IMG/VR virus record: IMGVR_UViG_3300029817_000033 | Span: 1-54,638 of that record | Strand: one strand, 5' to 3' | Origin: a virus | DNA length: 54,638 nt | Shown: positions 1 through 54,638 of the stretch, piece after piece | Layout of the letters: every line of letters begins with the position of its first letter | Numbering within the stretch: position 1 is the stretch's first letter | Notes under the pieces: model-generated | The model's database searches: none | What the model was told of the DNA's origin: nothing | What the model saw: only the letters and a program-made list of their open reading frames with translations | Translations under genes and position numbers: made by a program

Positions 1-98
1 GGTCTGGCTGGTCGTCGGCCGTGACGTGCCAGGGGATGCCCTCCTCGAAGTCGTCCTCGGCGTCGTCGGTGAGCAGCCCGCCCACGAGGATGCCGTGG
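1..98. repeat. Direct terminal repeat, left copy
   Basis: These 98 bases are identical to 54540-54637; the last base of the window (54638) is the first mismatch with base 99. The lysin frame is open through the join. This is what a linear cut of a circular or circularly permuted genome looks like, and most likely an assembly overlap rather than a packaged terminal repeat. Confidence 0.9.
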
Positions 99-643
99 AA
101 GGCGAGCATCTCCGAGTGGATGCGATCGGCCGCTCCGGGCGAGGCGACGTCGATCTCGGCGTAGGCGAACTCCTCGACATCGTCTCCAGCGAGCTTCGCC
201 GCCTGTGTCTGAGCGAACAGCCAGGCGAGCATCGTCGAGTTGGTGACGCCCTCGTCCGGCTCCGGCCCTGGCTCACCCTGGGCGATGCCATAGGCGAAGT
301 AGAGCGTCTGCGTCTCGCCGTCGGTCGGCTTGACGAAGCCAGGCTGGAACTTCCCACCCCCGAGCGCGGCCTTCGCCATGCGGTAGTGCTCGATCGCCGA
401 GAAGCCGCAGCAGCTCAGCCGGTCGTTGCAGAGCATCCCCCAGACGGTGATCCCGCCCGAGACGTCGCCGGTCGGCGGGGGAGCTCCCGGCGCCGTCGCT
501 CGGAAGCGGTCGATCAGCAGCTCGGGCACGTGAACAGCTTGGCGCTTGCCTCGCAGACCGGCCTTGCGCCTTCGAGGAGGGGACGGGGCTGCAGCAACCG
601 GGAGACCTCCCAGTTGCGGGCGATATTCGGGAGTATCGGTCAT
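1..643 (-). CDS. Lysin, N-terminal part (continues at 54539)
   Basis: This is the first part of a 594-residue lysin whose gene crosses the window ends. ATG is at 643, and the frame stays open to base 1 and joins 53398-54539 without a stop. After a basic N-terminus, residues about 60-270 resemble a papain-like cysteine peptidase module of the kind seen in phage proteins. There is a WGMLCNDR segment, a CC pair at 78-79 as nucleophile candidates, a GHDWLIVAYD segment with H219, then VTWGG. The module call is from pattern only. The full protein also has NlpC/P60 and peptidoglycan-binding domains, so it should cleave host wall peptides. It follows the beta-propeller gene after 45 bases. Confidence 0.82.
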   Translation of the reverse strand, partial: MTDTPEYRPQLGGLPVAAAPSPPRRRKAGLRGKRQAVHVPELLIDRFRATAPGAPPPTGDVSGGITVWGMLCNDRLSCCGFSAIEHYRMAKAALGGGKFQPGFVKPTDGETQTLYFAYGIAQGEPGPEPDEGVTNSTMLAWLFAQTQAAKLAGDDVEEFAYAEIDVASPGAADRIHSEMLAFHGILVGGLLTDDAEDDFEEGIPWHVTADDQPD

Positions 644-674
644 ATCGGCAGGCTATCTCCTGGGCGCGCGGAGC

Positions 675-689
675 GCGTGGAGCCCACGC
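675..689 (-). terminator. Possible hairpin after the beta-propeller gene
   Basis: GCGTGG and CCACGC pair around a three-base loop, directly beside the TAG at 689-691. A second GC-rich inverted repeat follows. There is no T-run, so this is only a candidate terminator between the tail and lysin genes. Confidence 0.35.
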
Positions 690-1936
690 TAACTGACGAC
701 GCTCCAGAAGGTCGGGTTCGTCGCTGGGGGCTTGTCCGTGTTGGGATTGAGGCAGATGTAGCGGACGCCCCCGGCCATGACCTCGTTCCACTCGTAGTAG
801 CCGTCCGCGGCTGACCAGTCGTTGACGATCCGAGCGACCACGGTGTCGGTTGCCGTGTCGATGACGGAGACAGTGTTGGCGTAGAGGCTCGCCACATAGA
901 GACGTGAGCCGTCAGGCGTGAGCCCGGTCCCGATCGGCCCGTGGCCCACGGTGATCCGAGTGAAGGTCACGTCCCCGCTGCCCTCCAGTTGGCCCAGCGG
1001 GAGCACGGCTATGGAGTCCCCCGAACCATCGGAGTTGCAACCGCAACAGGCCGCGTAGAGCTTGCCTCTCGTGATCGCGTGCTCGCCCCAGACATCGGGG
1101 ATGACCACCGTCTTAACCCAGGCGCTCGTGGGCATGTACGGCCCGCTGCCGCTGAGCACGTTCAGTTCACACTGGCTGATGAACTGGAAGTCGCCGTCCT
1201 CGGAGACGCCGCTGGCCCCCCTGACGCTCAGCTCCCAGGGAAAGGGAACATTCTCAACTCCGGTCGCAGCATCCACAAACACGACACCTCCACCTCCACC
1301 TCCGTTGGCCGCGGTCCCCGAGGAGAGAATGAAGGTGCAGGCCACTTCATCGAAGCCGTCCCCCGTGGGATCCTGGGTGCAGGAAGTGATCTCCCAAGTG
1401 GTGGTGTCGATGAGCTTGATCGGGTAGTAGAGGCCCCTGCCGCCCGGGAAGAAGACCGTGACCATCGCCTTCGTTCCGTCCGGCGTAATGGCGATGCCCC
1501 AGAGCTGAGTCTCGCTGATCCCGTTGATCGTGTGGACCACCTCGTCCGTGGCTGTGTCGATGATCGAGATCCTCATGTCCACGGCACAGACGACCCACAC
1601 CTGCGTCCCGTCCGGGGTGATGGCAAGGGCAGAGGGCTGGTGCAGGTCCGGGTCGCTGACTGTCTTGACGATCTTGTTCGTGCTGGTCTTGATGACGGAG
1701 ACGGTGTTGGTGCTGGCGTTCGTGACGTAAGCCTTCCTGCCGTCCGGCGTGACCTTCACGCCCCAGGGCTGCACTCCCAGAGGCAGAGCTGGAGGGACCG
1801 GCCCCGGAGGCAGAGCTGGAGGGACCGGCGAGCCGATGGAGATGCAACCGACGTCGATGCCACTGCTGGAGCCCGAAGGGGGCGGCGTCACCCCCGAGCG
1901 GAACGGCATCTTGAACTCGCCGAGAGGACGAGGCAC
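689..1936 (-). CDS. YVTN-type beta-propeller virion protein
   Basis: The product is about 415 residues from a GTG at 1936; an ATG ten codons in is possible. After a proline-rich N-terminus, the chain has repeated blades with TPDG, AYVTN and VSVIDTATD motifs, the signature of YVTN beta-propellers (about 70-400). Such propellers usually bind ligands or proteins. Here the gene is last in the tail block, after the baseplate-type gene, so a tail-tip or receptor-contact role is likely but inferred. Both ends of the chain carry propeller-like blades, suggesting a closed ring. It lies immediately after the 1937-2512 gene with no gap. Confidence 0.75.
   Translation of the reverse strand: MPRPLGEFKMPFRSGVTPPPSGSSSGIDVGCISIGSPVPPALPPGPVPPALPLGVQPWGVKVTPDGRKAYVTNASTNTVSVIKTSTNKIVKTVSDPDLHQPSALAITPDGTQVWVVCAVDMRISIIDTATDEVVHTINGISETQLWGIAITPDGTKAMVTVFFPGGRGLYYPIKLIDTTTWEITSCTQDPTGDGFDEVACTFILSSGTAANGGGGGGVVFVDAATGVENVPFPWELSVRGASGVSEDGDFQFISQCELNVLSGSGPYMPTSAWVKTVVIPDVWGEHAITRGKLYAACCGCNSDGSGDSIAVLPLGQLEGSGDVTFTRITVGHGPIGTGLTPDGSRLYVASLYANTVSVIDTATDTVVARIVNDWSAADGYYEWNEVMAGGVRYICLNPNTDKPPATNPTFWSVVS
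1781..1828 (-). repeat. 27-base tandem repeat in the propeller gene
   Basis: A 21-base block occurs at 1781-1801 and again at 1808-1828 (period 27). It encodes two copies of a PPALP-type proline-rich stretch in the linker before the propeller. Confidence 0.85.
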
Positions 1937-2512
1937 TCAGATCGCCCGGATGTTCGCCGTCAGCCCCGCGACGGCGAGCGAGCCTGAGTAGGACTCCAGC
2001 TTGGCTTGGAGCGAGTCGCCCCCACCGATCGGCCAGCCTCCGGCCTGCTGCCCTTGCACTTCCTGGCTCCCACCATGCGAGAGCGTGAGCGCGGTGAACA
2101 GCGCTCCGGCGCAGTAGAAGCCGATCTCGATGTCGTCGTCCGGGTCGACGATGACAGCCGCCTGGACGAGGTAGACCTTGCCGGTGTAGTTCGTGCTCAT
2201 CGGGTACTTGCCGGAGAGCTGGCCCACCTGCTCGGAGATCGGGTCGTACCACTTGAAGATGATGTCGACCTTGTGGGCGGGGACGAGCATCCCCCGGTCG
2301 TAGTCGTAGTGGTAGGCGAAGCCGTCGTCGAGTCCAGGGCTGGCGCTGTAGCCCCCAGCCGAGAGCGGCTCGGGTCCGCTGGCAACATCGTCGAGGTCGG
2401 TGATGCGCCCGAGCGGGATCGGGTTGCCGCGCTCCAGCTCGAAGGTGCGGCGCCGGTTCTCCCTGATCGCCCTCGTGCCCTTCGGCGTCCGCACGTTGGC
2501 ATTGCGGTCCAT
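1937..2512 (-). CDS. Tail-tip protein of unknown function
   Basis: The product has 191 residues, starting with MDRNANVRTPKG. The start is the ATG at 2512, which overlaps the upstream stop as TGATG; a longer frame upstream only shadows the previous gene. The chain has a charged N-terminus (residues 1-35), then a mostly beta-looking body with IIFKWYDP and GKVYLVQAAVIVDPDD segments. I do not recognise a family. Its place between the baseplate-hub-like protein and the propeller suggests a minor tail protein. Confidence 0.7.
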   Translation of the reverse strand: MDRNANVRTPKGTRAIRENRRRTFELERGNPIPLGRITDLDDVASGPEPLSAGGYSASPGLDDGFAYHYDYDRGMLVPAHKVDIIFKWYDPISEQVGQLSGKYPMSTNYTGKVYLVQAAVIVDPDDDIEIGFYCAGALFTALTLSHGGSQEVQGQQAGGWPIGGGDSLQAKLESYSGSLAVAGLTANIRAI

Positions 2513-4254
2513 CAGCCGAGCACCTCGATCGGAGGGTTGATCGTCACGTCCATCACGTCTCCCTGGTCGGGGTAGAGGTCGATCTGGATGACCCGCCAGA
2601 TGCCGGTGAGGTTGATCCAACCGTAGACGACGTCGACCGGAACGGTGTCGCCCACTTCGAGGCCGGTCACCAGCTCCTCGCCCCAGCAGCGCAGCACAGG
2701 CACGCCGGCGTTCCCGCCGATCGAGGCCAGGCGGCGCGTCGCCATGTCGGGGAGGGAGCTGTCGGCCGTCCCGGTGGGGGCGCTCTCGACGATCTCCAGA
2801 TCGAGCGGGATGTTGTCGCCGCTCGGCGTCTTCCCTGCCATGCAGAGGTCCGTGTCGCTGGCGCCGCCCTCGTAGCGAGCGGGGCCGCCAGCGAGGTTCG
2901 AGCCGCCAGCGGTGGTGGCGACGCCCATCTCCGTCACCACCGAGGCCGCCTGCTCACCATCGTAGTAGGGCGTCGAGTCGGCGATCTCGCAGTTGCGGTG
3001 AAGCACGATCGCGAGGTTGGGCTTGAAGGCACCCCTCCCGCCCGGGTGCTCCGTGGTGCCGGAGGTCAGCGAGTAGGTGTGGAAGGTGCGCTCCGTCGGG
3101 CTCGTCAGCTCGACGGCGAAGTCGGCTCCGTCTTGCATGCCGGGGTACTCCTGGAGCGCCTGGAGGATGTTCCCGTGGTCGGCGAACTGGTACGCCTGGA
3201 TGCGCGTCTTACCGGTGGGCGGGCAGCTCGCGGCGGGGATCTGCGTGTCCGAGTAGGGGACGATGTTGAGGAAGCCCTTCGTCCCGTCGCTGTCGTTGTG
3301 CGAGCCGCCCTGGGCGTAGGAACAGATGCGGGCCATCGTGGTCGCCTGGTCCTCGCCGCTCGCCGCGGTTGCCAGCGAGTCGGCGTAGACGAGCCGGACT
3401 CCGGCCCAGTCGATCGTGCCGTTCGGGCAGTAGAGGCGGCAGTCGAAGAACCACTCCTCATGCGCCGCCATGACGGCGCCGATCTGTGCCACCTGCCAGC
3501 TCCCGCGTGGCGAGGCGTTCGAGAGCGGGAAGTAGTAGGGCCCGGCCTTGATCCACGACTCGTCCACCGGCCAGCCCTCGTGGTCGACGACGGCGATGTA
3601 GAGCCCTCGCTGCTGGTGGCCGGGACCGGCTGGGCCGTCCCAGTCCTCGATGTAGTAGAGGGCGGTGAGCGTCGCCCCCATGCCCTGATCTCCGGCTGGC
3701 ACTCCGAGTGGGACGACTTGCCGGAGACAGGCGTCCTCGGGAGCGCTGGCGCCTCCGTCGGAGAGCGTCAGGTGGACATAGTTCGGGGGCCAGCCCGGCG
3801 CCGGGACGCTGCCCTCGCCCTTGATCGTGGGATCGCAGGCGTGCGCCCCCCACATCACCGGGTTCCCTCCATCGATCCCCTCGGAGAAGTCGCCGTTCGC
3901 CAGCCGGTTACGACCTCCGGCTCGGCCGAAGAACCGGCGCTTGAAGTACCACTCGGGCGAGTCCACGGTGAGGACGCTCATGTCGCCCTGGCCCTGTGGC
4001 TTCGTGATCGGCCCCCAGAAGACGAGCTTCGCCGTCCCCCCGCGAGGTGGGGTGCGCCAGACCTGGATCTCGTACTCGCCCGGCTGGCGGAAGTAGCCGG
4101 ATGCCTGGGCTCGGCGAGTGGCGAGCTGGAAGGTGACCTCCCCGATGTCGTTGAGCACCGTCGTGACCTGCTGGAGGTCGACGGCGCGGCCGAGCGAGGC
4201 GTAGGGCCTGCCCGTCACATCGACGACCCGAAGCTCGTAGCTGCCAGCGGCCAC
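2512..4254 (-). CDS. Minor tail protein, Gp37-like
   Basis: The product has 580 residues and resembles the Siphovirus ReqiPepy6 Gp37-like tail family. It has an N-terminal YELRVVDVTGRPYASL region, then LQQVTTVLNDIGEVTFQL and EIQVWR before a VLTVDSPEWYFKRR block. In the middle (about 110-290) there is a NGDFSEG segment like those that open carbohydrate-binding or jelly-roll inserts. The C-terminal part (EVGDTVPVDVVYGWINLTGIWRVIQIDL) is the typical family ending. By family knowledge it forms part of the baseplate or tail tip. It follows the distal tail gene after two bases and overlaps the next gene by one base. Confidence 0.75.
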   Translation of the reverse strand: MAAGSYELRVVDVTGRPYASLGRAVDLQQVTTVLNDIGEVTFQLATRRAQASGYFRQPGEYEIQVWRTPPRGGTAKLVFWGPITKPQGQGDMSVLTVDSPEWYFKRRFFGRAGGRNRLANGDFSEGIDGGNPVMWGAHACDPTIKGEGSVPAPGWPPNYVHLTLSDGGASAPEDACLRQVVPLGVPAGDQGMGATLTALYYIEDWDGPAGPGHQQRGLYIAVVDHEGWPVDESWIKAGPYYFPLSNASPRGSWQVAQIGAVMAAHEEWFFDCRLYCPNGTIDWAGVRLVYADSLATAASGEDQATTMARICSYAQGGSHNDSDGTKGFLNIVPYSDTQIPAASCPPTGKTRIQAYQFADHGNILQALQEYPGMQDGADFAVELTSPTERTFHTYSLTSGTTEHPGGRGAFKPNLAIVLHRNCEIADSTPYYDGEQAASVVTEMGVATTAGGSNLAGGPARYEGGASDTDLCMAGKTPSGDNIPLDLEIVESAPTGTADSSLPDMATRRLASIGGNAGVPVLRCWGEELVTGLEVGDTVPVDVVYGWINLTGIWRVIQIDLYPDQGDVMDVTINPPIEVLG

Positions 4255-4256
4255 GG

Positions 4257-5120
4257 CTAGATCCAGGCGTTGTGGTAGATGACCGTTCCCGTCCCCGAGC
4301 CGTAGTAGGCGACCGTCGTGATGACGCCGGGCGGGAACGCCACCCAGGTCGGGGTGAGGAGGTACTGATAGGCGTTGGCCCCGGTCTCGTCAACGCAAGT
4401 CTGTTCGAGCGCGTCGATCGTCAGCTCGCTCGGGATCGCCCCGTAGGTGTCGGTGAGAGCGAAAGCCGTGACGTCCCCCACCATGACCAGGTCGCTGTCC
4501 GCTCCGTGGGTGATGTGGTAGACCGGCCAGCTCGGGTAGGTGCCCTCCGGCTCGACGGCGAGCCCCTCTCCTCCCTCGCCTCCGAAGCGCGGGATCGTGA
4601 GCGGTCCGACTTGCGACGCCGAGAGCTTCCAAGGGTCGGGCGCCACGAGCTGTGCCTGGAAGGTCAGCGGCCAGAGCAGACTCCCCCGCACCGAGCCGGA
4701 GAAGTCGGCGGGCCACCCCTTCTGGGCGGTGTGGGCGGTCGCCTTGTAGACGCCGACCGTGCGCTCGATGTCCTCCCAGACGGAGAGCGTGCCCGGCCCA
4801 TTCGCCTCGGTGATGTTGAGCGCCGACGCCAGCGCGTACACCGCGGCGAAGCGCGCCGCCTCGGTGGGGCTGATGCAGAGCCCGCCCTGGAGCGTGAGCG
4901 TACGGGACTGGTGCTCGACTTCGGAGTAGAAGACCCCGTCCCGCCCGACGTCGTCGAAGGAGTTCGTCCGCACGTCGGCCGAGTCCCAGCCGCCGATGTC
5001 TTGCACCATCCAGCAGTTCCCTTGGGCGTCAGGGACGAGCAGGCCGCCTTCGACCTGGTTGAAGACGATCGTCCGGCCGCCCCCGGCGATCTGGCACTTG
5101 AGCCCAACCCGAGCGGTCAT
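4257..5120 (-). CDS. Distal tail (Dit-like) protein
   Basis: The product has 287 residues. The early part contains VEGGLLVPDAQGNCWMVQDI and a DDVGRDGVFY segment, and the middle has LTFQAQLVAPDPWK, both common in siphovirus distal tail proteins that link the tail tube to the baseplate. Its position just after the tape measure gene fits. The start ATG overlaps the tape measure stop as ATGA, so it is translationally coupled. The family match is by pattern and position only. Confidence 0.7.
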   Translation of the reverse strand: MTARVGLKCQIAGGGRTIVFNQVEGGLLVPDAQGNCWMVQDIGGWDSADVRTNSFDDVGRDGVFYSEVEHQSRTLTLQGGLCISPTEAARFAAVYALASALNITEANGPGTLSVWEDIERTVGVYKATAHTAQKGWPADFSGSVRGSLLWPLTFQAQLVAPDPWKLSASQVGPLTIPRFGGEGGEGLAVEPEGTYPSWPVYHITHGADSDLVMVGDVTAFALTDTYGAIPSELTIDALEQTCVDETGANAYQYLLTPTWVAFPPGVITTVAYYGSGTGTVIYHNAWI

Positions 5121-7288
5121 GACGCGATCCCCAGGGCCTTGTCGACAGCCTTCACCACGGCAGCCGAGTTCGGCCCGCTCACGATGACCGTCGGCGCCTT
5201 ACCCAGGGCGCCGGCGCTCCGCTGCGGGTTCAAGAGGGTCCGCAGATGCTCGTTGAACTGCTGCTGGATCGTCGTCTGCTTCTCGATCGCCGTCACGATG
5301 CTGCCCTCCCGGCTCGCCTGCCCGGCCCAGACCGGGCTCGTCACGCCGAGATCCTTCCCGATCTGCTTGAGCTGCGTGAGGCTCAGCCTCGACAACCCGA
5401 GCTGCTGAGCCACCGACAGGCGCTTGTCGTCGGCTTGGATCGCAGCGATGAGCTTCTGGTTCGCCGAGACCTGTTGGGAACTGAGGTTCGGCCCCTCCAG
5501 CACCATCCCTCGGCCTCCCCGAACCCAGTGGCTCGCGTCGGCAGCCTTGAGGAGGGCGATCGCCCTCTCGTTCGACTTGATCGCCTGGAGCGCCGACTCG
5601 TCGTGGACGTTGAGGCCCTTGCCGACGGCGGCGTTGAGCTTGACCTCTCCGGCGATCTTGACGAGCGAGCCGTGCATGATCCAGTTCCCCAGGTCCGTCG
5701 AGATGGACTTCCCTCCCCAGAGCTTCGGGAGCTGGTTGATGAGCGTGCCAACGACGCCTCCGAGAGCCAGCGCCATCGCCCCCGCAGCGACCGCGCTCAT
5801 CGCCCCCACGCCGACCGGCAGGAACCCGCCCTCCAGAGCCGGGAGCCCCGTCTCGGCAGCGGGGAGGGCAGCAGGGGCAGCCTCCTCGACTGCCTTGCCC
5901 GTGAAGGGGTTCACCGGCCCCTCGGCGGCGCTCCGGCCGAAGCCGCCAGCCATCGAGAGCTTCTCGGCAGCGGCCATGAGGGCTTCGGCTGCCTCGTTGA
6001 GCGTCACGCCCGCCGTCTGGAGCTGCACCCCGGCCGTCGTCTGCGTGGTCGTCGTCGTCATCCCAAGGATCGACTTCGCCCAGCCGCCCATCTTGCCGAG
6101 CACAGGGAGCGCCTTCGAGAAGAGGTAGAGCGCGCCGCCCGTCGCCATGAGCGGGAGCGCCCACTGCTGGCCGAACTCAGCCGCCCAGTCCTCGAACTTG
6201 GCTCGCACTCGGTTCAGGATGCCTTGCCAGGTGTTCGCGATCGCGTCGGCGGCGCCCTTCGTCTTCCAGTCGATCATCTGCTGGACGGTGCGGCCCCCGG
6301 TCGTCTTCATCAGGAGGGCGTTCGCGTTCGCCTCGGCCTTGATCGAGTCGGTGTGCTTCTGCGTGGCGAGGATGAGGGCGTTCTTGGCGTTGGCAAGCTG
6401 CTGGTTCTGGGCGATCGTCAGCCCGTTGCTCCCGACGTACTTGGCGTTCGCTGCCGTCGCTCGCTCGGTCGCCTCGGTCTGGACCTCCGTCATATGGAGC
6501 TGAGCGAGCGCGTACTCGTTCTGCGCTGTCTGCTGCTCCTTCGGAGTCACCGCCTCGTTGAGCTTCTGCTGAGCCGCAGCGAGCCGGAGCTGGGCCGCCT
6601 GGAGGTCTTCGGCGTTCTTGGCCGCGATGGCATCGGGAGTGCTCGTCGCTCCGGCCACGGCGGTCTTGAGCCTCACTTCGAGCTGCTCCAGCTTCGTGTG
6701 GGCCTTGATGACCTCGGCTGCCGACTTCGTGACTTCCTTCTGCGCGGACGCCTGGGCGCTCTGGGCCTTGGTCATCTCCTTCGTGTCGATGCCGAGAGCT
6801 GCCAGCGCTCGGAACTGCCCGGCTGCCACGGTGCGGACATACATCGTCGCGGCCGAGTTGAGGTCCATCTGTCGAGCAGCCGCGAGGTCTGCCACGTGCC
6901 CGATGTCGGCCAGCCCCTCCTTCGTCGAGCCGAAGCCACGGACCAGGATCGCGAGGGCGTTGTTGATCTTCGCATTCGAGTAGCCGAAGTGCGCTCCGGC
7001 CCTGTCGGCCGCTCCGATCTGCCCCGCGTAGGTGTCGTACTTCGCCCCCGTCGTCGTGATCGCGTTCTTGAGGAGGGCGAGCGCCGACTGGCTCTGCTCC
7101 GAGAAGTGGAACATGGCGACGCCAGCGGCCAGCAGCCCGAGCCCGAGGTCGCCGACTCCCTTGGCGAAGGACTTCTTGAACGAGCCTCCAGCGATGCCTC
7201 CGACGGTCCCCATCTCGGTCGCTGCGACCCCCGAGAAGTCCCCGAGGAAGGGCTGGAGCTGGACGAACGCCTGGCCGATGATCGTCAT
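5117..7288 (-). CDS. Tape measure protein
   Basis: The product has 723 residues. It is rich in Ala, Gln and Lys, with a long predicted helical and coiled-coil region (about 160-340), a hydrophobic segment near residues 45-65 (LGLGLLAAGVAMFHF) and another near 490-520. This is the layout of a tape measure protein, which sets tail length and helps DNA entry. It lies directly after the frameshifted chaperone pair and before the distal tail gene, the standard siphovirus order. At the usual 1.5 angstroms per residue the tail would be about 110 nm, which is an estimate. Confidence 0.88.
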   Translation of the reverse strand: MTIIGQAFVQLQPFLGDFSGVAATEMGTVGGIAGGSFKKSFAKGVGDLGLGLLAAGVAMFHFSEQSQSALALLKNAITTTGAKYDTYAGQIGAADRAGAHFGYSNAKINNALAILVRGFGSTKEGLADIGHVADLAAARQMDLNSAATMYVRTVAAGQFRALAALGIDTKEMTKAQSAQASAQKEVTKSAAEVIKAHTKLEQLEVRLKTAVAGATSTPDAIAAKNAEDLQAAQLRLAAAQQKLNEAVTPKEQQTAQNEYALAQLHMTEVQTEATERATAANAKYVGSNGLTIAQNQQLANAKNALILATQKHTDSIKAEANANALLMKTTGGRTVQQMIDWKTKGAADAIANTWQGILNRVRAKFEDWAAEFGQQWALPLMATGGALYLFSKALPVLGKMGGWAKSILGMTTTTTQTTAGVQLQTAGVTLNEAAEALMAAAEKLSMAGGFGRSAAEGPVNPFTGKAVEEAAPAALPAAETGLPALEGGFLPVGVGAMSAVAAGAMALALGGVVGTLINQLPKLWGGKSISTDLGNWIMHGSLVKIAGEVKLNAAVGKGLNVHDESALQAIKSNERAIALLKAADASHWVRGGRGMVLEGPNLSSQQVSANQKLIAAIQADDKRLSVAQQLGLSRLSLTQLKQIGKDLGVTSPVWAGQASREGSIVTAIEKQTTIQQQFNEHLRTLLNPQRSAGALGKAPTVIVSGPNSAAVVKAVDKALGIAS

Positions 7289-7289
7289 G

Positions 7290-7612
7290 TCAAGTCACCG
7301 GAGCAGCCGAGGGAACGAGGGCCATGATCTCTTGCAGGTCGCGCAGCGCCGACGCGCTCGTGCCCCAGTCGGAGTCGAGCGGGTCCACGTCCGGCCCTGG
7401 GATCGTCGCCCGGTCCATCAGCTTCTCTGCCTCCTCCATCCCGATCGCATCGACCATCGCTGCCCAGGCCGCGTTCAGATAGTGCCAGCCAGCGAGGGCT
7501 CCCGGCTCGGCGTGCCCGGCAAGGACAAGTCGCCCGTCGAAGTAACCCTCACCGGAGAGGGCCCACTCCCAGAGGGCGCGGGCCCGTCGGTAGGGCGTTC
7601 CGTGTACGCCGG
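7290..7612 (-). CDS. Tail assembly chaperone, frameshift extension
   Basis: This is the -1 frame following the 7475-7993 gene, ending at 7290, two bases before the tape measure start. It encodes RARALWEWALSGEGYFDG, then a helical stretch with WHYLNAAWAAMVDAIGMEEAEKLMDRA. It has no start codon of its own with a ribosome binding site and is open across the end of the first frame. This is the classic arrangement in which a small share of ribosomes slip to make a longer chaperone. The exact junction is not determined; codon use favours the new frame from about 7595 downwards. The start coordinate given is the earliest likely slip. Confidence 0.75.
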
Positions 7613-7993
7613 ACCCCAGAGCCACATGAAGATGTCGCCGAGCACCTCGCTCTCGATCTCGACATCGCTGTCGATGAGGTTCACGAAGCGCTGGTAGTCG
7701 TCGGGCACCATCTCGACCTTGACCTCGTCGTCCTCGATCCGCTGGACGGGCACGAGGATGCCGAGCTCCCGGCACTTCGAGCAGTCGCGCAGAACCGTCT
7801 TGCGGATGAGCCGAGCGATCGCCGTCGCCTGCATCACCCCCGTCGAGTCGGCCGTCGCCAGGAAGCCCTCGTTGAGCGCCGAGGCCGACATCACCGGGGC
7901 ACAGTGGAACTCCTGCTCGGCCAGCTTGAAGGAGACCTCTCGGGGCTCGGCCTTGCCCTTCCCGCTCCCGAAGTCCTTGAACATCTTGCTCAT
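7475..7993 (-). CDS. Tail assembly chaperone, short form
   Basis: The product has 172 residues, starting MSKMFKDFGSG at the ATG 7993, which overlaps the upstream stop as ATGA. The chain has a domain with FKLAEQEFHCAPVMSASALNEGF, a CSKCREL segment (possible metal pair) and an acidic helical part with FVNLIDSDVEIESEVLGDIFMWLWG. The last 45 residues are Pro/Ser/Thr-rich and look like the wrong-frame tail expected after a slip site. By family knowledge it binds the tape measure protein during tail assembly. Confidence 0.8.
   Translation of the reverse strand: MSKMFKDFGSGKGKAEPREVSFKLAEQEFHCAPVMSASALNEGFLATADSTGVMQATAIARLIRKTVLRDCSKCRELGILVPVQRIEDDEVKVEMVPDDYQRFVNLIDSDVEIESEVLGDIFMWLWGPAYTERPTDGPAPSGSGPSPVRVTSTGDLSLPGTPSREPSLAGTI
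7575..7620 (-). promoter_or_regulatory. Candidate -1 frameshift window
   Basis: In the mRNA direction GGGGTCC is at 7617-7611 and GCCCTACC at 7596-7589. At the first, the zero-frame codon GGT can re-pair as GGG; at the second, CCT can re-pair as CCC. Neither is a perfect X XXY YYZ heptamer. GC at third positions shifts from the first frame to the second near 7595, so the second site is slightly favoured. Confidence 0.5.
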
Positions 7994-8451
7994 AGCGTGT
8001 TCGCCCTCACGATCTCGACCTGGGCCTCTTTCAGCCACGGGTTCGGCTTGGTTCCTGGGTGGTGGACTATGGCGGCGAAGACCTGGACGCCTCCGTCGCC
8101 GATGAACCGGAGCGCCTTCGCGTTGACCGGCAGGATGACATGAGGGTCGGTGCCCTCGTGGACGTACCAGCCGACCGGGTCGTAGGTGCCGACCCGGACG
8201 ATCCAGCCGAACGGCCCGCCGAGCGCCTCCTCGTGGACGATCGACTCCATGAGCGTGCCCGGCTCGCGCTCGTCGCTCGTGTAGTCGCCGGGGTGCCCGA
8301 TCGGGCAGGTCTCCTTCGCCCGAGCCCAGATCTTGCAGTTGAGGTAGACGGCCCCCTTGAAGGTCGACTCGGCCATCGCTGCGGTGAACTCACCGGGCGG
8401 GAGCGGGACGAACATGATCCCGCCCTTGACGGTGGTGGGGACGGTCGCCAT
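7990..8451 (-). CDS. Gp10-like neck / tail completion protein
   Basis: The product has 153 residues. The ATG at 8451 is chosen because the longer frame upstream only shadows neighbouring genes. The chain shows the HK97 gp10-like pattern: an N-terminal helix with AAMAESTFKGAVYLNCKIWARAKETCPIGHPGDY, then IVRVGTYDPVGWYVHEGTDPHVI and a VHHPGTKPNPWL ending. By family knowledge it connects head and tail or closes the tail end. It overlaps the chaperone start as ATGA. Confidence 0.72.
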   Translation of the reverse strand: MATVPTTVKGGIMFVPLPPGEFTAAMAESTFKGAVYLNCKIWARAKETCPIGHPGDYTSDEREPGTLMESIVHEEALGGPFGWIVRVGTYDPVGWYVHEGTDPHVILPVNAKALRFIGDGGVQVFAAIVHHPGTKPNPWLKEAQVEIVRANTL

Positions 8452-8452
8452 C

Positions 8453-8674
8453 TCAGCGTCCGCAGCAGCGGCGGGGAGGCAGGTGGGCAGGCGCCGGTTC
8501 GCCCTTCGGCCCCTCGATGAGCACGAAGCCTCGCCGGAGACACTCTTCGAGGTCGCGCTGGCCGAGAGGCACGTCGCCCCACTGGCCCTGGGTGAGCCCA
8601 AGCACGTTGAGCATGGCATAGACCCGGATCGTCTCCGGCTCTTGGTTAGTCGACGGCTTTGACGAGCCGGACAA
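8453..8674 (-). CDS. Small virion-region protein
   Basis: The product has 73 residues from a TTG at 8674, or 53 from the ATG at 8614; the start is uncertain. TTG overlaps the upstream gene by 29 bases, and TTG is used elsewhere in this genome. The core is IRVYAMLNVLGLTQGQWGDV, then LEECLRRGFVLIEGP. The end is rich in Pro, Arg and Cys. No family is recognised. It lies one base before the gp10-like gene and is probably part of the connector block. Confidence 0.55.
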   Translation of the reverse strand: MSGSSKPSTNQEPETIRVYAMLNVLGLTQGQWGDVPLGQRDLEECLRRGFVLIEGPKGEPAPAHLPPRRCCGR

Positions 8675-8897
8675 GGAGCCCTGCCTCGATGAGGGCCGTG
8701 ACTTGCTCGGTCTCCTCCAGCTCGTCGACGTCGCCCGCGCGGTGGCCGAGCAGCCCGACCTCGTAGCGGACGGCGATGAGCTTCGGTGCCGTCGCTGCTG
8801 GAGCTGGCGGCGTGGGTGTGGGCGTCGCGACCGGGGCCGGGGGCTGCCCGGCGCTCGGAGACGGGCCTGGAGCTGGCTGTGGTGCGGTATCGGTCAC
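8646..8897 (-). CDS. Small protein with Pro-rich N-terminus
   Basis: The product has 83 residues from a GTG at 8897. Residues 1-38 are Pro/Ala/Thr-rich and look disordered. Residues 39-83 (KLIAVRYEVGLLGHRAGD and VTALIEAGLLVRLV) look like a small folded domain. The GTG lies six bases after a TACGCT box inside a 19-base sequence repeated at 27676, so the transcript may be leaderless. Function unknown. Confidence 0.6.
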   Translation of the reverse strand: MTDTAPQPAPGPSPSAGQPPAPVATPTPTPPAPAATAPKLIAVRYEVGLLGHRAGDVDELEETEQVTALIEAGLLVRLVKAVD

Positions 8898-8902
8898 GGG
8901 CT

Positions 8903-8921
8903 GAGCGTACCTCGCGGCGCG
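8903..8921 (-). promoter_or_regulatory. Repeated promoter-like box, copy 1
   Basis: A 19-base sequence identical to 27676-27694. On the minus strand it reads CGCGCCGCGAGGTACGCTC. TACGCT fits the TANNNT -10 pattern and sits six bases before the GTG at 8897, the spacing expected for a leaderless transcript. No convincing -35 is seen. Confidence 0.5.
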
Positions 8922-8936
8922 CGGCCGTGGCGGGAC

Positions 8937-9320
8937 TCAGCAGATGTACCAGACGGTGACGTAGCCGAGCCGAGGGGCGCCGCTCGTGTTGTTGATGGTG
9001 ACAGTGACGTAGTGGGTGTTCACCACGTCCTGCCCGGTCGCCACCACGCCGGTCTGCCACACGACGTCGCCGCCGAGCACCTTCTGGGCGTCCGGCACCT
9101 GGGCAAAGGAGTAGGAGCTGGAGCCCTTCGGCGTCAGGTAGGTCGGCGAGCGCAGCCCGCAGACCGGCCCGGGCGTGAGGTCGGGCACCGTAGTCGTCGT
9201 GGTCGTGAGCGCCGCCCCTTGTCTCGGGGGCGAGGAGCTGTTCGTGAACGCCAGAGCGAGAGCCAGCCCGACGATCACCAGGCCGAGCACCCCTCCCACC
9301 ACTTTCTCTCTCATCCGCAT
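8937..9320 (-). CDS. Membrane-anchored exported protein
   Basis: The product has 127 residues. The first ATG at 9320 is preceded by GGAGG seven bases away. Residues about 7-25 form one hydrophobic helix (VVGGVLGLVIVGLALALAF) that could be a signal anchor. A Ser/Pro and Thr6 linker follows, then a beta-rich domain with two Cys (C in PGPVCGLRSP and the final Cys) and NTHYVTVTINNTSGAPRLGYVTVWYI. The layout suggests a protein displayed outside the membrane. Its presence inside the virion gene block is unusual. It overlaps the upstream stop by ten bases. Function unknown. Confidence 0.65.
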   Translation of the reverse strand: MRMREKVVGGVLGLVIVGLALALAFTNSSSPPRQGAALTTTTTTVPDLTPGPVCGLRSPTYLTPKGSSSYSFAQVPDAQKVLGGDVVWQTGVVATGQDVVNTHYVTVTINNTSGAPRLGYVTVWYIC

Positions 9321-9583
9321 CTCTGTTCCTCCATTCGGCGCAGGATCGAGCGCACCTTCTCGGCCCGGACACAGCCCCGGCATCTAACCGATCCATCGGA
9401 CGAGAAGCCAAGCGTGTCGAGGCTACGCAGATGGCCGTTCCGGCAGCGCTCGTCCTCGTAGTCCGGGACTCCGTCAACCTCGCGCTGGAGGCGCCGGATG
9501 CACCACTCCGTCAGCTCCTCGGAGCTGAGCGTCTTGAGGTAGGCGACGAGGCTGCGGCGGTCCGGGACTTGCCAGAGTTGCAT
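9311..9583 (-). CDS. Small Cys-containing protein
   Basis: The product has 90 residues. A helical N-terminal half (RRSLVAYLKTLSSEELTEWCIRRLQREVDG) is followed by C-R-N-G-H and CRGC segments, which could form a small zinc site. The C-terminus is basic. No family is recognised. It lies between the head-tail genes and the membrane-anchored protein, starting at ATG 9583. Confidence 0.6.
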   Translation of the reverse strand: MQLWQVPDRRSLVAYLKTLSSEELTEWCIRRLQREVDGVPDYEDERCRNGHLRSLDTLGFSSDGSVRCRGCVRAEKVRSILRRMEEQRCG

Positions 9584-9633
9584 CTCGCCTCATTCCCCGC
9601 TCCTCGCCAGCGCTCTAGTTGCCTGGGGGCAGG

Positions 9634-10200
9634 TTACCCGACGAGGTTGACCCAGACCATCGTCTCCATGACCAGAAGCCCGCCTTGCGGGCCGTGAGGG
9701 ACGAGTGGGCCGACGAGCGCCTCGCGCATCCCCAACGATGTGCCGGGGTCGCCGAGCAGAGCTTGCATCGAAGCGAGGGCGCCGAGCGCCTGGAAGACCG
9801 TCCAGCCAGGGGCGAACGCCTTCTCGCTCGCTCCGGTCATGACGGGAGCAGCAGGGAAGCGAGCGCCAGCGATCGGGCTCGTCTCGATCACCGGCCATTG
9901 CTGGCAGACCTGGACGGAGAACTGTGCCCACTGCATCGCCCACCAGCCGTCGCCGGGGCTCGGCTCGTCGAACTTCTCCCGGCCAGGGCCACCGAGAGCC
10001 ACCTTCACGAAGCAGACGGCCAGCCCGCCGTTCGTCGTTCCCCAGGCGATCTCGCCAGCGCCGAGGAAGCGGGGCTCGCACGGACCTCCGGGCTGGAAGT
10101 CGGGGAAGGGCACCGAGTCGAGCGCTGCTCCGGCAGCGGCGAGGATCAGCGAGGCGACCTCGTCGAGGGTGTCGGGGGTGAGGACGAGATCGGGGATCAC
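9634..10200 (-). CDS. Head-tail connector candidate
   Basis: The product has 188 residues, starting MIPDLVLTPDTLDEVASL and overlapping the upstream stop as ATGA. The mid-part is Gly/Trp-rich (GDGWWAMQWAQFSVQVCQQWPVIETSPIAG). Its size and place, just after the 10197 connector gene and before the gp10-like gene, suggest a head-tail stopper or tail terminator. No direct family motif supports this. Confidence 0.6.
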   Translation of the reverse strand: MIPDLVLTPDTLDEVASLILAAAGAALDSVPFPDFQPGGPCEPRFLGAGEIAWGTTNGGLAVCFVKVALGGPGREKFDEPSPGDGWWAMQWAQFSVQVCQQWPVIETSPIAGARFPAAPVMTGASEKAFAPGWTVFQALGALASMQALLGDPGTSLGMREALVGPLVPHGPQGGLLVMETMVWVNLVG

Positions 10201-11066
10201 GGCAGGACGCGCTCGATCTCGCCGACCTCCGTCTCCATCGTGGGCTCGCGTTCGAGGGCGATCGTGTCGGGCGTGATGACGCGAGAGCGGCGCCGGAGCC
10301 CGTAGGGGTTGACCGACATGATGAACAGATCGACGACCGGGATGCCGGTGAGACCCCGCTCGATGAAGTTGAGCGGGTCTTGCACGACGGCCGAGACGCC
10401 CTGAGAGGCGACGGAGGTCACCCGAGCGGGGAGCCGGATCGTCGGGTCCGTCGGGTTGGCGACGGCCTTGGCGATCTGGACGGCCATCTCCACCGCTGCG
10501 AGGTATCCGCTGGCCGGGACCGGCTTGCCGAACTCATAGGTGACGCTCCATGTGTTCTGCTCGGTGTCGGGCAGATCGAGCCGCTGGAGGAACGGCCAGA
10601 CGGCAGCGTCGGTGAGCGGGGCAGCGCTACTCGCCTGGCGCACGAGCCGCCGACCGTTGAAGAGCACGTAGTCCTTGCCGGACGTGAGGACGGCGCCGTC
10701 GACCTTGACCTGGATGATCCGGCGCACAGGGCCGGGGAAGGTGAGTTCAGCCTGGCTCGGGCAGTCGTACCAGAGGCCATCCGGCCACTGGGGGTTGAAG
10801 GGGAACGTCGACCAGGCTGTGCCCCAGCCGCCGAAGCTCGCCATGTACCACGGCATGTAGCCGAAGTCCCGGTAGACCATCGTCGGCCGGACGGTCTGCG
10901 CTCCACCCTTCATGAACTGCCGCCCGGAGAGCTTGAAGAGGATCTCGCTGGACGCCGTCGCCACCTGGGCGAGGTTGATCGCGGCCGGGAAGGTCTTCTC
11001 CAGCAGCGGCCGGATCTCCTGCTCGGTGACCCACGACTCGTAGACCGTCGGGCTCCACGCCTGCAT
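10197..11066 (-). CDS. Head-tail adaptor-like protein
   Basis: The product has 289 residues. It opens with YESWVTEQEIRPLLEKTF and a helix (AAINLAQVATASSEILFKLSGRQF), as in helical head-tail adaptor proteins. A central beta part includes PVRRIIQVKVDGAVLTSGKDYVLFNGRRLV. The end (GLTGIPVVDLFIMSVNPYGLRRRSRVITPD) is a common actinophage ending for this type. By position it would join portal and tail. The start ATG is preceded by AGCTAGGAGGAACC, a strong ribosome binding site. Confidence 0.65.
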   Translation of the reverse strand: MQAWSPTVYESWVTEQEIRPLLEKTFPAAINLAQVATASSEILFKLSGRQFMKGGAQTVRPTMVYRDFGYMPWYMASFGGWGTAWSTFPFNPQWPDGLWYDCPSQAELTFPGPVRRIIQVKVDGAVLTSGKDYVLFNGRRLVRQASSAAPLTDAAVWPFLQRLDLPDTEQNTWSVTYEFGKPVPASGYLAAVEMAVQIAKAVANPTDPTIRLPARVTSVASQGVSAVVQDPLNFIERGLTGIPVVDLFIMSVNPYGLRRRSRVITPDTIALEREPTMETEVGEIERVLP

Positions 11067-11074
11067 GGTTCCTC

Positions 11075-11470
11075 CTAGCTCGGCGTCGGCGCTGCTGGCC
11101 GAGCCCTCGCGACGAAGGCGTAGGCGGGCGAGCTGGTCGCCTGGACTCTCCCTGTCGTCGGGGAGCGCCCGATGAGGCAGCCCTCCCAGCGACCGGGCTG
11201 GTTCGTCGAGTCGACCTCGACGGAGAAGACGCCGGGGCCGATGTGCGTGAAGGGCGTCTCGTCCGGCCAGTCGAGGACATCAACGACGATCTCGTTGACG
11301 GGGCCGCATCTGCCGTTGTCGTCCACCTGCCACCGGAGCGTCACGATGTCGGGGTCCGTCGGCGTCGGGTTGCCCTCCGGGTCGTAGACGACGAACGGCT
11401 CCGGGATGTTGTCGAAGCCGACCGGCGTGCCTTCGACGAACTCCTGGGGGGTGGTGACGACGTTGGTCAC
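11075..11470 (-). CDS. Small beta-rich structural protein
   Basis: The product has 131 residues. It contains TLRWQVDDNGRCGPVNEIVVDVLDW and GVFSVEVDSTNQPGRWEGCLIG, typical of beta-sandwich structural proteins. It overlaps the giant repeat protein stop as ATGA, starting at 11470, and precedes the adaptor gene by eight bases. No family is named. Confidence 0.6.
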   Translation of the reverse strand: MTNVVTTPQEFVEGTPVGFDNIPEPFVVYDPEGNPTPTDPDIVTLRWQVDDNGRCGPVNEIVVDVLDWPDETPFTHIGPGVFSVEVDSTNQPGRWEGCLIGRSPTTGRVQATSSPAYAFVARARPAAPTPS

Positions 11471-14400
11471 GGGACCACCATACCCCCGACGCTTGCCACG
11501 GTGGCGGTCTCCAGCCCGACGTCAGCTACGAGCGCCGGAGCCAGGCCGACACCCGAGACGACGTGGGTCTCCAGCCCCGAGGAGCCGGGGCGCTCGATGA
11601 CGTAGAGGGCCAGGCTCCCGAGTCCCTTCGATGCGCTCGTGCCTGCTCCAACGAGCCATTCGATGATGAGGCGCTCGCCGAAGCCGAGAGAGCCAGACTC
11701 CCCGGCGCCGACGAACTCATCGGCGACAGAGACGGTCGCTTCGGCTGCCGAGCCCGAGAGCCCAGAACCGACGAGTGGGACGACGGCCAGGAAGGAGCCG
11801 GAGCCGTCCGAGCCGGTGGCTGCTGAGCCGACGAAGGCGCCCGCCACGGTGAGCTGGGCGCTGCCCAGCGAAGACGAGACGGCCATACCGGCGAGCGGGG
11901 TCGCCACTGAGAGGGTGAACACACCAACCGAAGACGACTCGCCGACGGCGAGGAGAGGGATGGCGACACCGATCGTCCCGCTGGCGGCGCTCGACGAGAG
12001 CCCAGCCCCGGCGAGGGGGATCGCGAGACTGGCGATCGCCGACCCGACCGTCGACGTCTCGCCTCGCCCGACCAGATGGAGGCCGAGCGAGAGCGTCGCG
12101 GCGCCGGAGCTGTCCGTCGACGAGGCGCTCGTGAGCGGCACCGTGGCAACGAGGGAGCCAGCTCCGATCGAACTGGAGGCGGCCGTGCTCGTGAGCGGGA
12201 GCCCGAGGCTGGTCGTCGCCCATCCGAAGGAGGACGACTGTCCCGAGCCGATGAAGGGGGTGGTCGGGACGACCTGCCCGGCGCCGATCGAGGAGGACTG
12301 ACCAGAGCCGACGGGCGCGAGCGTGATGAAGCCGGAGCCGACGCTCGCCGTCTCGGCGCTGCCCGTGAGCGGTATGGCGACGCTGAGATGAGCGCTGCCG
12401 CTGCTGGCGCTTGCCCCGGCCCCGACGAGTGAGAGCGTCTCCGTGAAGCGCCCACCGCCGATCGAAGCGGTCGCGGCGGTGCTCTCGAAGACGGCAGCGT
12501 CTACGAACTGGCCGACGCCGATCGAGGAGGACGAGCCCGCGCCGACGGCGTGCATTCTGAGGGTTAGCGCTCCGAGCCCCGTAGAGCCGGTCGTCCCCTC
12601 GCCTGAGAGGTGATCAGTCAGGAGGAGGCGGCCAGTTCCAGCGGACCCCGTCTCGCCCCCGCCTGAGAGCACCACAGGCCCTACAACCCGACCGACGGAG
12701 CCTGTGAGTCCGTGCCCGACAAGATGGGCGGGGAGCGGGTTGGCCCCGAGGACGCCCCTGCCAGCGCTAGAGGTGCGGCCGGAGCCGATGAGGTTCGCTG
12801 AGGGGACGAAGCCTCCTGCCGTCGTTAGGGTGGCGATCGTAGTCGGGCTCAACGCCGTCTCCCAAAGGGTGAAGTGACCAGCAGAGCCGGTGAAGCCACC
12901 AGCGCTGAGCACCTGGAGCGTGAGAGCGCCGCCCCCCGTCCACGTCACGTTCGAGAGAACCTTGTTGCCATCGAGCCACACGTCGGCGTGCCAGTTCCCG
13001 GACGAGTCGATCGAGACGACCAGGAATGCCAGGTGGTCGTTACCATCGTTCGCCGCGACCGTCGAGAAGACGCTGGCCACCCACGTCGCCCCCCACCCCA
13101 TCTGAACGCCGATGTGCCCCGAAGCGTCGAAGGCGAGCTGGGCCCCTGGGCAGGCAACGGGGTAGTTCCAGCCTCCCGTGTAAGCGACGCCGAGCGCCCC
13201 GGTGAGAGGGTGCCCTCCGAGCCCCGCCGTCCCGTTGAACGCGGCCATCAGCGAGAAGGCGCTGGAGAGCCCGCCGACCGGGTTGTCGGCCAGCCAGCCG
13301 TAAGGCGGCGTGTCGTTGTCCCGGAAGTTCCCGAAGAACGCCCCTGTCGGCAAGGTGAACGTCGCGCTCGGCTCGCCCGGCTGCGTCGGGACGACGGAGG
13401 AGCCCGCCCCGTAGCTGGCGTGGTAGTAGTCACTTGCCCCGGTCCCCAGCGTCCACTCCGCATTGAGGGTGTCGTAGTAGCCCGCGACGTCCGGCCCGAG
13501 CGACTGGTCCCAGGTCTCCCCGCTGTCTCCACCGGTCCCGACGGCGCCCTTCCACCAGACGGCCGGGTCCGAAGCGATGACCGCCTGATCGAACGGCCCC
13601 TTGATGCCGAGCTGGTAGAGGGCTGAGACCTGTTGGCCGGTGAGGGCCTTCGAGAAGTAGGCGATCTGAGAGATCGAGCCGCCGTAGTAGCTGTCGGCTC
13701 CGAAGGGCTTGGCGACCTGGAGGTTGTTCCCCGAGGGGATGAACGTCCCGGTATCACTGAGGGAGGTCCACGCCTCTCCGTTATCGTCCAGTAGTAGCCC
13801 GACCCGGTTGCCGTGGCGAACGAGGGCGACCATGTGCCAGTTCGAGTCGTTCGGGACGGTGATAGGTAGGCCCTGTTCTCCGTCTGAGAACTCGATCCCA
13901 GCCTGGAGCGTATAGGTCCCGGCGAGGTCACCGACGACGAAGTCGACGCCTGAGTGGTTGTTATAGACGTCGTTCGTCCCAAGCAGGAACGGGGCCCATG
14001 ACGACGCGACGCCCTTGTACCAGAAGACGAAGGAGAAGTCGCCGGTCGGCGCTATCGGGTAGCTCGACGTGATCCCGCCCGTCGAGCCGTCGAACAGCAC
14101 GCCCTTGTCGCTCGACGGCATCGAGCCGGGCGGGCTCTGCCCCTTCGTGACGGTGCCCACGTAAGTCCCCGGATGGCCGTGCCCCGAGTAGTCGGTCACC
14201 GTCGAACCGCTCGACTCGTTGAGCTTCCACCAGAGGTCGGGATCGAGCGCCAGCATCAGCCCGTCGAAGGTGCCAGAGGGCTCGGGCGGTGGCGCTATGA
14301 CGGTGGCGAGCCCGACCGATCTGGAGCAGCCGTGCCCGACGAGATGGCGAGGCCCCCCCGGCGCGCTGAGAGTGCCCGCCCCCCTCGATCCCGTCGAGCC

Positions 14401-15087
14401 AGCGCCGACGAGGTTCGTCCGAGGGACGGCCAGCCACTTGGCGTACAGGTAAGCCTCGATGCTTGCCATCTGATCGGTGGAGAGCGCTGAGTCGTAGACG
14501 ATGACCTCGGCAAAGATGCCCGGCCAGGGCGCTGCTCCGCTGCTGTTCGTTCCCAGCAGGAACTCGGGACTGGTGCCGCTGCTGACGCCCCCGGTCGCGA
14601 CCTGAGTGCCGTCTATCCGCATCAGGGAGCTACCGCCGTTGCTCTGCACCGTCCAGATGTGGTCGTTCGCGTCGGTCGAACCGCCACTGACGCCGCTATA
14701 GCCCGACTCGTACAGGCACCACGCGCTCGACAACGTGAGGAACTGGTGCTCCTTCCCAGCGATGTTACCAAGTGACCAAAGAACGTAGACGGACGACCCC
14801 GGGGAGGTGGTGGCCCTTCCTACGGCGAAGACGGTGATAGGCAGCGTCTCAGATAGGGGGTTGCAGGCGAGCGCCTGGCTGCCGCTGAACAGCACGACCG
14901 GCAGCCCGCTCAGCGGGAGCAGAGCGCCCGTCGAGTAGTAGGTCGGCGCGCTGAACGAGCCGTGGACGAGGTCGTTCCCGTTCCCTGACTCGTCGGGCCA
15001 GGTATTGACCGATGCGCCGTGGGAGAGCCCCGTTATCTGTGAGGCGTCATACCACGCCTTGTAGCCACTGACAGGAGGGCCGGTCAC
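11467..15087 (-). CDS. Giant LamG-like and 20-residue repeat virion protein
   Basis: The product has 1206 residues. Three concanavalin/LamG-like lectin domains are visible: about 8-220 (AWYDASQITGL, WPDESGNGNDLVHG), about 275-500 (WWKLNESSGSTVTDYSGHG) and about 520-765. Two short 20-residue repeats follow the first domain, and 20 more run from about 766 to 1165, each of the form LVGSGxSSSxGxGxLxxxxP. LamG folds usually bind sugars, so an adsorption or fiber role is likely. The repeats probably make a regular beta stack that acts as a stalk. The gene sits between head and tail genes, unusually far from the tail tip. Confidence 0.7.
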   Translation of the reverse strand: MTGPPVSGYKAWYDASQITGLSHGASVNTWPDESGNGNDLVHGSFSAPTYYSTGALLPLSGLPVVLFSGSQALACNPLSETLPITVFAVGRATTSPGSSVYVLWSLGNIAGKEHQFLTLSSAWCLYESGYSGVSGGSTDANDHIWTVQSNGGSSLMRIDGTQVATGGVSSGTSPEFLLGTNSSGAAPWPGIFAEVIVYDSALSTDQMASIEAYLYAKWLAVPRTNLVGAGSTGSRGAGTLSAPGGPRHLVGHGCSRSVGLATVIAPPPEPSGTFDGLMLALDPDLWWKLNESSGSTVTDYSGHGHPGTYVGTVTKGQSPPGSMPSSDKGVLFDGSTGGITSSYPIAPTGDFSFVFWYKGVASSWAPFLLGTNDVYNNHSGVDFVVGDLAGTYTLQAGIEFSDGEQGLPITVPNDSNWHMVALVRHGNRVGLLLDDNGEAWTSLSDTGTFIPSGNNLQVAKPFGADSYYGGSISQIAYFSKALTGQQVSALYQLGIKGPFDQAVIASDPAVWWKGAVGTGGDSGETWDQSLGPDVAGYYDTLNAEWTLGTGASDYYHASYGAGSSVVPTQPGEPSATFTLPTGAFFGNFRDNDTPPYGWLADNPVGGLSSAFSLMAAFNGTAGLGGHPLTGALGVAYTGGWNYPVACPGAQLAFDASGHIGVQMGWGATWVASVFSTVAANDGNDHLAFLVVSIDSSGNWHADVWLDGNKVLSNVTWTGGGALTLQVLSAGGFTGSAGHFTLWETALSPTTIATLTTAGGFVPSANLIGSGRTSSAGRGVLGANPLPAHLVGHGLTGSVGRVVGPVVLSGGGETGSAGTGRLLLTDHLSGEGTTGSTGLGALTLRMHAVGAGSSSSIGVGQFVDAAVFESTAATASIGGGRFTETLSLVGAGASASSGSAHLSVAIPLTGSAETASVGSGFITLAPVGSGQSSSIGAGQVVPTTPFIGSGQSSSFGWATTSLGLPLTSTAASSSIGAGSLVATVPLTSASSTDSSGAATLSLGLHLVGRGETSTVGSAIASLAIPLAGAGLSSSAASGTIGVAIPLLAVGESSSVGVFTLSVATPLAGMAVSSSLGSAQLTVAGAFVGSAATGSDGSGSFLAVVPLVGSGLSGSAAEATVSVADEFVGAGESGSLGFGERLIIEWLVGAGTSASKGLGSLALYVIERPGSSGLETHVVSGVGLAPALVADVGLETATVASVGGMVVP
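11593..12792 (-). repeat. Twenty tandem 20-residue (60-base) repeats
   Basis: Units begin at LIGSG and end at about LALYVIE. Most are exactly 20 residues; the first is 23, and two have lost two residues. The pattern has a hydrophobic pair, Gly, small residues, SSS, Gly, then a hydrophobic strand ending in Pro. DNA identity between units is low, so the repeats are old or under protein-level selection. Confidence 0.85.
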
Positions 15088-15097
15088 GGCCTCTGCC

Positions 15098-15721
15098 TTA
15101 CGGAGTCATCGAGAGTGTGAGCGCTCCAATGGCAAAGCTCGGAGAGGAGCCGGAGGCGCAGTCGATGGCCGTCGCCATCGCTCCCCAGGCCCAGATGTTC
15201 CCGGCCGTGGCGGCGTCCGAGTCGATCCAGCCGATAACCAGCCCCCAGTCGGACGACGGGGAGTTGAAGTTGATGGCCGTGCCATTGCTGAGCACAGCGG
15301 GCTGAGCGTCCGAGGCGTTCGGGAAGTTCGTCGCGTTCCCGGCGACCTCGGCGCGGGCGTAGTTCGCCGTGCCGATCTCCAGCTCAGCTCCGGTGAACGT
15401 CCCTGCCTGGAAGAGGAGCGAGACCTCCGTCCAGGTGACGCCACCGTCCACGACGGTCCCGCCAGGGGTCGTCGGCCATGAGGGCTCCTCGCTGCTCGAC
15501 TCCCCGCCGACCGTGCAGATGAAGATCTTGCCGGTCTGGCCGGTGATCGAGTTGAAGGTGGTCGGGATGACGTACTCGCCCTCGGTGTAGCTGGCCGACC
15601 CTGTCCACTCCGTCCCTGTGAGGAGACCGAAGAAGTGATCGGTCGGCCCCGAGAGCGGAGCCGTGGCCCCCTGCCCGAAGGCGTTGAGGACGAGGTCCTC
15701 GGTGTAGGTCGTGAGGCCCAT
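15098..15721 (-). CDS. Tail fiber-like structural protein
   Basis: The product has 207 residues. It starts MGLTTYTEDLVLNAFGQG and contains an Ala/Gly/Thr-rich beta body with GEYVIPTTFNSITGQTGKIF, GVTWTEVSLLFQAGTFTGAEL and SDWGLVIGWIDSDAATAGNI. This pattern is common in short phage proteins that describe a placed sample or lattice surface and are annotated as tail fiber-like. It ends ten bases before the giant protein begins. Exact role is not known. Confidence 0.6.
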   Translation of the reverse strand: MGLTTYTEDLVLNAFGQGATAPLSGPTDHFFGLLTGTEWTGSASYTEGEYVIPTTFNSITGQTGKIFICTVGGESSSEEPSWPTTPGGTVVDGGVTWTEVSLLFQAGTFTGAELEIGTANYARAEVAGNATNFPNASDAQPAVLSNGTAINFNSPSSDWGLVIGWIDSDAATAGNIWAWGAMATAIDCASGSSPSFAIGALTLSMTP

Positions 15722-15739
15722 GGGATCTCCTTCTGGTGG

Positions 15740-16318
15740 TCAGTCGACTGGGAACGAACAGCAGAGCCCGGCGATCAAGGCGGGCCACGGCGTGAGCTTC
15801 GTCAGCGTGCCGATCGAGACGGCCTTGTCACTCACCCCTGCTCCGGCTACGGCCGAGAGGGTGACGATCGACGAACTGGTGAACCCGTCGATGAGGGCCA
15901 CGAGCGGGGTGTCACCACCGGCCCCGGCATCGGCGACCGAGACGACCTTGCCGACGTCGCTTGCTCGGAACGGCTTCGAGGTCGCGCAGGTGAGCGTCGC
16001 GTCGCCCTCCGTCATCGCTCCGTCGGCGCCAGCGGCGCGGCCGTTGTTGACCGCAGCGAAGGCGTAGGCCGTCGCCGCTCGGGTGACAGTGAGCCCGGCA
16101 TCGCCCTGTCCGGACGTGACCTCGACGTTCTCACAGTGGACGCCGTCGTCGAGTTGGACGAAGTAGTCGGCCGAGCCGGGGCCGGAGCTGTCGCCGGGCC
16201 AGCCGTCATCCGCCACAAGGCGGGTGATCGTCGTGGCTTCGTCGTCGATGTCGGCGACGAGGATGTCGGGGTTGGGCTTGTAGAACTGGGCGACGTTGGT
16301 GGCAGTCGGGGTGGACAT
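15740..16318 (-). CDS. Virion-region protein of unknown function
   Basis: The product has 192 residues. It opens with NVAQFYKPNPDILVADIDDEA and has a mainly beta, Ala/Gly/Thr-rich body (GDATLTCATSKPFRASDVGKVVSVADAGAGGDTP), like lumenal parts of tail fibers or pectate-lyase-type openings. A CC pair occurs near the C-terminus. It lies between a membrane-anchored protein and the fiber-like gene. No family is assigned. Confidence 0.6.
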   Translation of the reverse strand: MSTPTATNVAQFYKPNPDILVADIDDEATTITRLVADDGWPGDSSGPGSADYFVQLDDGVHCENVEVTSGQGDAGLTVTRAATAYAFAAVNNGRAAGADGAMTEGDATLTCATSKPFRASDVGKVVSVADAGAGGDTPLVALIDGFTSSSIVTLSAVAGAGVSDKAVSIGTLTKLTPWPALIAGLCCSFPVD

Positions 16319-16330
16319 CGGACCTCCAGG

Positions 16331-17131
16331 CTAGATCGGGGTGATGACGGACGTGCCGAGCACGGCTTGCGCCACGTCCAGACGCAGATACCAGCCAGCC
16401 GGGACATGGACGACGTGGGTGAGGACCGTCCCGGCCAGCGGCGTCGCTGCTGTGGCAGGGATCGAGACCTCGGTCGCGCCAGCAGAGCCGGGCGAACTCG
16501 ACGAGACGATGGACTTGAGCGTCGCCGGGCTCGTTGTCGCCGTGTAGGTGACGGGCGTGCGGACCTCGATGTCGTAGCCGAGCATGTTGTGGAACGGCGT
16601 GCCGGTCGAGAGCGAGGTCGTCGAGGGGGCCGCGCTCGGCGCCGTGGCGATGCCTCCTTCGACCACGAGGTCGCCCTCCTCGACGCTCGGCTCGGCAGCG
16701 TCCGGCGAGACGTGGAAGGTGAACGGCCCGCTCGTCGAACCACCGACCGGCGTCACCGTGTACTGGTAGTCGCCGGGGTCCAGGAACTGCTCGGCCAGGT
16801 TGCCGTTGCCATCGAGAGTGAGCAGCGTCGGGGCATTGGCCGACCTCAACCGGGTCGTCCACACGTTGTCCGCAGCATCCGCACCGCCGACGAGGGCGAT
16901 CTGGAGCGCAGCTCCAGCAGCGGGGACGATGTCGCCGCCCAGCGAGCCGTAGACGAAGGTGCCGGGCGACCAGCTCCCGGCGAAGGTGTAGGCGTGAGCG
17001 GCGGGGAAGATCATCTTGGCTCGGAGCCGCCGAGCGAGCCGGGCGAGCCGTCTCGTCTTCGGGTCGTGGATGACGACGCCGTAGAGCCCGAGCAGCATCA
17101 GGGCGAAGAGCAGGCGGAAGAAGCGGGTCAT
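16331..17131 (-). CDS. Membrane-anchored beta-rich protein in head block
   Basis: The product has 266 residues. ATG 17131 is chosen because AAAGGAG lies seven bases upstream; the longer frame covers the next gene in the wrong frame. Residues about 4-22 are hydrophobic (FFRLLFALMLLGLYGVVI), followed by a strongly basic stretch with many Arg, as expected for a type II anchor or a DNA-facing tail. The rest is beta-rich with Ig-like features (GDYQYTVTPVGGSTSGPFTFHV). A predicted membrane segment in a virion gene is unusual. Function unknown. Confidence 0.65.
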   Translation of the reverse strand: MTRFFRLLFALMLLGLYGVVIHDPKTRRLARLARRLRAKMIFPAAHAYTFAGSWSPGTFVYGSLGGDIVPAAGAALQIALVGGADAADNVWTTRLRSANAPTLLTLDGNGNLAEQFLDPGDYQYTVTPVGGSTSGPFTFHVSPDAAEPSVEEGDLVVEGGIATAPSAAPSTTSLSTGTPFHNMLGYDIEVRTPVTYTATTSPATLKSIVSSSSPGSAGATEVSIPATAATPLAGTVLTHVVHVPAGWYLRLDVAQAVLGTSVITPI

Positions 17132-17145
17132 GGGGGCTCCTTTGG

Positions 17146-17823
17146 TTAGCCGACCGAGGACGAGTATCCGGGGTGGAGGACGGGGAGATGCGTCGAGTAG
17201 ATCCAGGCCAGCGAGCGCGTCGAGTCCAGAGCCGTCCCTCCCGACGTCTCGTTGCTCGTCCAGTCGTTCCACGGGCCGTTCCCGTAGTTCTGGTTCTCCA
17301 TCGCGTAGCCCTGGTAGATGAACGTCTGCGGGGCATTGGCGAAGGTGTTGTCGTCGGGACGCCACTTCGTGAACGGCGCGAGGTAGCGCTGGTAGGGGTA
17401 GTCGGAGAGCTGGGTGTTGTTGAAGATGTTGCGCGTCCAGACCTCCAGCGAGACCGGGTTGGGGTCGGTGACCTCGGCCAGGTTCGGGTAGGCGAAGCCG
17501 AGCGTCGACGCCCCGTCCAGCAGCAGCTCGCCGTTCAGCAGCAGCTCCATGAGGCACGGGTCGGGGTAGGTGATCTCCAGCGTGAGCTCCCACCACTTGA
17601 CCTTGTCGTCGTCCCTGTAGTTGATGTCGATGGAGCCGGAGGCGTCCTTGGTCGTGAACTGGTTCGCCGCCTCGATGACTGGCTTGATGTCGAGCTTCAC
17701 GAACGCCGAGTTGGCGTAGGCGCCCGTCGAGTTGGCGACCGGCGTACCGTCGCTCTGCTCTCGGCAGACCCTGATCGCGAGACCCTGGATCGACTTGCGG
17801 CCGATGAGTGCTGGGGTGGTCAT
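17146..17823 (-). CDS. Major tail tube protein candidate
   Basis: The product has 225 residues. It has TKDASGSIDINYRDDDKVKWWELTLEITYPDPCLMELLLNG, resembling tail tube or related shell proteins where an LTL strand precedes PDPxLxxLLxGG. The end has WIYSTHLPVL. It follows the 334-residue protein after nine bases. A tube protein would normally be just before the chaperones, so the call is tentative; a head decoration role is the main alternative. Confidence 0.5.
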   Translation of the reverse strand: MTTPALIGRKSIQGLAIRVCREQSDGTPVANSTGAYANSAFVKLDIKPVIEAANQFTTKDASGSIDINYRDDDKVKWWELTLEITYPDPCLMELLLNGELLLDGASTLGFAYPNLAEVTDPNPVSLEVWTRNIFNNTQLSDYPYQRYLAPFTKWRPDDNTFANAPQTFIYQGYAMENQNYGNGPWNDWTSNETSGGTALDSTRSLAWIYSTHLPVLHPGYSSSVG

Positions 17824-17832
17824 GCTGGTCTC

Positions 17833-18837
17833 CTAGTCCACTGTGGTGTCCACGAGCACGGCAGCTCGCAGCGCGCCATTCGAGTAGATCCCCCACGGAC
17901 GGTATGCCCGCCACGTGATGACGTTGTCCTGGACGATCGCTGGCGACATCTCCTCGTAGCCCTCGGGGAGAACCTCCACGGTCCCTCGGAGCAGGTAGAC
18001 CATGTCGGTGGCGAAGGCCCATTGCTGCTTGGCGTAGCGCAGCGGCACGGGTGGGTCGGTCTGGTCGATCGGGGCCGAGCCATCGAAGCCGTAGCCGGGG
18101 ATGATGAGGTTCCCGTTCGGCGTCCAGATGCGCCGAGCGCCCCCCGGCGTCGACGGCGAGCCGTCATACCGGAAGGGCACGCCGCCTCGGCTGGCCCAGT
18201 AGTTCATGAGGTAGGGGGTGCAGCAGATGACGCCCTGCCCAGCGTCCTTCTCGCCGATGGCGCCCTCCAGAGCGGCGAGCGACTCGCGCACGCCAACAGC
18301 GGCGGGGCCGACGGGGTAGTAGGGATCGACCGCGGTGAGATGCGGCTGCGTCGAGTCGATCGAGCCCGTCCACCACTGGTTCTCGACTCGCCAGCACTCG
18401 TGAGCCGCGAGGCCGCGCTGGACGCGCTGCTGAGCGTCGCTCGCCTTGTAGCCGAGCGTCGATCGCGTGTCGTCCATCGCGACCATGAAGGCCGCTCTGA
18501 CGCCGTGCTCGGGGCAGCTCCGAAGCGCGTCCGAGAAGCCGGACCCACAGGTCGGGTAGCCGTCGGCCGGGCCGACGATCTCCGGCAGGAAGTCGAAGGA
18601 GTTGACCCAGCGGTCGAACAGCGGCTCGCCGAAGACGTCGCTCGGGGGCTTCCCCGTCTGGTCATCGGCGAGGTCTGCCGGGTAGCTCGCCACGTCGATG
18701 ACGGGGCAGCTCGTGGTGAGGGACAACGGTGAGAGTGTGAGCGCTGGCGCGTTGATGACGGCGGCCGGGCCGACGGTCGGGATGTCGTAGTAGTCCTCCC
18801 AGCCGACGAACCTCTCCAGCGTCCTAGTCGGAGCCAT
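17833..18837 (-). CDS. Structural protein downstream of capsid
   Basis: The product has 334 residues. It has features of a virion protein with no motif I can name: GWEDYYDIPTVG, DAQQRVQRGLAAHECWRVENQWW, AGQGVICCTPYLMNYWASRGGVPFRY and DNVITWRAYRPWGIYSNGALRAAVLVDTTVD. The last part resembles the terminal strands of shell proteins. It lies directly after the capsid gene, separated by 57 bases. Confidence 0.55.
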   Translation of the reverse strand: MAPTRTLERFVGWEDYYDIPTVGPAAVINAPALTLSPLSLTTSCPVIDVASYPADLADDQTGKPPSDVFGEPLFDRWVNSFDFLPEIVGPADGYPTCGSGFSDALRSCPEHGVRAAFMVAMDDTRSTLGYKASDAQQRVQRGLAAHECWRVENQWWTGSIDSTQPHLTAVDPYYPVGPAAVGVRESLAALEGAIGEKDAGQGVICCTPYLMNYWASRGGVPFRYDGSPSTPGGARRIWTPNGNLIIPGYGFDGSAPIDQTDPPVPLRYAKQQWAFATDMVYLLRGTVEVLPEGYEEMSPAIVQDNVITWRAYRPWGIYSNGALRAAVLVDTTVD

Positions 18838-18894
18838 CGCTCACACCCTCTCTCTCGAAGCCCTCTTGCCTTGCCCTTCGATCCCTCTCGGGGT

Positions 18895-20754
18895 CTACAG
18901 GCCGGACCCGGCGTCCGGGCAGACCTGCCCAGACGTGATGGCGATGGCCGCTGCGTAGGTCGAGTCCGGGCAGCAGGTGTGCGTGATCGCCAGCGACTCG
19001 ACGCCCACGTAGGCGACGTTCTCGAACGACTCGCCGAACTGACGGAACTTGTTCTGGGCGGTCGTGATCGAGTCTCGGATGAGGCCGAGGTCTAGGACGC
19101 CAGCGTCCAGGTGGAGGAACGAGCCCTCCGCTGCGACGATCGAGAGGATCGTCGAGGGGAAGTCCGGCATGGCGTCGCCGGAGACGGCGAGGTCGAAGGT
19201 CTGGCCCGCGCCGGTCGGCGTGTCGATGTACCAGGTCACCGCCACGTGGAGGTTGTCGAAGTAGCCCTCGATCTCGGCGTCAGCGACGTCGAAGTTGTCG
19301 AGGCCGCCGACGGCCAGCGTGCCGATGAGGTCCACGCGCATCGCGTTCAGCGCCCAGGCCGGGAGCCAGACGTGGATCGTCAGCGCCGGGTCCGTGCGGT
19401 TCACGTTGCGGTAGTAGGCCACCGAGTGCTCGATCTGCGAGAGGAGCTGGCGAGCCGTGCCGAAGGTCTTGGCGAAGGTCATCTGCTTCGAGGCAGCGAC
19501 CATGTTCGTCAGGAGGACGGTCTCGGCCTCGCTCGCCCACTTCGCCATCGTGAGGCGCACGAAGGCGTCGACCTGCTCGGGGAACGTCCGAGCGGTCAGG
19601 TTCGAGAACTGGAGGCAGCGCCAGATGATCTCGACGTCGTACTCGATGGGGCTCGCGCAGCCCACGTCGTAGCAGAGCTTGAGACCGCCGTCGGCGTCCT
19701 CTGAGACCGTCTCGACGCCCACGGCCGAGCCGAGGTTGTTCGGGTTCGGGCTCGGGGGCGAGGCGGTGAGGTCGCCAAGGTGGGGCGGCGGGATCAGCTT
19801 GATGCCACCACGGGTCGCCGCGAACGTCGGCAGCGAGCTTGCCACTGGCCGGAGGTCCTCAGCGATCACCATGAGGTTGTAGTACGGCGCCACGGGGGCA
19901 CAGAGGCCACCGGAGGCGAGGATCGCCTCGGGCGAGACGACGGCCTGGAGCTTCGCCATGTTGCCGTCGGTGTCGTCCTTGCGGAACGTCCGCTCCTCGG
20001 GATAGTCGGCGTGGATCGAGGCGATGACGACCTCCTCGGAACCACGCATGCCACCCGAGCTGTTGCGGATGCGGTTCCAGCGCTTCGACATCGCCTCGGC
20101 GACAGCGTGGAGGTCGGGCAGGACGGAGCCAGCGCCGACGCCCTCGATGTCGGCTCCGGCCGTGATCGTCACGGGACGGGCGCCTCCGAGGCCGCCGAGC
20201 TGCGGGTCGGCCATCGGCTGTAGGTGGCCGGGCCGGAAGGCCGCGAGGCCGCGAGCCGTGGCGACCGGCTCGGTCGGGCGCTCTCGGATGGCGGTGATGA
20301 GGCCGGGCAGCGCGGTGGCGAACGCCTCGGTCGCACCGCGAGCGGCGGCTGCGGCGATGCCCTCAGCGTCGACCGGCGTCGCTGGCGCTGCCGGGGGCGC
20401 TACGGCGGCTGGCTCGACGGGCGGGGTCTCGGCAGCCGGAACGCCCACCTGGGCGTCGAGCGCGGCGAGGCGAGTCGCGATGTCGTCGGCTGGCGCTGCC
20501 GGAGCCGGGGGAGCGGCTGGCGGCTGGGCCGCGTGCTCAGCGATGACGGCCCGGACAGTCGTGAGCTGCTCGGCCATCGTCGAAAGCGAGGCGATGTCCT
20601 CGGGCGTGGACGCCGTGGGGCGCAGGGCCGAGAACTGGGCGAGGATCGTGCTCTCCAGCTCGGCCAGCTCGTCAGCGCTCAGGGCGGTGAGGTCGGGCAG
20701 GTCGGGCAGGGGGGCGAACTGGTAGCGGATCTTGCGGCTGGTGGGATCGAACAT
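18895..20754 (-). CDS. Major capsid protein with scaffold-like N-terminus
   Basis: The product has 619 residues. Residues 1-30 include RYQFAPL. Residues about 25-150 are helical and Ala/Pro-rich like a delta or scaffolding domain, then Gly/Pro linkers. The rest (about 190-619) resembles HK97-fold capsids of actinophages, with VSPEAILASGGLCAPVAPYYNLMVIAEDLRPV, FPEQVDAFVRLTMAKWASEAETVLLTNMVAASK and LTIHVWLPAWALNAMRVDLIG. By family knowledge it builds the shell, and the N-terminal part should be removed by the protease at 21518-23467. A promoter candidate lies 106 bases upstream of its ATG. Confidence 0.85.
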   Translation of the reverse strand: MFDPTSRKIRYQFAPLPDLPDLTALSADELAELESTILAQFSALRPTASTPEDIASLSTMAEQLTTVRAVIAEHAAQPPAAPPAPAAPADDIATRLAALDAQVGVPAAETPPVEPAAVAPPAAPATPVDAEGIAAAAARGATEAFATALPGLITAIRERPTEPVATARGLAAFRPGHLQPMADPQLGGLGGARPVTITAGADIEGVGAGSVLPDLHAVAEAMSKRWNRIRNSSGGMRGSEEVVIASIHADYPEERTFRKDDTDGNMAKLQAVVSPEAILASGGLCAPVAPYYNLMVIAEDLRPVASSLPTFAATRGGIKLIPPPHLGDLTASPPSPNPNNLGSAVGVETVSEDADGGLKLCYDVGCASPIEYDVEIIWRCLQFSNLTARTFPEQVDAFVRLTMAKWASEAETVLLTNMVAASKQMTFAKTFGTARQLLSQIEHSVAYYRNVNRTDPALTIHVWLPAWALNAMRVDLIGTLAVGGLDNFDVADAEIEGYFDNLHVAVTWYIDTPTGAGQTFDLAVSGDAMPDFPSTILSIVAAEGSFLHLDAGVLDLGLIRDSITTAQNKFRQFGESFENVAYVGVESLAITHTCCPDSTYAAAIAITSGQVCPDAGSGL

Positions 20755-20959
20755 CGGAAGGGCCTCCGGCAGGTTGGGAACCGTGGACGCCGATGGCCTG
20801 TCGCCGCTCGGCTCTGCCGGTCTGGGCCGACAGCAGCACCGATGACTCGGATGCGCGTAACCCTACGGAGTTCGATCGCGGATAGCAAGCATGGGGGCAG
20901 CACGCCCGCCCGGCCGGAGCCGCTGAGCAAGACGGCACGGAGCGGGGCGGGCGGCGCTC
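20755..20959. other. Gap before capsid gene
   Basis: This 205-base stretch holds no supportable gene. It contains a promoter candidate at 20860-20888 and, nearer the capsid ATG, a GGAGG ribosome binding site eight bases before the start. Confidence 0.6.
20860..20888 (-). promoter_or_regulatory. SigA-like promoter for capsid gene
   Basis: On the minus strand -35 TTGCTA (20888-20883) and -10 TAGGGT (20865-20860) are separated by exactly 17 bases. It lies downstream of a terminator hairpin and upstream of the capsid gene, so it would raise capsid expression. Confidence 0.55.
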
Positions 20960-20960
20960 T

Positions 20961-20982
20961 GCCGTAGAGGCCGGGCTACGGC
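20961..20982 (-). terminator. Hairpin terminator before capsid promoter
   Basis: GCCGTAG and CTACGGC pair (7 bp) around an eight-base loop, and the stop codon TAG of the 20976 gene is inside the stem. No T-run is present, as is common in GC-rich phages. Confidence 0.55.
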
Positions 20983-21161
20983 GATCTGTGAGCCAGGTAG
21001 CTCGTGTCGTCCTCGTCCTGGTCGTCGACATGGCGACGCCCGCGCTCGTCGACGGTGGCGTGACGGAGATGCCGGGGCACGAAGCTCGCCAGCTCTGGCT
21101 TGAACACGGTGATGGGAGGGACGCTGCGCTCCAGGATCGTGACGGACTGGCCGCGAGTCAT
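20976..21161 (-). CDS. Small charged protein
   Basis: The product has 61 residues, starting MTRGQSVTILERSVPPITVFKPEL. The second half is rich in His, Arg and Asp. The start lies three bases after the stop of the upstream gene, and the downstream hairpin overlaps the stop. No family is recognised; it lies in the head assembly block. Confidence 0.6.
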   Translation of the reverse strand: MTRGQSVTILERSVPPITVFKPELASFVPRHLRHATVDERGRRHVDDQDEDDTSYLAHRSP

Positions 21162-21164
21162 GGG

Positions 21165-21521
21165 CTACCCCCTGGGGATGATGAGCTTGCCGTTGCCCTG
21201 CACGATGTCGAGGACGTCCTGATGGACCTCGACGAGCTTCTCTCGCTGGCGATGCCGCGCCGAGCGGGCCGAGTGCCGGAGCCGGTCGGCGAGGCGGTCG
21301 GCGGCGTTCGGGTCCAGGAAGTAGGTCGACGAGCCGACGGGCGTGTGGAAGATCAGCCCGAGCAGCACGAGGTCGGCGCCTGTCCAAAGCTCGATGTCGT
21401 AGGTCGTCGGGACCGGGCTCACCGGAGTCGCCCTGACCGTGCGAGCCTCGCTCTCCAGCTCCTCGTCGACGTCGGTCTCTGTCGGCTCCGTGGCTGCCGG
21501 AGCCGGGTCTTCGTCGGTCAT
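21165..21521 (-). CDS. Small protein in head assembly block
   Basis: The product has 118 residues. An acidic, Pro/Thr-rich N-terminus (1-40) is followed by a folded part with DIELWTGADLVLLGLIFHTPVGSS and DRLADRLRHSARSARHRQREKLVEVHQDVLDIVQGNGKLI. The ATG overlaps the protease stop as ATGA. No family is recognised. Confidence 0.6.
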   Translation of the reverse strand: MTDEDPAPAATEPTETDVDEELESEARTVRATPVSPVPTTYDIELWTGADLVLLGLIFHTPVGSSTYFLDPNAADRLADRLRHSARSARHRQREKLVEVHQDVLDIVQGNGKLIIPRG

Positions 21522-23467
21522 GCTGGGTTCACTTTCTTGTCGATCTGATCGAGCAGCAGCGGCCGGATCAGCTCGTAGTTCGCCTCGATGGCCGTGAGCC
21601 GCTCATTGAGCCGGTGCCAGGCGTCCGTGCCAGGGTCGTCGTAGACCCGGCCAGCAGCGACGAGGGAGGCGACCTCGCCGTCCCGCATGAAGACGCGCGG
21701 CCGGGAGAACTCGACGAGCCCGGCGAGAGTGCCCGCGCTCGCAGCGAGCGAGAGCACGGGGAACCCAGGGGCGACGACCTGGGCGACGGCGATCAGCTCC
21801 GGCTCTGGGTAGGCGCCGATCGGACGCCAGTCGCCGGAGGGGGCGAGCGCCATGAACTCACGGAGCTGTTCCTCCGTGACCCCCGGCCGGAGCGCTCCGG
21901 CTGCCCAGATGCCGATGTCGTCCTCGCCGACGGAGACGTCGCAGACCTGGACGGCGCCGGGCCCTGCGTCGTAGTGAGCCTGGGCCATCCGCCAGTCGGC
22001 GCGCTTGTCGGCGTGCCCGGCGCCCATCGTGATCGTGCCGGTGGCCCGCCTGGAGCCGTCAGAGCAGCGGACCTTGCCCGTCATGAAGTAGGCGTAGCCG
22101 GAGCGGCTGTGCGGCGGGTTCTTCCGCTGGTTGAGGTAGCCGGTGTGCTGGCGCCCCCACTCGGCGATGTGGCCGAAGACCCGGCCGTCCTCCTCGACCC
22201 GCAGCGGCGTCGGCCTCGTGAGCTTCGGGTCGTCGAACCACTCGGGCGGCGGTTCGACCGGCGCGTGGATCGCCGAGGCGAGGAGCATCGGCTGAGGCGG
22301 CGGCTCGACTTCGGGGAGCCCCTGCGGCTCGACGATCTCCAGCTCGACGTCGATCGGGGCGATGACGCACTGAGGGAAGGCGGGGATGTTCACGACGGTC
22401 GCAGCGCAGAGGCGGTAGCTCGTGAGCAGCTCGTAGCAGTCCTGGTCGCCGAAGAGCATCTCCAGGATGTCGTTCGTCGGCGGCTGGCTGGGATCGAGGT
22501 AGACCAGCTCTGACTCGATCGGCTCGATGTCGGCCGAGACGAAGCGTGTCCCGCCCTGGAGCTTGACTTGACGGGCGCACTCCTGCCCGACGGCCGAGCC
22601 GAGGTCGAAGCTGCCCTCGGCGTAGACGAGCTGCCAGGTCTCGCCACCCTCCTTGTAGGAGATCTCCTCGATCGCCCCGACGACCTCGGAGCTGCGGTGG
22701 CCGGGCTCGTTCCTGTACTGCCAGGAGAGGCCGACCGGGAGGTTGCGGAAGTCTCCGGCGCCGACCTGGGCGGCGCGGCCGTCCGTCGTGCGGAGCCCCT
22801 CGACGAAGAGGAAGGCGTGCCAGCGCTCGGGCAGCTCGGCAGCGGCGACCTCCTCCGGCGTGAGCAGCACGAGCCCGTCGGCGGTCAGAGCCTCGACGCC
22901 CTCGGCGCTCGACGACTTCGCTGGCTTCTTGAGCGAGCCGTCGGCGTTCCAGTTGTCGGGGATGTGCGACTCGGCGTTGAGCTTCTTCGCCTGCTTGATG
23001 ATGTGGCGCCGGATCGCGTCGTGGTCGGCCCCGCCCCGACCGACAGCGTGGATCGCCTTGTCCAGCTCGCCGACGTTGCGGATCGGGTACGACCCGTCCG
23101 GCATCGCCTGGCCCTTCTTGACGGCGTCGTCTCGCTCGGCTTTGGAGATGAACGCCCAGTAGGGGGGCTCGTCGCCGATGGCGAAGTCGACCTCGTTGAG
23201 CGAGTAGATCGCCACCTGATCCTCGGTGACCCGGTCAGTCGGCGTGGCCCCGAGTTCGATCAGCTCGGCGATCGTGTGCGAGCCCTTGGCCTTGAACGCC
23301 TTGCAGGTGCAGTTCGCCATCTGGCAGGCGCCGGAGTTCGCCCCGGCTGCGAGGTTGGCGTGAGCGCTCGCAGCGTGGCTACAGGTGCACATCGCTCCGT
23401 TGGGCACGTCGCCAGCAGCGAACGGCTCTGGCTCGTCGTCGAGGGGGGCGAACTGGTAGCGCCTCAT
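21518..23467 (-). CDS. Capsid maturation protease
   Basis: The product has 649 residues. It opens with MRRYQFAPL, shared with the capsid, then a Cys/His cluster with CTCSHAASAH and CTCKAF that looks like a zinc site (about 25-60). Residues about 215-380 match the phage prohead protease type seen in actinophages (ERWHAFLFVEGLRTTDGR; GGTRFVSADIEPIE). Residues about 430-570 carry the conserved block GHIAEWGRQHTG, YAYFMTGKV, TGTITMGAGHADKR and GIWAAGALRPGVTEEQLREF. By family knowledge it trims capsid and scaffold segments. It overlaps the next gene as ATGA. Confidence 0.85.
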   Translation of the reverse strand: MRRYQFAPLDDEPEPFAAGDVPNGAMCTCSHAASAHANLAAGANSGACQMANCTCKAFKAKGSHTIAELIELGATPTDRVTEDQVAIYSLNEVDFAIGDEPPYWAFISKAERDDAVKKGQAMPDGSYPIRNVGELDKAIHAVGRGGADHDAIRRHIIKQAKKLNAESHIPDNWNADGSLKKPAKSSSAEGVEALTADGLVLLTPEEVAAAELPERWHAFLFVEGLRTTDGRAAQVGAGDFRNLPVGLSWQYRNEPGHRSSEVVGAIEEISYKEGGETWQLVYAEGSFDLGSAVGQECARQVKLQGGTRFVSADIEPIESELVYLDPSQPPTNDILEMLFGDQDCYELLTSYRLCAATVVNIPAFPQCVIAPIDVELEIVEPQGLPEVEPPPQPMLLASAIHAPVEPPPEWFDDPKLTRPTPLRVEEDGRVFGHIAEWGRQHTGYLNQRKNPPHSRSGYAYFMTGKVRCSDGSRRATGTITMGAGHADKRADWRMAQAHYDAGPGAVQVCDVSVGEDDIGIWAAGALRPGVTEEQLREFMALAPSGDWRPIGAYPEPELIAVAQVVAPGFPVLSLAASAGTLAGLVEFSRPRVFMRDGEVASLVAAGRVYDDPGTDAWHRLNERLTAIEANYELIRPLLLDQIDKKVNPA

Positions 23468-23509
23468 CGGGGGCTCCTCTCAGCCGTTAACGGCATGGCA
23501 GCACGCGCG

Positions 23510-23526
23510 CACCATACCTCACGGCG
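23510..23526 (-). promoter_or_regulatory. Variant promoter-like box before protease
   Basis: On the minus strand it reads CGCCGTGAGGTATGGTG, close to the repeated box at 8903 and 27676. TATGGT fits TANNNT. It is 43 bases upstream of the protease ATG, which has its own GAGAGGAGC ribosome binding site. Confidence 0.4.
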
Positions 23527-23554
23527 AACGGCGAGAGGGGGAAGGAGTCTCAGC

Positions 23555-23597
23555 CGCTCGGCGAGTCACTCTCTTGCGAGAGCCCGCCCGCCGAGCG
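23555..23597 (-). terminator. Nested hairpin, likely terminator
   Basis: CGCTCGGCG and CGCCGAGCG form a perfect 9-bp stem. Its loop holds a second small stem (CTCTC with GAGAG). It lies 136 bases downstream of the 23733 gene, suggesting it ends the terminase-portal transcript. Confidence 0.5.
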
Positions 23598-23732
23598 ACT
23601 GCGATCACTCGGGGCCTGATCGGGGCCCTGAGCTGGGGCTGAGTGAGCGCTCATGAGGACCACTCTTGCGAGCGACTGTCCTCGGGCTCAGCCCGTGAGA
23701 GCAGCGTAGCGCGTTAACGCTATTCGGGGCAG

Positions 23733-24062
23733 TTACGCCGCCAGCAGCTCGCCGTTGCGGAGGTAGCCGTGCCAGCTCGGCGCGTTCTTCGGGTTCGGGT
23801 TGATGAGGATGGACGGCGAGAGCGTGAGGAAGGGAGGCTCGCCGGAGCGCTGCCAGTAGCGGCCGGGGAGCCCCTTGCTGGCTGGGCAGTCGATGCAGAA
23901 GATCCCGGCCGGGGTCATCACGATCAGGTGAGGCATCGGTCTCGGGCTCGTGTCGTTCGCTCGGCGCCCGTGCGTCCACTCGTGCATCGCCCCGACGTTC
24001 GGTCGCCCGCTGCCGTCGGCCAGCCAGAGGTCGTCGAAGGACTCGGCCAGGAAGCAGATCAC
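23733..24062 (-). CDS. DUF6527-like small protein
   Basis: The product has 109 residues from a GTG at 24062 that overlaps the MuF stop as GTGA. The second half has IFCIDCPASKGLPGRYWQ, then PFLTLSPSILINPNPKNAPSWHGYLRNGELLAA, which fits the TLSPSI and WHGYLRNG pattern of DUF6527 proteins. That match is from memory. A MHEWTHG segment lies near the middle but is not a true HExxH. Function is not known. Confidence 0.5.
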   Translation of the reverse strand: MICFLAESFDDLWLADGSGRPNVGAMHEWTHGRRANDTSPRPMPHLIVMTPAGIFCIDCPASKGLPGRYWQRSGEPPFLTLSPSILINPNPKNAPSWHGYLRNGELLAA

Positions 24063-24829
24063 GGCATGACGGAGGGCGGGGCGGTCGCCCCACCGCCCCA
24101 TCCGGTGTCGTAGACGAGCACGCACCGGCAGTTCGCCGCCATCGCGTCCGAGAGGTTGGGGTCGCCGGGGTAGGCGGCCGACTCGCCCCCGACGTTGAAG
24201 TAGCCGTCGACCGGCACGGTCGTCTGGTCGATCGCCGCGTGCTCTGGGCGCACCTTGTCGTCCTCCATCGTCTGCCAGGTCTTCGAGCCCCCGACATACT
24301 GGCCCTGCGAGTAGCTGGAGTCGCCGAGCACGACGGCCTGGCTCACGGCGTTCGAGACGTGGTCCATCAGCCGGGAGACCATGAGCCCTCGTCCATCGGC
24401 TCCGGCGAAGACGCCGTCGAGCGAGGTCGCGAGGTCGCTCGCGCTCGCGCTCGTCGTGATCGCCGTCACCATCGCCTGCCCGATCTGCCCGCCGACCTCG
24501 GTCGCCGTCGTCGCGATCGAGTCGAGACCGGCCGCGATGATCTCCTGGATGCCCTGGGCCGTCATGACGGCTCCGAAGCCAGCGAGCGCGGCTGGCACCG
24601 CTGCCATCGCCTTCGAGGCGAGTTCCTTGAGCAGGCGCTCGGCCACCGGCATGATCGTCGACTGGACCCGGTCGTCCCAGGTCGTCGTGTCCCAGGGGTC
24701 GGGCCCCGGCGTGCCGGGCTGGATCGCCGGTAGGTGCTTCTTGTGCTCGGCGACGGCCTTCTCGAACGCCGCTTGCAACTCGGCCTCCAGCCGAGCGATC
24801 TCGGCGCGGTCGATGATCGCCTGGCTCAC
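24059..24829 (-). CDS. MuF-like minor capsid protein
   Basis: The product has 256 residues from a GTG at 24829 overlapping the portal stop as GTGA. The N-terminal half is helical with coiled-coil character. The C-terminal part has the MuF signature: TWQTMEDDKVRPEHAAIDQ, VDGYFNVGGESAAYPGDP and MAANCRCVLVY. By family knowledge it sits inside the head near the portal and can be injected or help assembly. The much longer open frame upstream is a shadow of the portal gene. Confidence 0.82.
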   Translation of the reverse strand: MSQAIIDRAEIARLEAELQAAFEKAVAEHKKHLPAIQPGTPGPDPWDTTTWDDRVQSTIMPVAERLLKELASKAMAAVPAALAGFGAVMTAQGIQEIIAAGLDSIATTATEVGGQIGQAMVTAITTSASASDLATSLDGVFAGADGRGLMVSRLMDHVSNAVSQAVVLGDSSYSQGQYVGGSKTWQTMEDDKVRPEHAAIDQTTVPVDGYFNVGGESAAYPGDPNLSDAMAANCRCVLVYDTGWGGGATAPPSVMP

Positions 24830-27180
24830 GGCTGCCCGGTCGTCAGCTCCGGCGCGCTCGGCTGCTCGTTCGACCAGCGGCCCGGTCGCGTCCAGCCGAC
24901 GTCCTCGACGTGCTGAGCGAAGTAGGCCAGCTCCACCCGGAAGTCGGGATCGAACAGCCGTCGCCGGGCCATCTCCTGCACCGTGGCCGTGACGCGCTCG
25001 GCGAGCGTGCCCGGCGAGGCCGAGCCGTGCTCTCGCGCCCAGGCGGTGACGGCTCGGGTGAACGGGGCGAACTCTCCGGCGAACAGCTTCTCGATGCCGA
25101 TGTCGGCGACCGCCTGCGGGCCGAGCGTCCGGGCGATCTCGGCAGGCGCCACGCCATCGAGGACCATCGCGAACGTCGGGGTGCGCCGGGCCTCGCCACG
25201 GAGGCGGTTCGCCGCCCGCTCGGTCGCTCGATCGACGGTGATCTCGGCTGCTGCGAAGATGCGGAGCGCCAGCACGCCGATGCCGTAGGACTCCCCGCTG
25301 TAGACGACGTGGCGCGCGCTCGCCTGGACTGGCGCCGGAGCTGGAGGAGCGCCGGGGGCCGGAGCTGGCGCCGGAGGCTGGCCGGGCAGGACTGGAGCCG
25401 GGAGCGCTGGGCCGCCCTTTGTGCCGGGAGCTGGCTGGACGCCGAGCGCCTCCTTCTGCTGCTCCAGCAGTCTCGCCAAGCCGGGGTCGGGGAGCGTGAC
25501 GCCGTCCTGGGGGAAGCCCGGCTGGACCTGTGGCCGGAGCAGGTTGGGGTCCATGAAGGGGAGCACGTTCGTGTCCTGGGCTCGGATCGTCTCGCGGATG
25601 TTGAGCGCCTGGGCCATCCGTATCCGCATCGCCACCTCGTCGGGACCGGGGAGGTCGTCGACGGTGAAGCCGAGCGCTCGCAGATAGGACTCGTCGGAGA
25701 GCACCATCGCCGCGTGCGCCTCGCTGGCGTTCTTCGAGCGGTCGGGGTGGGCGACGAGCTTCGAGGCGTCGTACCAGATGTGCTGCTTGCGGATCTCGGG
25801 GGGGATCTCCGGCATCGTGCCGTCGGGGTTCGGGCCGATGCCAGCCGCCTTCATCAGCGCGGGCCAGAGGTAGCCGACGGTGAGGCACTCGCACCAGACG
25901 AGGAGCTTCGGCTCGATGTGCGTGCGGAAGAGGTCCTCGGTGATCTGCTCGGCGTTGGCGAAGGTCGTGTTCATGTGCCCGAGGACGATCTCCGGGGGCA
26001 GGTCGACGCCCTGGGCGAAGCGCTCGACTGCCTCGCGCCGCTTCGCCATCGCCACCGCTGCGTCCGGGCGGGCGAAGGAGACGTAGCGGATGTGCTGTAG
26101 GTACTCGGCCGGGCCGACGATCGTCATGGGCACCACGCCAGCAGCGGAGTCCTTGTCCGTGATCGGCTTCATGCACCACTCGATGAAGTCGCGAGTGAAG
26201 GGGTCCTGCTCCTCTGAGCCCTGGTCGCCCTCCTCGTCGTTCGTGAAGCTCAGCTCGTCCGGCATCAGCACGAGCCCGTTGTTGACGAGGCGGGAGACGG
26301 TCTCGCCGCGCACCTCTCGGGTCAGCAGCACCAGCTCGTCCAGGATCGGCAAGAGCCGCTTGATCGAGGACTGAGCATGTCTGGAGAACCGCGGGTGTGG
26401 CGACCAACAGCGGACGATGTAGCTCGTCTCGTCGAGACGTCGTGGATAAAAGCCGGGGCCGTAGTAGCGCACCCAGGTCACCTTCGAGCTGGAGCCGCCA
26501 CCGCCCGAGATGGGCCGCAGCTCGTCAGTCGAGAGGAACTCCCACGTGCCGGGGTTCCAGTCCTTCTCGTCGTTGAGGTAGAGGAAGCCCTCGCCCGCCA
26601 GAGCGAGGTTCGCCCCTGCCGTCGAGTTGAGCCCGGTCAGCCCGCCGTGGCTCGGCTTGAGGTCTTTGATGAGGGAGGCGATGTTGCCGATGTCGCTCTG
26701 CTCCGGCGCCTCGTCGTCGAAGGTCGTCTGGACCGTGCCGTCCTCGTTCTCCAGCCCAGGCACGAGGTCGACGCGCGAGAAGCAGTTGGCGTAGAAGTCG
26801 ATCGAGTAGCCCAGCTCGCCGACGAGGTCGTAGAAGCCCCACGCCTCCTGTTGCCAGAGCCGGACGGCTGAGGGCGGCGGGATCGCGTCTCGATCGAGGC
26901 GGCCCTGCCCGAAGACGGCGGCTGCGGCCTGGACGCCCTTGCCCCCGTGCGAGCCCTTCGGGGTCGTCCGGACGGCTGCCGACTTCTCGGCTGCCTCGAT
27001 CCGATCGAGTTCCTTGAGCAGCTCGGCGTCGCTCGGGAGCTCATGCTGGAAGGTGCCGCGCTCCAGCAGCTCGGGGATCAGCTTCGAGCGCTCGATCGTC
27101 TTCGTCCGGCTCTCGGCAGCCTTGAGGGACATGTGCGAGCGGCGCCGATGCGCCGCTGGCTTCGCGAACGGCAGCTTCAT
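24826..27180 (-). CDS. Portal protein
   Basis: The product has 784 residues. After a basic start it shows portal features: AVRLWQQEAWGFYDLVGELGYSIDFYANCFSRVDL, a middle helix with SSIKRLLPILDELVLLTREVRGETVSRLVNNG and VLGHMNTTFANAEQITEDLFRTHIEPKL. The C-terminus (about 560-784) is an Ala/Pro-rich linker followed by a helical domain, making it longer than usual portals. By family knowledge a dodecamer forms the DNA gate and binds terminase. The order terminase, portal, MuF, protease is canonical. Confidence 0.85.
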   Translation of the reverse strand: MKLPFAKPAAHRRRSHMSLKAAESRTKTIERSKLIPELLERGTFQHELPSDAELLKELDRIEAAEKSAAVRTTPKGSHGGKGVQAAAAVFGQGRLDRDAIPPPSAVRLWQQEAWGFYDLVGELGYSIDFYANCFSRVDLVPGLENEDGTVQTTFDDEAPEQSDIGNIASLIKDLKPSHGGLTGLNSTAGANLALAGEGFLYLNDEKDWNPGTWEFLSTDELRPISGGGGSSSKVTWVRYYGPGFYPRRLDETSYIVRCWSPHPRFSRHAQSSIKRLLPILDELVLLTREVRGETVSRLVNNGLVLMPDELSFTNDEEGDQGSEEQDPFTRDFIEWCMKPITDKDSAAGVVPMTIVGPAEYLQHIRYVSFARPDAAVAMAKRREAVERFAQGVDLPPEIVLGHMNTTFANAEQITEDLFRTHIEPKLLVWCECLTVGYLWPALMKAAGIGPNPDGTMPEIPPEIRKQHIWYDASKLVAHPDRSKNASEAHAAMVLSDESYLRALGFTVDDLPGPDEVAMRIRMAQALNIRETIRAQDTNVLPFMDPNLLRPQVQPGFPQDGVTLPDPGLARLLEQQKEALGVQPAPGTKGGPALPAPVLPGQPPAPAPAPGAPPAPAPVQASARHVVYSGESYGIGVLALRIFAAAEITVDRATERAANRLRGEARRTPTFAMVLDGVAPAEIARTLGPQAVADIGIEKLFAGEFAPFTRAVTAWAREHGSASPGTLAERVTATVQEMARRRLFDPDFRVELAYFAQHVEDVGWTRPGRWSNEQPSAPELTTGQP

Positions 27181-27467
27181 CGTCTACTCCAAGATCCGAA
27201 GAGTCCAGCCAGCCCGGCGATCGCGGGCCAGCCCAGCCAGAGGAGCCACCAGCCCCGAACGATGCCGGAGGCGGCGAGCCCGGCAGTCAGGGCGCCAGCA
27301 GCCCAGACGCTCACGCACCACTCGCACGAGAGCAGCTCGCCGAGAGGGCGAGGGGAGCGAACCACGAGCCACGAGCGCGGCCTGGCGGTGATCGAGTCGG
27401 CGACAACGAGGCGGGCGATCCGAAAGGCAGCGAGGGAAGCTGCCAGCAGGGCCAGCCACGGCGTCAT
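27177..27467 (-). CDS. DUF1360-like membrane protein
   Basis: The product has 96 residues. It starts with a hydrophobic helix (WLALLAASLAAFRIARLVVADSI), then RSPRPLGELLSCEWCVSVWAAGAL, matching the R-x-x-R-L, LLxCxWCxSxW pattern of DUF1360. Two more hydrophobic segments follow. The ATG overlaps the previous stop as ATGA. Membrane genes of this type occur in actinophages, but their job is unknown. Confidence 0.7.
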   Translation of the reverse strand: MTPWLALLAASLAAFRIARLVVADSITARPRSWLVVRSPRPLGELLSCEWCVSVWAAGALTAGLAASGIVRGWWLLWLGWPAIAGLAGLFGSWSRR

Positions 27468-27670
27468 CCCTGGACGACGACGCCACGAGCGCGGGCTCGG
27501 GTCTTGCGAGCCGGGTTGCCCATCGACGTCGCAGCCCCGACGTTCTTCGTGCTGCCCCCAGGGGATGCCCTGACCGCCCGGGCGGCTCTGGCGTGCATGT
27601 GCTTCGGCTTGTGGGTCTTCGTCGGCTTCGGCAGCTTCGGGACGCCGGGGAGACCGCTCTTGGTGGCCAC
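27464..27670 (-). CDS. Small basic protein
   Basis: The product has 68 residues from a GTG at 27670: VATKSGLPGVPKLPKPTKTH and so on, rich in Lys, Arg, Pro and His, and likely nucleic-acid binding or disordered. The ATGA overlap with the DUF1360 gene and the promoter-like box six bases before the GTG support it. No family is recognised. Confidence 0.6.
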   Translation of the reverse strand: MATKSGLPGVPKLPKPTKTHKPKHMHARAARAVRASPGGSTKNVGAATSMGNPARKTRARARGVVVQG

Positions 27671-27675
27671 GCTGG

Positions 27676-27694
27676 GAGCGTACCTCGCGGCGCG
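27676..27694 (-). promoter_or_regulatory. Repeated promoter-like box, copy 2
   Basis: Identical over 19 bases to 8903-8921, with TACGCT again six bases before a GTG start (27670). The repeat of both the box and its distance to a start codon makes chance unlikely. Confidence 0.5.
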
Positions 27695-27708
27695 GGCAGA
27701 TGGAGTGA

Positions 27709-29208
27709 CTAGCTCGTCATCTGCGGGATCTGCGTCGTCGCCGAGCTGGCGCTCGTGCGAGCGTGCCGTCCGGGGCGGTTGCGGACGAGCAGGTGGGTGA
27801 GCCCCCAGACCATCGCGTCGAGGCGGTTCGGCGACCACTTCGAGGCGTCCGGCTGGCCGGGGGGTATCCACGTGCATAGCTGCGACTCCAGGTCACCGAG
27901 CGAGCCGCAGATGGAGCACTTGTGTTGCTCCCAGAGGGTGACGACCGGGCCAGCTCTGGCAGCTTTGCCCTCGCGGGCGTTGACGGGGATGATGCGGACG
28001 CTCGCGCCGCCTGGGTTCTCCTCGCTGGCCGGGACCGAGCGGATGATGTCGATGGTCTCCTGGATCGGCGGGAGGTTGCGCTCGGCGATGACGGCGAAGG
28101 CGTGCTCGGCCCAGTAGGCGTCGACGACGATCTTGGCCCACTCGGAGCGCCTCGACTTCTTCGACAGGTCGTCGATGACGTAGCCCCGGCCGTCCCGACC
28201 GACGCCGCAGACGACGATCCCGGCCTCGCCGCCCATCGAGGGGTCCAGGGCGATGACCTTGCGGAGCATCGGAGGGAGCTTGAGCCGCTGGTGGAAGACA
28301 CCGGGCTCGTCCTCGTCCTCCACCATCTCCGTCTCTGTGACTCGGCGGTCCTCGCACATCGCCAGCGTCCAAAGGGCGCCCTCGATCTGCTGGACGATCT
28401 CGGCGTGTAGCTCCTGGCGCCCGAGCGTCGTGCCCTCGTACATCGAGAGGATCTCGTCTCGGAAGGTCGGCGCGAGGTTGCCGAGGTTCCGGTAGGTGGA
28501 GAAGCGCACCCAGGTGACGCGGGGGTTGTCGAGCAGGTAGGTGATGAGGGCGACCGGCTTCGGCGTCCCCGTCACGATGCACTGGGGGTGCTGGCCGATG
28601 CGGAGCGAGAGCATCAGGTTCGACCAGGTCGTGTCCTTCGTCGGCGTCAGGAAGGCGTCCTTGAACTCGGCGGGCTCGTCGACCCAGGCGTAGGAGTGGT
28701 TCGGCCCTCGGATCGAGCCGGGCTTCTCGCTGGAGAAGCCGGAGAACATCGCCCCGTTCGAGAAGTTGAACTCCATCTGGGAGCGGTTCCAGGCCGTCGA
28801 GACGCTGCCGCCTCGGAGCGCCGAGGGCGGGAGGATCGAGAGGAGCCCCGACTGGCCTTCGACCATGATGTCCCGGAAGTCGGCGATGACCGGGGCAACT
28901 CCGGCGATGCGCGCGCTCGGCGTCGTCCGGGCCCACTCGCTCACCTGCTCGGCGCCGGGTCGGGTCTTGCCAGCGCCTCGTCCACCGAGGAGGAACAGGA
29001 CCGTCCACAGGAAGCTGGGCGGGAGCTGCTCGCGCCGAGGGACGTGCCTGCCGTCGTCGCTGATGCCACCGAGCGTCTGAGCGAGCCAGCGAGCCCGGTG
29101 CGCCTCCCACTCGTCGCGCGCCTGGGCGAGCGCGTCACGGGCGAGCTGGCTGTACGCCTCCAGCTCGACTTTCGAGTAGCCGTCGAGCTTTGGTTGCCAC
29201 TCGGGCAC
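27709..29208 (-). CDS. terL: Terminase large subunit
   Basis: The product has 499 residues from a GTG at 29208 that abuts the upstream stop. Walker A is GGRGAGKT at 75-82, and the Walker B region is SYAWVDEPAEF. The nuclease half begins near IALDPSMGGEAGIVVCGVG, with further acidic residues in the RLDAMVWGLTHLL segment, as in terminase 6C domains. It packages DNA through the portal. The neighbours are a ribbon-helix-helix protein upstream and a small basic protein downstream. Confidence 0.9.
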   Translation of the reverse strand: MPEWQPKLDGYSKVELEAYSQLARDALAQARDEWEAHRARWLAQTLGGISDDGRHVPRREQLPPSFLWTVLFLLGGRGAGKTRPGAEQVSEWARTTPSARIAGVAPVIADFRDIMVEGQSGLLSILPPSALRGGSVSTAWNRSQMEFNFSNGAMFSGFSSEKPGSIRGPNHSYAWVDEPAEFKDAFLTPTKDTTWSNLMLSLRIGQHPQCIVTGTPKPVALITYLLDNPRVTWVRFSTYRNLGNLAPTFRDEILSMYEGTTLGRQELHAEIVQQIEGALWTLAMCEDRRVTETEMVEDEDEPGVFHQRLKLPPMLRKVIALDPSMGGEAGIVVCGVGRDGRGYVIDDLSKKSRRSEWAKIVVDAYWAEHAFAVIAERNLPPIQETIDIIRSVPASEENPGGASVRIIPVNAREGKAARAGPVVTLWEQHKCSICGSLGDLESQLCTWIPPGQPDASKWSPNRLDAMVWGLTHLLVRNRPGRHARTSASSATTQIPQMTS

Positions 29209-29433
29209 TCATCGGCCCTTGAAGCGTGTGGTGACCTCGTGGCGCACGCCGAGCGGCGCTCTCGCCGAGGGCGACTCGTAGGCGGCGAGCACTCGCTGGA
29301 CCATGCGCCGGAGCATCTCGGCCCTCGTGCATTGCCTCGATGTCGCGATGGCGTCGACGAGCTGGATCTCGTGGTCGGTCAGCCGGAGCCCGACGTTGCG
29401 GAGCGGGGCACCTTCTACGGCATGACGGGGCAT
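29209..29433 (-). CDS. Ribbon-helix-helix DNA-binding protein
   Basis: The product has 74 residues. It has a short strand (LRNVGLRLTDHEIQLVDAIA) then a helix-turn-helix-like CTRAEMLRRMVQRVLAAYE segment, the layout of Arc/CopG-type proteins. These are usually autorepressors. A TAACGT box lies six bases before the ATG, suggesting its own leaderless transcript between the two terminase genes. Confidence 0.65.
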   Translation of the reverse strand: MPRHAVEGAPLRNVGLRLTDHEIQLVDAIATSRQCTRAEMLRRMVQRVLAAYESPSARAPLGVRHEVTTRFKGR

Positions 29434-29439
29434 GGCGTT

Positions 29440-29445
29440 ACGTTA
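29440..29445 (-). promoter_or_regulatory. -10 box for leaderless RHH transcript
   Basis: TAACGT fits TANNNT and is followed by six bases and then the ATG at 29433. No clear -35 was found. Confidence 0.35.
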
Positions 29446-29452
29446 ACACTTG

Positions 29453-29962
29453 CTAACCGTTCGGGTGGTCTCCGTTGCTTCGGGCGCCTTCGAGTATCGC
29501 CCGCGCCTCGGCCTCGACGGCTCCAGCGTCGGCAGCGTCCAGCCGGGCCAGGTGCTCTCGTACCTCTCGGTCGAAGTCCTCCCGGCTCTGCATCCGGTCG
29601 TCCCGCACATCGAGACGTAGCGGCGCATAGAGCCCGACCAGCTTCGAGACCTGGTCGGTGATCTTGAGCGCCATCGCTACAGCTCGGATGCGCTGCTCGA
29701 AGGTGATCGTCGTCGAGAGGGCGTCCTTCCAGACCGCCTCGTGCAGCTTGTCCAGCCTGACTAGGACTTCGGCCGAGAGGCGCTCGAAGGCGCCGAGCCG
29801 CTCTCGCTTCCAGTCGTCGCGGACCACCTTCATGTCGGCGAGAACCGTCGTGCGGTTGACGTGGAGCACCTCGGCCATCTGGTTCACCGTCGCCCCGGCG
29901 ATCATCGCGTGGGCGACCTTCCGGCGCCGCTCGTCTCGCTCTGCTGGCTTGGTCGGGTTCAT
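29453..29962 (-). CDS. Terminase small subunit candidate
   Basis: The product has 169 residues. A helix-turn-helix region lies near the N-terminus (RRKVAHAMIAGATVNQMAEVLHVNRTTVLADMKVVRDDW), then long helices. This layout and its place just upstream of the large subunit fit a small terminase, which recognises phage DNA for packaging. A promoter with 17-base spacing lies 31 bases upstream. The ribosome binding site is weak. Confidence 0.7.
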   Translation of the reverse strand: MNPTKPAERDERRRKVAHAMIAGATVNQMAEVLHVNRTTVLADMKVVRDDWKRERLGAFERLSAEVLVRLDKLHEAVWKDALSTTITFEQRIRAVAMALKITDQVSKLVGLYAPLRLDVRDDRMQSREDFDREVREHLARLDAADAGAVEAEARAILEGARSNGDHPNG

Positions 29963-29992
29963 CTAGTCGGGTCCCAAGAGCGCATCGCTGCC

Positions 29993-30021
29993 ACCATAGT
30001 CCTCGGCGCAGCGCGCGTCAG
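29993..30021 (-). promoter_or_regulatory. SigA-like late promoter
   Basis: On the minus strand -35 CTGACG (30021-30016) and -10 TATGGT (29998-29993) are 17 bases apart. It is placed to drive the terminase and head genes. Confidence 0.55.
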
Positions 30022-30030
30022 GGACGCAGC

Positions 30031-30174
30031 TCAGAGCGCCAGCAGCGCCCAGAGCACGGCAGCGAAGACGATCCAGCCGATCACGAGGATGAGGATGGCT
30101 GCCAGCAGCCCGGCCATGATGCGTCGGCGTCGGAGACTCCGGGCGATGCAGAGCTTGGAGCGGACGGCTGTCAC
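30031..30174 (-). CDS. Single-pass membrane microprotein
   Basis: The product has 47 residues from a GTG at 30174 that overlaps the upstream reading end as GTGA. A basic cluster (RSLRRRR) precedes one long hydrophobic helix of about 27 residues (MAGLLAAILILVIGWIVFAA and beyond), giving an N-in topology prediction. No family is recognised. It is the last gene before the late promoter. Confidence 0.6.
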   Translation of the reverse strand: MTAVRSKLCIARSLRRRRIMAGLLAAILILVIGWIVFAAVLWALLAL

Positions 30175-30382
30175 GAGCCCTCCTCCCAGCTCACGGCGTA
30201 GCCGGGGATGCCGAGACCGAAGTCGGGGTCGCCGGAGGCTGGCCGGCGGCGTATTCCCTCTCCAACTGGACGCGCGGCGGGTCGGGCATGAGCTGGGCGA
30301 GGACGTCGATGAGGTCGGCCTTGTGGGCAGCCATCTCGTCGGGGAGGATCAGGATGCCCGGTGAGGGCGCTGTGTCGGTCAT
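30171..30382 (-). CDS. Small protein with apparent -1 frame change
   Basis: ATG at 30382 overlaps the upstream stop as ATGA and opens MTDTAPSPGILILPDEMAAH. The frame is good until about 30240, then becomes poor and stops at 30191. A -1 frame continues from about 30239 with perfect GC at third positions (ASGDPDFGLGIPGYAVSWEE) and stops at 30171, overlapping the next GTG as GTGA. Either the sequence has a one-base deletion (or two-base insertion) or there is a real frameshift. Function unknown. Confidence 0.5.
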
Positions 30383-30759
30383 CTCGGCGTCCTCCGTTCG
30401 AGCTGGCGGCCGACCTCGACGAGCCCGGCGACCAGCGAGTCGTTGAGCATGAGCCAGGCGAGGTCGTCGCTGTCGGTCGCCAGCGCTCGCTCGATGCGCC
30501 TCACTCGGGTCTCTGGCTGCTCCAGCTCCTTGACGCGCTCCTCGGCCGCCTCGGCTCGCCGAAGCATCCGACGCGCCAAAGCGAGCCGGTTGGGGGCGAC
30601 GGTGTTCTCCCAGTAGTCCAGCCGCTCCAGCAGCTCGTCGAACCACTTCTGGAGCTGCGGGGCGTCCTTCGAGAGGTCGCAGGGGAGGCCGGGGCATTGG
30701 TAGCGAAGCATCCGGCGCCCCTGCTCCTTGATCGTGGAGATGGGGGTGGGCGCCCTCAT
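30379..30759 (-). CDS. Helical small protein
   Basis: The product has 126 residues. ATG 30759 overlaps the upstream stop as ATGA; an in-frame ATG four codons earlier is less likely. It has CPGLPCDLSKDAPQLQKWFDELLERLDYWENTVAPNRLALARRML and a Glu/Arg-rich helix after it, so a coiled-coil is likely. Function unknown. Confidence 0.6.
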   Translation of the reverse strand: MRAPTPISTIKEQGRRMLRYQCPGLPCDLSKDAPQLQKWFDELLERLDYWENTVAPNRLALARRMLRRAEAAEERVKELEQPETRVRRIERALATDSDDLAWLMLNDSLVAGLVEVGRQLERRTPR

Positions 30760-30986
30760 CGGAACTCCCACCAGCGCCGGAGCGCCCAGCGCAAGCGCGC
30801 TAGGCGTGGCTTCGGGTAGTCGAAGACGACCCAGGGCGGGACGTCGTAGCCTCGACAGATCTGGAGCTGGGCGTCTCGGCGCTCGCGCTCGTCCTCGATG
30901 ACGTAGGCCGTCGCCCGGCAGAGGTCGCCGGCCGTCGCCCGGCAGAGGTCGCCGGTCGTGGCTCGGAGGCGCTCGTCGTCATCCAT
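30756..30986 (-). CDS. Small protein with internal duplication
   Basis: The product has 76 residues. A 24-base tandem repeat encodes two copies of an eight-residue GDLCRATA-type unit near the N-terminus. The rest has DAQLQICRGYDVPPWVVFDY and an Arg/Trp-rich tail. Overlaps link it to both neighbours. No family is known. Confidence 0.55.
   Translation of the reverse strand: MDDDERLRATTGDLCRATAGDLCRATAYVIEDERERRDAQLQICRGYDVPPWVVFDYPKPRLARLRWALRRWWEFR
30907..30954 (-). repeat. 24-base tandem duplication
   Basis: Two perfect 24-base copies (30907-30930 and 30931-30954), in frame with the gene. Perfect identity suggests a recent duplication. Confidence 0.9.
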
Positions 30987-31239
30987 CTCTCTCCCTCGCT
31001 TCCAGTAGGAGGCGGCGGCGCTCAGCAGCCGCCTCGGGGGTCTGTCTGTTCACGCTCTCGTAGTAGGCCCGTCGAACCGCCTCGTCTCGGGCGTAGCCAT
31101 CCAGCTCGTCCAGCGCCTCGCGCACGGCGAAGCCGATGAACTCCTCAAGCGTGCAGCCGAGAACCTGGCACGCCAGGCCGAGCCGCCGACGGGTCTCGAC
31201 GTCGAGGAGGATCTGCCGATCGGGCTTCGCTCGCGCCAT
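30979..31239 (-). CDS. CopG/RHH-like small protein
   Basis: The product has 86 residues. The start ATG 31239 overlaps the upstream microprotein stop as TGATG. It has KPDRQILLDVETRRRLGLACQVLGCTLEEFIGFAVREAL, like a ribbon-helix-helix fold, then a charged tail. It could be a regulator; no partner toxin is seen. Confidence 0.55.
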   Translation of the reverse strand: MARAKPDRQILLDVETRRRLGLACQVLGCTLEEFIGFAVREALDELDGYARDEAVRRAYYESVNRQTPEAAAERRRLLLEARERDG

Positions 31240-31328
31240 CAGAAGTAGGGCGAGCGCGCCCACGCCCGGATCGCGACCCAGGCGCCGATGAAGGCGACGA
31301 CGAGCCCGGCCAGCTCCAGCCACTTCAT
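31239..31328 (-). CDS. Membrane microprotein, MKWL type B
   Basis: The product has 29 residues, MKWLELAGLVVAFIGAWVAI then RAWARSPYF, with one hydrophobic helix. The ATG overlaps the previous stop as ATGA and the stop overlaps the next ATG as TGATG. It shares its MKWL start and single-helix layout with the adjacent 31325-31402 gene. Confidence 0.55.
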   Translation of the reverse strand: MKWLELAGLVVAFIGAWVAIRAWARSPYF

Positions 31329-31402
31329 GACCGGCCTCGCCAAGCCACGACCGACGTCGAGACGGCGATCCAGACCAACAGGGCGATCGTGAGCCACTTC
31401 AT
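31325..31402 (-). CDS. Membrane microprotein, MKWL type A
   Basis: The product has 25 residues, MKWLTIALLVWIAVSTSVVA then WRGRS, with one hydrophobic helix and a basic end. It overlaps genes on both sides as ATGA. Such pairs may act together in the membrane, but no function is known. Confidence 0.55.
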   Translation of the reverse strand: MKWLTIALLVWIAVSTSVVAWRGRS

Positions 31403-31653
31403 GCCGCACCGAGCTTCCGGCCGTGGATCTCGCAGAACTGCGAGTCCGAGTAGCCCGAGACGTACCGGATCGTCCGCTCCCAGACGGCTCGCTCGGGGCA
31501 GCGGCGCTCGGAGCCGACGACGCGGTAGCAGCAGCGGGCCGGGTGGCCGTTGAAGTGGACCCCCGTCTCGTAGCGCCTCCAGGTCGTCGACAGGACGCGG
31601 GGACCCTCGCGAGTGCCTCTGCCCAGGGGGAGGGGGCGATTCCTGTGCGTCAT
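31399..31653 (-). CDS. Cys/His-rich small protein
   Basis: The product has 84 residues. CCYRVVGSERRCPERAVW and FCEIHGRKL give a C-x-n-C-x-n-C-x2-H pattern that may bind zinc. Overlaps at both ends are ATGA type. No family is recognised. Confidence 0.6.
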   Translation of the reverse strand: MTHRNRPLPLGRGTREGPRVLSTTWRRYETGVHFNGHPARCCYRVVGSERRCPERAVWERTIRYVSGYSDSQFCEIHGRKLGAA

Positions 31654-32048
31654 GATAATGCCTCGGTGTGCTCAGCGACCGCCCCCGTCTCGCAGTCGGC
31701 CTCATGCTCCCCAACCAGCCCGCACTCGTCGCAGGACGTCGTATCCCGGATGAACGGACGCACGTAGGGCGCCAGAAGCTCCCGCGCCCAGTCCGGCAGA
31801 CTATCTCGACGCTGGGCGAGAACCCCGACCAGATCCCGGGCCCCGTCCGTTGTTCGGACCCACCCAGCCTGGAGCATCTCCCTTTCGTCGAACGTCTCGA
31901 CGGTGACTCCATCTGGAGCGTCGATCACGAGGACATTGAACGTCTCGGCGATCCCCTGGAGAGCCTCGGACGGCCAAGTCCCGGCTCCGAGGCCTCGGAG
32001 CACGAGGACAGAGCGCAGCGGCGTGATCCGCCCGTCTTCGATCTTCAT
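31650..32048 (-). CDS. Unknown early protein with CxxC
   Basis: The product has 132 residues. It has RSVLVLRGLGAGTWPSEALQGIAETFNVLVIDAPDGVTVETFDE and a C-terminal TTSCDECGLVGEHEADCETG segment, possibly a zinc site. Coupled to neighbours by ATGA overlaps. Function unknown. Confidence 0.6.
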   Translation of the reverse strand: MKIEDGRITPLRSVLVLRGLGAGTWPSEALQGIAETFNVLVIDAPDGVTVETFDEREMLQAGWVRTTDGARDLVGVLAQRRDSLPDWARELLAPYVRPFIRDTTSCDECGLVGEHEADCETGAVAEHTEALS

Positions 32049-32224
32049 GGCGTCGCCTCCAGGTGGGTGAGGCAGACGTGCATCCCGTCCTTCATGCCGA
32101 CGACGGGCTCGTTGCAGCGCGTCCAGCAGCCCAGCCCGCCGAAGTGATCGCCGGGGCGAGGGATGGACGCCTCGCAGTAAGAGTTCGGCTCCGGCACCGG
32201 GAGCTCTGGCAGCTCCCCGGTCAT
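32045..32224 (-). CDS. Small Cys/His protein
   Basis: The product has 59 residues. It contains YCEASIPRPGDHFGGLGCWTRC and MHVCLTHLEATP, a likely small metal site. The start at 32224 overlaps the upstream stop as ATGA; the longer frame upstream is a shadow. Confidence 0.55.
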   Translation of the reverse strand: MTGELPELPVPEPNSYCEASIPRPGDHFGGLGCWTRCNEPVVGMKDGMHVCLTHLEATP

Positions 32225-32541
32225 GAGTGCATCGCCTCCAGGTCGATCTCCGGGAGCTGCGCCTGCTCCCGTGACTCGTGGCGAAGGGCAGCCGCCAGCT
32301 TCTCTCCGACGCCCGGCTCCTCCTCGATCTCGCGCGGCTCCTCGTCGAGCGAGACGACCCGACTCGACATCACCGTGAGGGTCCGTATTGGCTTGTCGCC
32401 GCGCGTGACCTCGGTGACGACGGTCTTTCGGGGCCCGACATCGACCGTGACCTTCCGGCCAGCCTTCCGGGCTTCCACGATCGTCTCTCTCGTGAGCCCA
32501 CCGCCGACGTCGACGATGACTGTGACCTTGTCTCCCAGCAT
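32221..32541 (-). CDS. Unknown early protein
   Basis: The product has 106 residues. Its second ATG (32541) is chosen because the first (32547) directly follows GGAAGGAG, leaving no spacing. The N-terminal half is beta-rich (DKVTVIVDVGGGLTRETIVEARKAGRKVTVDVGPRKTVV) and the end is acidic and helical. No family is recognised. Confidence 0.6.
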   Translation of the reverse strand: MLGDKVTVIVDVGGGLTRETIVEARKAGRKVTVDVGPRKTVVTEVTRGDKPIRTLTVMSSRVVSLDEEPREIEEEPGVGEKLAAALRHESREQAQLPEIDLEAMHS

Positions 32542-32583
32542 TCGCATCTCCTTCCGTAGCTGCGTTGACGCTCGGGTACGGCT

Positions 32584-32667
32584 CTAGGCGCCGCCCCCGC
32601 TGCTGCTCATCTCGCAACACCCTTCGACTCGACAGGCGCAGCTACGAGCGGCGCACGATCGAGTCAC
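32584..32667 (-). CDS. Cys-rich micropeptide
   Basis: The product has 27 residues from a GTG at 32667 overlapping the regulator stop as GTGA. It has five Cys (CAARSCACRVEGCC) and ends in SSSGGGA. Its composition suggests a metal-binding or disulphide peptide. Only the coupling and third-position pattern support it. Confidence 0.4.
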   Translation of the reverse strand: MTRSCAARSCACRVEGCCEMSSSGGGA

Positions 32668-33053
32668 GACGAGACCCTCCGAAGGTCGATCAGCCAGCCG
32701 TCCTCCTGGCGCTTGAGCGCCTGGAAGACTTCGAGCACGTTCCCGCGTCGGTCGACCAGGATGGTCCGGTCCCACTCCGAGCGCGGCCAGCTCTCGACGA
32801 CCTTCGCGACGTTCGCCACAACAGGGGCCTTCGCCCCGAAGTCGTAGAGCCGAGCGACCAGCCAGGCGGCGCGCGCCTGCGCTGGCGTCCAGCGCCGGAC
32901 CGAGCCGGAGCCGGTGGCGGCGACCTTCGGCTGGACAACGCCGCAGCGGTCCCAGTAGTCGAGCTGTCGGAACGAGACTCCCGCTCGGATGACAACGTCG
33001 TCCGTCGAGAGGGTCGGCTCGTGGTCTTCGTCGACTTCGGCGATCTCTTCCAC
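32664..33053 (-). CDS. MerR-like DNA-binding regulator
   Basis: The product has about 129 residues. It has TLSTDDVVIRAGVSFRQLDYWDRCGVVQPK, then SVRRWTPAQARAAWLVARLYD, the winged helix pattern of MerR-type regulators. The rest lacks clear effector features. The start GTG 33053 is placed 7 bases after a TAACGT box; GTG 33062 overlaps that box and is less likely. A palindrome lies immediately upstream. It may control a nearby promoter. Confidence 0.65.
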   Translation of the reverse strand: MEEIAEVDEDHEPTLSTDDVVIRAGVSFRQLDYWDRCGVVQPKVAATGSGSVRRWTPAQARAAWLVARLYDFGAKAPVVANVAKVVESWPRSEWDRTILVDRRGNVLEVFQALKRQEDGWLIDLRRVSS

Positions 33054-33060
33054 GCCAGCC

Positions 33061-33082
33061 ACGTTAGCAGCTAGCGCGCTAG
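33061..33082 (-). promoter_or_regulatory. Operator-like palindrome and -10 box
   Basis: CTAGCGCGCTAG is a perfect 12-base palindrome lying within the 17 bases upstream of TAACGT. This is where a MerR-type or other dimeric repressor would bind. Confidence 0.5.
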
Positions 33083-33170
33083 GTGGCGAGGATCTCTAGA
33101 CGCGGCGACGCCCCGGTGACCCGAGGAGGTCGAGCCGGGGCGCCGCTGTCAGGGCTTCTCCGAGGGCAGT
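33063..33170. other. Regulatory gap before the MerR-like gene
   Basis: These 108 bases have no gene. They hold a palindrome at 33071-33082 (CTAGCGCGCTAG), a -10 candidate TAACGT at 33066-33061, and a terminator-like hairpin at 33109-33142. Confidence 0.6.
33109..33142 (-). terminator. GC-rich hairpin
   Basis: CGCCCCGG and CCGGGGCG pair perfectly (8 bp) with an 18-base loop. It lies between the 33171 gene and the MerR-like gene, so probably ends the upstream transcript. Confidence 0.5.
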
Positions 33171-33467
33171 CTACCCGAGCATCAACTCCTGACAGGTGTA
33201 GAGCCCCGAGAGCAGCCGAGGGATGACGTAGTCGCCCAGAGTCCAGCCAGCAGCGTCCCGGCCGGAGATGACGACGAGGCCAGCTTGGTCGACTCCGATC
33301 ACGGAGTAGTTGCCGGGCAGGTAGGCCGCCACCTTCTCGACGCTCACGTCGTGCGCCGGGCCGACGACAGCTCGGCGAACGAGCCGGTCGCAGGAGGGGC
33401 AGCGGTTGTGGGAGATGACGTCATCGTGGATGCCACAGTGGACCTCCAGGGCGAGAGCGGAGGTCAC
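33171..33467 (-). CDS. Small Zn-like conserved phage protein
   Basis: The product has 98 residues from a GTG at 33467 that overlaps the DUF932 stop as GTGA. It has CGIHDDVISHNRCPSCD (possible zinc site) and a C-terminal part LPGNYSVIGVDQAGLVVISGRDAAGWTLGDYVIPRLLSGL. Similar short proteins occur in many actinophages, with no known function. Confidence 0.6.
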   Translation of the reverse strand: MTSALALEVHCGIHDDVISHNRCPSCDRLVRRAVVGPAHDVSVEKVAAYLPGNYSVIGVDQAGLVVISGRDAAGWTLGDYVIPRLLSGLYTCQELMLG

Positions 33468-34711
33468 GCCGCCACCGCGATGTCCAGGGCCTTCATGGCT
33501 GCCAGTTCGAGGTCGTAGGCGACGTCCGGGTTGCTCACCGTCTGGGCAAAGCTCGTGACGGCCTGCATGACGCCACCGGCCGTGACCTGCCCTCCGGCGA
33601 TGAAGTGAGCCAGCACGCCCTCGCGCTGCTCGTCGGTGAAGCTGAGCTGCTTCGAGACGATCTCGATGACCTGGGCCGGGTTCTCGATCCGCTTCGATGC
33701 CTTCGCCTCGATCTTCGAGAGCGCCTTCTCGACGTACTCGGGGTCCAGGAACGCCTTGACGGCATCGCGCGCCTGGGCGGTGACGAGAGCGAGCGCCTTC
33801 TGTTGCGTGTCGGTGCTCCAGTCGACGATCCCGTGCTCCAGCTTGCCCGCAAGGTGGATGCGCTCGAAGGCGTCGGCCTCGATCATCACTCCGTTCGCGC
33901 AAGCCAGGAGCAGGAAGCGCGGGCCGAGCGAGAACGCCGAGCCGCCCGTCTCTCCGTTGGTGAGGACGAGGCCAGCGCAGACGCCGTTCGAGTCGACGCC
34001 GTAGCGGTCCTGGAGCGCCTGCGGGAGCTGGCCGGGTGCGTAGAAGCCGGAGCTGTTGCCCTCGTGGTGGTAGACCCCCTCGCCTCCGAAGGGCGAGCGA
34101 TAGTTGGCGAGGAGCTGCGGCGAGTTGCGGAAGATCTCCGGGGCGGCGAGGTTCACCCGCATGCGCGTCTCGGTGAGGTCGCAGCCGAGGACTTCGACCT
34201 GGGTGCCGGTCTCGTAGATGCCAGCGAGCGCGGCCGTGAGCACGTCGAAGTTCTCGATGATCATGTACCGGTCCGAGAGCACCGCTCGGAGGACGCCGCG
34301 CTCTCCAGGGTCACCCTGGAAGCAGCGAGCCATGACGGTGCGCTTGTCGGGCTCAGCGAAGTAGGTCGGGGCGATGCTCCCGTCCTCCTGCTCTGCCGCT
34401 CCCGAGACTAGGCCGTGTATCCAGCCGTTGACGTTCTCGTCGTAGAGGTCGGGGCGCTCTGCTCGCATCCGGCGCAGATACTTGACGGGGATACCGAGCT
34501 TGTCTGCCAGGTGGCCGTCGGCGATCGCCGTCGGGGTGAACTCAGCTCCGGCGTCGTCGAAGACCGACGTCCCGGCGACGGAGAACGTGCCCCCGCGCGA
34601 CCGGAGACCGGTGATCGGTCCGACGATGTCGAGCTTCGCCGCCTGCTGCTCCTTGAGGATGCGAGCGAGGCCGGCCATGTTCGTGTTGCGTGCTTCGAGT
34701 TGGACTGTCAT
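33464..34711 (-). CDS. DUF932-family protein
   Basis: The product has 415 residues. ATG 34711 follows CTTGGAAGGAGAGGCA; an earlier in-frame ATG lies inside the ribosome binding site. The chain resembles DUF932 phage/plasmid proteins: GLRSRGGTFSVAGTSVF, KYLRRMRAERPDLYDENVNGWI, RGVLRAVLSDRYMIIENFDVLTAAL and SAFSLGPRFLLLACANG. The role of the family is unclear; a link to DNA replication or recombination is suggested by context. Confidence 0.7.
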   Translation of the reverse strand: MTVQLEARNTNMAGLARILKEQQAAKLDIVGPITGLRSRGGTFSVAGTSVFDDAGAEFTPTAIADGHLADKLGIPVKYLRRMRAERPDLYDENVNGWIHGLVSGAAEQEDGSIAPTYFAEPDKRTVMARCFQGDPGERGVLRAVLSDRYMIIENFDVLTAALAGIYETGTQVEVLGCDLTETRMRVNLAAPEIFRNSPQLLANYRSPFGGEGVYHHEGNSSGFYAPGQLPQALQDRYGVDSNGVCAGLVLTNGETGGSAFSLGPRFLLLACANGVMIEADAFERIHLAGKLEHGIVDWSTDTQQKALALVTAQARDAVKAFLDPEYVEKALSKIEAKASKRIENPAQVIEIVSKQLSFTDEQREGVLAHFIAGGQVTAGGVMQAVTSFAQTVSNPDVAYDLELAAMKALDIAVAA

Positions 34712-34790
34712 TGCCTCTCCTTCCAAGCGTCGGCGGGAGTGCCGACACGGATCGAGACGAACCGAAGCTCGTCTCTCACCGTGTCGAAGC

Positions 34791-35252
34791 TCACGACTTC
34801 CTGGCTTCGGCTTCTTGCGCGTGGATGCAGGTCGACGTGCAGCGCTCCGAGGGCTGGTGATAGATCGCTTCGAGTTCGGCGTGGATCTCTCGACGTCGAT
34901 CGACGACGCCCGAGACTCGACGGTCGGAGCGCTCGCCTCGCATCGGGTCAGCGAACGGGCCGTGGCGGTGCCACCACAGGCCTTCTCGGACTCGACGGTC
35001 GCCCTTGCGACGAGCGCGCGCCCAGGGGCGACGACGCTCGCGCCTCTGCGGATCGGCGTCCGGCCAGACGATCCACTGCTCGCCCGTGACGGTGTTCGTG
35101 ATCATCGAGGGCAGGCGGCCTTCCCCAGCGTAGAGAAGCGCTCGCTCTCGCGCCTCCTCGAAGGTCTCGACGAGCGTCTGGCGGAAGCACGAGTAGCTCG
35201 TGACCTTGAAGGGGTGAGTGGAGTCGGGGTTCGCCGAGTCGAGCACCCTCAC
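34791..35252 (-). CDS. Unknown early protein
   Basis: The product has 153 residues from a GTG at 35252 that overlaps the upstream stop as GTGA. It has FRQTLVETFEEARERALLYAGEGRLPSMITNTVTGEQWIVWPDAD, then a long Arg-rich part and CTSTCIHAQ near the C-terminus. The longer frame upstream is a shadow. Function unknown. Confidence 0.55.
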   Translation of the reverse strand: MRVLDSANPDSTHPFKVTSYSCFRQTLVETFEEARERALLYAGEGRLPSMITNTVTGEQWIVWPDADPQRRERRRPWARARRKGDRRVREGLWWHRHGPFADPMRGERSDRRVSGVVDRRREIHAELEAIYHQPSERCTSTCIHAQEAEARKS

Positions 35253-35542
35253 GACTTCGCCCAAGCCTTGCGGACGTTCTTGAACTGGTGGACGAGCACC
35301 CAGACGATGAGGGCCAGAGCGGCGATGATGCCGACCGGCCCGTAGGGCGACACGGCGGCTGCTACGCCCGTGACGACGAGGACGATAGAGATGGCTCGAA
35401 TGGTCGCCGCCACGGCGCCAGGCGCTCGTGTGGGCGGCTGTGGAGCAGCCGTAGGGCGAACGCCCTGGGCTGCGAGCAGTTCGTGCCCTCGGGCGACGAG
35501 CTGGGCTCTCCGCTGAGCAGAGGCTGGGTCGATGGCGGTCAT
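35249..35542 (-). CDS. Small membrane protein, two helices
   Basis: The product has 97 residues. The N-terminal half is cytoplasmic and Ala/Pro-rich. Residues about 50-90 hold two hydrophobic stretches (AISIVLVVTGVAAAVS and VGIIAALALIVWVLV) ending with a basic tail. Start ATG 35542 overlaps the previous stop as ATGA. Function unknown. Confidence 0.6.
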   Translation of the reverse strand: MTAIDPASAQRRAQLVARGHELLAAQGVRPTAAPQPPTRAPGAVAATIRAISIVLVVTGVAAAVSPYGPVGIIAALALIVWVLVHQFKNVRKAWAKS

Positions 35543-35898
35543 GACTGGACCTTGCAGTCTCCCGGGTGCCACGCCTGCAAGCAGAAGAGGCACGGAGCCG
35601 GTTGGGGGTCGATGTAGCCTCGCTCGATCGGCGGGGTCTCGTAGACGGTGAGCCCGTTGACCTTCTTGCCCTTCGAGTTGATGACCGAGACGACCTCGAA
35701 GCGGCGCTGGATGCCGTCGCGCTCGCGGTCGACGATGCGCCGAGCGATCGTCCAGCCCTGCTTGAGGGGCAGGTAGGGGATGAACGCCGTCGTGGCTGCA
35801 TCGAGCGAAGGGAACAGCTTGTGCTCGATGTTGACCGGCGTGTGGATCGTGTAGCACCGGAGCCGCTGGCTCTCGGTGAGGGTGGCGGTTGGTTCCAT
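35539..35898 (-). CDS. Unknown early protein
   Basis: The product has 119 residues. It has VNIEHKLFPSLDAATTAFIPYLPLKQGWTIARRIVDRERDGIQRRFEVVSVINSKGKKVNGLTVYETPP and a CLFCLQAWHPGDC end, possibly zinc binding. A CTTGGAAGGAGAGAC leader precedes the ATG, and the AAAGTCCACTAGC element is just upstream. Confidence 0.6.
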   Translation of the reverse strand: MEPTATLTESQRLRCYTIHTPVNIEHKLFPSLDAATTAFIPYLPLKQGWTIARRIVDRERDGIQRRFEVVSVINSKGKKVNGLTVYETPPIERGYIDPQPAPCLFCLQAWHPGDCKVQS

Positions 35899-35935
35899 GT
35901 CTCTCCTTCCAAGTGGGTGCTAGTGGACTTTAGCT
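35899..35935 (-). promoter_or_regulatory. AAAGTCC element plus SD leader
   Basis: On the minus strand CTAAAGTCCACTAGCACC is followed by CTTGGAAGGAG and the ATG at 35898. The first block recurs near 43597 and 47546; TAAAGT fits a TANNNT -10 box. Either promoter or operator. Confidence 0.45.
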
Positions 35936-38413
35936 CTACGATGCGCGGGCGCCGCAGATCGGGCACTCCTCGCCGGGCTGGCTCTCGCGAGCCAGCGGGG
36001 CCTTGCAGGTCTGGCAGATCGGGTCGGAGTCGGTGACTCGCTCAGGGGCCAGCGTCTCGAACTCGGCTTCGATCTCGACGTCGTCCTCCGGCGCCGGAGC
36101 TGCGTCGCCGAGCACGAAGGCCAGAGCGCCGCAGATCGAGTCGTCCAGGTGGCGGCGCGCTCTCGTGGCCGCGACGTAGAGGAGCCGAAGCTCGCTCGGC
36201 GAGGGCTCCCCGCCATCCTTCGGCGTCGAGAAGTCGCTGCCGAGCCGAACGACGTCCCACTCCCGGCCCTTGGCCTTGTGGGCGGTCGATACAACGATGT
36301 CGGCGTCCTCCTCCTTGGCGGTGGAGTTGACCAGGTCGATGATCGTCTGCGCCCCGTACTCGTCGATGATCTTGACCATCAGCCGCAGCTCGTCGCCGTT
36401 CGGATCGAGGTCGGCGTAGTCGCGAACCTCGGTCCAGGTGGCGAAGCACGCCAGCTCCGGGTGCTCCGTGCGCCTCGGTGGCGTCGCCTGGAGATCGAGA
36501 GCAGCTCGGCAGAAGGAGGCGATGTCGCTCCCGCCGCCCATCAGGTGCACTCGGCGGCCTCGGCCGACCTCTCGGAGAGCGAAGTCGATGGCTCCGGCGT
36601 TCGTGCGGCTGAGGTACGCCTTCGGGTCGTCGTGCGGTCCGACGGCGCTCTCGTAGGGGGCTCTGCCGGTGAGCCGAAGCTCAGCTCCGGGGATGCGGGC
36701 CAGGATGACGTTCGCCACGTCGGCGATCGGCTGGCCGAAGCGGAAGCTGTTGGTCAGGAAGGTGCGGTTCCCGTCGACGCTGGCGAGGGCGTTGACTGCG
36801 CCGCGCCAGTCGTAGATCTGCTGGCAGTTGTGCGTCACGATCCCGTCGGCGACATAGGTGTGGTCATCCTCAACCCTCATGGAGTAGACGGTGCCAGCAA
36901 AGAACGGGGAACGGTAGCTCCCGGCGTTCTCGATACGGCTCCAATGGCGCTCGCCTTCGCCGCCCCTCTTCGCTGCTTCATCCGGAGTTAGAACGCTCAT
37001 GCCGTCCATGATGTTGCAGGCTCGGGTCACGAGCGCGCGCCGCAACATCAGGTTCCCGTTCGAAGGGTCCCACAGTGGGAACCTGATGTCCCTGCCATCC
37101 TCCGCCAGCGCCTTAGCGGCCCGGTTGCTGTTGTCGCCTACCATCTCCCAGAACGTCCGCACGTCCACGAGATGCGTGAGCGTCGGCTCGAATGTCCAGG
37201 TCGGGATCCCGAACTCGTGTGCTGTAAAGGCTTCCGCGAGTGCAGCCCCATCAGCTGAACTCCACATCGACAGAATCCACAGGGCGTCCGCCCCTTCTGC
37301 CTGCGCTCGAAGGACAGGACCGAATCCTCGGCCGTAGTGCGCCTGGCAGCGTCCGATGCGGTACTGACTGCCACGGCGCATCATGTAGACAAGGTGTTGA
37401 TTATCGAATGCGCCACGCAGGCGCACGATGACTCGATGATCGGGCGTATACCGAGTCACGCGACCAGCCGCCTTCACGACAACCAGGTCACCCCTGTACG
37501 GACGCTCGGAGACGCCTAGAACCTTCTTGCCTCGCAGATGCAGGTAAGAACGGGCTACGTCATATGCGACCACTACGTCACCAGCCTGAATCTGTTCGAT
37601 GGGTCGCTCCTCAATCACCGTGGCCTGTTGGCCCGATCCGGCGGTAATCACTACCTGTACCATCGTCCCGGCAGGTTGGCAGCTGTCGCCGACGAAGACG
37701 ACTTGGCACTGCTGCTGGGAGACGATCGAGAGCATCACCGGGTCGGCGTCCTGGGCCTCGTCGAAGAGGATGAAGTCGACCGGGATGACCGGGTGGTTCA
37801 GCTCCCAGAGCTTGAGGTAGCAGTCGTGCGTGAACGGCAGCGAGCCGTGAGGGTTCGCGAGGTCGTCCCATGCTGCGACCAGAGCTGGAGCGAGCGCTCG
37901 ACGAACCTCTCGGTTGTTCGACCAGCCCCGGCGACCTTCGAGCGGGGCGTCGATGCCGTCGATGTAGGGCACGTGGTCGATCGAGATGACCCGGTCGGCC
38001 GAGTGCGAGAAGTTGCGGGTCGCCTTGATGACGAGCCCGGCGAGGTAGCCCGGCGAGAGCCGCCGAGCCGCCCCGTCGACCTGGATCGTGAGCGGGTCGA
38101 TGCGGAGGCGCCGAGCGATCTCGTCGCCCCGCATGCGGACGGTCGGGAGGCGGTGCTTGTAGCGCACGCCGGTCGACCGGAAGGCCAGCGAGTGAGCCGT
38201 CGAGGCGTTCACGTTCGCTGGCATCTTGGCTTTGGCGTCCTCGACGATCGACTTGTTGAAAGCGACGTACTGGCCGCGCTTCGAGGTCGACTCGGCGATG
38301 GCGATGAGCGTCGAGGTCTTGCCGGTCCCGGCTCCGGCCTCGATCGCGAGAGAGGCGCCGGTCGCGAACAGGCGAACGGCGTCCCTCTGCTCTGCGGTGA
38401 GTTCGTGGCTCAC
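35936..38413 (-). CDS. UvrD-type helicase interrupted by an intein
   Basis: The precursor has 825 residues from a GTG at 38413. Extein parts make a 540-residue UvrD/Rep-like helicase: Walker A GAGTGKT (27-33), DEAQD (218-222), motif GDS-CQQIYDWRGA split by the intein, then VVSTAHKAKGREWDVV and LRLLYVAATRARRHLD. The C-terminus has PICQTCKAPL and CPICGARA, a zinc-ribbon candidate. The intein runs from C245 to N529, just after GDS. It is expected to splice out with C530 as the C-extein nucleophile. The helicase would act in phage replication or repair. It overlaps the upstream gene as GTGA. Confidence 0.88.
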   Translation of the reverse strand: MSHELTAEQRDAVRLFATGASLAIEAGAGTGKTSTLIAIAESTSKRGQYVAFNKSIVEDAKAKMPANVNASTAHSLAFRSTGVRYKHRLPTVRMRGDEIARRLRIDPLTIQVDGAARRLSPGYLAGLVIKATRNFSHSADRVISIDHVPYIDGIDAPLEGRRGWSNNREVRRALAPALVAAWDDLANPHGSLPFTHDCYLKLWELNHPVIPVDFILFDEAQDADPVMLSIVSQQQCQVVFVGDSCQPAGTMVQVVITAGSGQQATVIEERPIEQIQAGDVVVAYDVARSYLHLRGKKVLGVSERPYRGDLVVVKAAGRVTRYTPDHRVIVRLRGAFDNQHLVYMMRRGSQYRIGRCQAHYGRGFGPVLRAQAEGADALWILSMWSSADGAALAEAFTAHEFGIPTWTFEPTLTHLVDVRTFWEMVGDNSNRAAKALAEDGRDIRFPLWDPSNGNLMLRRALVTRACNIMDGMSVLTPDEAAKRGGEGERHWSRIENAGSYRSPFFAGTVYSMRVEDDHTYVADGIVTHNCQQIYDWRGAVNALASVDGNRTFLTNSFRFGQPIADVANVILARIPGAELRLTGRAPYESAVGPHDDPKAYLSRTNAGAIDFALREVGRGRRVHLMGGGSDIASFCRAALDLQATPPRRTEHPELACFATWTEVRDYADLDPNGDELRLMVKIIDEYGAQTIIDLVNSTAKEEDADIVVSTAHKAKGREWDVVRLGSDFSTPKDGGEPSPSELRLLYVAATRARRHLDDSICGALAFVLGDAAPAPEDDVEIEAEFETLAPERVTDSDPICQTCKAPLARESQPGEECPICGARAS
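36827..37681 (-). other. Intein (about 285 residues)
   Basis: The first residue is Cys (CQPAGTMVQVV), block B is VTRYTPDHRVIV with the TxxH motif, and the end is VYSMRVEDDHTYVADGIVTHN followed by Cys, a full set of splice residues. The middle (about residues 97-160) has LVYMMRRGSQYRIG and FGIPTWTFEP segments that loosely resemble GIY-YIG or related inserted domains, not a clear LAGLIDADG nuclease. Codon use here is more mixed at third positions than in the flanks, consistent with separate origin. Confidence 0.88.
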
Positions 38414-38553
38414 GAGTGGGCCTCGATCTCGTCGTACTCAGCGTCGGCCTCAGCGACCTGGAGCGCCAGCTCGTACTCGCCACGGAGGACGAGGAGCTGG
38501 ACGGCGTTCGGTCGCCGGAGGATCGAGCTGAGTTCCTTCGCTGCGATGGCCAT
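38410..38553 (-). CDS. Small helical protein upstream of helicase
   Basis: The product has 47 residues: MAIAAKELSSILRRPNAVQL then an acidic helical half ending EYDEIEAHS. The start ATG 38553 follows CTTGGAAGGAGAAGCC, a strong ribosome binding site, and the stop overlaps the helicase GTG as GTGA. It likely couples or assists helicase expression. No family is known. Confidence 0.65.
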   Translation of the reverse strand: MAIAAKELSSILRRPNAVQLLVLRGEYELALQVAEADAEYDEIEAHS

Positions 38554-38579
38554 GTGGCTTCTCCTTCCAAGAGTTGATG

Positions 38580-38622
38580 CGCCAAGGTTAGCAGATGCCG
38601 TCGAGAAAGTCTAGACGGCGGG
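38580..38622 (-). promoter_or_regulatory. 43-base repeated promoter/terminator, copy 1
   Basis: Identical over 43 bases to 40917-40959. On the minus strand -35 TAGACT (38613-38608) and -10 TAACCT (38590-38585) are 17 bases apart. GCCGTC and GACGGC can pair around this -35, and the upstream gene's TAG lies within the block. Could end one transcript and start the next. Confidence 0.6.
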
Positions 38623-38859
38623 GTCCTCCGAGCTGGCCGGAGCTGGCAGCCGCCCCGTCTCTCGCGCCCAGGTCTCGATGTCGCTCCAGTCCCACGCCGG
38701 GCGACCTCCAACGGTCCAGCGCTGCTTCGGGAACGTCGTCCCGATGTAGCGCCACTGGTCGGCGGTCTGACGCTTGACGCCCAGGCGCTCGGCGATCTCG
38801 ACGAGACCGACCGGCTCGGCGTGGTTGAGGCAGCAGCGGCCTTCGAAGCAGCGGGTCAT
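38611..38859 (-). CDS. MerR/AlpA-like HTH protein
   Basis: The product has 82 residues. GLVEIAERLGVKRQTADQWRYIGTTFPKQRWTVGGRPAWDWSDIETWARETG is the layout of excisionase/AlpA-like winged HTH proteins. Such proteins bind DNA as regulators or recombination factors; with no integrase seen, a regulatory role is more likely. A Cys-rich start (CFEGRCC) is unusual. It overlaps the preceding gene as ATGA. Confidence 0.65.
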   Translation of the reverse strand: MTRCFEGRCCLNHAEPVGLVEIAERLGVKRQTADQWRYIGTTFPKQRWTVGGRPAWDWSDIETWARETGRLPAPASSEDPAV

Positions 38860-39914
38860 GACTGGTCCTCCTCAGGGTCGTCCAGGTGCATCAGGAACGA
38901 GGCGACGTCGTCCCAGCGGCGGGAAGCCTCGACGAGAACCTCTCGGTCGGACGCCTCGATGCTCACGGCCTCCTCCCAGAGGTCGGCGTCCCGGCACTCC
39001 TCGATCTCGTCGCGGATGAGGTCGACCATCGTCGCCGGTTCGAGGGCGTCCAGCTCCCAGCACTCCTCGCCGTACTCGGCGAGGTAGCCAGCGGAGCGGC
39101 TGTCGGTGAGCTTCGTCGGGTTGGGCGGCGGGTTGTACTCGTCGACCTGGTCCATGTTGAGGGCGATCCGCTTGATCTGGAGCGCCGGTCGGCCGTCGCA
39201 GTCGGCGTCCATCGACTCCCACAGCTCGCGGCGAGAGACCACGAACTCGCCCTCGTCGTTCTCGTGGCCGAGCCCTCTCGCCTCCATGTTCTCGCTGCGG
39301 GCGTTGAAGTAGTCCCGCTCGATGAACAGCTCCAGGCGGTCCCGGATGTCGCGAGTCATGTCGATGCCGCTCGGATCGTGGTCGCCCAGGTGGAGGATCA
39401 CGACAGACTGCCCTCCGGCGATGTAGCTGCCGAGCCGCTGAGCAGCTCCCCAGACCTCCGACTGGCTCGTGTAGCCACGGCAGGAGAAGTAGGGGACGTC
39501 CTCAGCGGGGCAGATGGCTTCGAGGACGCCGATCAGGGCGTCCTTCTCGATCCAGACTTCGACTCGGTTGGGTTGGCTGGCCCACTTGTCGGTACGGAAC
39601 GAGCGCGCGGCCGAGGCCACCCGAGCACTCAGGTCGTCCCAGTGCTGGAGGTCTCGCAGCTCGCGAGTGCGGTCGACGATGAAGTCCCAGTCGAGAGCCC
39701 CGGCCAGCCGAGCATCGTTGATGATCGAGCCGAGCCGGGAGTACTCGCTTTGGCGGTTCGGGATGAACCCCCGCGAGACGAACTGGTAGTAGAGCTGGCG
39801 AAGCGTCAGATCGAGCCCTTGCGCCTGGTAGGCGCGGCAGATCCGGTTCGCCTGCGTGATGACGTCGAGGGTCGCTGGAGAGAACTTCTTGGGGGTGTAG
39901 CAGATGCGCGTCAC
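38856..39914 (-). CDS. Topoisomerase VI A-like (mini-A) Toprim protein
   Basis: The product has 352 residues from a GTG at 39914. Residues 37-50 (LTLRQLYYQFVSRG) look like the winged-helix catalytic region of Topo VI A/Spo11, with Y42 or Y43 as nucleophile candidates. Residues 117-128 (RVEVWIEKDALI) and 173-183 (ILHLGDHDPSG) fit a Toprim fold with E123, D178 and D180. This matches the Topo mini-A type described in mobile elements. It could cut or relax DNA; no subunit B partner is recognised. Coupled by GTGA overlap. Confidence 0.68.
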   Translation of the reverse strand: MTRICYTPKKFSPATLDVITQANRICRAYQAQGLDLTLRQLYYQFVSRGFIPNRQSEYSRLGSIINDARLAGALDWDFIVDRTRELRDLQHWDDLSARVASAARSFRTDKWASQPNRVEVWIEKDALIGVLEAICPAEDVPYFSCRGYTSQSEVWGAAQRLGSYIAGGQSVVILHLGDHDPSGIDMTRDIRDRLELFIERDYFNARSENMEARGLGHENDEGEFVVSRRELWESMDADCDGRPALQIKRIALNMDQVDEYNPPPNPTKLTDSRSAGYLAEYGEECWELDALEPATMVDLIRDEIEECRDADLWEEAVSIEASDREVLVEASRRWDDVASFLMHLDDPEEDQS

Positions 39915-40168
39915 CGGCCTCCCTCCTTGATCCAGGTGTCAACGACGAAGCCGCCGCACTTCCGCGCTGCGGCCTCGGCGCTGGCGAGGTTGTCGCTCCG
40001 GCGCTCGACCCAGCCGCCCGAGCGGCTCACCGCGAGGTAGCGGCGCATGGAGGTCGTCCGGAGGATGCGGGCCGGGTCAAGCAGCCCGCCCGGGTAGTTG
40101 GGCAGCCGGAAGGTCACGACTCGCGTCGTCACCGTCCGGCGCACTTCGAGGGCTTGGATCGTGGTCAC
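39911..40168 (-). CDS. Unknown small basic protein
   Basis: The product has 85 residues from a GTG at 40168 overlapping the previous stop as GTGA. It is basic, with TVTTRVVTFRLPNYPGGLLDPARILRTTSMRRYLAVSRSGGWVERRSDN. No family is recognised. Confidence 0.6.
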   Translation of the reverse strand: MTTIQALEVRRTVTTRVVTFRLPNYPGGLLDPARILRTTSMRRYLAVSRSGGWVERRSDNLASAEAAARKCGGFVVDTWIKEGGR

Positions 40169-40392
40169 TGGACGGCCCTCGCTCCCTCAGCCGTGAGGCG
40201 GTAGTAGACGCCCTGGCCGGTGCTGTAGCCGTTGCCGTAGACCCGTCGGACCAGGCCGAGCCGGACGAGCGCCCCCGCCGTCCGGGTGACTCCGTTGACC
40301 GGAGCGCCCAGCTCCCGAGCCAGGTGCTTCGGAGAGACCAGCCCTTTCGCCTCAGCGATGACGGCGAGGGCCCTCTTCATCTGGGCGGTCAT
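40165..40392 (-). CDS. Winged-helix regulator
   Basis: The product has 75 residues. MTAQMKRALAVIAEAKGLVS, ARELGAPVNGVTRTAGALVRLGLVRRVYG and VYYRLTAEG form a typical winged HTH with wing. The ATG at 40392 overlaps the previous stop as TGATG. It may be an early transcription regulator. Confidence 0.65.
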   Translation of the reverse strand: MTAQMKRALAVIAEAKGLVSPKHLARELGAPVNGVTRTAGALVRLGLVRRVYGNGYSTGQGVYYRLTAEGARAVQ

Positions 40393-40694
40393 CACTTCCA
40401 CCCGAGAGCGCGAGCGGCGGCGCCGGGCAGGTAGCCGATCTGCTCGCCCTCGGCGATGTAGACGACAGGAGGCTCGTCGATGAGATCGGGCAGCTCGGGG
40501 CGCTTCTCATCGCAGCCCTCCTCGTCGTGCTCGTCCCAGTCGATCCCGCATTCCGAGCAAGAGGTCTGCTCGCCAGCGGAGTCGGCGACGGTCTCGATCG
40601 AGTACTCGAAGGGCCACGAGGGCTGGTGCGCGAGGCGAACCTCGGCGTCCTCGGGGAAGTCTTCGAGCAGTTCCAGAAGCTCGCCGACGGTCAT
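40392..40694 (-). CDS. Acidic protein with CxxC
   Basis: The product has 100 residues: MTVGELLELLEDFPEDAEVR, then SCSECGIDWDEHDEEGC and PPVVYIAEGEQIGYL. Similar short proteins occur in many phages; function is unknown. Its translation is coupled to a 13-residue leader peptide by ATGA overlap. Confidence 0.65.
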   Translation of the reverse strand: MTVGELLELLEDFPEDAEVRLAHQPSWPFEYSIETVADSAGEQTSCSECGIDWDEHDEEGCDEKRPELPDLIDEPPVVYIAEGEQIGYLPGAAARALGWK

Positions 40695-40732
40695 CGGAGG
40701 GCTCCCCAGTGGGGCCAGTTAACAGCGGACAT
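40691..40732 (-). CDS. 13-residue leader peptide
   Basis: MSAVNWPHWGALR is encoded from an ATG at 40732 that follows CTTGGAAGGAGAGCGACA. The stop overlaps the next gene's ATG as ATGA. It has two Trp, so Trp-linked attenuation is possible but unproven. Confidence 0.5.
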   Translation of the reverse strand: MSAVNWPHWGALR

Positions 40733-40758
40733 TGTCGCTCTCCTTCCAAGAGTCAGAG

Positions 40759-40914
40759 TCACTGGGCGTCCTTCGCTGCCCAGTAGGCATCCCAGGTAGC
40801 TTGCCAGCTCTCGCCGATGGCATCGGCGACGTTCTCGACAGCGTCGTTCGTGCTCAGCCCGTACTCGACGGTCTGACGCTCGACTTCCTCGATGAGGCTC
40901 CTGCTGTCGATCAC
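40759..40914 (-). CDS. Small acidic protein, likely leaderless
   Basis: The product has 51 residues from a GTG at 40914: VIDSRSLIEEVERQTVEYGL, then ENVADAIGESWQATWDAYWAAKDAQ. All third positions look coding-like. A TAACCT box lies seven bases before GTG, so a leaderless transcript is possible. No family known. Confidence 0.6.
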   Translation of the reverse strand: MIDSRSLIEEVERQTVEYGLSTNDAVENVADAIGESWQATWDAYWAAKDAQ

Positions 40915-40916
40915 GC

Positions 40917-40959
40917 CGCCAAGGTTAGCAGATGCCGTCGAGAAAGTCTAGACGGCGGG
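40917..40959 (-). promoter_or_regulatory. 43-base repeated promoter/terminator, copy 2
   Basis: Identical to 38580-38622. -35 TAGACT (40950-40945), 17 bases, -10 TAACCT (40927-40922). It overlaps the SpeD-like gene's stop and is followed by the 40914 GTG. Confidence 0.6.
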
Positions 40960-41295
40960 AGCGGCGTCCTCCCTGGTCACGACCCTGGGCGTGCCTCTGC
41001 CGTCGACGACGGCGATGAGGTCGGTGGCGATCGCCAGAGCGTCGACGTCGCCACAGGTGAAGACGTCGATGTAGGCACGAGCGAACTCCGGCCAGGTGTG
41101 GATCGAGGCGTGCGACTCGGCGAGGATGGCGAGCACCGTCACGCCCTGGGGCTTGAACTGGTGCGAGAGCGCCCGGATGACGTGAGCGCCGTGCTCCTCG
41201 CAGACCTCCGGCAGCTGAGCCAGCAGCCAGCACTCGTCGTCGAGCAGTTCGACATCGGCCTCGGTGACGTCGACGACAACGTGGCGAAGGGTCAC
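40948..41295 (-). CDS. S-adenosylmethionine decarboxylase-like (SpeD)
   Basis: The product has 115 residues from a GTG at 41295. It has the pyruvoyl-enzyme block LAESHASIHTWPEFARAYI then DVFTCG. S61 (self-cleavage to pyruvoyl), H66 and C81 have the same spacing as S63, H68 and C83 of the bacterial enzyme from Thermotoga. The family makes decarboxylated AdoMet for spermidine; some relatives are ornithine or arginine decarboxylases. The size is near the usual 120-130. It sits directly after a methyltransferase and is coupled by GTGA overlap. Its substrate here is unknown. Confidence 0.82.
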   Translation of the reverse strand: MTLRHVVVDVTEADVELLDDECWLLAQLPEVCEEHGAHVIRALSHQFKPQGVTVLAILAESHASIHTWPEFARAYIDVFTCGDVDALAIATDLIAVVDGRGTPRVVTREDAAPAV

Positions 41296-42260
41296 GGCCG
41301 GAAGACGAGTAGGTACTCGTGGATGCGAGGGGCGACCCGCGAGCGGTTCTTCTGGACGGCGAAGAGGCGGTTGATCCCGGTGAGGATGCCGTCGGTGACC
41401 CAGATGTCGTGCAGCGAGTAGCCAGCCTCCCGCATCAGGTCGATCGTATCCGCGTGGTAGGGGACGAGCTTGCCGTCCCGGTGCCAGTCGCCGACGTTGA
41501 TGACGAGGAAGGCGCCGTCCTTGAACTTCGGGTGCCAGGCTCGGGCGACCTCGGTCATGCCCTCGATGAACTCCTCGTAGGTCTTGCCGGTGCCGAGCTG
41601 CTCCGGCTCCGGCCCGTAGAACTCGATGTCCCAGTAGGGGGGCGAGTAGAAGGAGAAGTCGCCGATCCCGTCGGGCACCCAGTCGGCATTGCGCGAGTCC
41701 TGGCAGCGGACCTCGACGTGCAGCTCGGACGGGACCGCCAGCTTCTCCAGCACGTTGTTCGTGTAGGCGACGTACTCTTCGCAGCAGTCAGAGCCCCAGT
41801 AGTGGAGCCCCCGCACGACGGCGACCTGCATCTGGATGCCCTGGGCCGAGAAGGGATCGAGGTAGACCTGGCCGGGCTCGGCGTAGTACTTGATGGCGAA
41901 GTCCACCAGCTCGGCGGGCATGAAGCTCACCGAGCGCCGGTCCTTCTGCGACATCAGACCGCCGAGTATCCCCGTGAGCCCGCGCTCGCGGCGCCGCTTG
42001 GCCTTGGCTGCGGCCTCGGGAGACTTGGCCGACTCCTCCCAGAGCCGACTCGCCTTGTTGGGCATCGATCCACCCGGCCGCTCGGCGAGCAGGTTGTACA
42101 TCGAGCGCGAGAGCTGGCCGCGCGAGAGCCGGAGGATCGAGACCGGGATGAAGCCGAAGCGCTGGAGCATCTCGCGACGCTCGATCTGGCCCTTGGCGAC
42201 CGCCTCGGTGAGCTCCTCGTCGGCCTTGGCCGACAGGTCTGGCTTCTCGGCGCCGGTCAT
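41292..42260 (-). CDS. DNA methyltransferase
   Basis: The product has 322 residues. Motif I is YLDPFSAQG (133-141), with an SPPYW block at 206-210 (motif IV type), and later DGAFLVINVGDW and RLFAVQKNRSR. These are features of N4/N6 DNA methyltransferases. The N-terminal 110 residues are helical and basic. It follows the ParB-like gene (ATGA overlap) and precedes SpeD, a ParB-methyltransferase pairing common in actinophages. It probably marks phage DNA against host cutting. Confidence 0.8.
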   Translation of the reverse strand: MTGAEKPDLSAKADEELTEAVAKGQIERREMLQRFGFIPVSILRLSRGQLSRSMYNLLAERPGGSMPNKASRLWEESAKSPEAAAKAKRRRERGLTGILGGLMSQKDRRSVSFMPAELVDFAIKYYAEPGQVYLDPFSAQGIQMQVAVVRGLHYWGSDCCEEYVAYTNNVLEKLAVPSELHVEVRCQDSRNADWVPDGIGDFSFYSPPYWDIEFYGPEPEQLGTGKTYEEFIEGMTEVARAWHPKFKDGAFLVINVGDWHRDGKLVPYHADTIDLMREAGYSLHDIWVTDGILTGINRLFAVQKNRSRVAPRIHEYLLVFRP

Positions 42261-42892
42261 AGCCCAAGCCACTTTCTCAGCACGGAGTCCAGCATCTCGC
42301 CCTTCTCTCTCTTGCCCTCGTAGACGGCCTTGAAGCTCTCGAAGACGGCCACCGAGACCCGGCCCTGGTACTCGCCGAAGGTGAACGGCAGATCCTCGCT
42401 CGGCACCGGCTGGCTGCCGGGCAGCGGCGGCTCGTTCTCTCGCATCGCTAGTTCGTTGAGCAGGCGCTCCAGGTCGCCGGAGTCGAAGCCGGTGCCCTCC
42501 AACCCGCGCGTCTCCTCCAGATCGAGCAGCACCCGAGCCAGCGTGTCGTCCTTCCAGAGCCCCTCCCCGACACGGTTGAGCGCCAGCGCCATCGCGTCGG
42601 CGTGAGCGTCGTCCCTCGACTCGACGCCCACCTGGACGGGCACGAGCCAACGGCCATCGTCGTCCAGCTCGACGTTCTCGGGTGGGGCGGCTCCGCTGTC
42701 TCGGAGCGCCAGCAGCGTCTCGATCCGGCCATGTCCGGCCAGCAGGCGCCCCGTCCGGTCGTCTCGCACGATCGCCTGGACGTAGCCGAACTGCTCGAAG
42801 CTCACGGCCGTCAGCTCGTTGTCGTGGTCCTTGGCGTTCACGAGCGCCAGCTCGACGTCCTCTAGAGGCAGGTACTCGATCGCGAGCGCCAT
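42257..42892 (-). CDS. ParB-like nuclease-domain protein
   Basis: The product has 211 residues. The N-terminal domain has NAKDHDNELTAVSFEQFGYV and GRLLAGHGRIETLLAL (about 48-63), the ParB/Srx fold used by phages as a DNA or adaptor module. A central acidic linker and a C-terminal VAVFESFKAVYEGKREKGEML helix follow. In phages such proteins are usually paired with methyltransferases, as here. Confidence 0.78.
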   Translation of the reverse strand: MALAIEYLPLEDVELALVNAKDHDNELTAVSFEQFGYVQAIVRDDRTGRLLAGHGRIETLLALRDSGAAPPENVELDDDGRWLVPVQVGVESRDDAHADAMALALNRVGEGLWKDDTLARVLLDLEETRGLEGTGFDSGDLERLLNELAMRENEPPLPGSQPVPSEDLPFTFGEYQGRVSVAVFESFKAVYEGKREKGEMLDSVLRKWLGL

Positions 42893-43104
42893 CAGCCCAC
42901 CCTCTCCTTCTTGAGGTCGAAGAAGACCGTCATCCCATCGACTCGCGAGGCTCGGCCCAGCTCGGCCTTCGATGAGTCTCCGGCAGCGATCCGCTCCCGC
43001 CAGAGCGAGCGCCGGAGGGCGAGGATGTCGCGCTCGATCGCTCTCGTCTCGTCGAGGGTGTCGGCCAGCCGAGCGAGCTTGGCGAGCGCCTCGGCCTTCT
43101 CCAT
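42892..43104 (-). CDS. Small helical protein
   Basis: The product has 70 residues. It is almost all helix (KAEALAKLARLADTLDETRAIERDILALRRSLW), then a helix-turn-helix-like SSKAELGRASRVDGMTVF segment. It may bind DNA. It overlaps the ParB-like gene by one base. Confidence 0.6.
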   Translation of the reverse strand: MEKAEALAKLARLADTLDETRAIERDILALRRSLWRERIAAGDSSKAELGRASRVDGMTVFFDLKKERVG

Positions 43105-43581
43105 CTACTTCTCGCCTGCTCCTTCGTCATCGCGCACGCCCGGCCGGATCTCCCGGACCTTGTTCTTGGCGTCGTCGACGCGCTGGTCAAGCACGCCCTC
43201 CGGGTCGGGGAGCGTGAGCTGCCCTGTCTTCTTGAACTCGCGCTGATGGGCGACGCGCTCGGCCATCGCGTGCACGACCGGGCCGACGAGGTCCTCGTCG
43301 ATGAACGTCCCGGCGACCGCCTCGAAGTTCTGGACGAACTCGTAGCCGATGGCCTTGCCGTCGCCGTCCCGGACGATGACGTAGTTCTCGCCCTTCTTGA
43401 CCAGCTTGCCGACGACGAAGACCGCCTTGTCGGCAGGGACGTCTCGGGGCTCGATCTCGGCGACCTCGGTGAGCCGGTCGCTCAGCTTCGCCTCGACGAT
43501 CTTCCGGCCCATGATCGGCTTCCGCTTGTAGGTCTCGACGGGCGGGGCGGCCTCCGTCTCGTCGGGCTGGCTCCGTGCCAT
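43105..43581 (-). CDS. Unknown early protein
   Basis: The product has 158 residues. An N-terminal acidic part is followed by KAVFVVGKLVKKGENYVIVRDGDGKAIGYEFVQNFEAVAG, a small beta-domain like OB or PIN-related folds, then a charged helix. No family is recognised. The AAAGTCCACTAGC element precedes its GAAGGGAGCACC leader. Confidence 0.6.
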   Translation of the reverse strand: MARSQPDETEAAPPVETYKRKPIMGRKIVEAKLSDRLTEVAEIEPRDVPADKAVFVVGKLVKKGENYVIVRDGDGKAIGYEFVQNFEAVAGTFIDEDLVGPVVHAMAERVAHQREFKKTGQLTLPDPEGVLDQRVDDAKNKVREIRPGVRDDEGAGEK

Positions 43582-43593
43582 GTGGTGCTCCCT

Positions 43594-43610
43594 TCGCTAG
43601 TGGACTTTGA
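43594..43610 (-). promoter_or_regulatory. AAAGTCC element
   Basis: CAAAGTCCACTAGCG on the minus strand. The block is shared with 35899-35935 and 47540-47565, always 10-30 bases before a start codon. Confidence 0.4.
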
Positions 43611-43612
43611 CT

Positions 43613-44044
43613 CTATCGCTTCGTGGTCTTGCCTGTCGGGTTCTTCTGCGCCCAGTCGAGTAGCGCTGCGCTCCAGCCGTAGCGCTGGGGGGCGTCGAGC
43701 GGCCGGGCGATCCAGTTGGCGATCATCTGCCAGTCGTCCGTCGGCTGCAAGAGCCAGCAGCGGTTCGTGGGGCACGCTCCGGCGAAGAAGTCGAGCACGA
43801 TCACCTGAGCGGCTGAGATGGCGGTGTGGGGGCCTTTGACCTCGATCCAGAGCGTGCAGCCGTGCCCGACGGCCATGATGTCCGGCAGCCCCTTGAGCGT
43901 CGTCGACGTGAGCCAGCGGCCGTCGCTGGTCTTCATGCGGAAGACGTAGTTCACGAGGTAGCCGAACTTCTTGAGGCCGGGGATCAGCACCTCCTTCTGG
44001 AAGGTGGACTCCCCGACCTGCGAGCGCAGCTCGAACAGACTCAT
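43613..44044 (-). CDS. VRR-NUC nuclease
   Basis: The product has 143 residues. It starts MSLFELRSQVGESTFQKEVL, then LPDIMAVGHGCTLWIEVKGP and ISAAQVIVLDFFAGA, the GxPDxxxxxxxxxWxEVKG and Q pattern of VRR-NUC nucleases, with the expected acidic residues. These cut branched DNA or process ends. The gene starts at 44044 and overlaps the previous stop as ATGA. Confidence 0.78.
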   Translation of the reverse strand: MSLFELRSQVGESTFQKEVLIPGLKKFGYLVNYVFRMKTSDGRWLTSTTLKGLPDIMAVGHGCTLWIEVKGPHTAISAAQVIVLDFFAGACPTNRCWLLQPTDDWQMIANWIARPLDAPQRYGWSAALLDWAQKNPTGKTTKR

Positions 44045-44280
44045 GGCGTCGGCTTCACCCCTCTCGTGTCGAAGCCCTCGCCGAGCACGAAGTGCTGGCA
44101 GGGGCAGAGGTCGCAACGTGCGAAGCATGAGTAGTGGCGCCACCGGGCGTGCGTACAGGTGCACCGAGGGCTCGGCCACGGCGGCGCCGTCATCTTGTGG
44201 GGGACGGGTGGCTGCCGAGCTGGCCGGTCCCGCCAGGGACTCCCGACGGGAGGGGCCGAGCTGCGGCCCGGCTTCGTCAT
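44041..44280 (-). CDS. Cys-rich small protein
   Basis: The product has 79 residues. It has a Pro-rich N-terminus then CTCTHARWRHYSCFARCDLCPCQHF, probably a zinc-binding knuckle. No family is named. Overlaps on both sides are ATGA type. Confidence 0.6.
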   Translation of the reverse strand: MTKPGRSSAPPVGSPWRDRPARQPPVPHKMTAPPWPSPRCTCTHARWRHYSCFARCDLCPCQHFVLGEGFDTRGVKPTP

Positions 44281-45296
44281 GCCGGGTACTCGTCCCAGAG
44301 CTTGCCGTCGAGATGGCGCCCCGCCGCTCTCTTGCCACAGCGATGGAGCCGGACGAGGGACCTCCACTCTCCGGTCTCCAGTAGCCGGGCTCGCTGCTCG
44401 TCCTCGGCCCAGGGGTCGGCGGTCGTCGTACCGTCGTGAGCGAGGTAAGTCGCTCGGCCGTCGTTGACGATCGAGCCCCATTCGCCCCATTGCTTGAACA
44501 GGAACGGCACGGAGCGGCCGTCGCAGTCGCACTCGGGAGGCTCCCAGGGCCCGGCCCAGTCGTCCCGGCCGTCGAGCCAGAGCGAGAGCGAGCACCAGTC
44601 GGCGTGGGTGCCCTTCGCACAGAGCCAGCGCATCTCGCGAGCCCAGTCGGGGTGCATCGGCCGGGCCTTCGGTCCCGACTCGCCACCGACGATCACCCAG
44701 TCGATCCCTCGGAGATCGAGCGCCTGGTAGACCGAACCGAGCAGCGGCTCGATCGAGAGGAACCGCACGGCGGCCGGGGTCTCCAGCAGATGCCCGGCCC
44801 GGAACTGGTACGGCTTGCTCTCGATCGAGACGCCCAGCCAGACGTTCGCGAGCGGCCAGTCAAAGTCTCCGGCAGCAGCGCCCCGGACGTCGTCGACGAG
44901 TCGGATGAACTCCCGATCGTGCAGTAGCCGGGCCATCCGTTGCGGACGCTTCGTGAGCACCTGGAAGGTGTGTTGCCTGGCTCGCTCCATCGTGGCGAAG
45001 ACGGCCGCGATGAACTCGGCGGGGACGTCGGGGTGGAACAGGTCGCTCATCGAGTCGACGAAGATGCGCCGGGGCTTCGCCCAGTGAAGCGGGTCTTCGA
45101 GGCGCTCGCGCAACAGCCGGACCTCCCCGGTGAAGACCCCGTCGACGGCGAGCCCGGCGTAGGTCGGGAACTGCCGGAGCCGCCCCGACGCCTCTCGTGC
45201 CGCGTAGCAGTGCTCGCAGCCCGGCGAGACCTCTTCGCACCCGACGGTCGGGTTCCAGGTGGCGTCAGTCCACTCGATCTTGCTTTCGCTGCTCAC
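44277..45296 (-). CDS. DUF5131 (Gp37/Gp68-type) Cys-motif protein
   Basis: The product has 339 residues. GTG 45296 is preceded by AGGGAGG. The start (KIEWTDATWNPTVGCEEVSPGCEHC) is the family hallmark, with Cys at 20, 27 and 30, consistent with a radical-SAM-like or metal site. Further parts are RRIFVDSMSDLFHPDVP, VLTKRPQRM and WVIVGGESGPKARPMHPDW. Chemistry is not established. It overlaps the upstream gene by 32 bases. Confidence 0.78.
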   Translation of the reverse strand: MSSESKIEWTDATWNPTVGCEEVSPGCEHCYAAREASGRLRQFPTYAGLAVDGVFTGEVRLLRERLEDPLHWAKPRRIFVDSMSDLFHPDVPAEFIAAVFATMERARQHTFQVLTKRPQRMARLLHDREFIRLVDDVRGAAAGDFDWPLANVWLGVSIESKPYQFRAGHLLETPAAVRFLSIEPLLGSVYQALDLRGIDWVIVGGESGPKARPMHPDWAREMRWLCAKGTHADWCSLSLWLDGRDDWAGPWEPPECDCDGRSVPFLFKQWGEWGSIVNDGRATYLAHDGTTTADPWAEDEQRARLLETGEWRSLVRLHRCGKRAAGRHLDGKLWDEYPA

Positions 45297-46635
45297 GTTG
45301 CGCCTCCCTTCGGCGACGGTGCTCCAGCGCTCGGGTCTCCACGAAGGCGAACGTCGTCGGCGTGTGCTTCGTGAAGTGCTGGATGGCATAGAGAGCGGTC
45401 AGCCCGACATCGGCCAACTCGGTCAGCAGGTCGTCCATGTCGCCGTACTCGCCCTTACGGGGGTTCTGCCCGGTGATGCCGATGAGGGCGTCGATCGCCT
45501 CGCCCGCCTCCTCGACGACCTTGGAGACTCGTGCCCAGTCCTGGGCGAGCGGCTGCTCCTTGTACCGCTCGGAGACGAAGCCGTCGAGGTCGGCGTCCAT
45601 CCACTCGACGCAAGCGACGAGGTTCTCGTAGAAGTTCCCCATCAGTCGGGGAGCTTCATGGTGGATCGCCGTGACGTGCTCCTCGGAGCACCCGGCGTCG
45701 CGGCAGAGCGCCGCGTAGTTGAGGATGGCGTCGGCTGCGAGCTTGTCTTGCGCTCGGAGCACGAAGCAGGGCTCGTCCTCCTCTAGAGGCTTGTGGCCCT
45801 CGCGAACCTCGACGGTGAACTTGGCGTCGTGCATGGCTCCTCCTTGTTGGGTTGGTTGGTCGGTCGGTTGATCGTGGTTCGTCGTCGGGGCGAACAGTTG
45901 CAGCTCCTCGCCCCGGTGAGCGATCTCCCGGCAGTAGCCAGCCGAGAGTTCGAGCCCGACGACGCCGCGACCGAGACGCCGGGCTTCATAGATCGTCGTG
46001 CCGGAGCCGACGAAGGGATCGAGGACAACGTCACCGGGCCAGGTCGCGAGCCAGAGGCAGCGCCGGACTAGCTCGGCGGGGAAGGGAGCCGGGTGGTTGG
46101 CGAGCCTCTTCGCCGTGGCGAAGCTCCAGATGGACTTGGTGATCTCCAGGAAGGCATCGGTTGGGCAGTCGTTCGGTCCCGTCCGGCCCCGAGCGAACGG
46201 CGGCCGGAAGAACCAGAGCACCACCTCGTGACGGCCTCGGACGTTCGGTGCGTTCGGTGAGAGCCAGCTCCCCCACGAGCACGGGGCGTCCTTGCCGAAC
46301 TGCTCCCAGACGATGAGCATGCGGTAGTCGAGCCCCGCCGCAGCGAGCGCCTCGCGCCAGACGAGGTCGGGCGCCCAGCGGGACGAGCCTCGTCCTCCGG
46401 GGTCGCTCTGGGCATCGGTAGGCACGTTGACGAAGCAGCGGCCACCAGGCACGAGCACGCGCTCGAACTCGATCGCCCAGTCCTCGACTCGGGCCTGGTA
46501 GACGTCGGGTGGGCAGTAGTCGTCCACGCCGTCGTAGTCCATCCCCAGGTTGTAGGGCGGGGATGTCACAATGCAGTCGACCGACTCCGATCGGATCGGG
46601 AGCCGAGCTGCGTCGGCCTGGACGACGTCGCTCAA
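45265..46635 (-). CDS. DNA methyltransferase fused to MazG-like domain
   Basis: The product has 456 residues from a TTG at 46635 that overlaps the ASCH gene stop (TTGA). Residues 1-250 are a beta-class DNA methyltransferase: SPPYN at 25-29, LVPGGRCFVNVP at 61-72, VVLDPFVGSGTT at 203-214. A Thr/Gln/Pro linker (about 250-267) leads in frame, with no stop, to a second module that ends in a MazG-like motif (KVVEEAGEAIDALIG, LLTELADVGLTALYA). MazG enzymes hydrolyse nucleotide triphosphates. A good internal start exists at 45834. Confidence 0.8.
   Translation of the reverse strand: MSDVVQADAARLPIRSESVDCIVTSPPYNLGMDYDGVDDYCPPDVYQARVEDWAIEFERVLVPGGRCFVNVPTDAQSDPGGRGSSRWAPDLVWREALAAAGLDYRMLIVWEQFGKDAPCSWGSWLSPNAPNVRGRHEVVLWFFRPPFARGRTGPNDCPTDAFLEITKSIWSFATAKRLANHPAPFPAELVRRCLWLATWPGDVVLDPFVGSGTTIYEARRLGRGVVGLELSAGYCREIAHRGEELQLFAPTTNHDQPTDQPTQQGGAMHDAKFTVEVREGHKPLEEDEPCFVLRAQDKLAADAILNYAALCRDAGCSEEHVTAIHHEAPRLMGNFYENLVACVEWMDADLDGFVSERYKEQPLAQDWARVSKVVEEAGEAIDALIGITGQNPRKGEYGDMDDLLTELADVGLTALYAIQHFTKHTPTTFAFVETRALEHRRRREAQREQRKQDRVD
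45834..45850 (-). promoter_or_regulatory. Internal RBS and start for MazG-like module
   Basis: AAGGAGGAGCC directly precedes ATG at 45834, in frame within the fused gene. This would give a 189-residue MazG-like protein alone. The strong ribosome binding site suggests both fused and separate forms. Confidence 0.6.
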
Positions 46636-47090
46636 GGAGCCCACTCCCAGAGCCCTTGCTTGCCTCTCGCCGGGACCGGCTCGGGGAGCCTTGTGATCTC
46701 GCCGAGCAGCCAGGCGTAGCGCCCCGGCGTGAAGTCGCCGTAGCCGGGTTGGGGGTCGTCGATGGAGAAGCAGAAGCCCTCGGTCGGGACGACATCGAGC
46801 AGCTCGCACGTCGCGAGCACGGAGCCGAAGGGTGGCGTGATGTAGCCCTGCTGGTAGCCCTCGCCAGCAGCACACTCGTGCCACAGCTCGTAGCCGTCAC
46901 AGAGCCCGTAGACCTCGGCCAAAGCCTCCCAGGCAACGTCGGAGCCCGGGAAGGCCCAGGCAGCTCCCATCACGGAGGCGTGGATCGCGAGAGGACCCCG
47001 GTAGCTCGTCTTCCACGACCGCGTCTCGATCGTCTTCACGCCCTCGGCGACGAGCGACGCCCAGGGCTGCCAGAGCGTGAGCGCCTTCAT
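46632..47090 (-). CDS. ASCH-domain protein
   Basis: The product has 152 residues. It opens MKALTLWQPWASLVAEGVKT then IETRSWKTSYRGPLAIHAS, the RNA-binding/ASCH signature. These act on RNA or modified nucleotides; some bind modified bases. It precedes the methyltransferase and overlaps it by four bases. Confidence 0.8.
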   Translation of the reverse strand: MKALTLWQPWASLVAEGVKTIETRSWKTSYRGPLAIHASVMGAAWAFPGSDVAWEALAEVYGLCDGYELWHECAAGEGYQQGYITPPFGSVLATCELLDVVPTEGFCFSIDDPQPGYGDFTPGRYAWLLGEITRLPEPVPARGKQGLWEWAP

Positions 47091-47350
47091 GGACGCCGCC
47101 GGCCGCCGATCCGGGCCACGTTGATCCTCGCTCCGACCTCGTGCTCCAGCTCTCGGTCGTAGCGACTGCGCTTCCACCCTCGGTAGAGCAGCCGGGTGCA
47201 CTCGGCGGCGCCGAGCATGGCCAGGCAGGCGACCGCCCAGACGAAGCCGAACGAGCCCGGCCCGTGGGCATGTCGGCCGATCTCGTAGCCCCCGCAGATG
47301 GCGACCGCCCAGATGAGCCCGGTCCCGATGACGAGCTTGGTTCGCTTCAT
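47087..47350 (-). CDS. Small membrane protein
   Basis: The product has 87 residues. Two hydrophobic helices (LVIGTGLIWAVAICGGYEIG; FGFVWAVACLAMLGAAECTRLL) are separated by a short loop, and the C-terminus is basic. Function unknown. Overlaps are ATGA type. Confidence 0.6.
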   Translation of the reverse strand: MKRTKLVIGTGLIWAVAICGGYEIGRHAHGPGSFGFVWAVACLAMLGAAECTRLLYRGWKRSRYDRELEHEVGARINVARIGGRRRP

Positions 47351-47532
47351 GGCTTCTCCTCTCGAATGATGAGCCTGGTCAGCTCGCGGCCAGGCAGCAG
47401 CAGGGACTCGTCGATCGTGAAGGGTGGGGGCGGGACACGCCGGAGCTGCTCGACTTCGAGCTGCTCGACGAGCGGGTAGCGCTCGCTCTCCAGCCGGGCG
47501 AGAAGCACCGCTCTTTCCTCATCGGGGCTCAT
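47347..47532 (-). CDS. Small unknown protein
   Basis: The product has 61 residues: ERAVLLARLESERYPLVEQLEVEQLRRVPPPPF, then FTIDESLLLPGRELTRLIIREE. The ATG follows CTGGAAGGAGGGCG, a variant of the common leader. It overlaps the HNH gene by 14 bases. Confidence 0.6.
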   Translation of the reverse strand: MSPDEERAVLLARLESERYPLVEQLEVEQLRRVPPPPFTIDESLLLPGRELTRLIIREEKP

Positions 47533-47950
47533 CGCCCTCCTTCCAGGTGCTAGGGGACTTTAGCATCCAACTCTGGACAGGCACGGCTTCTGGGTCTTGC
47601 CAGCTCGACAGGATGACGCCGAGCTTCTTGGCGTCGGCGACGTTCGCGTGCGCCCAGCCGTGGCAGTTGCACTCCGACCAGGCGTTGCCGAGCAGGAGCA
47701 GGTTGCTCAAGTCATTCGAATGCGGGTCGTGGGGGTCTCGGCGCTTGCGATGGTGCCGCTCCCAGGTCTTCGGGTGGAGCCGCCCGCCACAGAGTTCACA
47801 GCAACCACCCGAGCGCCGGACCAGCTCCGGCGTGATGAGGTCCAGCTCCCGCTCGAAGTCTCGATGACGCTGGCTCTCCTTGAAGGCCCTCTGCTGCCTC
47901 GCGAACCCCCGGCGCCTGAGCGGCGAGCGCCGGAGCGGCGAGCCCTTCAT
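47519..47950 (-). CDS. HNH endonuclease
   Basis: The product has 143 residues. C51-x2-C54, WERHHRKRRDPHDPHSND (66-67 HH), and NAWSECNCHGWAHAN give a clear HNH nuclease with zinc Cys. In other phages HNH proteins help packaging or act as nickases. The N-terminal 30 residues are strongly basic. It overlaps the next gene by 14 bases. Confidence 0.8.
   Translation of the reverse strand: MKGSPLRRSPLRRRGFARQQRAFKESQRHRDFERELDLITPELVRRSGGCCELCGGRLHPKTWERHHRKRRDPHDPHSNDLSNLLLLGNAWSECNCHGWAHANVADAKKLGVILSSWQDPEAVPVQSWMLKSPSTWKEGDEPR
47540..47565 (-). promoter_or_regulatory. AAAGTCC element inside HNH gene
   Basis: CTAAAGTCCCCTAGCACC then CTGGAAGGAGG precede the 47532 ATG while coding for the last HNH residues. 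It shows the element is conserved despite lying in a gene. Confidence 0.4.
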
Positions 47951-48171
47951 GTCGCGTGCGCCTCGTCATAGGGGCAGCCGCAGAAGCGGCGCGGGTTGGC
48001 CTTCTTGAAGGCGGCCTGCTCCCCGATGTAGTCGATGACATCTCCGTGGGGGTCCTGGTGCCCAGGGCCCGGCTTGCCCTGACGGGTCTCTCTGATGAGC
48101 TGCTGCCCTCGCTCGGCTCTCCAGATCCAGATGTCTTCGATCTCGACTTCGACGGGCTTCGTCTCGGTCAT
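47947..48171 (-). CDS. Small unknown protein
   Basis: The product has 74 residues. It has VEVEIEDIWIWRAERGQQLIRETRQGK and RRFCGCPYDEAHAT. No family is recognised. It overlaps the initiator by ATGA. Confidence 0.6.
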   Translation of the reverse strand: MTETKPVEVEIEDIWIWRAERGQQLIRETRQGKPGPGHQDPHGDVIDYIGEQAAFKKANPRRFCGCPYDEAHAT

Positions 48172-48968
48172 CCTGTCTCCTCTCGTCTCGGGATCAACGC
48201 CCGCAGCTCGGCGGGCATCGGAGCCGCTGGCTCGTCGCTCGGCGGCTCGATCGGTCGGTCATAGGGGCGTCGCTCTCGCTGTGTCTGCATGGCGGTCGCC
48301 ACCGGGGCGATCACCTGTCGGTTCTTCACGAGCGACTGGGGGGTGACGCTGAGCCCGGGCCAGGTTCGGCGATGAGCGTCGCCGAGCGCGCGCACCGCCT
48401 CCGGTGTGAGCCCGATGTCATTGAACTCCTTCATGGCTGCGGCGATGCGCCCGGCCTCCGAGCGAGCGAAGGGTTCGACCATCCCACAGGCGGCTGCGAT
48501 GGCGTCGAACATGGCATTCCGGGGGCGCCCTGTCTTCGGCGGCTCTGCCGACGGGGAGTTCTCTCTACGTTCACTAGTGTTGGTTAATACGAGAGAACCG
48601 GTCGTTGCGACCTCAGGCTCCGGCTCGTTGCGACCTCTGAGGTCGCAAGGTGCTACCTCTGGCTCCGGCTCGTTGCGACCTCTGAGGTCGCAAGGTGCTA
48701 CCTCTGGCATCAGGAACCGGTAGCGCGCCGCCTGCCGCTTCGTGGCCTCGGCGATCAGCTCCAGATACCCGTCGTCGAGCATCCGACGAACGGCTCGCCG
48801 AACGGAGTCCTCGCTCGATCGGCACTTGGCGGCGAGGCGACTCTGCGTCATCCAGAACTCGTAGCCGTGCATGTCGTCAACCGAGTCGGCGATCGCCAGA
48901 TGGACAGCGAACGTGCGGTCGGTGTAGGGCGAGTGATCGAACACCCAGCCGGTCGTCTTGCCACTCAT
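48168..48968 (-). CDS. Replication initiator-like HTH protein
   Basis: The product has 266 residues. Residues 1-90 (FAVHLAIADSVDDMHGYEFWMTQSRLAAKCRSSEDSVRRAVRRMLDDGYLELI) form a winged HTH. Two 15-residue repeats (89-103, 104-118) follow, then a disordered part and a conserved C-terminal domain with AAMKEFNDIGLTPEAVRALGDAHRR. In other phages proteins of this layout start DNA replication and carry the origin in their own gene. A leader peptide is coupled to its start. Confidence 0.72.
   Translation of the reverse strand: MSGKTTGWVFDHSPYTDRTFAVHLAIADSVDDMHGYEFWMTQSRLAAKCRSSEDSVRRAVRRMLDDGYLELIAEATKRQAARYRFLMPEVAPCDLRGRNEPEPEVAPCDLRGRNEPEPEVATTGSLVLTNTSERRENSPSAEPPKTGRPRNAMFDAIAAACGMVEPFARSEAGRIAAAMKEFNDIGLTPEAVRALGDAHRRTWPGLSVTPQSLVKNRQVIAPVATAMQTQRERRPYDRPIEPPSDEPAAPMPAELRALIPRREETG
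48563..48604. other. AT-rich stretch next to iteron palindromes
   Basis: The local sequence (CTACGTTCACTAGTGTTGGT and onward) is much richer in A and T than the rest of the genome. It lies beside the palindromes, as expected for a DNA-unwinding element. Inference only. Confidence 0.45.
48605..48693. other. Origin-like palindromic iterons
   Basis: A half site TTGCGACCTC at 48605-48614 precedes two full copies of a perfect 21-base palindrome, TTGCGACCTC-T-GAGGTCGCAA, at 48628-48648 and 48673-48693. The copies are 45 bases apart. They lie inside the initiator gene and encode its 15-residue repeats. A good origin candidate. Confidence 0.6.
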
Positions 48969-49009
48969 GACGGACGACTCTCCGGCCGGGCTAGTCTGGC
49001 GACTGCCAT
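48965..49009 (-). CDS. 14-residue leader peptide before initiator
   Basis: MAVARLARPESRPS is encoded from an ATG at 49009, with a perfect AAGGAGG ribosome binding site four bases upstream. Its stop overlaps the initiator ATG as ATGA. The ribosome binding site can pair with upstream bases (GACCT with AGGTC), giving a means of control. Confidence 0.55.
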   Translation of the reverse strand: MAVARLARPESRPS

Positions 49010-49034
49010 GCGACCTCCTTCACAGGTCGATGAG

Positions 49035-49066
49035 CGGCCCTGGAGCCCCCCACAACTCCAGGGCCG
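49035..49066 (-). terminator. Hairpin terminator after SSB
   Basis: CGGCCCTGGA and TCCAGGGCCG form a perfect 10-bp stem with a 12-base loop, 38 bases downstream of the SSB stop. It would separate SSB from the initiator transcript. Confidence 0.65.
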
Positions 49067-49103
49067 TCTCGCGTCTCAGGGGTGTGACGCTAGCGCGCCT
49101 CGC

Positions 49104-49517
49104 CTAGAAGGGCTCTTCGTCGTCGTAGCCGTGAGGGGCCTCGCGGGGTGGCGGGCCGCCTGAGCGCTGGATCTTCGTCACGACGGCGGTCGCCCAGCGA
49201 AGATCCGGCCCGACCGAGTCGGCGACGACCTCGATCTTCGAGCGCTTGTCGCCGTCGGCCGTCTCCCAGGAGCGCTGCTCCAGGCGACCGACGACGATCA
49301 CCCGAGCGCCTCGCGAGAGCGACTCGCAGACGTTCTCACCCAGCTCTCGCCAGCAGACGACATCGAGGAACGAGGTCTCCTCTTTCCACTCGTTGCCCTC
49401 CCTGTAGCGCCGGTTGACGGCCAGGCCGAAGCTGGCCACGCCCTGCCCGGAGGCGGTGAACCGCAGCTCCGGGTCTCTGGTGATGTTCCCCACCAGGGTC
49501 ACAGAGTTCGATGGCAT
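49104..49517 (-). CDS. ssb: Single-stranded DNA-binding protein
   Basis: The product has 137 residues. SVTLVGNITRDPELRFTASGQGVASFGLAVNRRY and ETSFLDVVCWRELGENVCESLSRGARVIVVGRLEQRSWE are the OB-fold signatures; the C-terminal tip is DDEEPF. It coats single-stranded phage DNA and recruits host partners by the tip. ATG 49517 follows GAGGAGG with seven bases and overlaps the previous stop as TGATG. Confidence 0.92.
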   Translation of the reverse strand: MPSNSVTLVGNITRDPELRFTASGQGVASFGLAVNRRYREGNEWKEETSFLDVVCWRELGENVCESLSRGARVIVVGRLEQRSWETADGDKRSKIEVVADSVGPDLRWATAVVTKIQRSGGPPPREAPHGYDDEEPF

Positions 49518-50836
49518 CACCAAGCCTCCTCGTCACTAGCGACCGGCTGCCCGGCCTCGTCCAGCGGCCGAGAGTCGGGCTCTCCCTCCAGTTCATTCGC
49601 TGCGTGCTCGGCGAGAGCCTCGTCTCGCCCCGCTGCGAGCGCTGCTGCCTCGGCATCGGAGAACTCGTGCTCGTCCTCTCCCTCGTCCACCGGGGGCGCC
49701 GGAGACCGGAAGCTTGCCGACGATGCGGCGGCGATCTTGTCGGTCAGCTCGGCGCCGCCTGCCGAGATGGGGGTGACTCCGGCGACCGCCAGCTTCTCGG
49801 CCTCCTCGGCTGCCATCGCTGCCGCGAGGCGGCGCTTGCGCTCGTCGGCCGTCCCGTCCTTGGAGAGCTTCCGCCTCCCCAGCTCTCCCGAGATGCCCGC
49901 GGTGCTGAGGATGGCGACCTCACGAGTCGCTCGATCGAGAACGGCTTGCGCCGCCTCCGGGCTGCCAGCGATCCGTTCGAGGTCGCGCGCCGACGGGGCG
50001 CGGGCCGTCTTCGGAGCCTCGGGCTCTGCTGCCGGGGGCGCGCTGGGCTCTGGAGCTGCGGCGGGCGGGGACTGCCCTGCGAGCTGTCCCGCAACCTCGT
50101 GGAGAGCCTCGCCTAGGCTCGCCACAGCCTCTCCAGGGGGCGGGGGCGGCTCAGATGGCGCGCTTGGGGCTTCTGGAGCCGCCACGGCTGGCTGAGCGGC
50201 CGGAGACGGGGGTTCTGCGGACTGCTCGACGCTCGCCTTCGCCCGGGCGAACAGCGCCTCGGCGATGTCGAGTGGCAGCGGCCAGCGTCGCTCGATCTCT
50301 TGCGACTTGAGCCACTTCCGAATGTCGGCGAGAGCCTCACCGTCGAGCTGCGCCCAGAGGGCCACGACTCGGTCGTGCGTCTGGACGAAGTCCTCGGCTC
50401 CGGCGTAGCCGAACTGCTGCCACTGTTCGATGTTGGAGCGCTCGGCCTCTCGGTTGCGGACGTCCTCGGCGCTGGCGATCGACTTCGACTCGCTCGCGAG
50501 AGCGGCCACGATCGCCCGCCCCCACGCGCTCGTCTCGGCGTTCTGTAGCTCGCTGTCCTTCGTGTAGGGCGTCGTGCCGGGGAACTTCTCCCAGGCGAGC
50601 CCGATCCCTGGGTGCTCATCTCGGGGCGAGCGGTAGGCAGCGGCGGCGTAGACGAGGTACGTCCTCGTGACCTCGACGCTGGAGCCGTCGTCCTTCTCGA
50701 CGATGACCTGGAGCCGCTCGAACCAGTAGGGCCGGGTCTTGTCGACCGGCTCCAGGTTGCCCTCCGGGTGCTTCTCCTTGAAGTCCTTGATCCTCTCGGG
50801 GACTTGCTTGTAGTTCGGGTCCAGTTCAAAGGCCAT
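49517..50836 (-). CDS. Possible ssDNA-annealing (ERF/Sak-type) protein
   Basis: The product has 439 residues. An N-terminal domain has ELQNAETSAWGRAIVAALA, the ETSAxGRAL motif typical of ERF and related annealing families. From about 205 it is Pro/Ala-rich and disordered, with a helical stretch and an acidic end (SDEEAW) resembling SSB tips. It lies between Gam-like and SSB genes, matching a recombination operon. Family is not certain. Confidence 0.6.
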   Translation of the reverse strand: MAFELDPNYKQVPERIKDFKEKHPEGNLEPVDKTRPYWFERLQVIVEKDDGSSVEVTRTYLVYAAAAYRSPRDEHPGIGLAWEKFPGTTPYTKDSELQNAETSAWGRAIVAALASESKSIASAEDVRNREAERSNIEQWQQFGYAGAEDFVQTHDRVVALWAQLDGEALADIRKWLKSQEIERRWPLPLDIAEALFARAKASVEQSAEPPSPAAQPAVAAPEAPSAPSEPPPPPGEAVASLGEALHEVAGQLAGQSPPAAAPEPSAPPAAEPEAPKTARAPSARDLERIAGSPEAAQAVLDRATREVAILSTAGISGELGRRKLSKDGTADERKRRLAAAMAAEEAEKLAVAGVTPISAGGAELTDKIAAASSASFRSPAPPVDEGEDEHEFSDAEAAALAAGRDEALAEHAANELEGEPDSRPLDEAGQPVASDEEAW

Positions 50837-51038
50837 TCGTCTCCTCCTCTATCGGGTCGAACTCGGTGCAGCCACAGTCGTCGCAACCAAGCGGCGGCTC
50901 GGCGTGCTGGTACAGGATGCCTCCGCAGCGGCACTTCTTCGCCAGCTCCGGTGAGAGCTGAGAGAAGGCGTAGCGGGGGTGCTTCACGGCCACCAGGAGC
51001 GGCCTCTCGGTCACGCTCGGGTGGTCTGCTCGGGTCAT
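50826..51038 (-). CDS. Zinc-ribbon small protein
   Basis: The product has 70 residues. CRCGGILYQHAEPPLGCDDCGC gives two Cys knuckles. The start overlaps the Gam-like gene stop as ATGA. It may bind nucleic acid. Function unknown. Confidence 0.6.
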   Translation of the reverse strand: MTRADHPSVTERPLLVAVKHPRYAFSQLSPELAKKCRCGGILYQHAEPPLGCDDCGCTEFDPIEEETNGL

Positions 51039-51640
51039 GACTGGCGCTCGGTCGGGACTGCCTTGAAGCTGTCCTCCTTCGGCACGACCACGTAGACGCC
51101 GGGGATGACCTCACCCTCGTGGGCGAGGCTGAACTCCAACAGCTCGCCGAAGGGTCGGCTCTCGCCAGCTCTGAGCTTCTTGAGGTCGTCCTTCTTCGGC
51201 TCTGGCTCCGGGGGCTCCGGCCAGCGGAGCAGCTCCGGCGCGTTGGCGCGCGCCCAGGCCCGGAAGCTGTCCGGGTCTCGGACGTCGACGGACTCGCGGG
51301 GCTTCGTCAGCTTGAGCACTCCGCTCGGGAGCTGGAGCGTCTTGGGGCCGCCGCGCGCCACGCGGAAGCGCATGAAGACTTCGAGCCCTCGCTCGATCCA
51401 GGATGCCTCGCGCGCCGCCTTCGCCTTGCGGCGGTCGCACCAGTCGTCGATCTCGGCGATGCGCTCCTTGCGGAGCTTCTCGATCCGGGCCTCCTCGGCA
51501 GCGATGGTCGCCCGACGGTAGAGCAGCCGGTCGGCGAAGACATCGTCTTCGATCGCCAGCTCGCCGCTGTCGGGAACGTCGGCGAGGTCGTCGTCCATCC
51601 AGGCGTCCAGATACGCCGAGAGGGCGGGGGATGGTTCCAT
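51035..51640 (-). CDS. Gam-like host-nuclease inhibitor candidate
   Basis: The product has 201 residues. ATG 51640 follows CTTGGAAGGAGAAAG; an earlier in-frame ATG lies inside the ribosome binding site. It has a central coiled-coil (RLLYRRATIAAEEARIEKLRKERIAEIDDWCDRRKAK) and VFMRFRVARGGPKTLQLPSGVLKLTKPRESVDV, like Mu Gam-type proteins that protect DNA ends. It is the first early gene, placed before recombination functions. Confidence 0.68.
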   Translation of the reverse strand: MEPSPALSAYLDAWMDDDLADVPDSGELAIEDDVFADRLLYRRATIAAEEARIEKLRKERIAEIDDWCDRRKAKAAREASWIERGLEVFMRFRVARGGPKTLQLPSGVLKLTKPRESVDVRDPDSFRAWARANAPELLRWPEPPEPEPKKDDLKKLRAGESRPFGELLEFSLAHEGEVIPGVYVVVPKEDSFKAVPTERQS

Positions 51641-51849
51641 GCTTTCTCCTTCCAAGAGACGGGCTCTGAGCCCGGTTGCTATAGCGCACTATAGACCACC
51701 CCTGCGCGCTGGCGCGAGAAAGGGCCGGGCTCCGGCCGGTACGCCTTGAGGAAGCCTTCGAGTGCCTCCCGTCTCCGACCTTCCGCCCGACCCCTGCTCG
51801 GCAAGTTCTTGGAAGGATATGCGCTCTCGATGTTAGCGCGGGAGCCCGC
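51641..51849. other. Early control region
   Basis: These 209 bases have no gene. They hold a TATAGT -10 candidate, an inverted repeat CTATAG-CGCA-CTATAG (51679-51694), a palindrome GGGCTC-T-GAGCCC (51661-51673) and, on the plus strand, a TTGGAAGG-ATATG copy followed by only five codons. Confidence 0.6.
51679..51694 (-). promoter_or_regulatory. Early promoter -10 and operator-like repeat
   Basis: TATAGT at 51693-51688 fits a -10 box and lies within a CTATAG inverted repeat. No good -35 is seen 17 bases upstream. It is well placed to drive the early operon. Confidence 0.45.
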
Positions 51850-51860
51850 TCAGTGAGCGG
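51846..51860 (-). other. 15-base palindrome at end of lysis cassette
   Basis: CCGCTCA-G-TGAGCGG surrounds the stop codon of the 51850 gene. The loop is too short for a good hairpin, so it could be a protein site or a weak terminator. Confidence 0.3.
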
Positions 51861-52185
51861 CGTGCGCTCCCTTCGGCGAGCCGATCGCCGTGAGCGCGCG
51901 GTTGACCGCGCGGCCCGCGCTCGTCGTCTTGAAGACGATCGGGTAGGCGATCGTCGCCCAGGTGAAGATGAGCCCGGCGAGCCCGGCGACATTCGGGGCG
52001 TTGAAGAGGCTCGGCTGGTCGATCGCCACGGCGGCGCAAGCCACGGCGGCCGACACGACCATGCAGACGCCCTGGGCGACCTGGCTCGGCCAGTTCTCGT
52101 GCTTGATGAGGCTCGTCACCGGAGTCGCCACGATGCCACCGATGACGACGATCAGCGTGATCGTCGCCGCTGAGAGGTCGTTCAC
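51850..52185 (-). CDS. Small membrane protein, holin-like
   Basis: The product has 111 residues from a GTG at 52185, after AAAGGAGGGATC. Three hydrophobic segments (TITLIVVIGGIVATPV; GVCMVVSAAVACAAVAI; AGLAGLIFTWATIAYPIVF) suggest three helices. It is the last gene of the lysis cassette and a holin candidate. Confidence 0.6.
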   Translation of the reverse strand: MNDLSAATITLIVVIGGIVATPVTSLIKHENWPSQVAQGVCMVVSAAVACAAVAIDQPSLFNAPNVAGLAGLIFTWATIAYPIVFKTTSAGRAVNRALTAIGSPKGAHAAH

Positions 52186-52514
52186 GATCCCTCCTTTGGA
52201 GGTAGTTCCGGGATGTCCGGGTGGTGCAGGATGATGTGGCCGAGCATCCGGCGCAGCTCCTCCCGGTCCTCGCGAGCACTCGTCATGTGCTCGTGCAGGG
52301 GCTTGAGCTTGTCGTCCACGAAGCGGTGCGCCGCCCTGCCGATGGCTCGCCGGAGCGGCGGCCAGAGTGTCGCCCCGACCACGGCGCCGAAGGCGATGGC
52401 GATGATCTGCTCGCTGGCGTTGGTGAACCAGTTGCCGGGCGTGAACCCCCATGCCAGGAAGTGCCGAAGGTGGTCCAGGTCGTAGACCACGTTGGCGTGG
52501 ATGAAGGCGATCAC
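52182..52514 (-). CDS. Membrane protein with coiled tail
   Basis: The product has 110 residues from a GTG at 52514 overlapping the previous stop as GTGA. It has a hydrophobic segment (IIAIAFGAVVGATLWPPL) and a charged, helical C-terminal half with HEHMTSAREDREELRRML and HILHHPDIP-type residues. A holin or anti-holin is possible. Confidence 0.55.
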   Translation of the reverse strand: MIAFIHANVVYDLDHLRHFLAWGFTPGNWFTNASEQIIAIAFGAVVGATLWPPLRRAIGRAAHRFVDDKLKPLHEHMTSAREDREELRRMLGHIILHHPDIPELPPKEGS

Positions 52515-52951
52515 GAGGGCACCGATCCCACAACCAGCAACGTTAGACCTACGGCGCTCAGCAGCACGGCATACGCCTTGAGGAAGCCTCGGAGCCCCCG
52601 GCGCTTCTCCCAGCCGATCCACCCGGCGACGGCCAGGCACGCCCCTCCGCTCACGAGCAGCGCCGTTGTCCGAGCGAACAGAAAGAACGGCAGCACAGGG
52701 ACGAAGCTCCCCAGGAACGTGCTCACCCCCATCGCCACAGCGTTGCGGAGCTTCTCGTGCCAGAGCCCGTCCTGCGCCTCGTAGATGCCCCAGCTCATGC
52801 TCACCGTCGCTGCGATCGCCCCGCCGAGCCCTCCCGAGGCGACCATCTGGCGCGAGGCGTGGTGGACGAGCAGGCCGAAGAGGAACCCGACGACCGAGAC
52901 GACGCCGTCGAAGGCGCCGAAGATGGCGTCCTCGCGCTCGGCGGTGTCCAC
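52511..52951 (-). CDS. VIT/CCC1-like membrane protein
   Basis: The product has 146 residues from a GTG at 52951, after GGAGAG. It has FGAFDGVVSVVGFLFGL (11-27), then SMSWGIYEAQDG (51-62), LGSFVPVLPFFLFA and LLVSGGACLAVAGWIGW, matching the DG and GxY motifs of VIT-type iron/manganese transporters. It is shorter than the usual 220-240 because the metal-binding insert between helices two and three is absent. Its place in the lysis cassette is unexpected. Confidence 0.65.
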   Translation of the reverse strand: MDTAEREDAIFGAFDGVVSVVGFLFGLLVHHASRQMVASGGLGGAIAATVSMSWGIYEAQDGLWHEKLRNAVAMGVSTFLGSFVPVLPFFLFARTTALLVSGGACLAVAGWIGWEKRRGLRGFLKAYAVLLSAVGLTLLVVGSVPS

Positions 52952-52953
52952 GG

Positions 52954-53394
52954 CTACTCTCCGGCGAGCCGCAGTTCCAGTTGGCGCTCCCGCTCTCGAA
53001 CGAGGGCGATCTCCCGGTCCATCCGTTCCGTCGTCGCCCGGGACCACCCGAGATGTTCGGCGAAGTCCTGCTGGAGCGTCGTGACGATCCCGTTAGTGCT
53101 CTTGGCGAATTCTTCGGTGCGCTTCGCCGTGTCCCCCACGGCGTCGCTCTCCCCGCCGTTGACTCTGGTCCTCAGCATCAACAGATCGAGCTTCTGGCTG
53201 TCGGTGAGTCCCTGCTCGGCCTTCTCCTCTTCGACCCGAGTGACGGCCTTGTCGATCCTGTAGGACTTGACGGCTCGGCGAGCGCGCCAGCGGTCAGCGG
53301 CGACGGCGATGCTCCCGATACCGAGAGTCGCCGAGACGGTCCAGATGACGGTGGCGATGTCGACGCCGGGCGCAGGGGTGACCGCGGCGAGCAC
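52954..53394 (-). CDS. Membrane-anchored coiled-coil protein
   Basis: The product has 146 residues from a GTG at 53394. One N-terminal hydrophobic helix (VIWTVSATLGIGSIAVAA) is followed by a charged helical part with many Glu, Lys and Arg. It begins four bases after the lysin stop. A spanin- or holin-like role is possible, not shown. Confidence 0.6.
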   Translation of the reverse strand: MLAAVTPAPGVDIATVIWTVSATLGIGSIAVAADRWRARRAVKSYRIDKAVTRVEEEKAEQGLTDSQKLDLLMLRTRVNGGESDAVGDTAKRTEEFAKSTNGIVTTLQQDFAEHLGWSRATTERMDREIALVRERERQLELRLAGE

Positions 53395-53397
53395 GGC

Positions 53398-54638
53398 TCA
53401 CGCTTCCAAAGCGGCCCAGGTGAGGGGACCAACGATCCCGTCGACCTCCAGGCCCTTCGAGTGCTGGAAGTCGACGACGGCCGACTCGGTGTCCTCCCCG
53501 TAGATGCCGTCGACGCCATCGGGGCCGAGCTGCTCGCCGAAGCCGTGCTTGACGAGATCCTCCTGGCAGAGCTTCACGGCCGGGCCTGTCAGGTTCGGCT
53601 CCGTGAGGAACAGCTCCGGCCTGGCTGGAGCTGGCTTGCCGGGAGTCGGCACTCTCGTCGCCTTGAGAGCGATGTCGATGGCTCCCCAGTAGGCGAGCCC
53701 GTTCGTGCTCTCGCGGTCGATGACCGACGAGAACTCCGAGTAGCAGACGCCGGACGCCTCGTCGAAGGCGCTGATCATCATGAGGGCGCCGCCCGGGACG
53801 ACAGGGCCGACACAGACGCCGACGTGGCCGGGTCGCTTCGTGCCGGGGCCGGGAGGCTCGCCCCCGTAGGTGAAGACGAGCATGCCAGCGAGCGGCTCGC
53901 CCTCGTAGATGGTGAACTCGGGGTCGAAGAACTGGTCATGCGAGCCGTGCGCCAGCGGGACGCCGCAGTCCTCGCCGATGTTCTCCGTCAGCCCAGAGCA
54001 GTCGACGCCCTCTCGGGTCGTGCCTCCCCAGACATAGGGGACGCCGAGCCACGAGCGCGCGTCGGCAACGATGCCCTCGCGGACCGCCTTGACGGTGAAC
54101 TTCGCCTCGTCAGGGCTAGCGACGCCCAGCAGCGTCTCGATCTCCTCTTCGACCTTCTCGGCCGCCTCCTCGACGAAGTGCTCGATCTCTTGGACGAGGC
54201 TCGGATCGGGGGTCGGCGCCGGAGGGGCGGGAGAGGGCGTCGGAGCTGGTGCTGGCGGCGTTGGAGCCGGAGGGGTCGGAGCTGGCGCTGGCGGGTTCTC
54301 GGCGACGCCACCGAGGGCCCTGCAGGCCGCCAGCATGGCGTCGAAGTCAGCTCCCGAGCGCTCGGCGTCCTCGCGGGTGGCGATGACCCACGCCTCTTGG
54401 ATCGCATCGCTGTCGAACTCGATGTCGGCCCACTGGAGTCCTCCCCAGGTCACCCCCAGGTCACCCACAGGGTAGCCGTCGATCTCCTTCGTACCGGTGG
54501 CGTCATAGGCGACGATGAGCCAGTCGTGGCCGTCGTTCGGGTCTGGCTGGTCGTCGGCCGTGACGTGCCAGGGGATGCCCTCCTCGAAGTCGTCCTCGGC
54601 GTCGTCGGTGAGCAGCCCGCCCACGAGGATGCCGTGGG
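53398..54638 (-). CDS. Lysin, C-terminal part
   Basis: This is the continuation of the 643-to-1 gene; the frame is open to the window end, so a GTG at 54624 is not the true start. In the joined 594-residue protein, the end of the papain-like module is followed by a Pro/Ala/Thr linker (about 296-330), an NlpC/P60 domain (about 375-505) with C395 in VDCSG and H453 in PGHVGV, and a peptidoglycan-binding domain (about 532-594: VKLCQEDL, DGIYGEDTESAVVDFQ, VDGIVGPLTWAAL). It should break wall peptide links. Confidence 0.88.
   Translation of the reverse strand, partial: HGILVGGLLTDDAEDDFEEGIPWHVTADDQPDPNDGHDWLIVAYDATGTKEIDGYPVGDLGVTWGGLQWADIEFDSDAIQEAWVIATREDAERSGADFDAMLAACRALGGVAENPPAPAPTPPAPTPPAPAPTPSPAPPAPTPDPSLVQEIEHFVEEAAEKVEEEIETLLGVASPDEAKFTVKAVREGIVADARSWLGVPYVWGGTTREGVDCSGLTENIGEDCGVPLAHGSHDQFFDPEFTIYEGEPLAGMLVFTYGGEPPGPGTKRPGHVGVCVGPVVPGGALMMISAFDEASGVCYSEFSSVIDRESTNGLAYWGAIDIALKATRVPTPGKPAPARPELFLTEPNLTGPAVKLCQEDLVKHGFGEQLGPDGVDGIYGEDTESAVVDFQHSKGLEVDGIVGPLTWAALEA
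54540..54637. repeat. Direct terminal repeat, right copy
   Basis: Identical to 1-98. Joining the two copies restores one lysin gene. Confidence 0.9.

Follow-up and report, generated by a model that had tools for sequence, protein, structure and literature searches.

The window analysed here, 54,638 nt in length, is the whole of IMG/VR virus record IMGVR_UViG_3300029817_000033. Its two ends share 98 bases in a direct overlap (positions 1-98 equal 54540-54637, with one extra last base), and the endolysin ORF also reads through the joint; the contig thus probably represents an entire phage genome, either circular or circularly permuted. Genes for portal, head, terminase and tail proteins, a helicase, SSB and a Gam-like protein confirmed that it belongs to a tailed phage, the nearest named relatives of the portal protein being actinobacteriophages at approximately 30% identity. 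On the minus strand we found a lysis operon in which transcription runs from an endolysin gene through genes for a coiled-coil protein with one transmembrane (TM) helix, a predicted VIT1/CCC1-family (VIT) protein and a second single-TM protein to a gene for a three-TM holin-like protein, neighbouring genes being separated by short gaps or overlapping at their starts and stops:

1..592, minus strand: endolysin, N-terminal part, if the contig is circular (same ORF read across the contig ends)
53398..54636, minus strand: endolysin, C-terminal part, with NlpC/P60 peptidase and peptidoglycan-binding (PG_binding_1) domains (Pfam, PHROG)
52954..53394, minus strand: 146-aa protein with an N-terminal TM helix (13-31) followed by a charged tail, probably a coiled coil, directly upstream of the VIT gene; no family match
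52511..52951, minus strand: predicted VIT1/CCC1-family membrane protein of 146 aa lacking the metal-binding domain (PF01988 match and alignment; five helices predicted)
52182..52517, minus strand: protein of about 111 aa with one clear TM helix, its GTG start overlapping the VIT stop (GTGA); no family match
51850..52185, minus strand: protein of about 111 aa with three TM helices, a holin-like candidate, with Shine-Dalgarno sequence AAGGAGG and a GTGA overlap with the preceding gene; no family match

The original prediction had placed a VIT/CCC1-like gene at 52511-52951 within a lysis cassette, and both the position and the setting were supported: the minus-strand ORF has a GTG start, a TGA stop and 146 codons for amino acids, with the peptidoglycan hydrolase gene upstream and the three-TM protein gene downstream. 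Its start lies 2 nt past the stop of the preceding gene and is preceded at 5 nt by a Shine-Dalgarno sequence (GGAGAG), while its TGA overlaps the GTG of the following gene (GTGA). The GC content by codon position (0.68/0.49/0.90) resembles that of the neighbours. A VIT gene located in flanking host DNA was ruled out by the surrounding terminase, portal, head, tail, lysis and replication genes and by the overlapping contig ends. The three small neighbours of the VIT gene had no Pfam or PHROG family and no convincing phage relatives, and neither the endolysin nor the holin candidate had relatives in IMG/VR. The endolysin ORF read across the joint (53398-54638 plus 1-592, minus strand) comprises an N-terminal region with no Pfam match, a Pro-rich linker, the NlpC/P60 domain and the peptidoglycan-binding domain.

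The 146-aa protein matched the Pfam VIT1 profile PF01988 with an E-value of 9.1e-13 and 48.9 bits, above the curated cut-off of 28.1, and this match was confirmed on the genome. The alignment consisted of two stretches in the correct order (profile positions 3-53 and 132-212). A second profile, built from eight cellular VIT sequences with the phage protein left out, scored the phage protein at 50.4 bits, whereas the best of 2000 hydrophobicity-preserving shuffles of the same protein reached 12.1 bits. The notion that the resemblance merely reflects the general make-up of a small membrane protein rich in Gly and Ala has in its favour that an unconstrained structure model did not land on VIT (pLDDT 53), but it was refuted by the shuffle control, and a match above the Pfam cut-off in two separate, correctly ordered VIT blocks leaves it a negligible chance. 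An alignment profile that included the phage protein retrieved the crystal structure of EgVIT1 (6IU3) at an E-value of 4.9e-64, a match that was used to calibrate EgVIT1 residue numbering. The protein also matched TIGR00267 (NCBIfam), whose members are likewise short, MBD-poor VIT relatives, at an E-value of 2e-9 in two stretches, but its 37.2 bits fall below the equivalog cut-off of 156.95 and do not place it in that equivalog. Against known holin families there was no PHROG match up to an E-value of 1, and Pfam returned VIT1 alone. On these sequence comparisons the phage protein is almost certainly a VIT homologue, and the predicted VIT/CCC1 likeness was borne out. The motifs first used to recognise it fared unequally: FDG is real (F14-D15-G16 within FGAFDG), while GIY (residues 55-57) directly follows the conserved SM of TM2 and has no diagnostic value of its own.

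The cytoplasmic metal-binding domain (MBD) defines canonical VIT1 proteins and is absent from VTLs. As predicted, this insert is missing from the phage protein: profile positions 54-131 of PF01988 have no counterpart, and the alignment shows that the MBD between TM2 and TM3 has gone and that a loop just a few residues long takes its place. With this loss and a shorter TM4-TM5 loop, the protein has 146 aa compared with approximately 220-250 aa in VIT1/CCC1 proteins. It nevertheless shares with them (PF01988; EgVIT1, 6IU3) the TM1 motif G..DG with its metal-binding Asp, the TM2 motif SM with its metal-binding Met and the TM3 motif G.xxPxxP[FY], and is predicted to have five helices. In 6IU3 numbering, Asp43 of EgVIT1 aligned with D15 and Met80 with M52, the 37-residue spacing being identical and gap-free, whereas the position of Glu72, the proton-relay residue of canonical VIT1, is occupied by Gly44. 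Asp43, Met80 and Glu72 are each essential in EgVIT1 (PMC10794610), so that two of these three transport residues are kept. Loss of key charged residues had been named as evidence against a VIT protein; the alignment favours a VIT protein in that the Asp43 and Met80 equivalents remain, but Glu72 has been replaced by Gly, as it is in the functional plant protein MtVTL8. Seven of the alignment columns that the phage protein covers show no variation among the eight cellular VITs, and it keeps six of these residues (G12, D15, G16, G41, M52 and P88), at an overall identity to cellular VITs of about 30%. Survival of the Asp/Met pair at this divergence favours a working metal path.

Plant VTL proteins also have no MBD, and MtVTL8, which carries Gly at the Glu72 position, still transports iron and requires both that Gly and its Asp to do so (PMC10794610). 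Loss of the MBD and the presence of Gly44 are thus compatible with transport, and Glu72 is not a defining residue of the wider VIT family. MtVTL8 differs from the phage protein in being eukaryotic and in having, between TM2 and TM3, a single helix in the cytoplasm, together with a pair formed by a TM1 Arg and a TM2 Glu. The phage protein clearly shows neither feature (Glu100, the glutamate in TM2, lacks an exact equivalent, the position being I56); we regard the relationship as an analogy and not as a tested sister grouping. The nearest cellular VITs found came from soil MAGs labelled Bacillota, with 30-35% identity over the aligned parts, and most carry an MBD. The closest cellular sequences are the MbfA iron exporters (ferritin-like plus VIT) and related bacterial VITs such as L003 and L013; unlike the phage protein, these possess both an MBD and a ferritin-like extension at the N terminus. 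L003 and its nearest kin share its Gly at the Glu72 position. We also noted a short bacterial MBD-less VIT gene (L007:643-1755) directly downstream of a FUR-family regulator, with a sequence that weakly matches a ferrous iron permease close by. This arrangement indicates that bacterial MBD-less VITs can be metal genes, and that loss of the MBD alone does not equate to loss of metal function.

An AlphaFold (AF2) model computed from a three-sequence alignment contained five helices (3-33, 38-59, 64-92, 95-116 and 120-143) with a pLDDT of 53 and a pTM of 0.34. VIA-align applied to this low-confidence model returned common helical bundles only, and the absence of 6IU3 from the list tells neither way; we infer the VIT fold from homology in the sequence only.

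BLAST or short exact pattern scans, which would miss distant relatives, found no VIT relatives in 50,697 phage records (INPHARED) or in 72,556 plasmids (PLSDB), and scans of similarly limited sensitivity found none in IMG/VR. The sole pattern hit (L045) lay opposite a coding frame and had no VIT match. A VIT in a virus is not in itself new, since VIT1 is listed among viral genes in a study of giant viruses (PMC7162819), and short MBD-less VITs are already known from plants and also from bacteria. A 146-aa VIT encoded in a phage lysis operon did not turn up in the phage, plasmid and IMG/VR collections or the literature searched.

The most likely reading is that the gene, expressed together with lysis, encodes a VIT-type transporter of divalent metals that lacks the MBD, with co-option as a lysis-membrane factor as a close rival; that active metal transport is the function under selection has, in our estimate, about an even chance. 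The product would be a minimal five-helix VIT1/CCC1-family transporter, translated third in a late lysis operon and inserted as a dimer in the host cytoplasmic membrane, where, in the manner of VIT proteins, it would carry Fe2+ and/or Mn2+ out of the cytoplasm in exchange for protons. Its activity would fall at the close of infection, and a leak of this kind would then draw on the proton motive force as well. In a published transcriptome of infection by the actinophage WC1 of Rhodococcus, the host VIT exporter gene is strongly repressed, which the authors of that study read as raising intracellular iron (PMC10986025). This suggests that phages may prefer to retain iron, which would count against an exporter; because a phage-borne exporter would oppose such a rise in iron, a late, lysis-linked role appears more sensible than one lasting throughout infection.

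The location within the lysis operon counts against plain metal transport and points to a function at the membrane during lysis. In that case a VIT scaffold would have been recruited for its compact helical bundle and reused as a holin-like protein, antiholin or depolariser, its metal path being either a leftover or a route by which protons or ions leak and the membrane potential collapses. We consider this a credible explanation, if a tentative one. The gene sits between those for the endolysin and the three-TM holin-like protein with overlapping starts and stops, and the part lost, the MBD, is the one that captures metal. A survey of actinobacteriophage lysis cassettes describes as many as four unrelated holin-like TM proteins with 1-4 helices, often of 113-180 aa and in varied combinations (PMC9671378), to which the phage VIT is similar in gene position, size and small multi-TM character. 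These proteins have 1-4 TM helices and no conserved metal-site residues, and VIT homology is not reported for them in the sections consulted (PMC9671378). In Gordonia phages, a cassette can contain as many as four distinct holin-like TM proteins, each with 1-4 helices; none of those in the survey has five (PMC9671378), so that a five-helix VIT falls outside that description. Reuse in lysis is also opposed by the lack of any VIT among the phage records searched and by the survival of the two metal-site residues along with most of the invariant positions, which would be unexpected if metal binding were irrelevant. Transport and lysis are not mutually exclusive, given that a VIT metal/proton exchanger expressed at the time of lysis would tap the proton motive force too. 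That the membrane core serves as a regulated ion/proton exchanger which discharges the membrane, contributing to lysis through coupled metal transport and not through a hole, strikes us as rather improbable. Similarly unlikely is a recent moron, acquired from the bacterial host and landing in the lysis operon by chance and mattering little or not at all to the phage. The failure to find a relative among phage or IMG/VR sequences is what a singleton insertion would give, but an identity of only about 30-35% to the nearest cellular VITs found, the lack of space for an independent promoter, translational coupling on both sides and a codon pattern like that of the neighbours (GC3 of 0.90 compared with 0.85-0.94) all point to long residence.

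Should the phage protein transport metal, it would represent a VIT-type transporter that a phage carries and deploys in step with lysis, and its very small size would make it a natural test of what the VIT membrane core can do once the MBD and Glu72 are gone. Should it instead act in lysis, it would show that transporter folds can be taken up by phages into lysis cassettes, whose many and diverse holin-like proteins mostly lack an explanation.

No further metal-homeostasis genes were found among the phage proteins scanned, a result that speaks against the transport reading. The helicase gene (phrog_1967; 35936-38413, minus strand) shows an alignment insertion and, below threshold, a match to intein splicing (E-value 0.002), suggesting a possible intein, and two N6/N4 DNA methyltransferase-like genes are also present (41292-42650 and 45265-46884, both minus strand). 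The major head protein was found at 100% identity in four IMG/VR fragments from other samples (L040-L043), indicating that this phage recurs across metagenomes.
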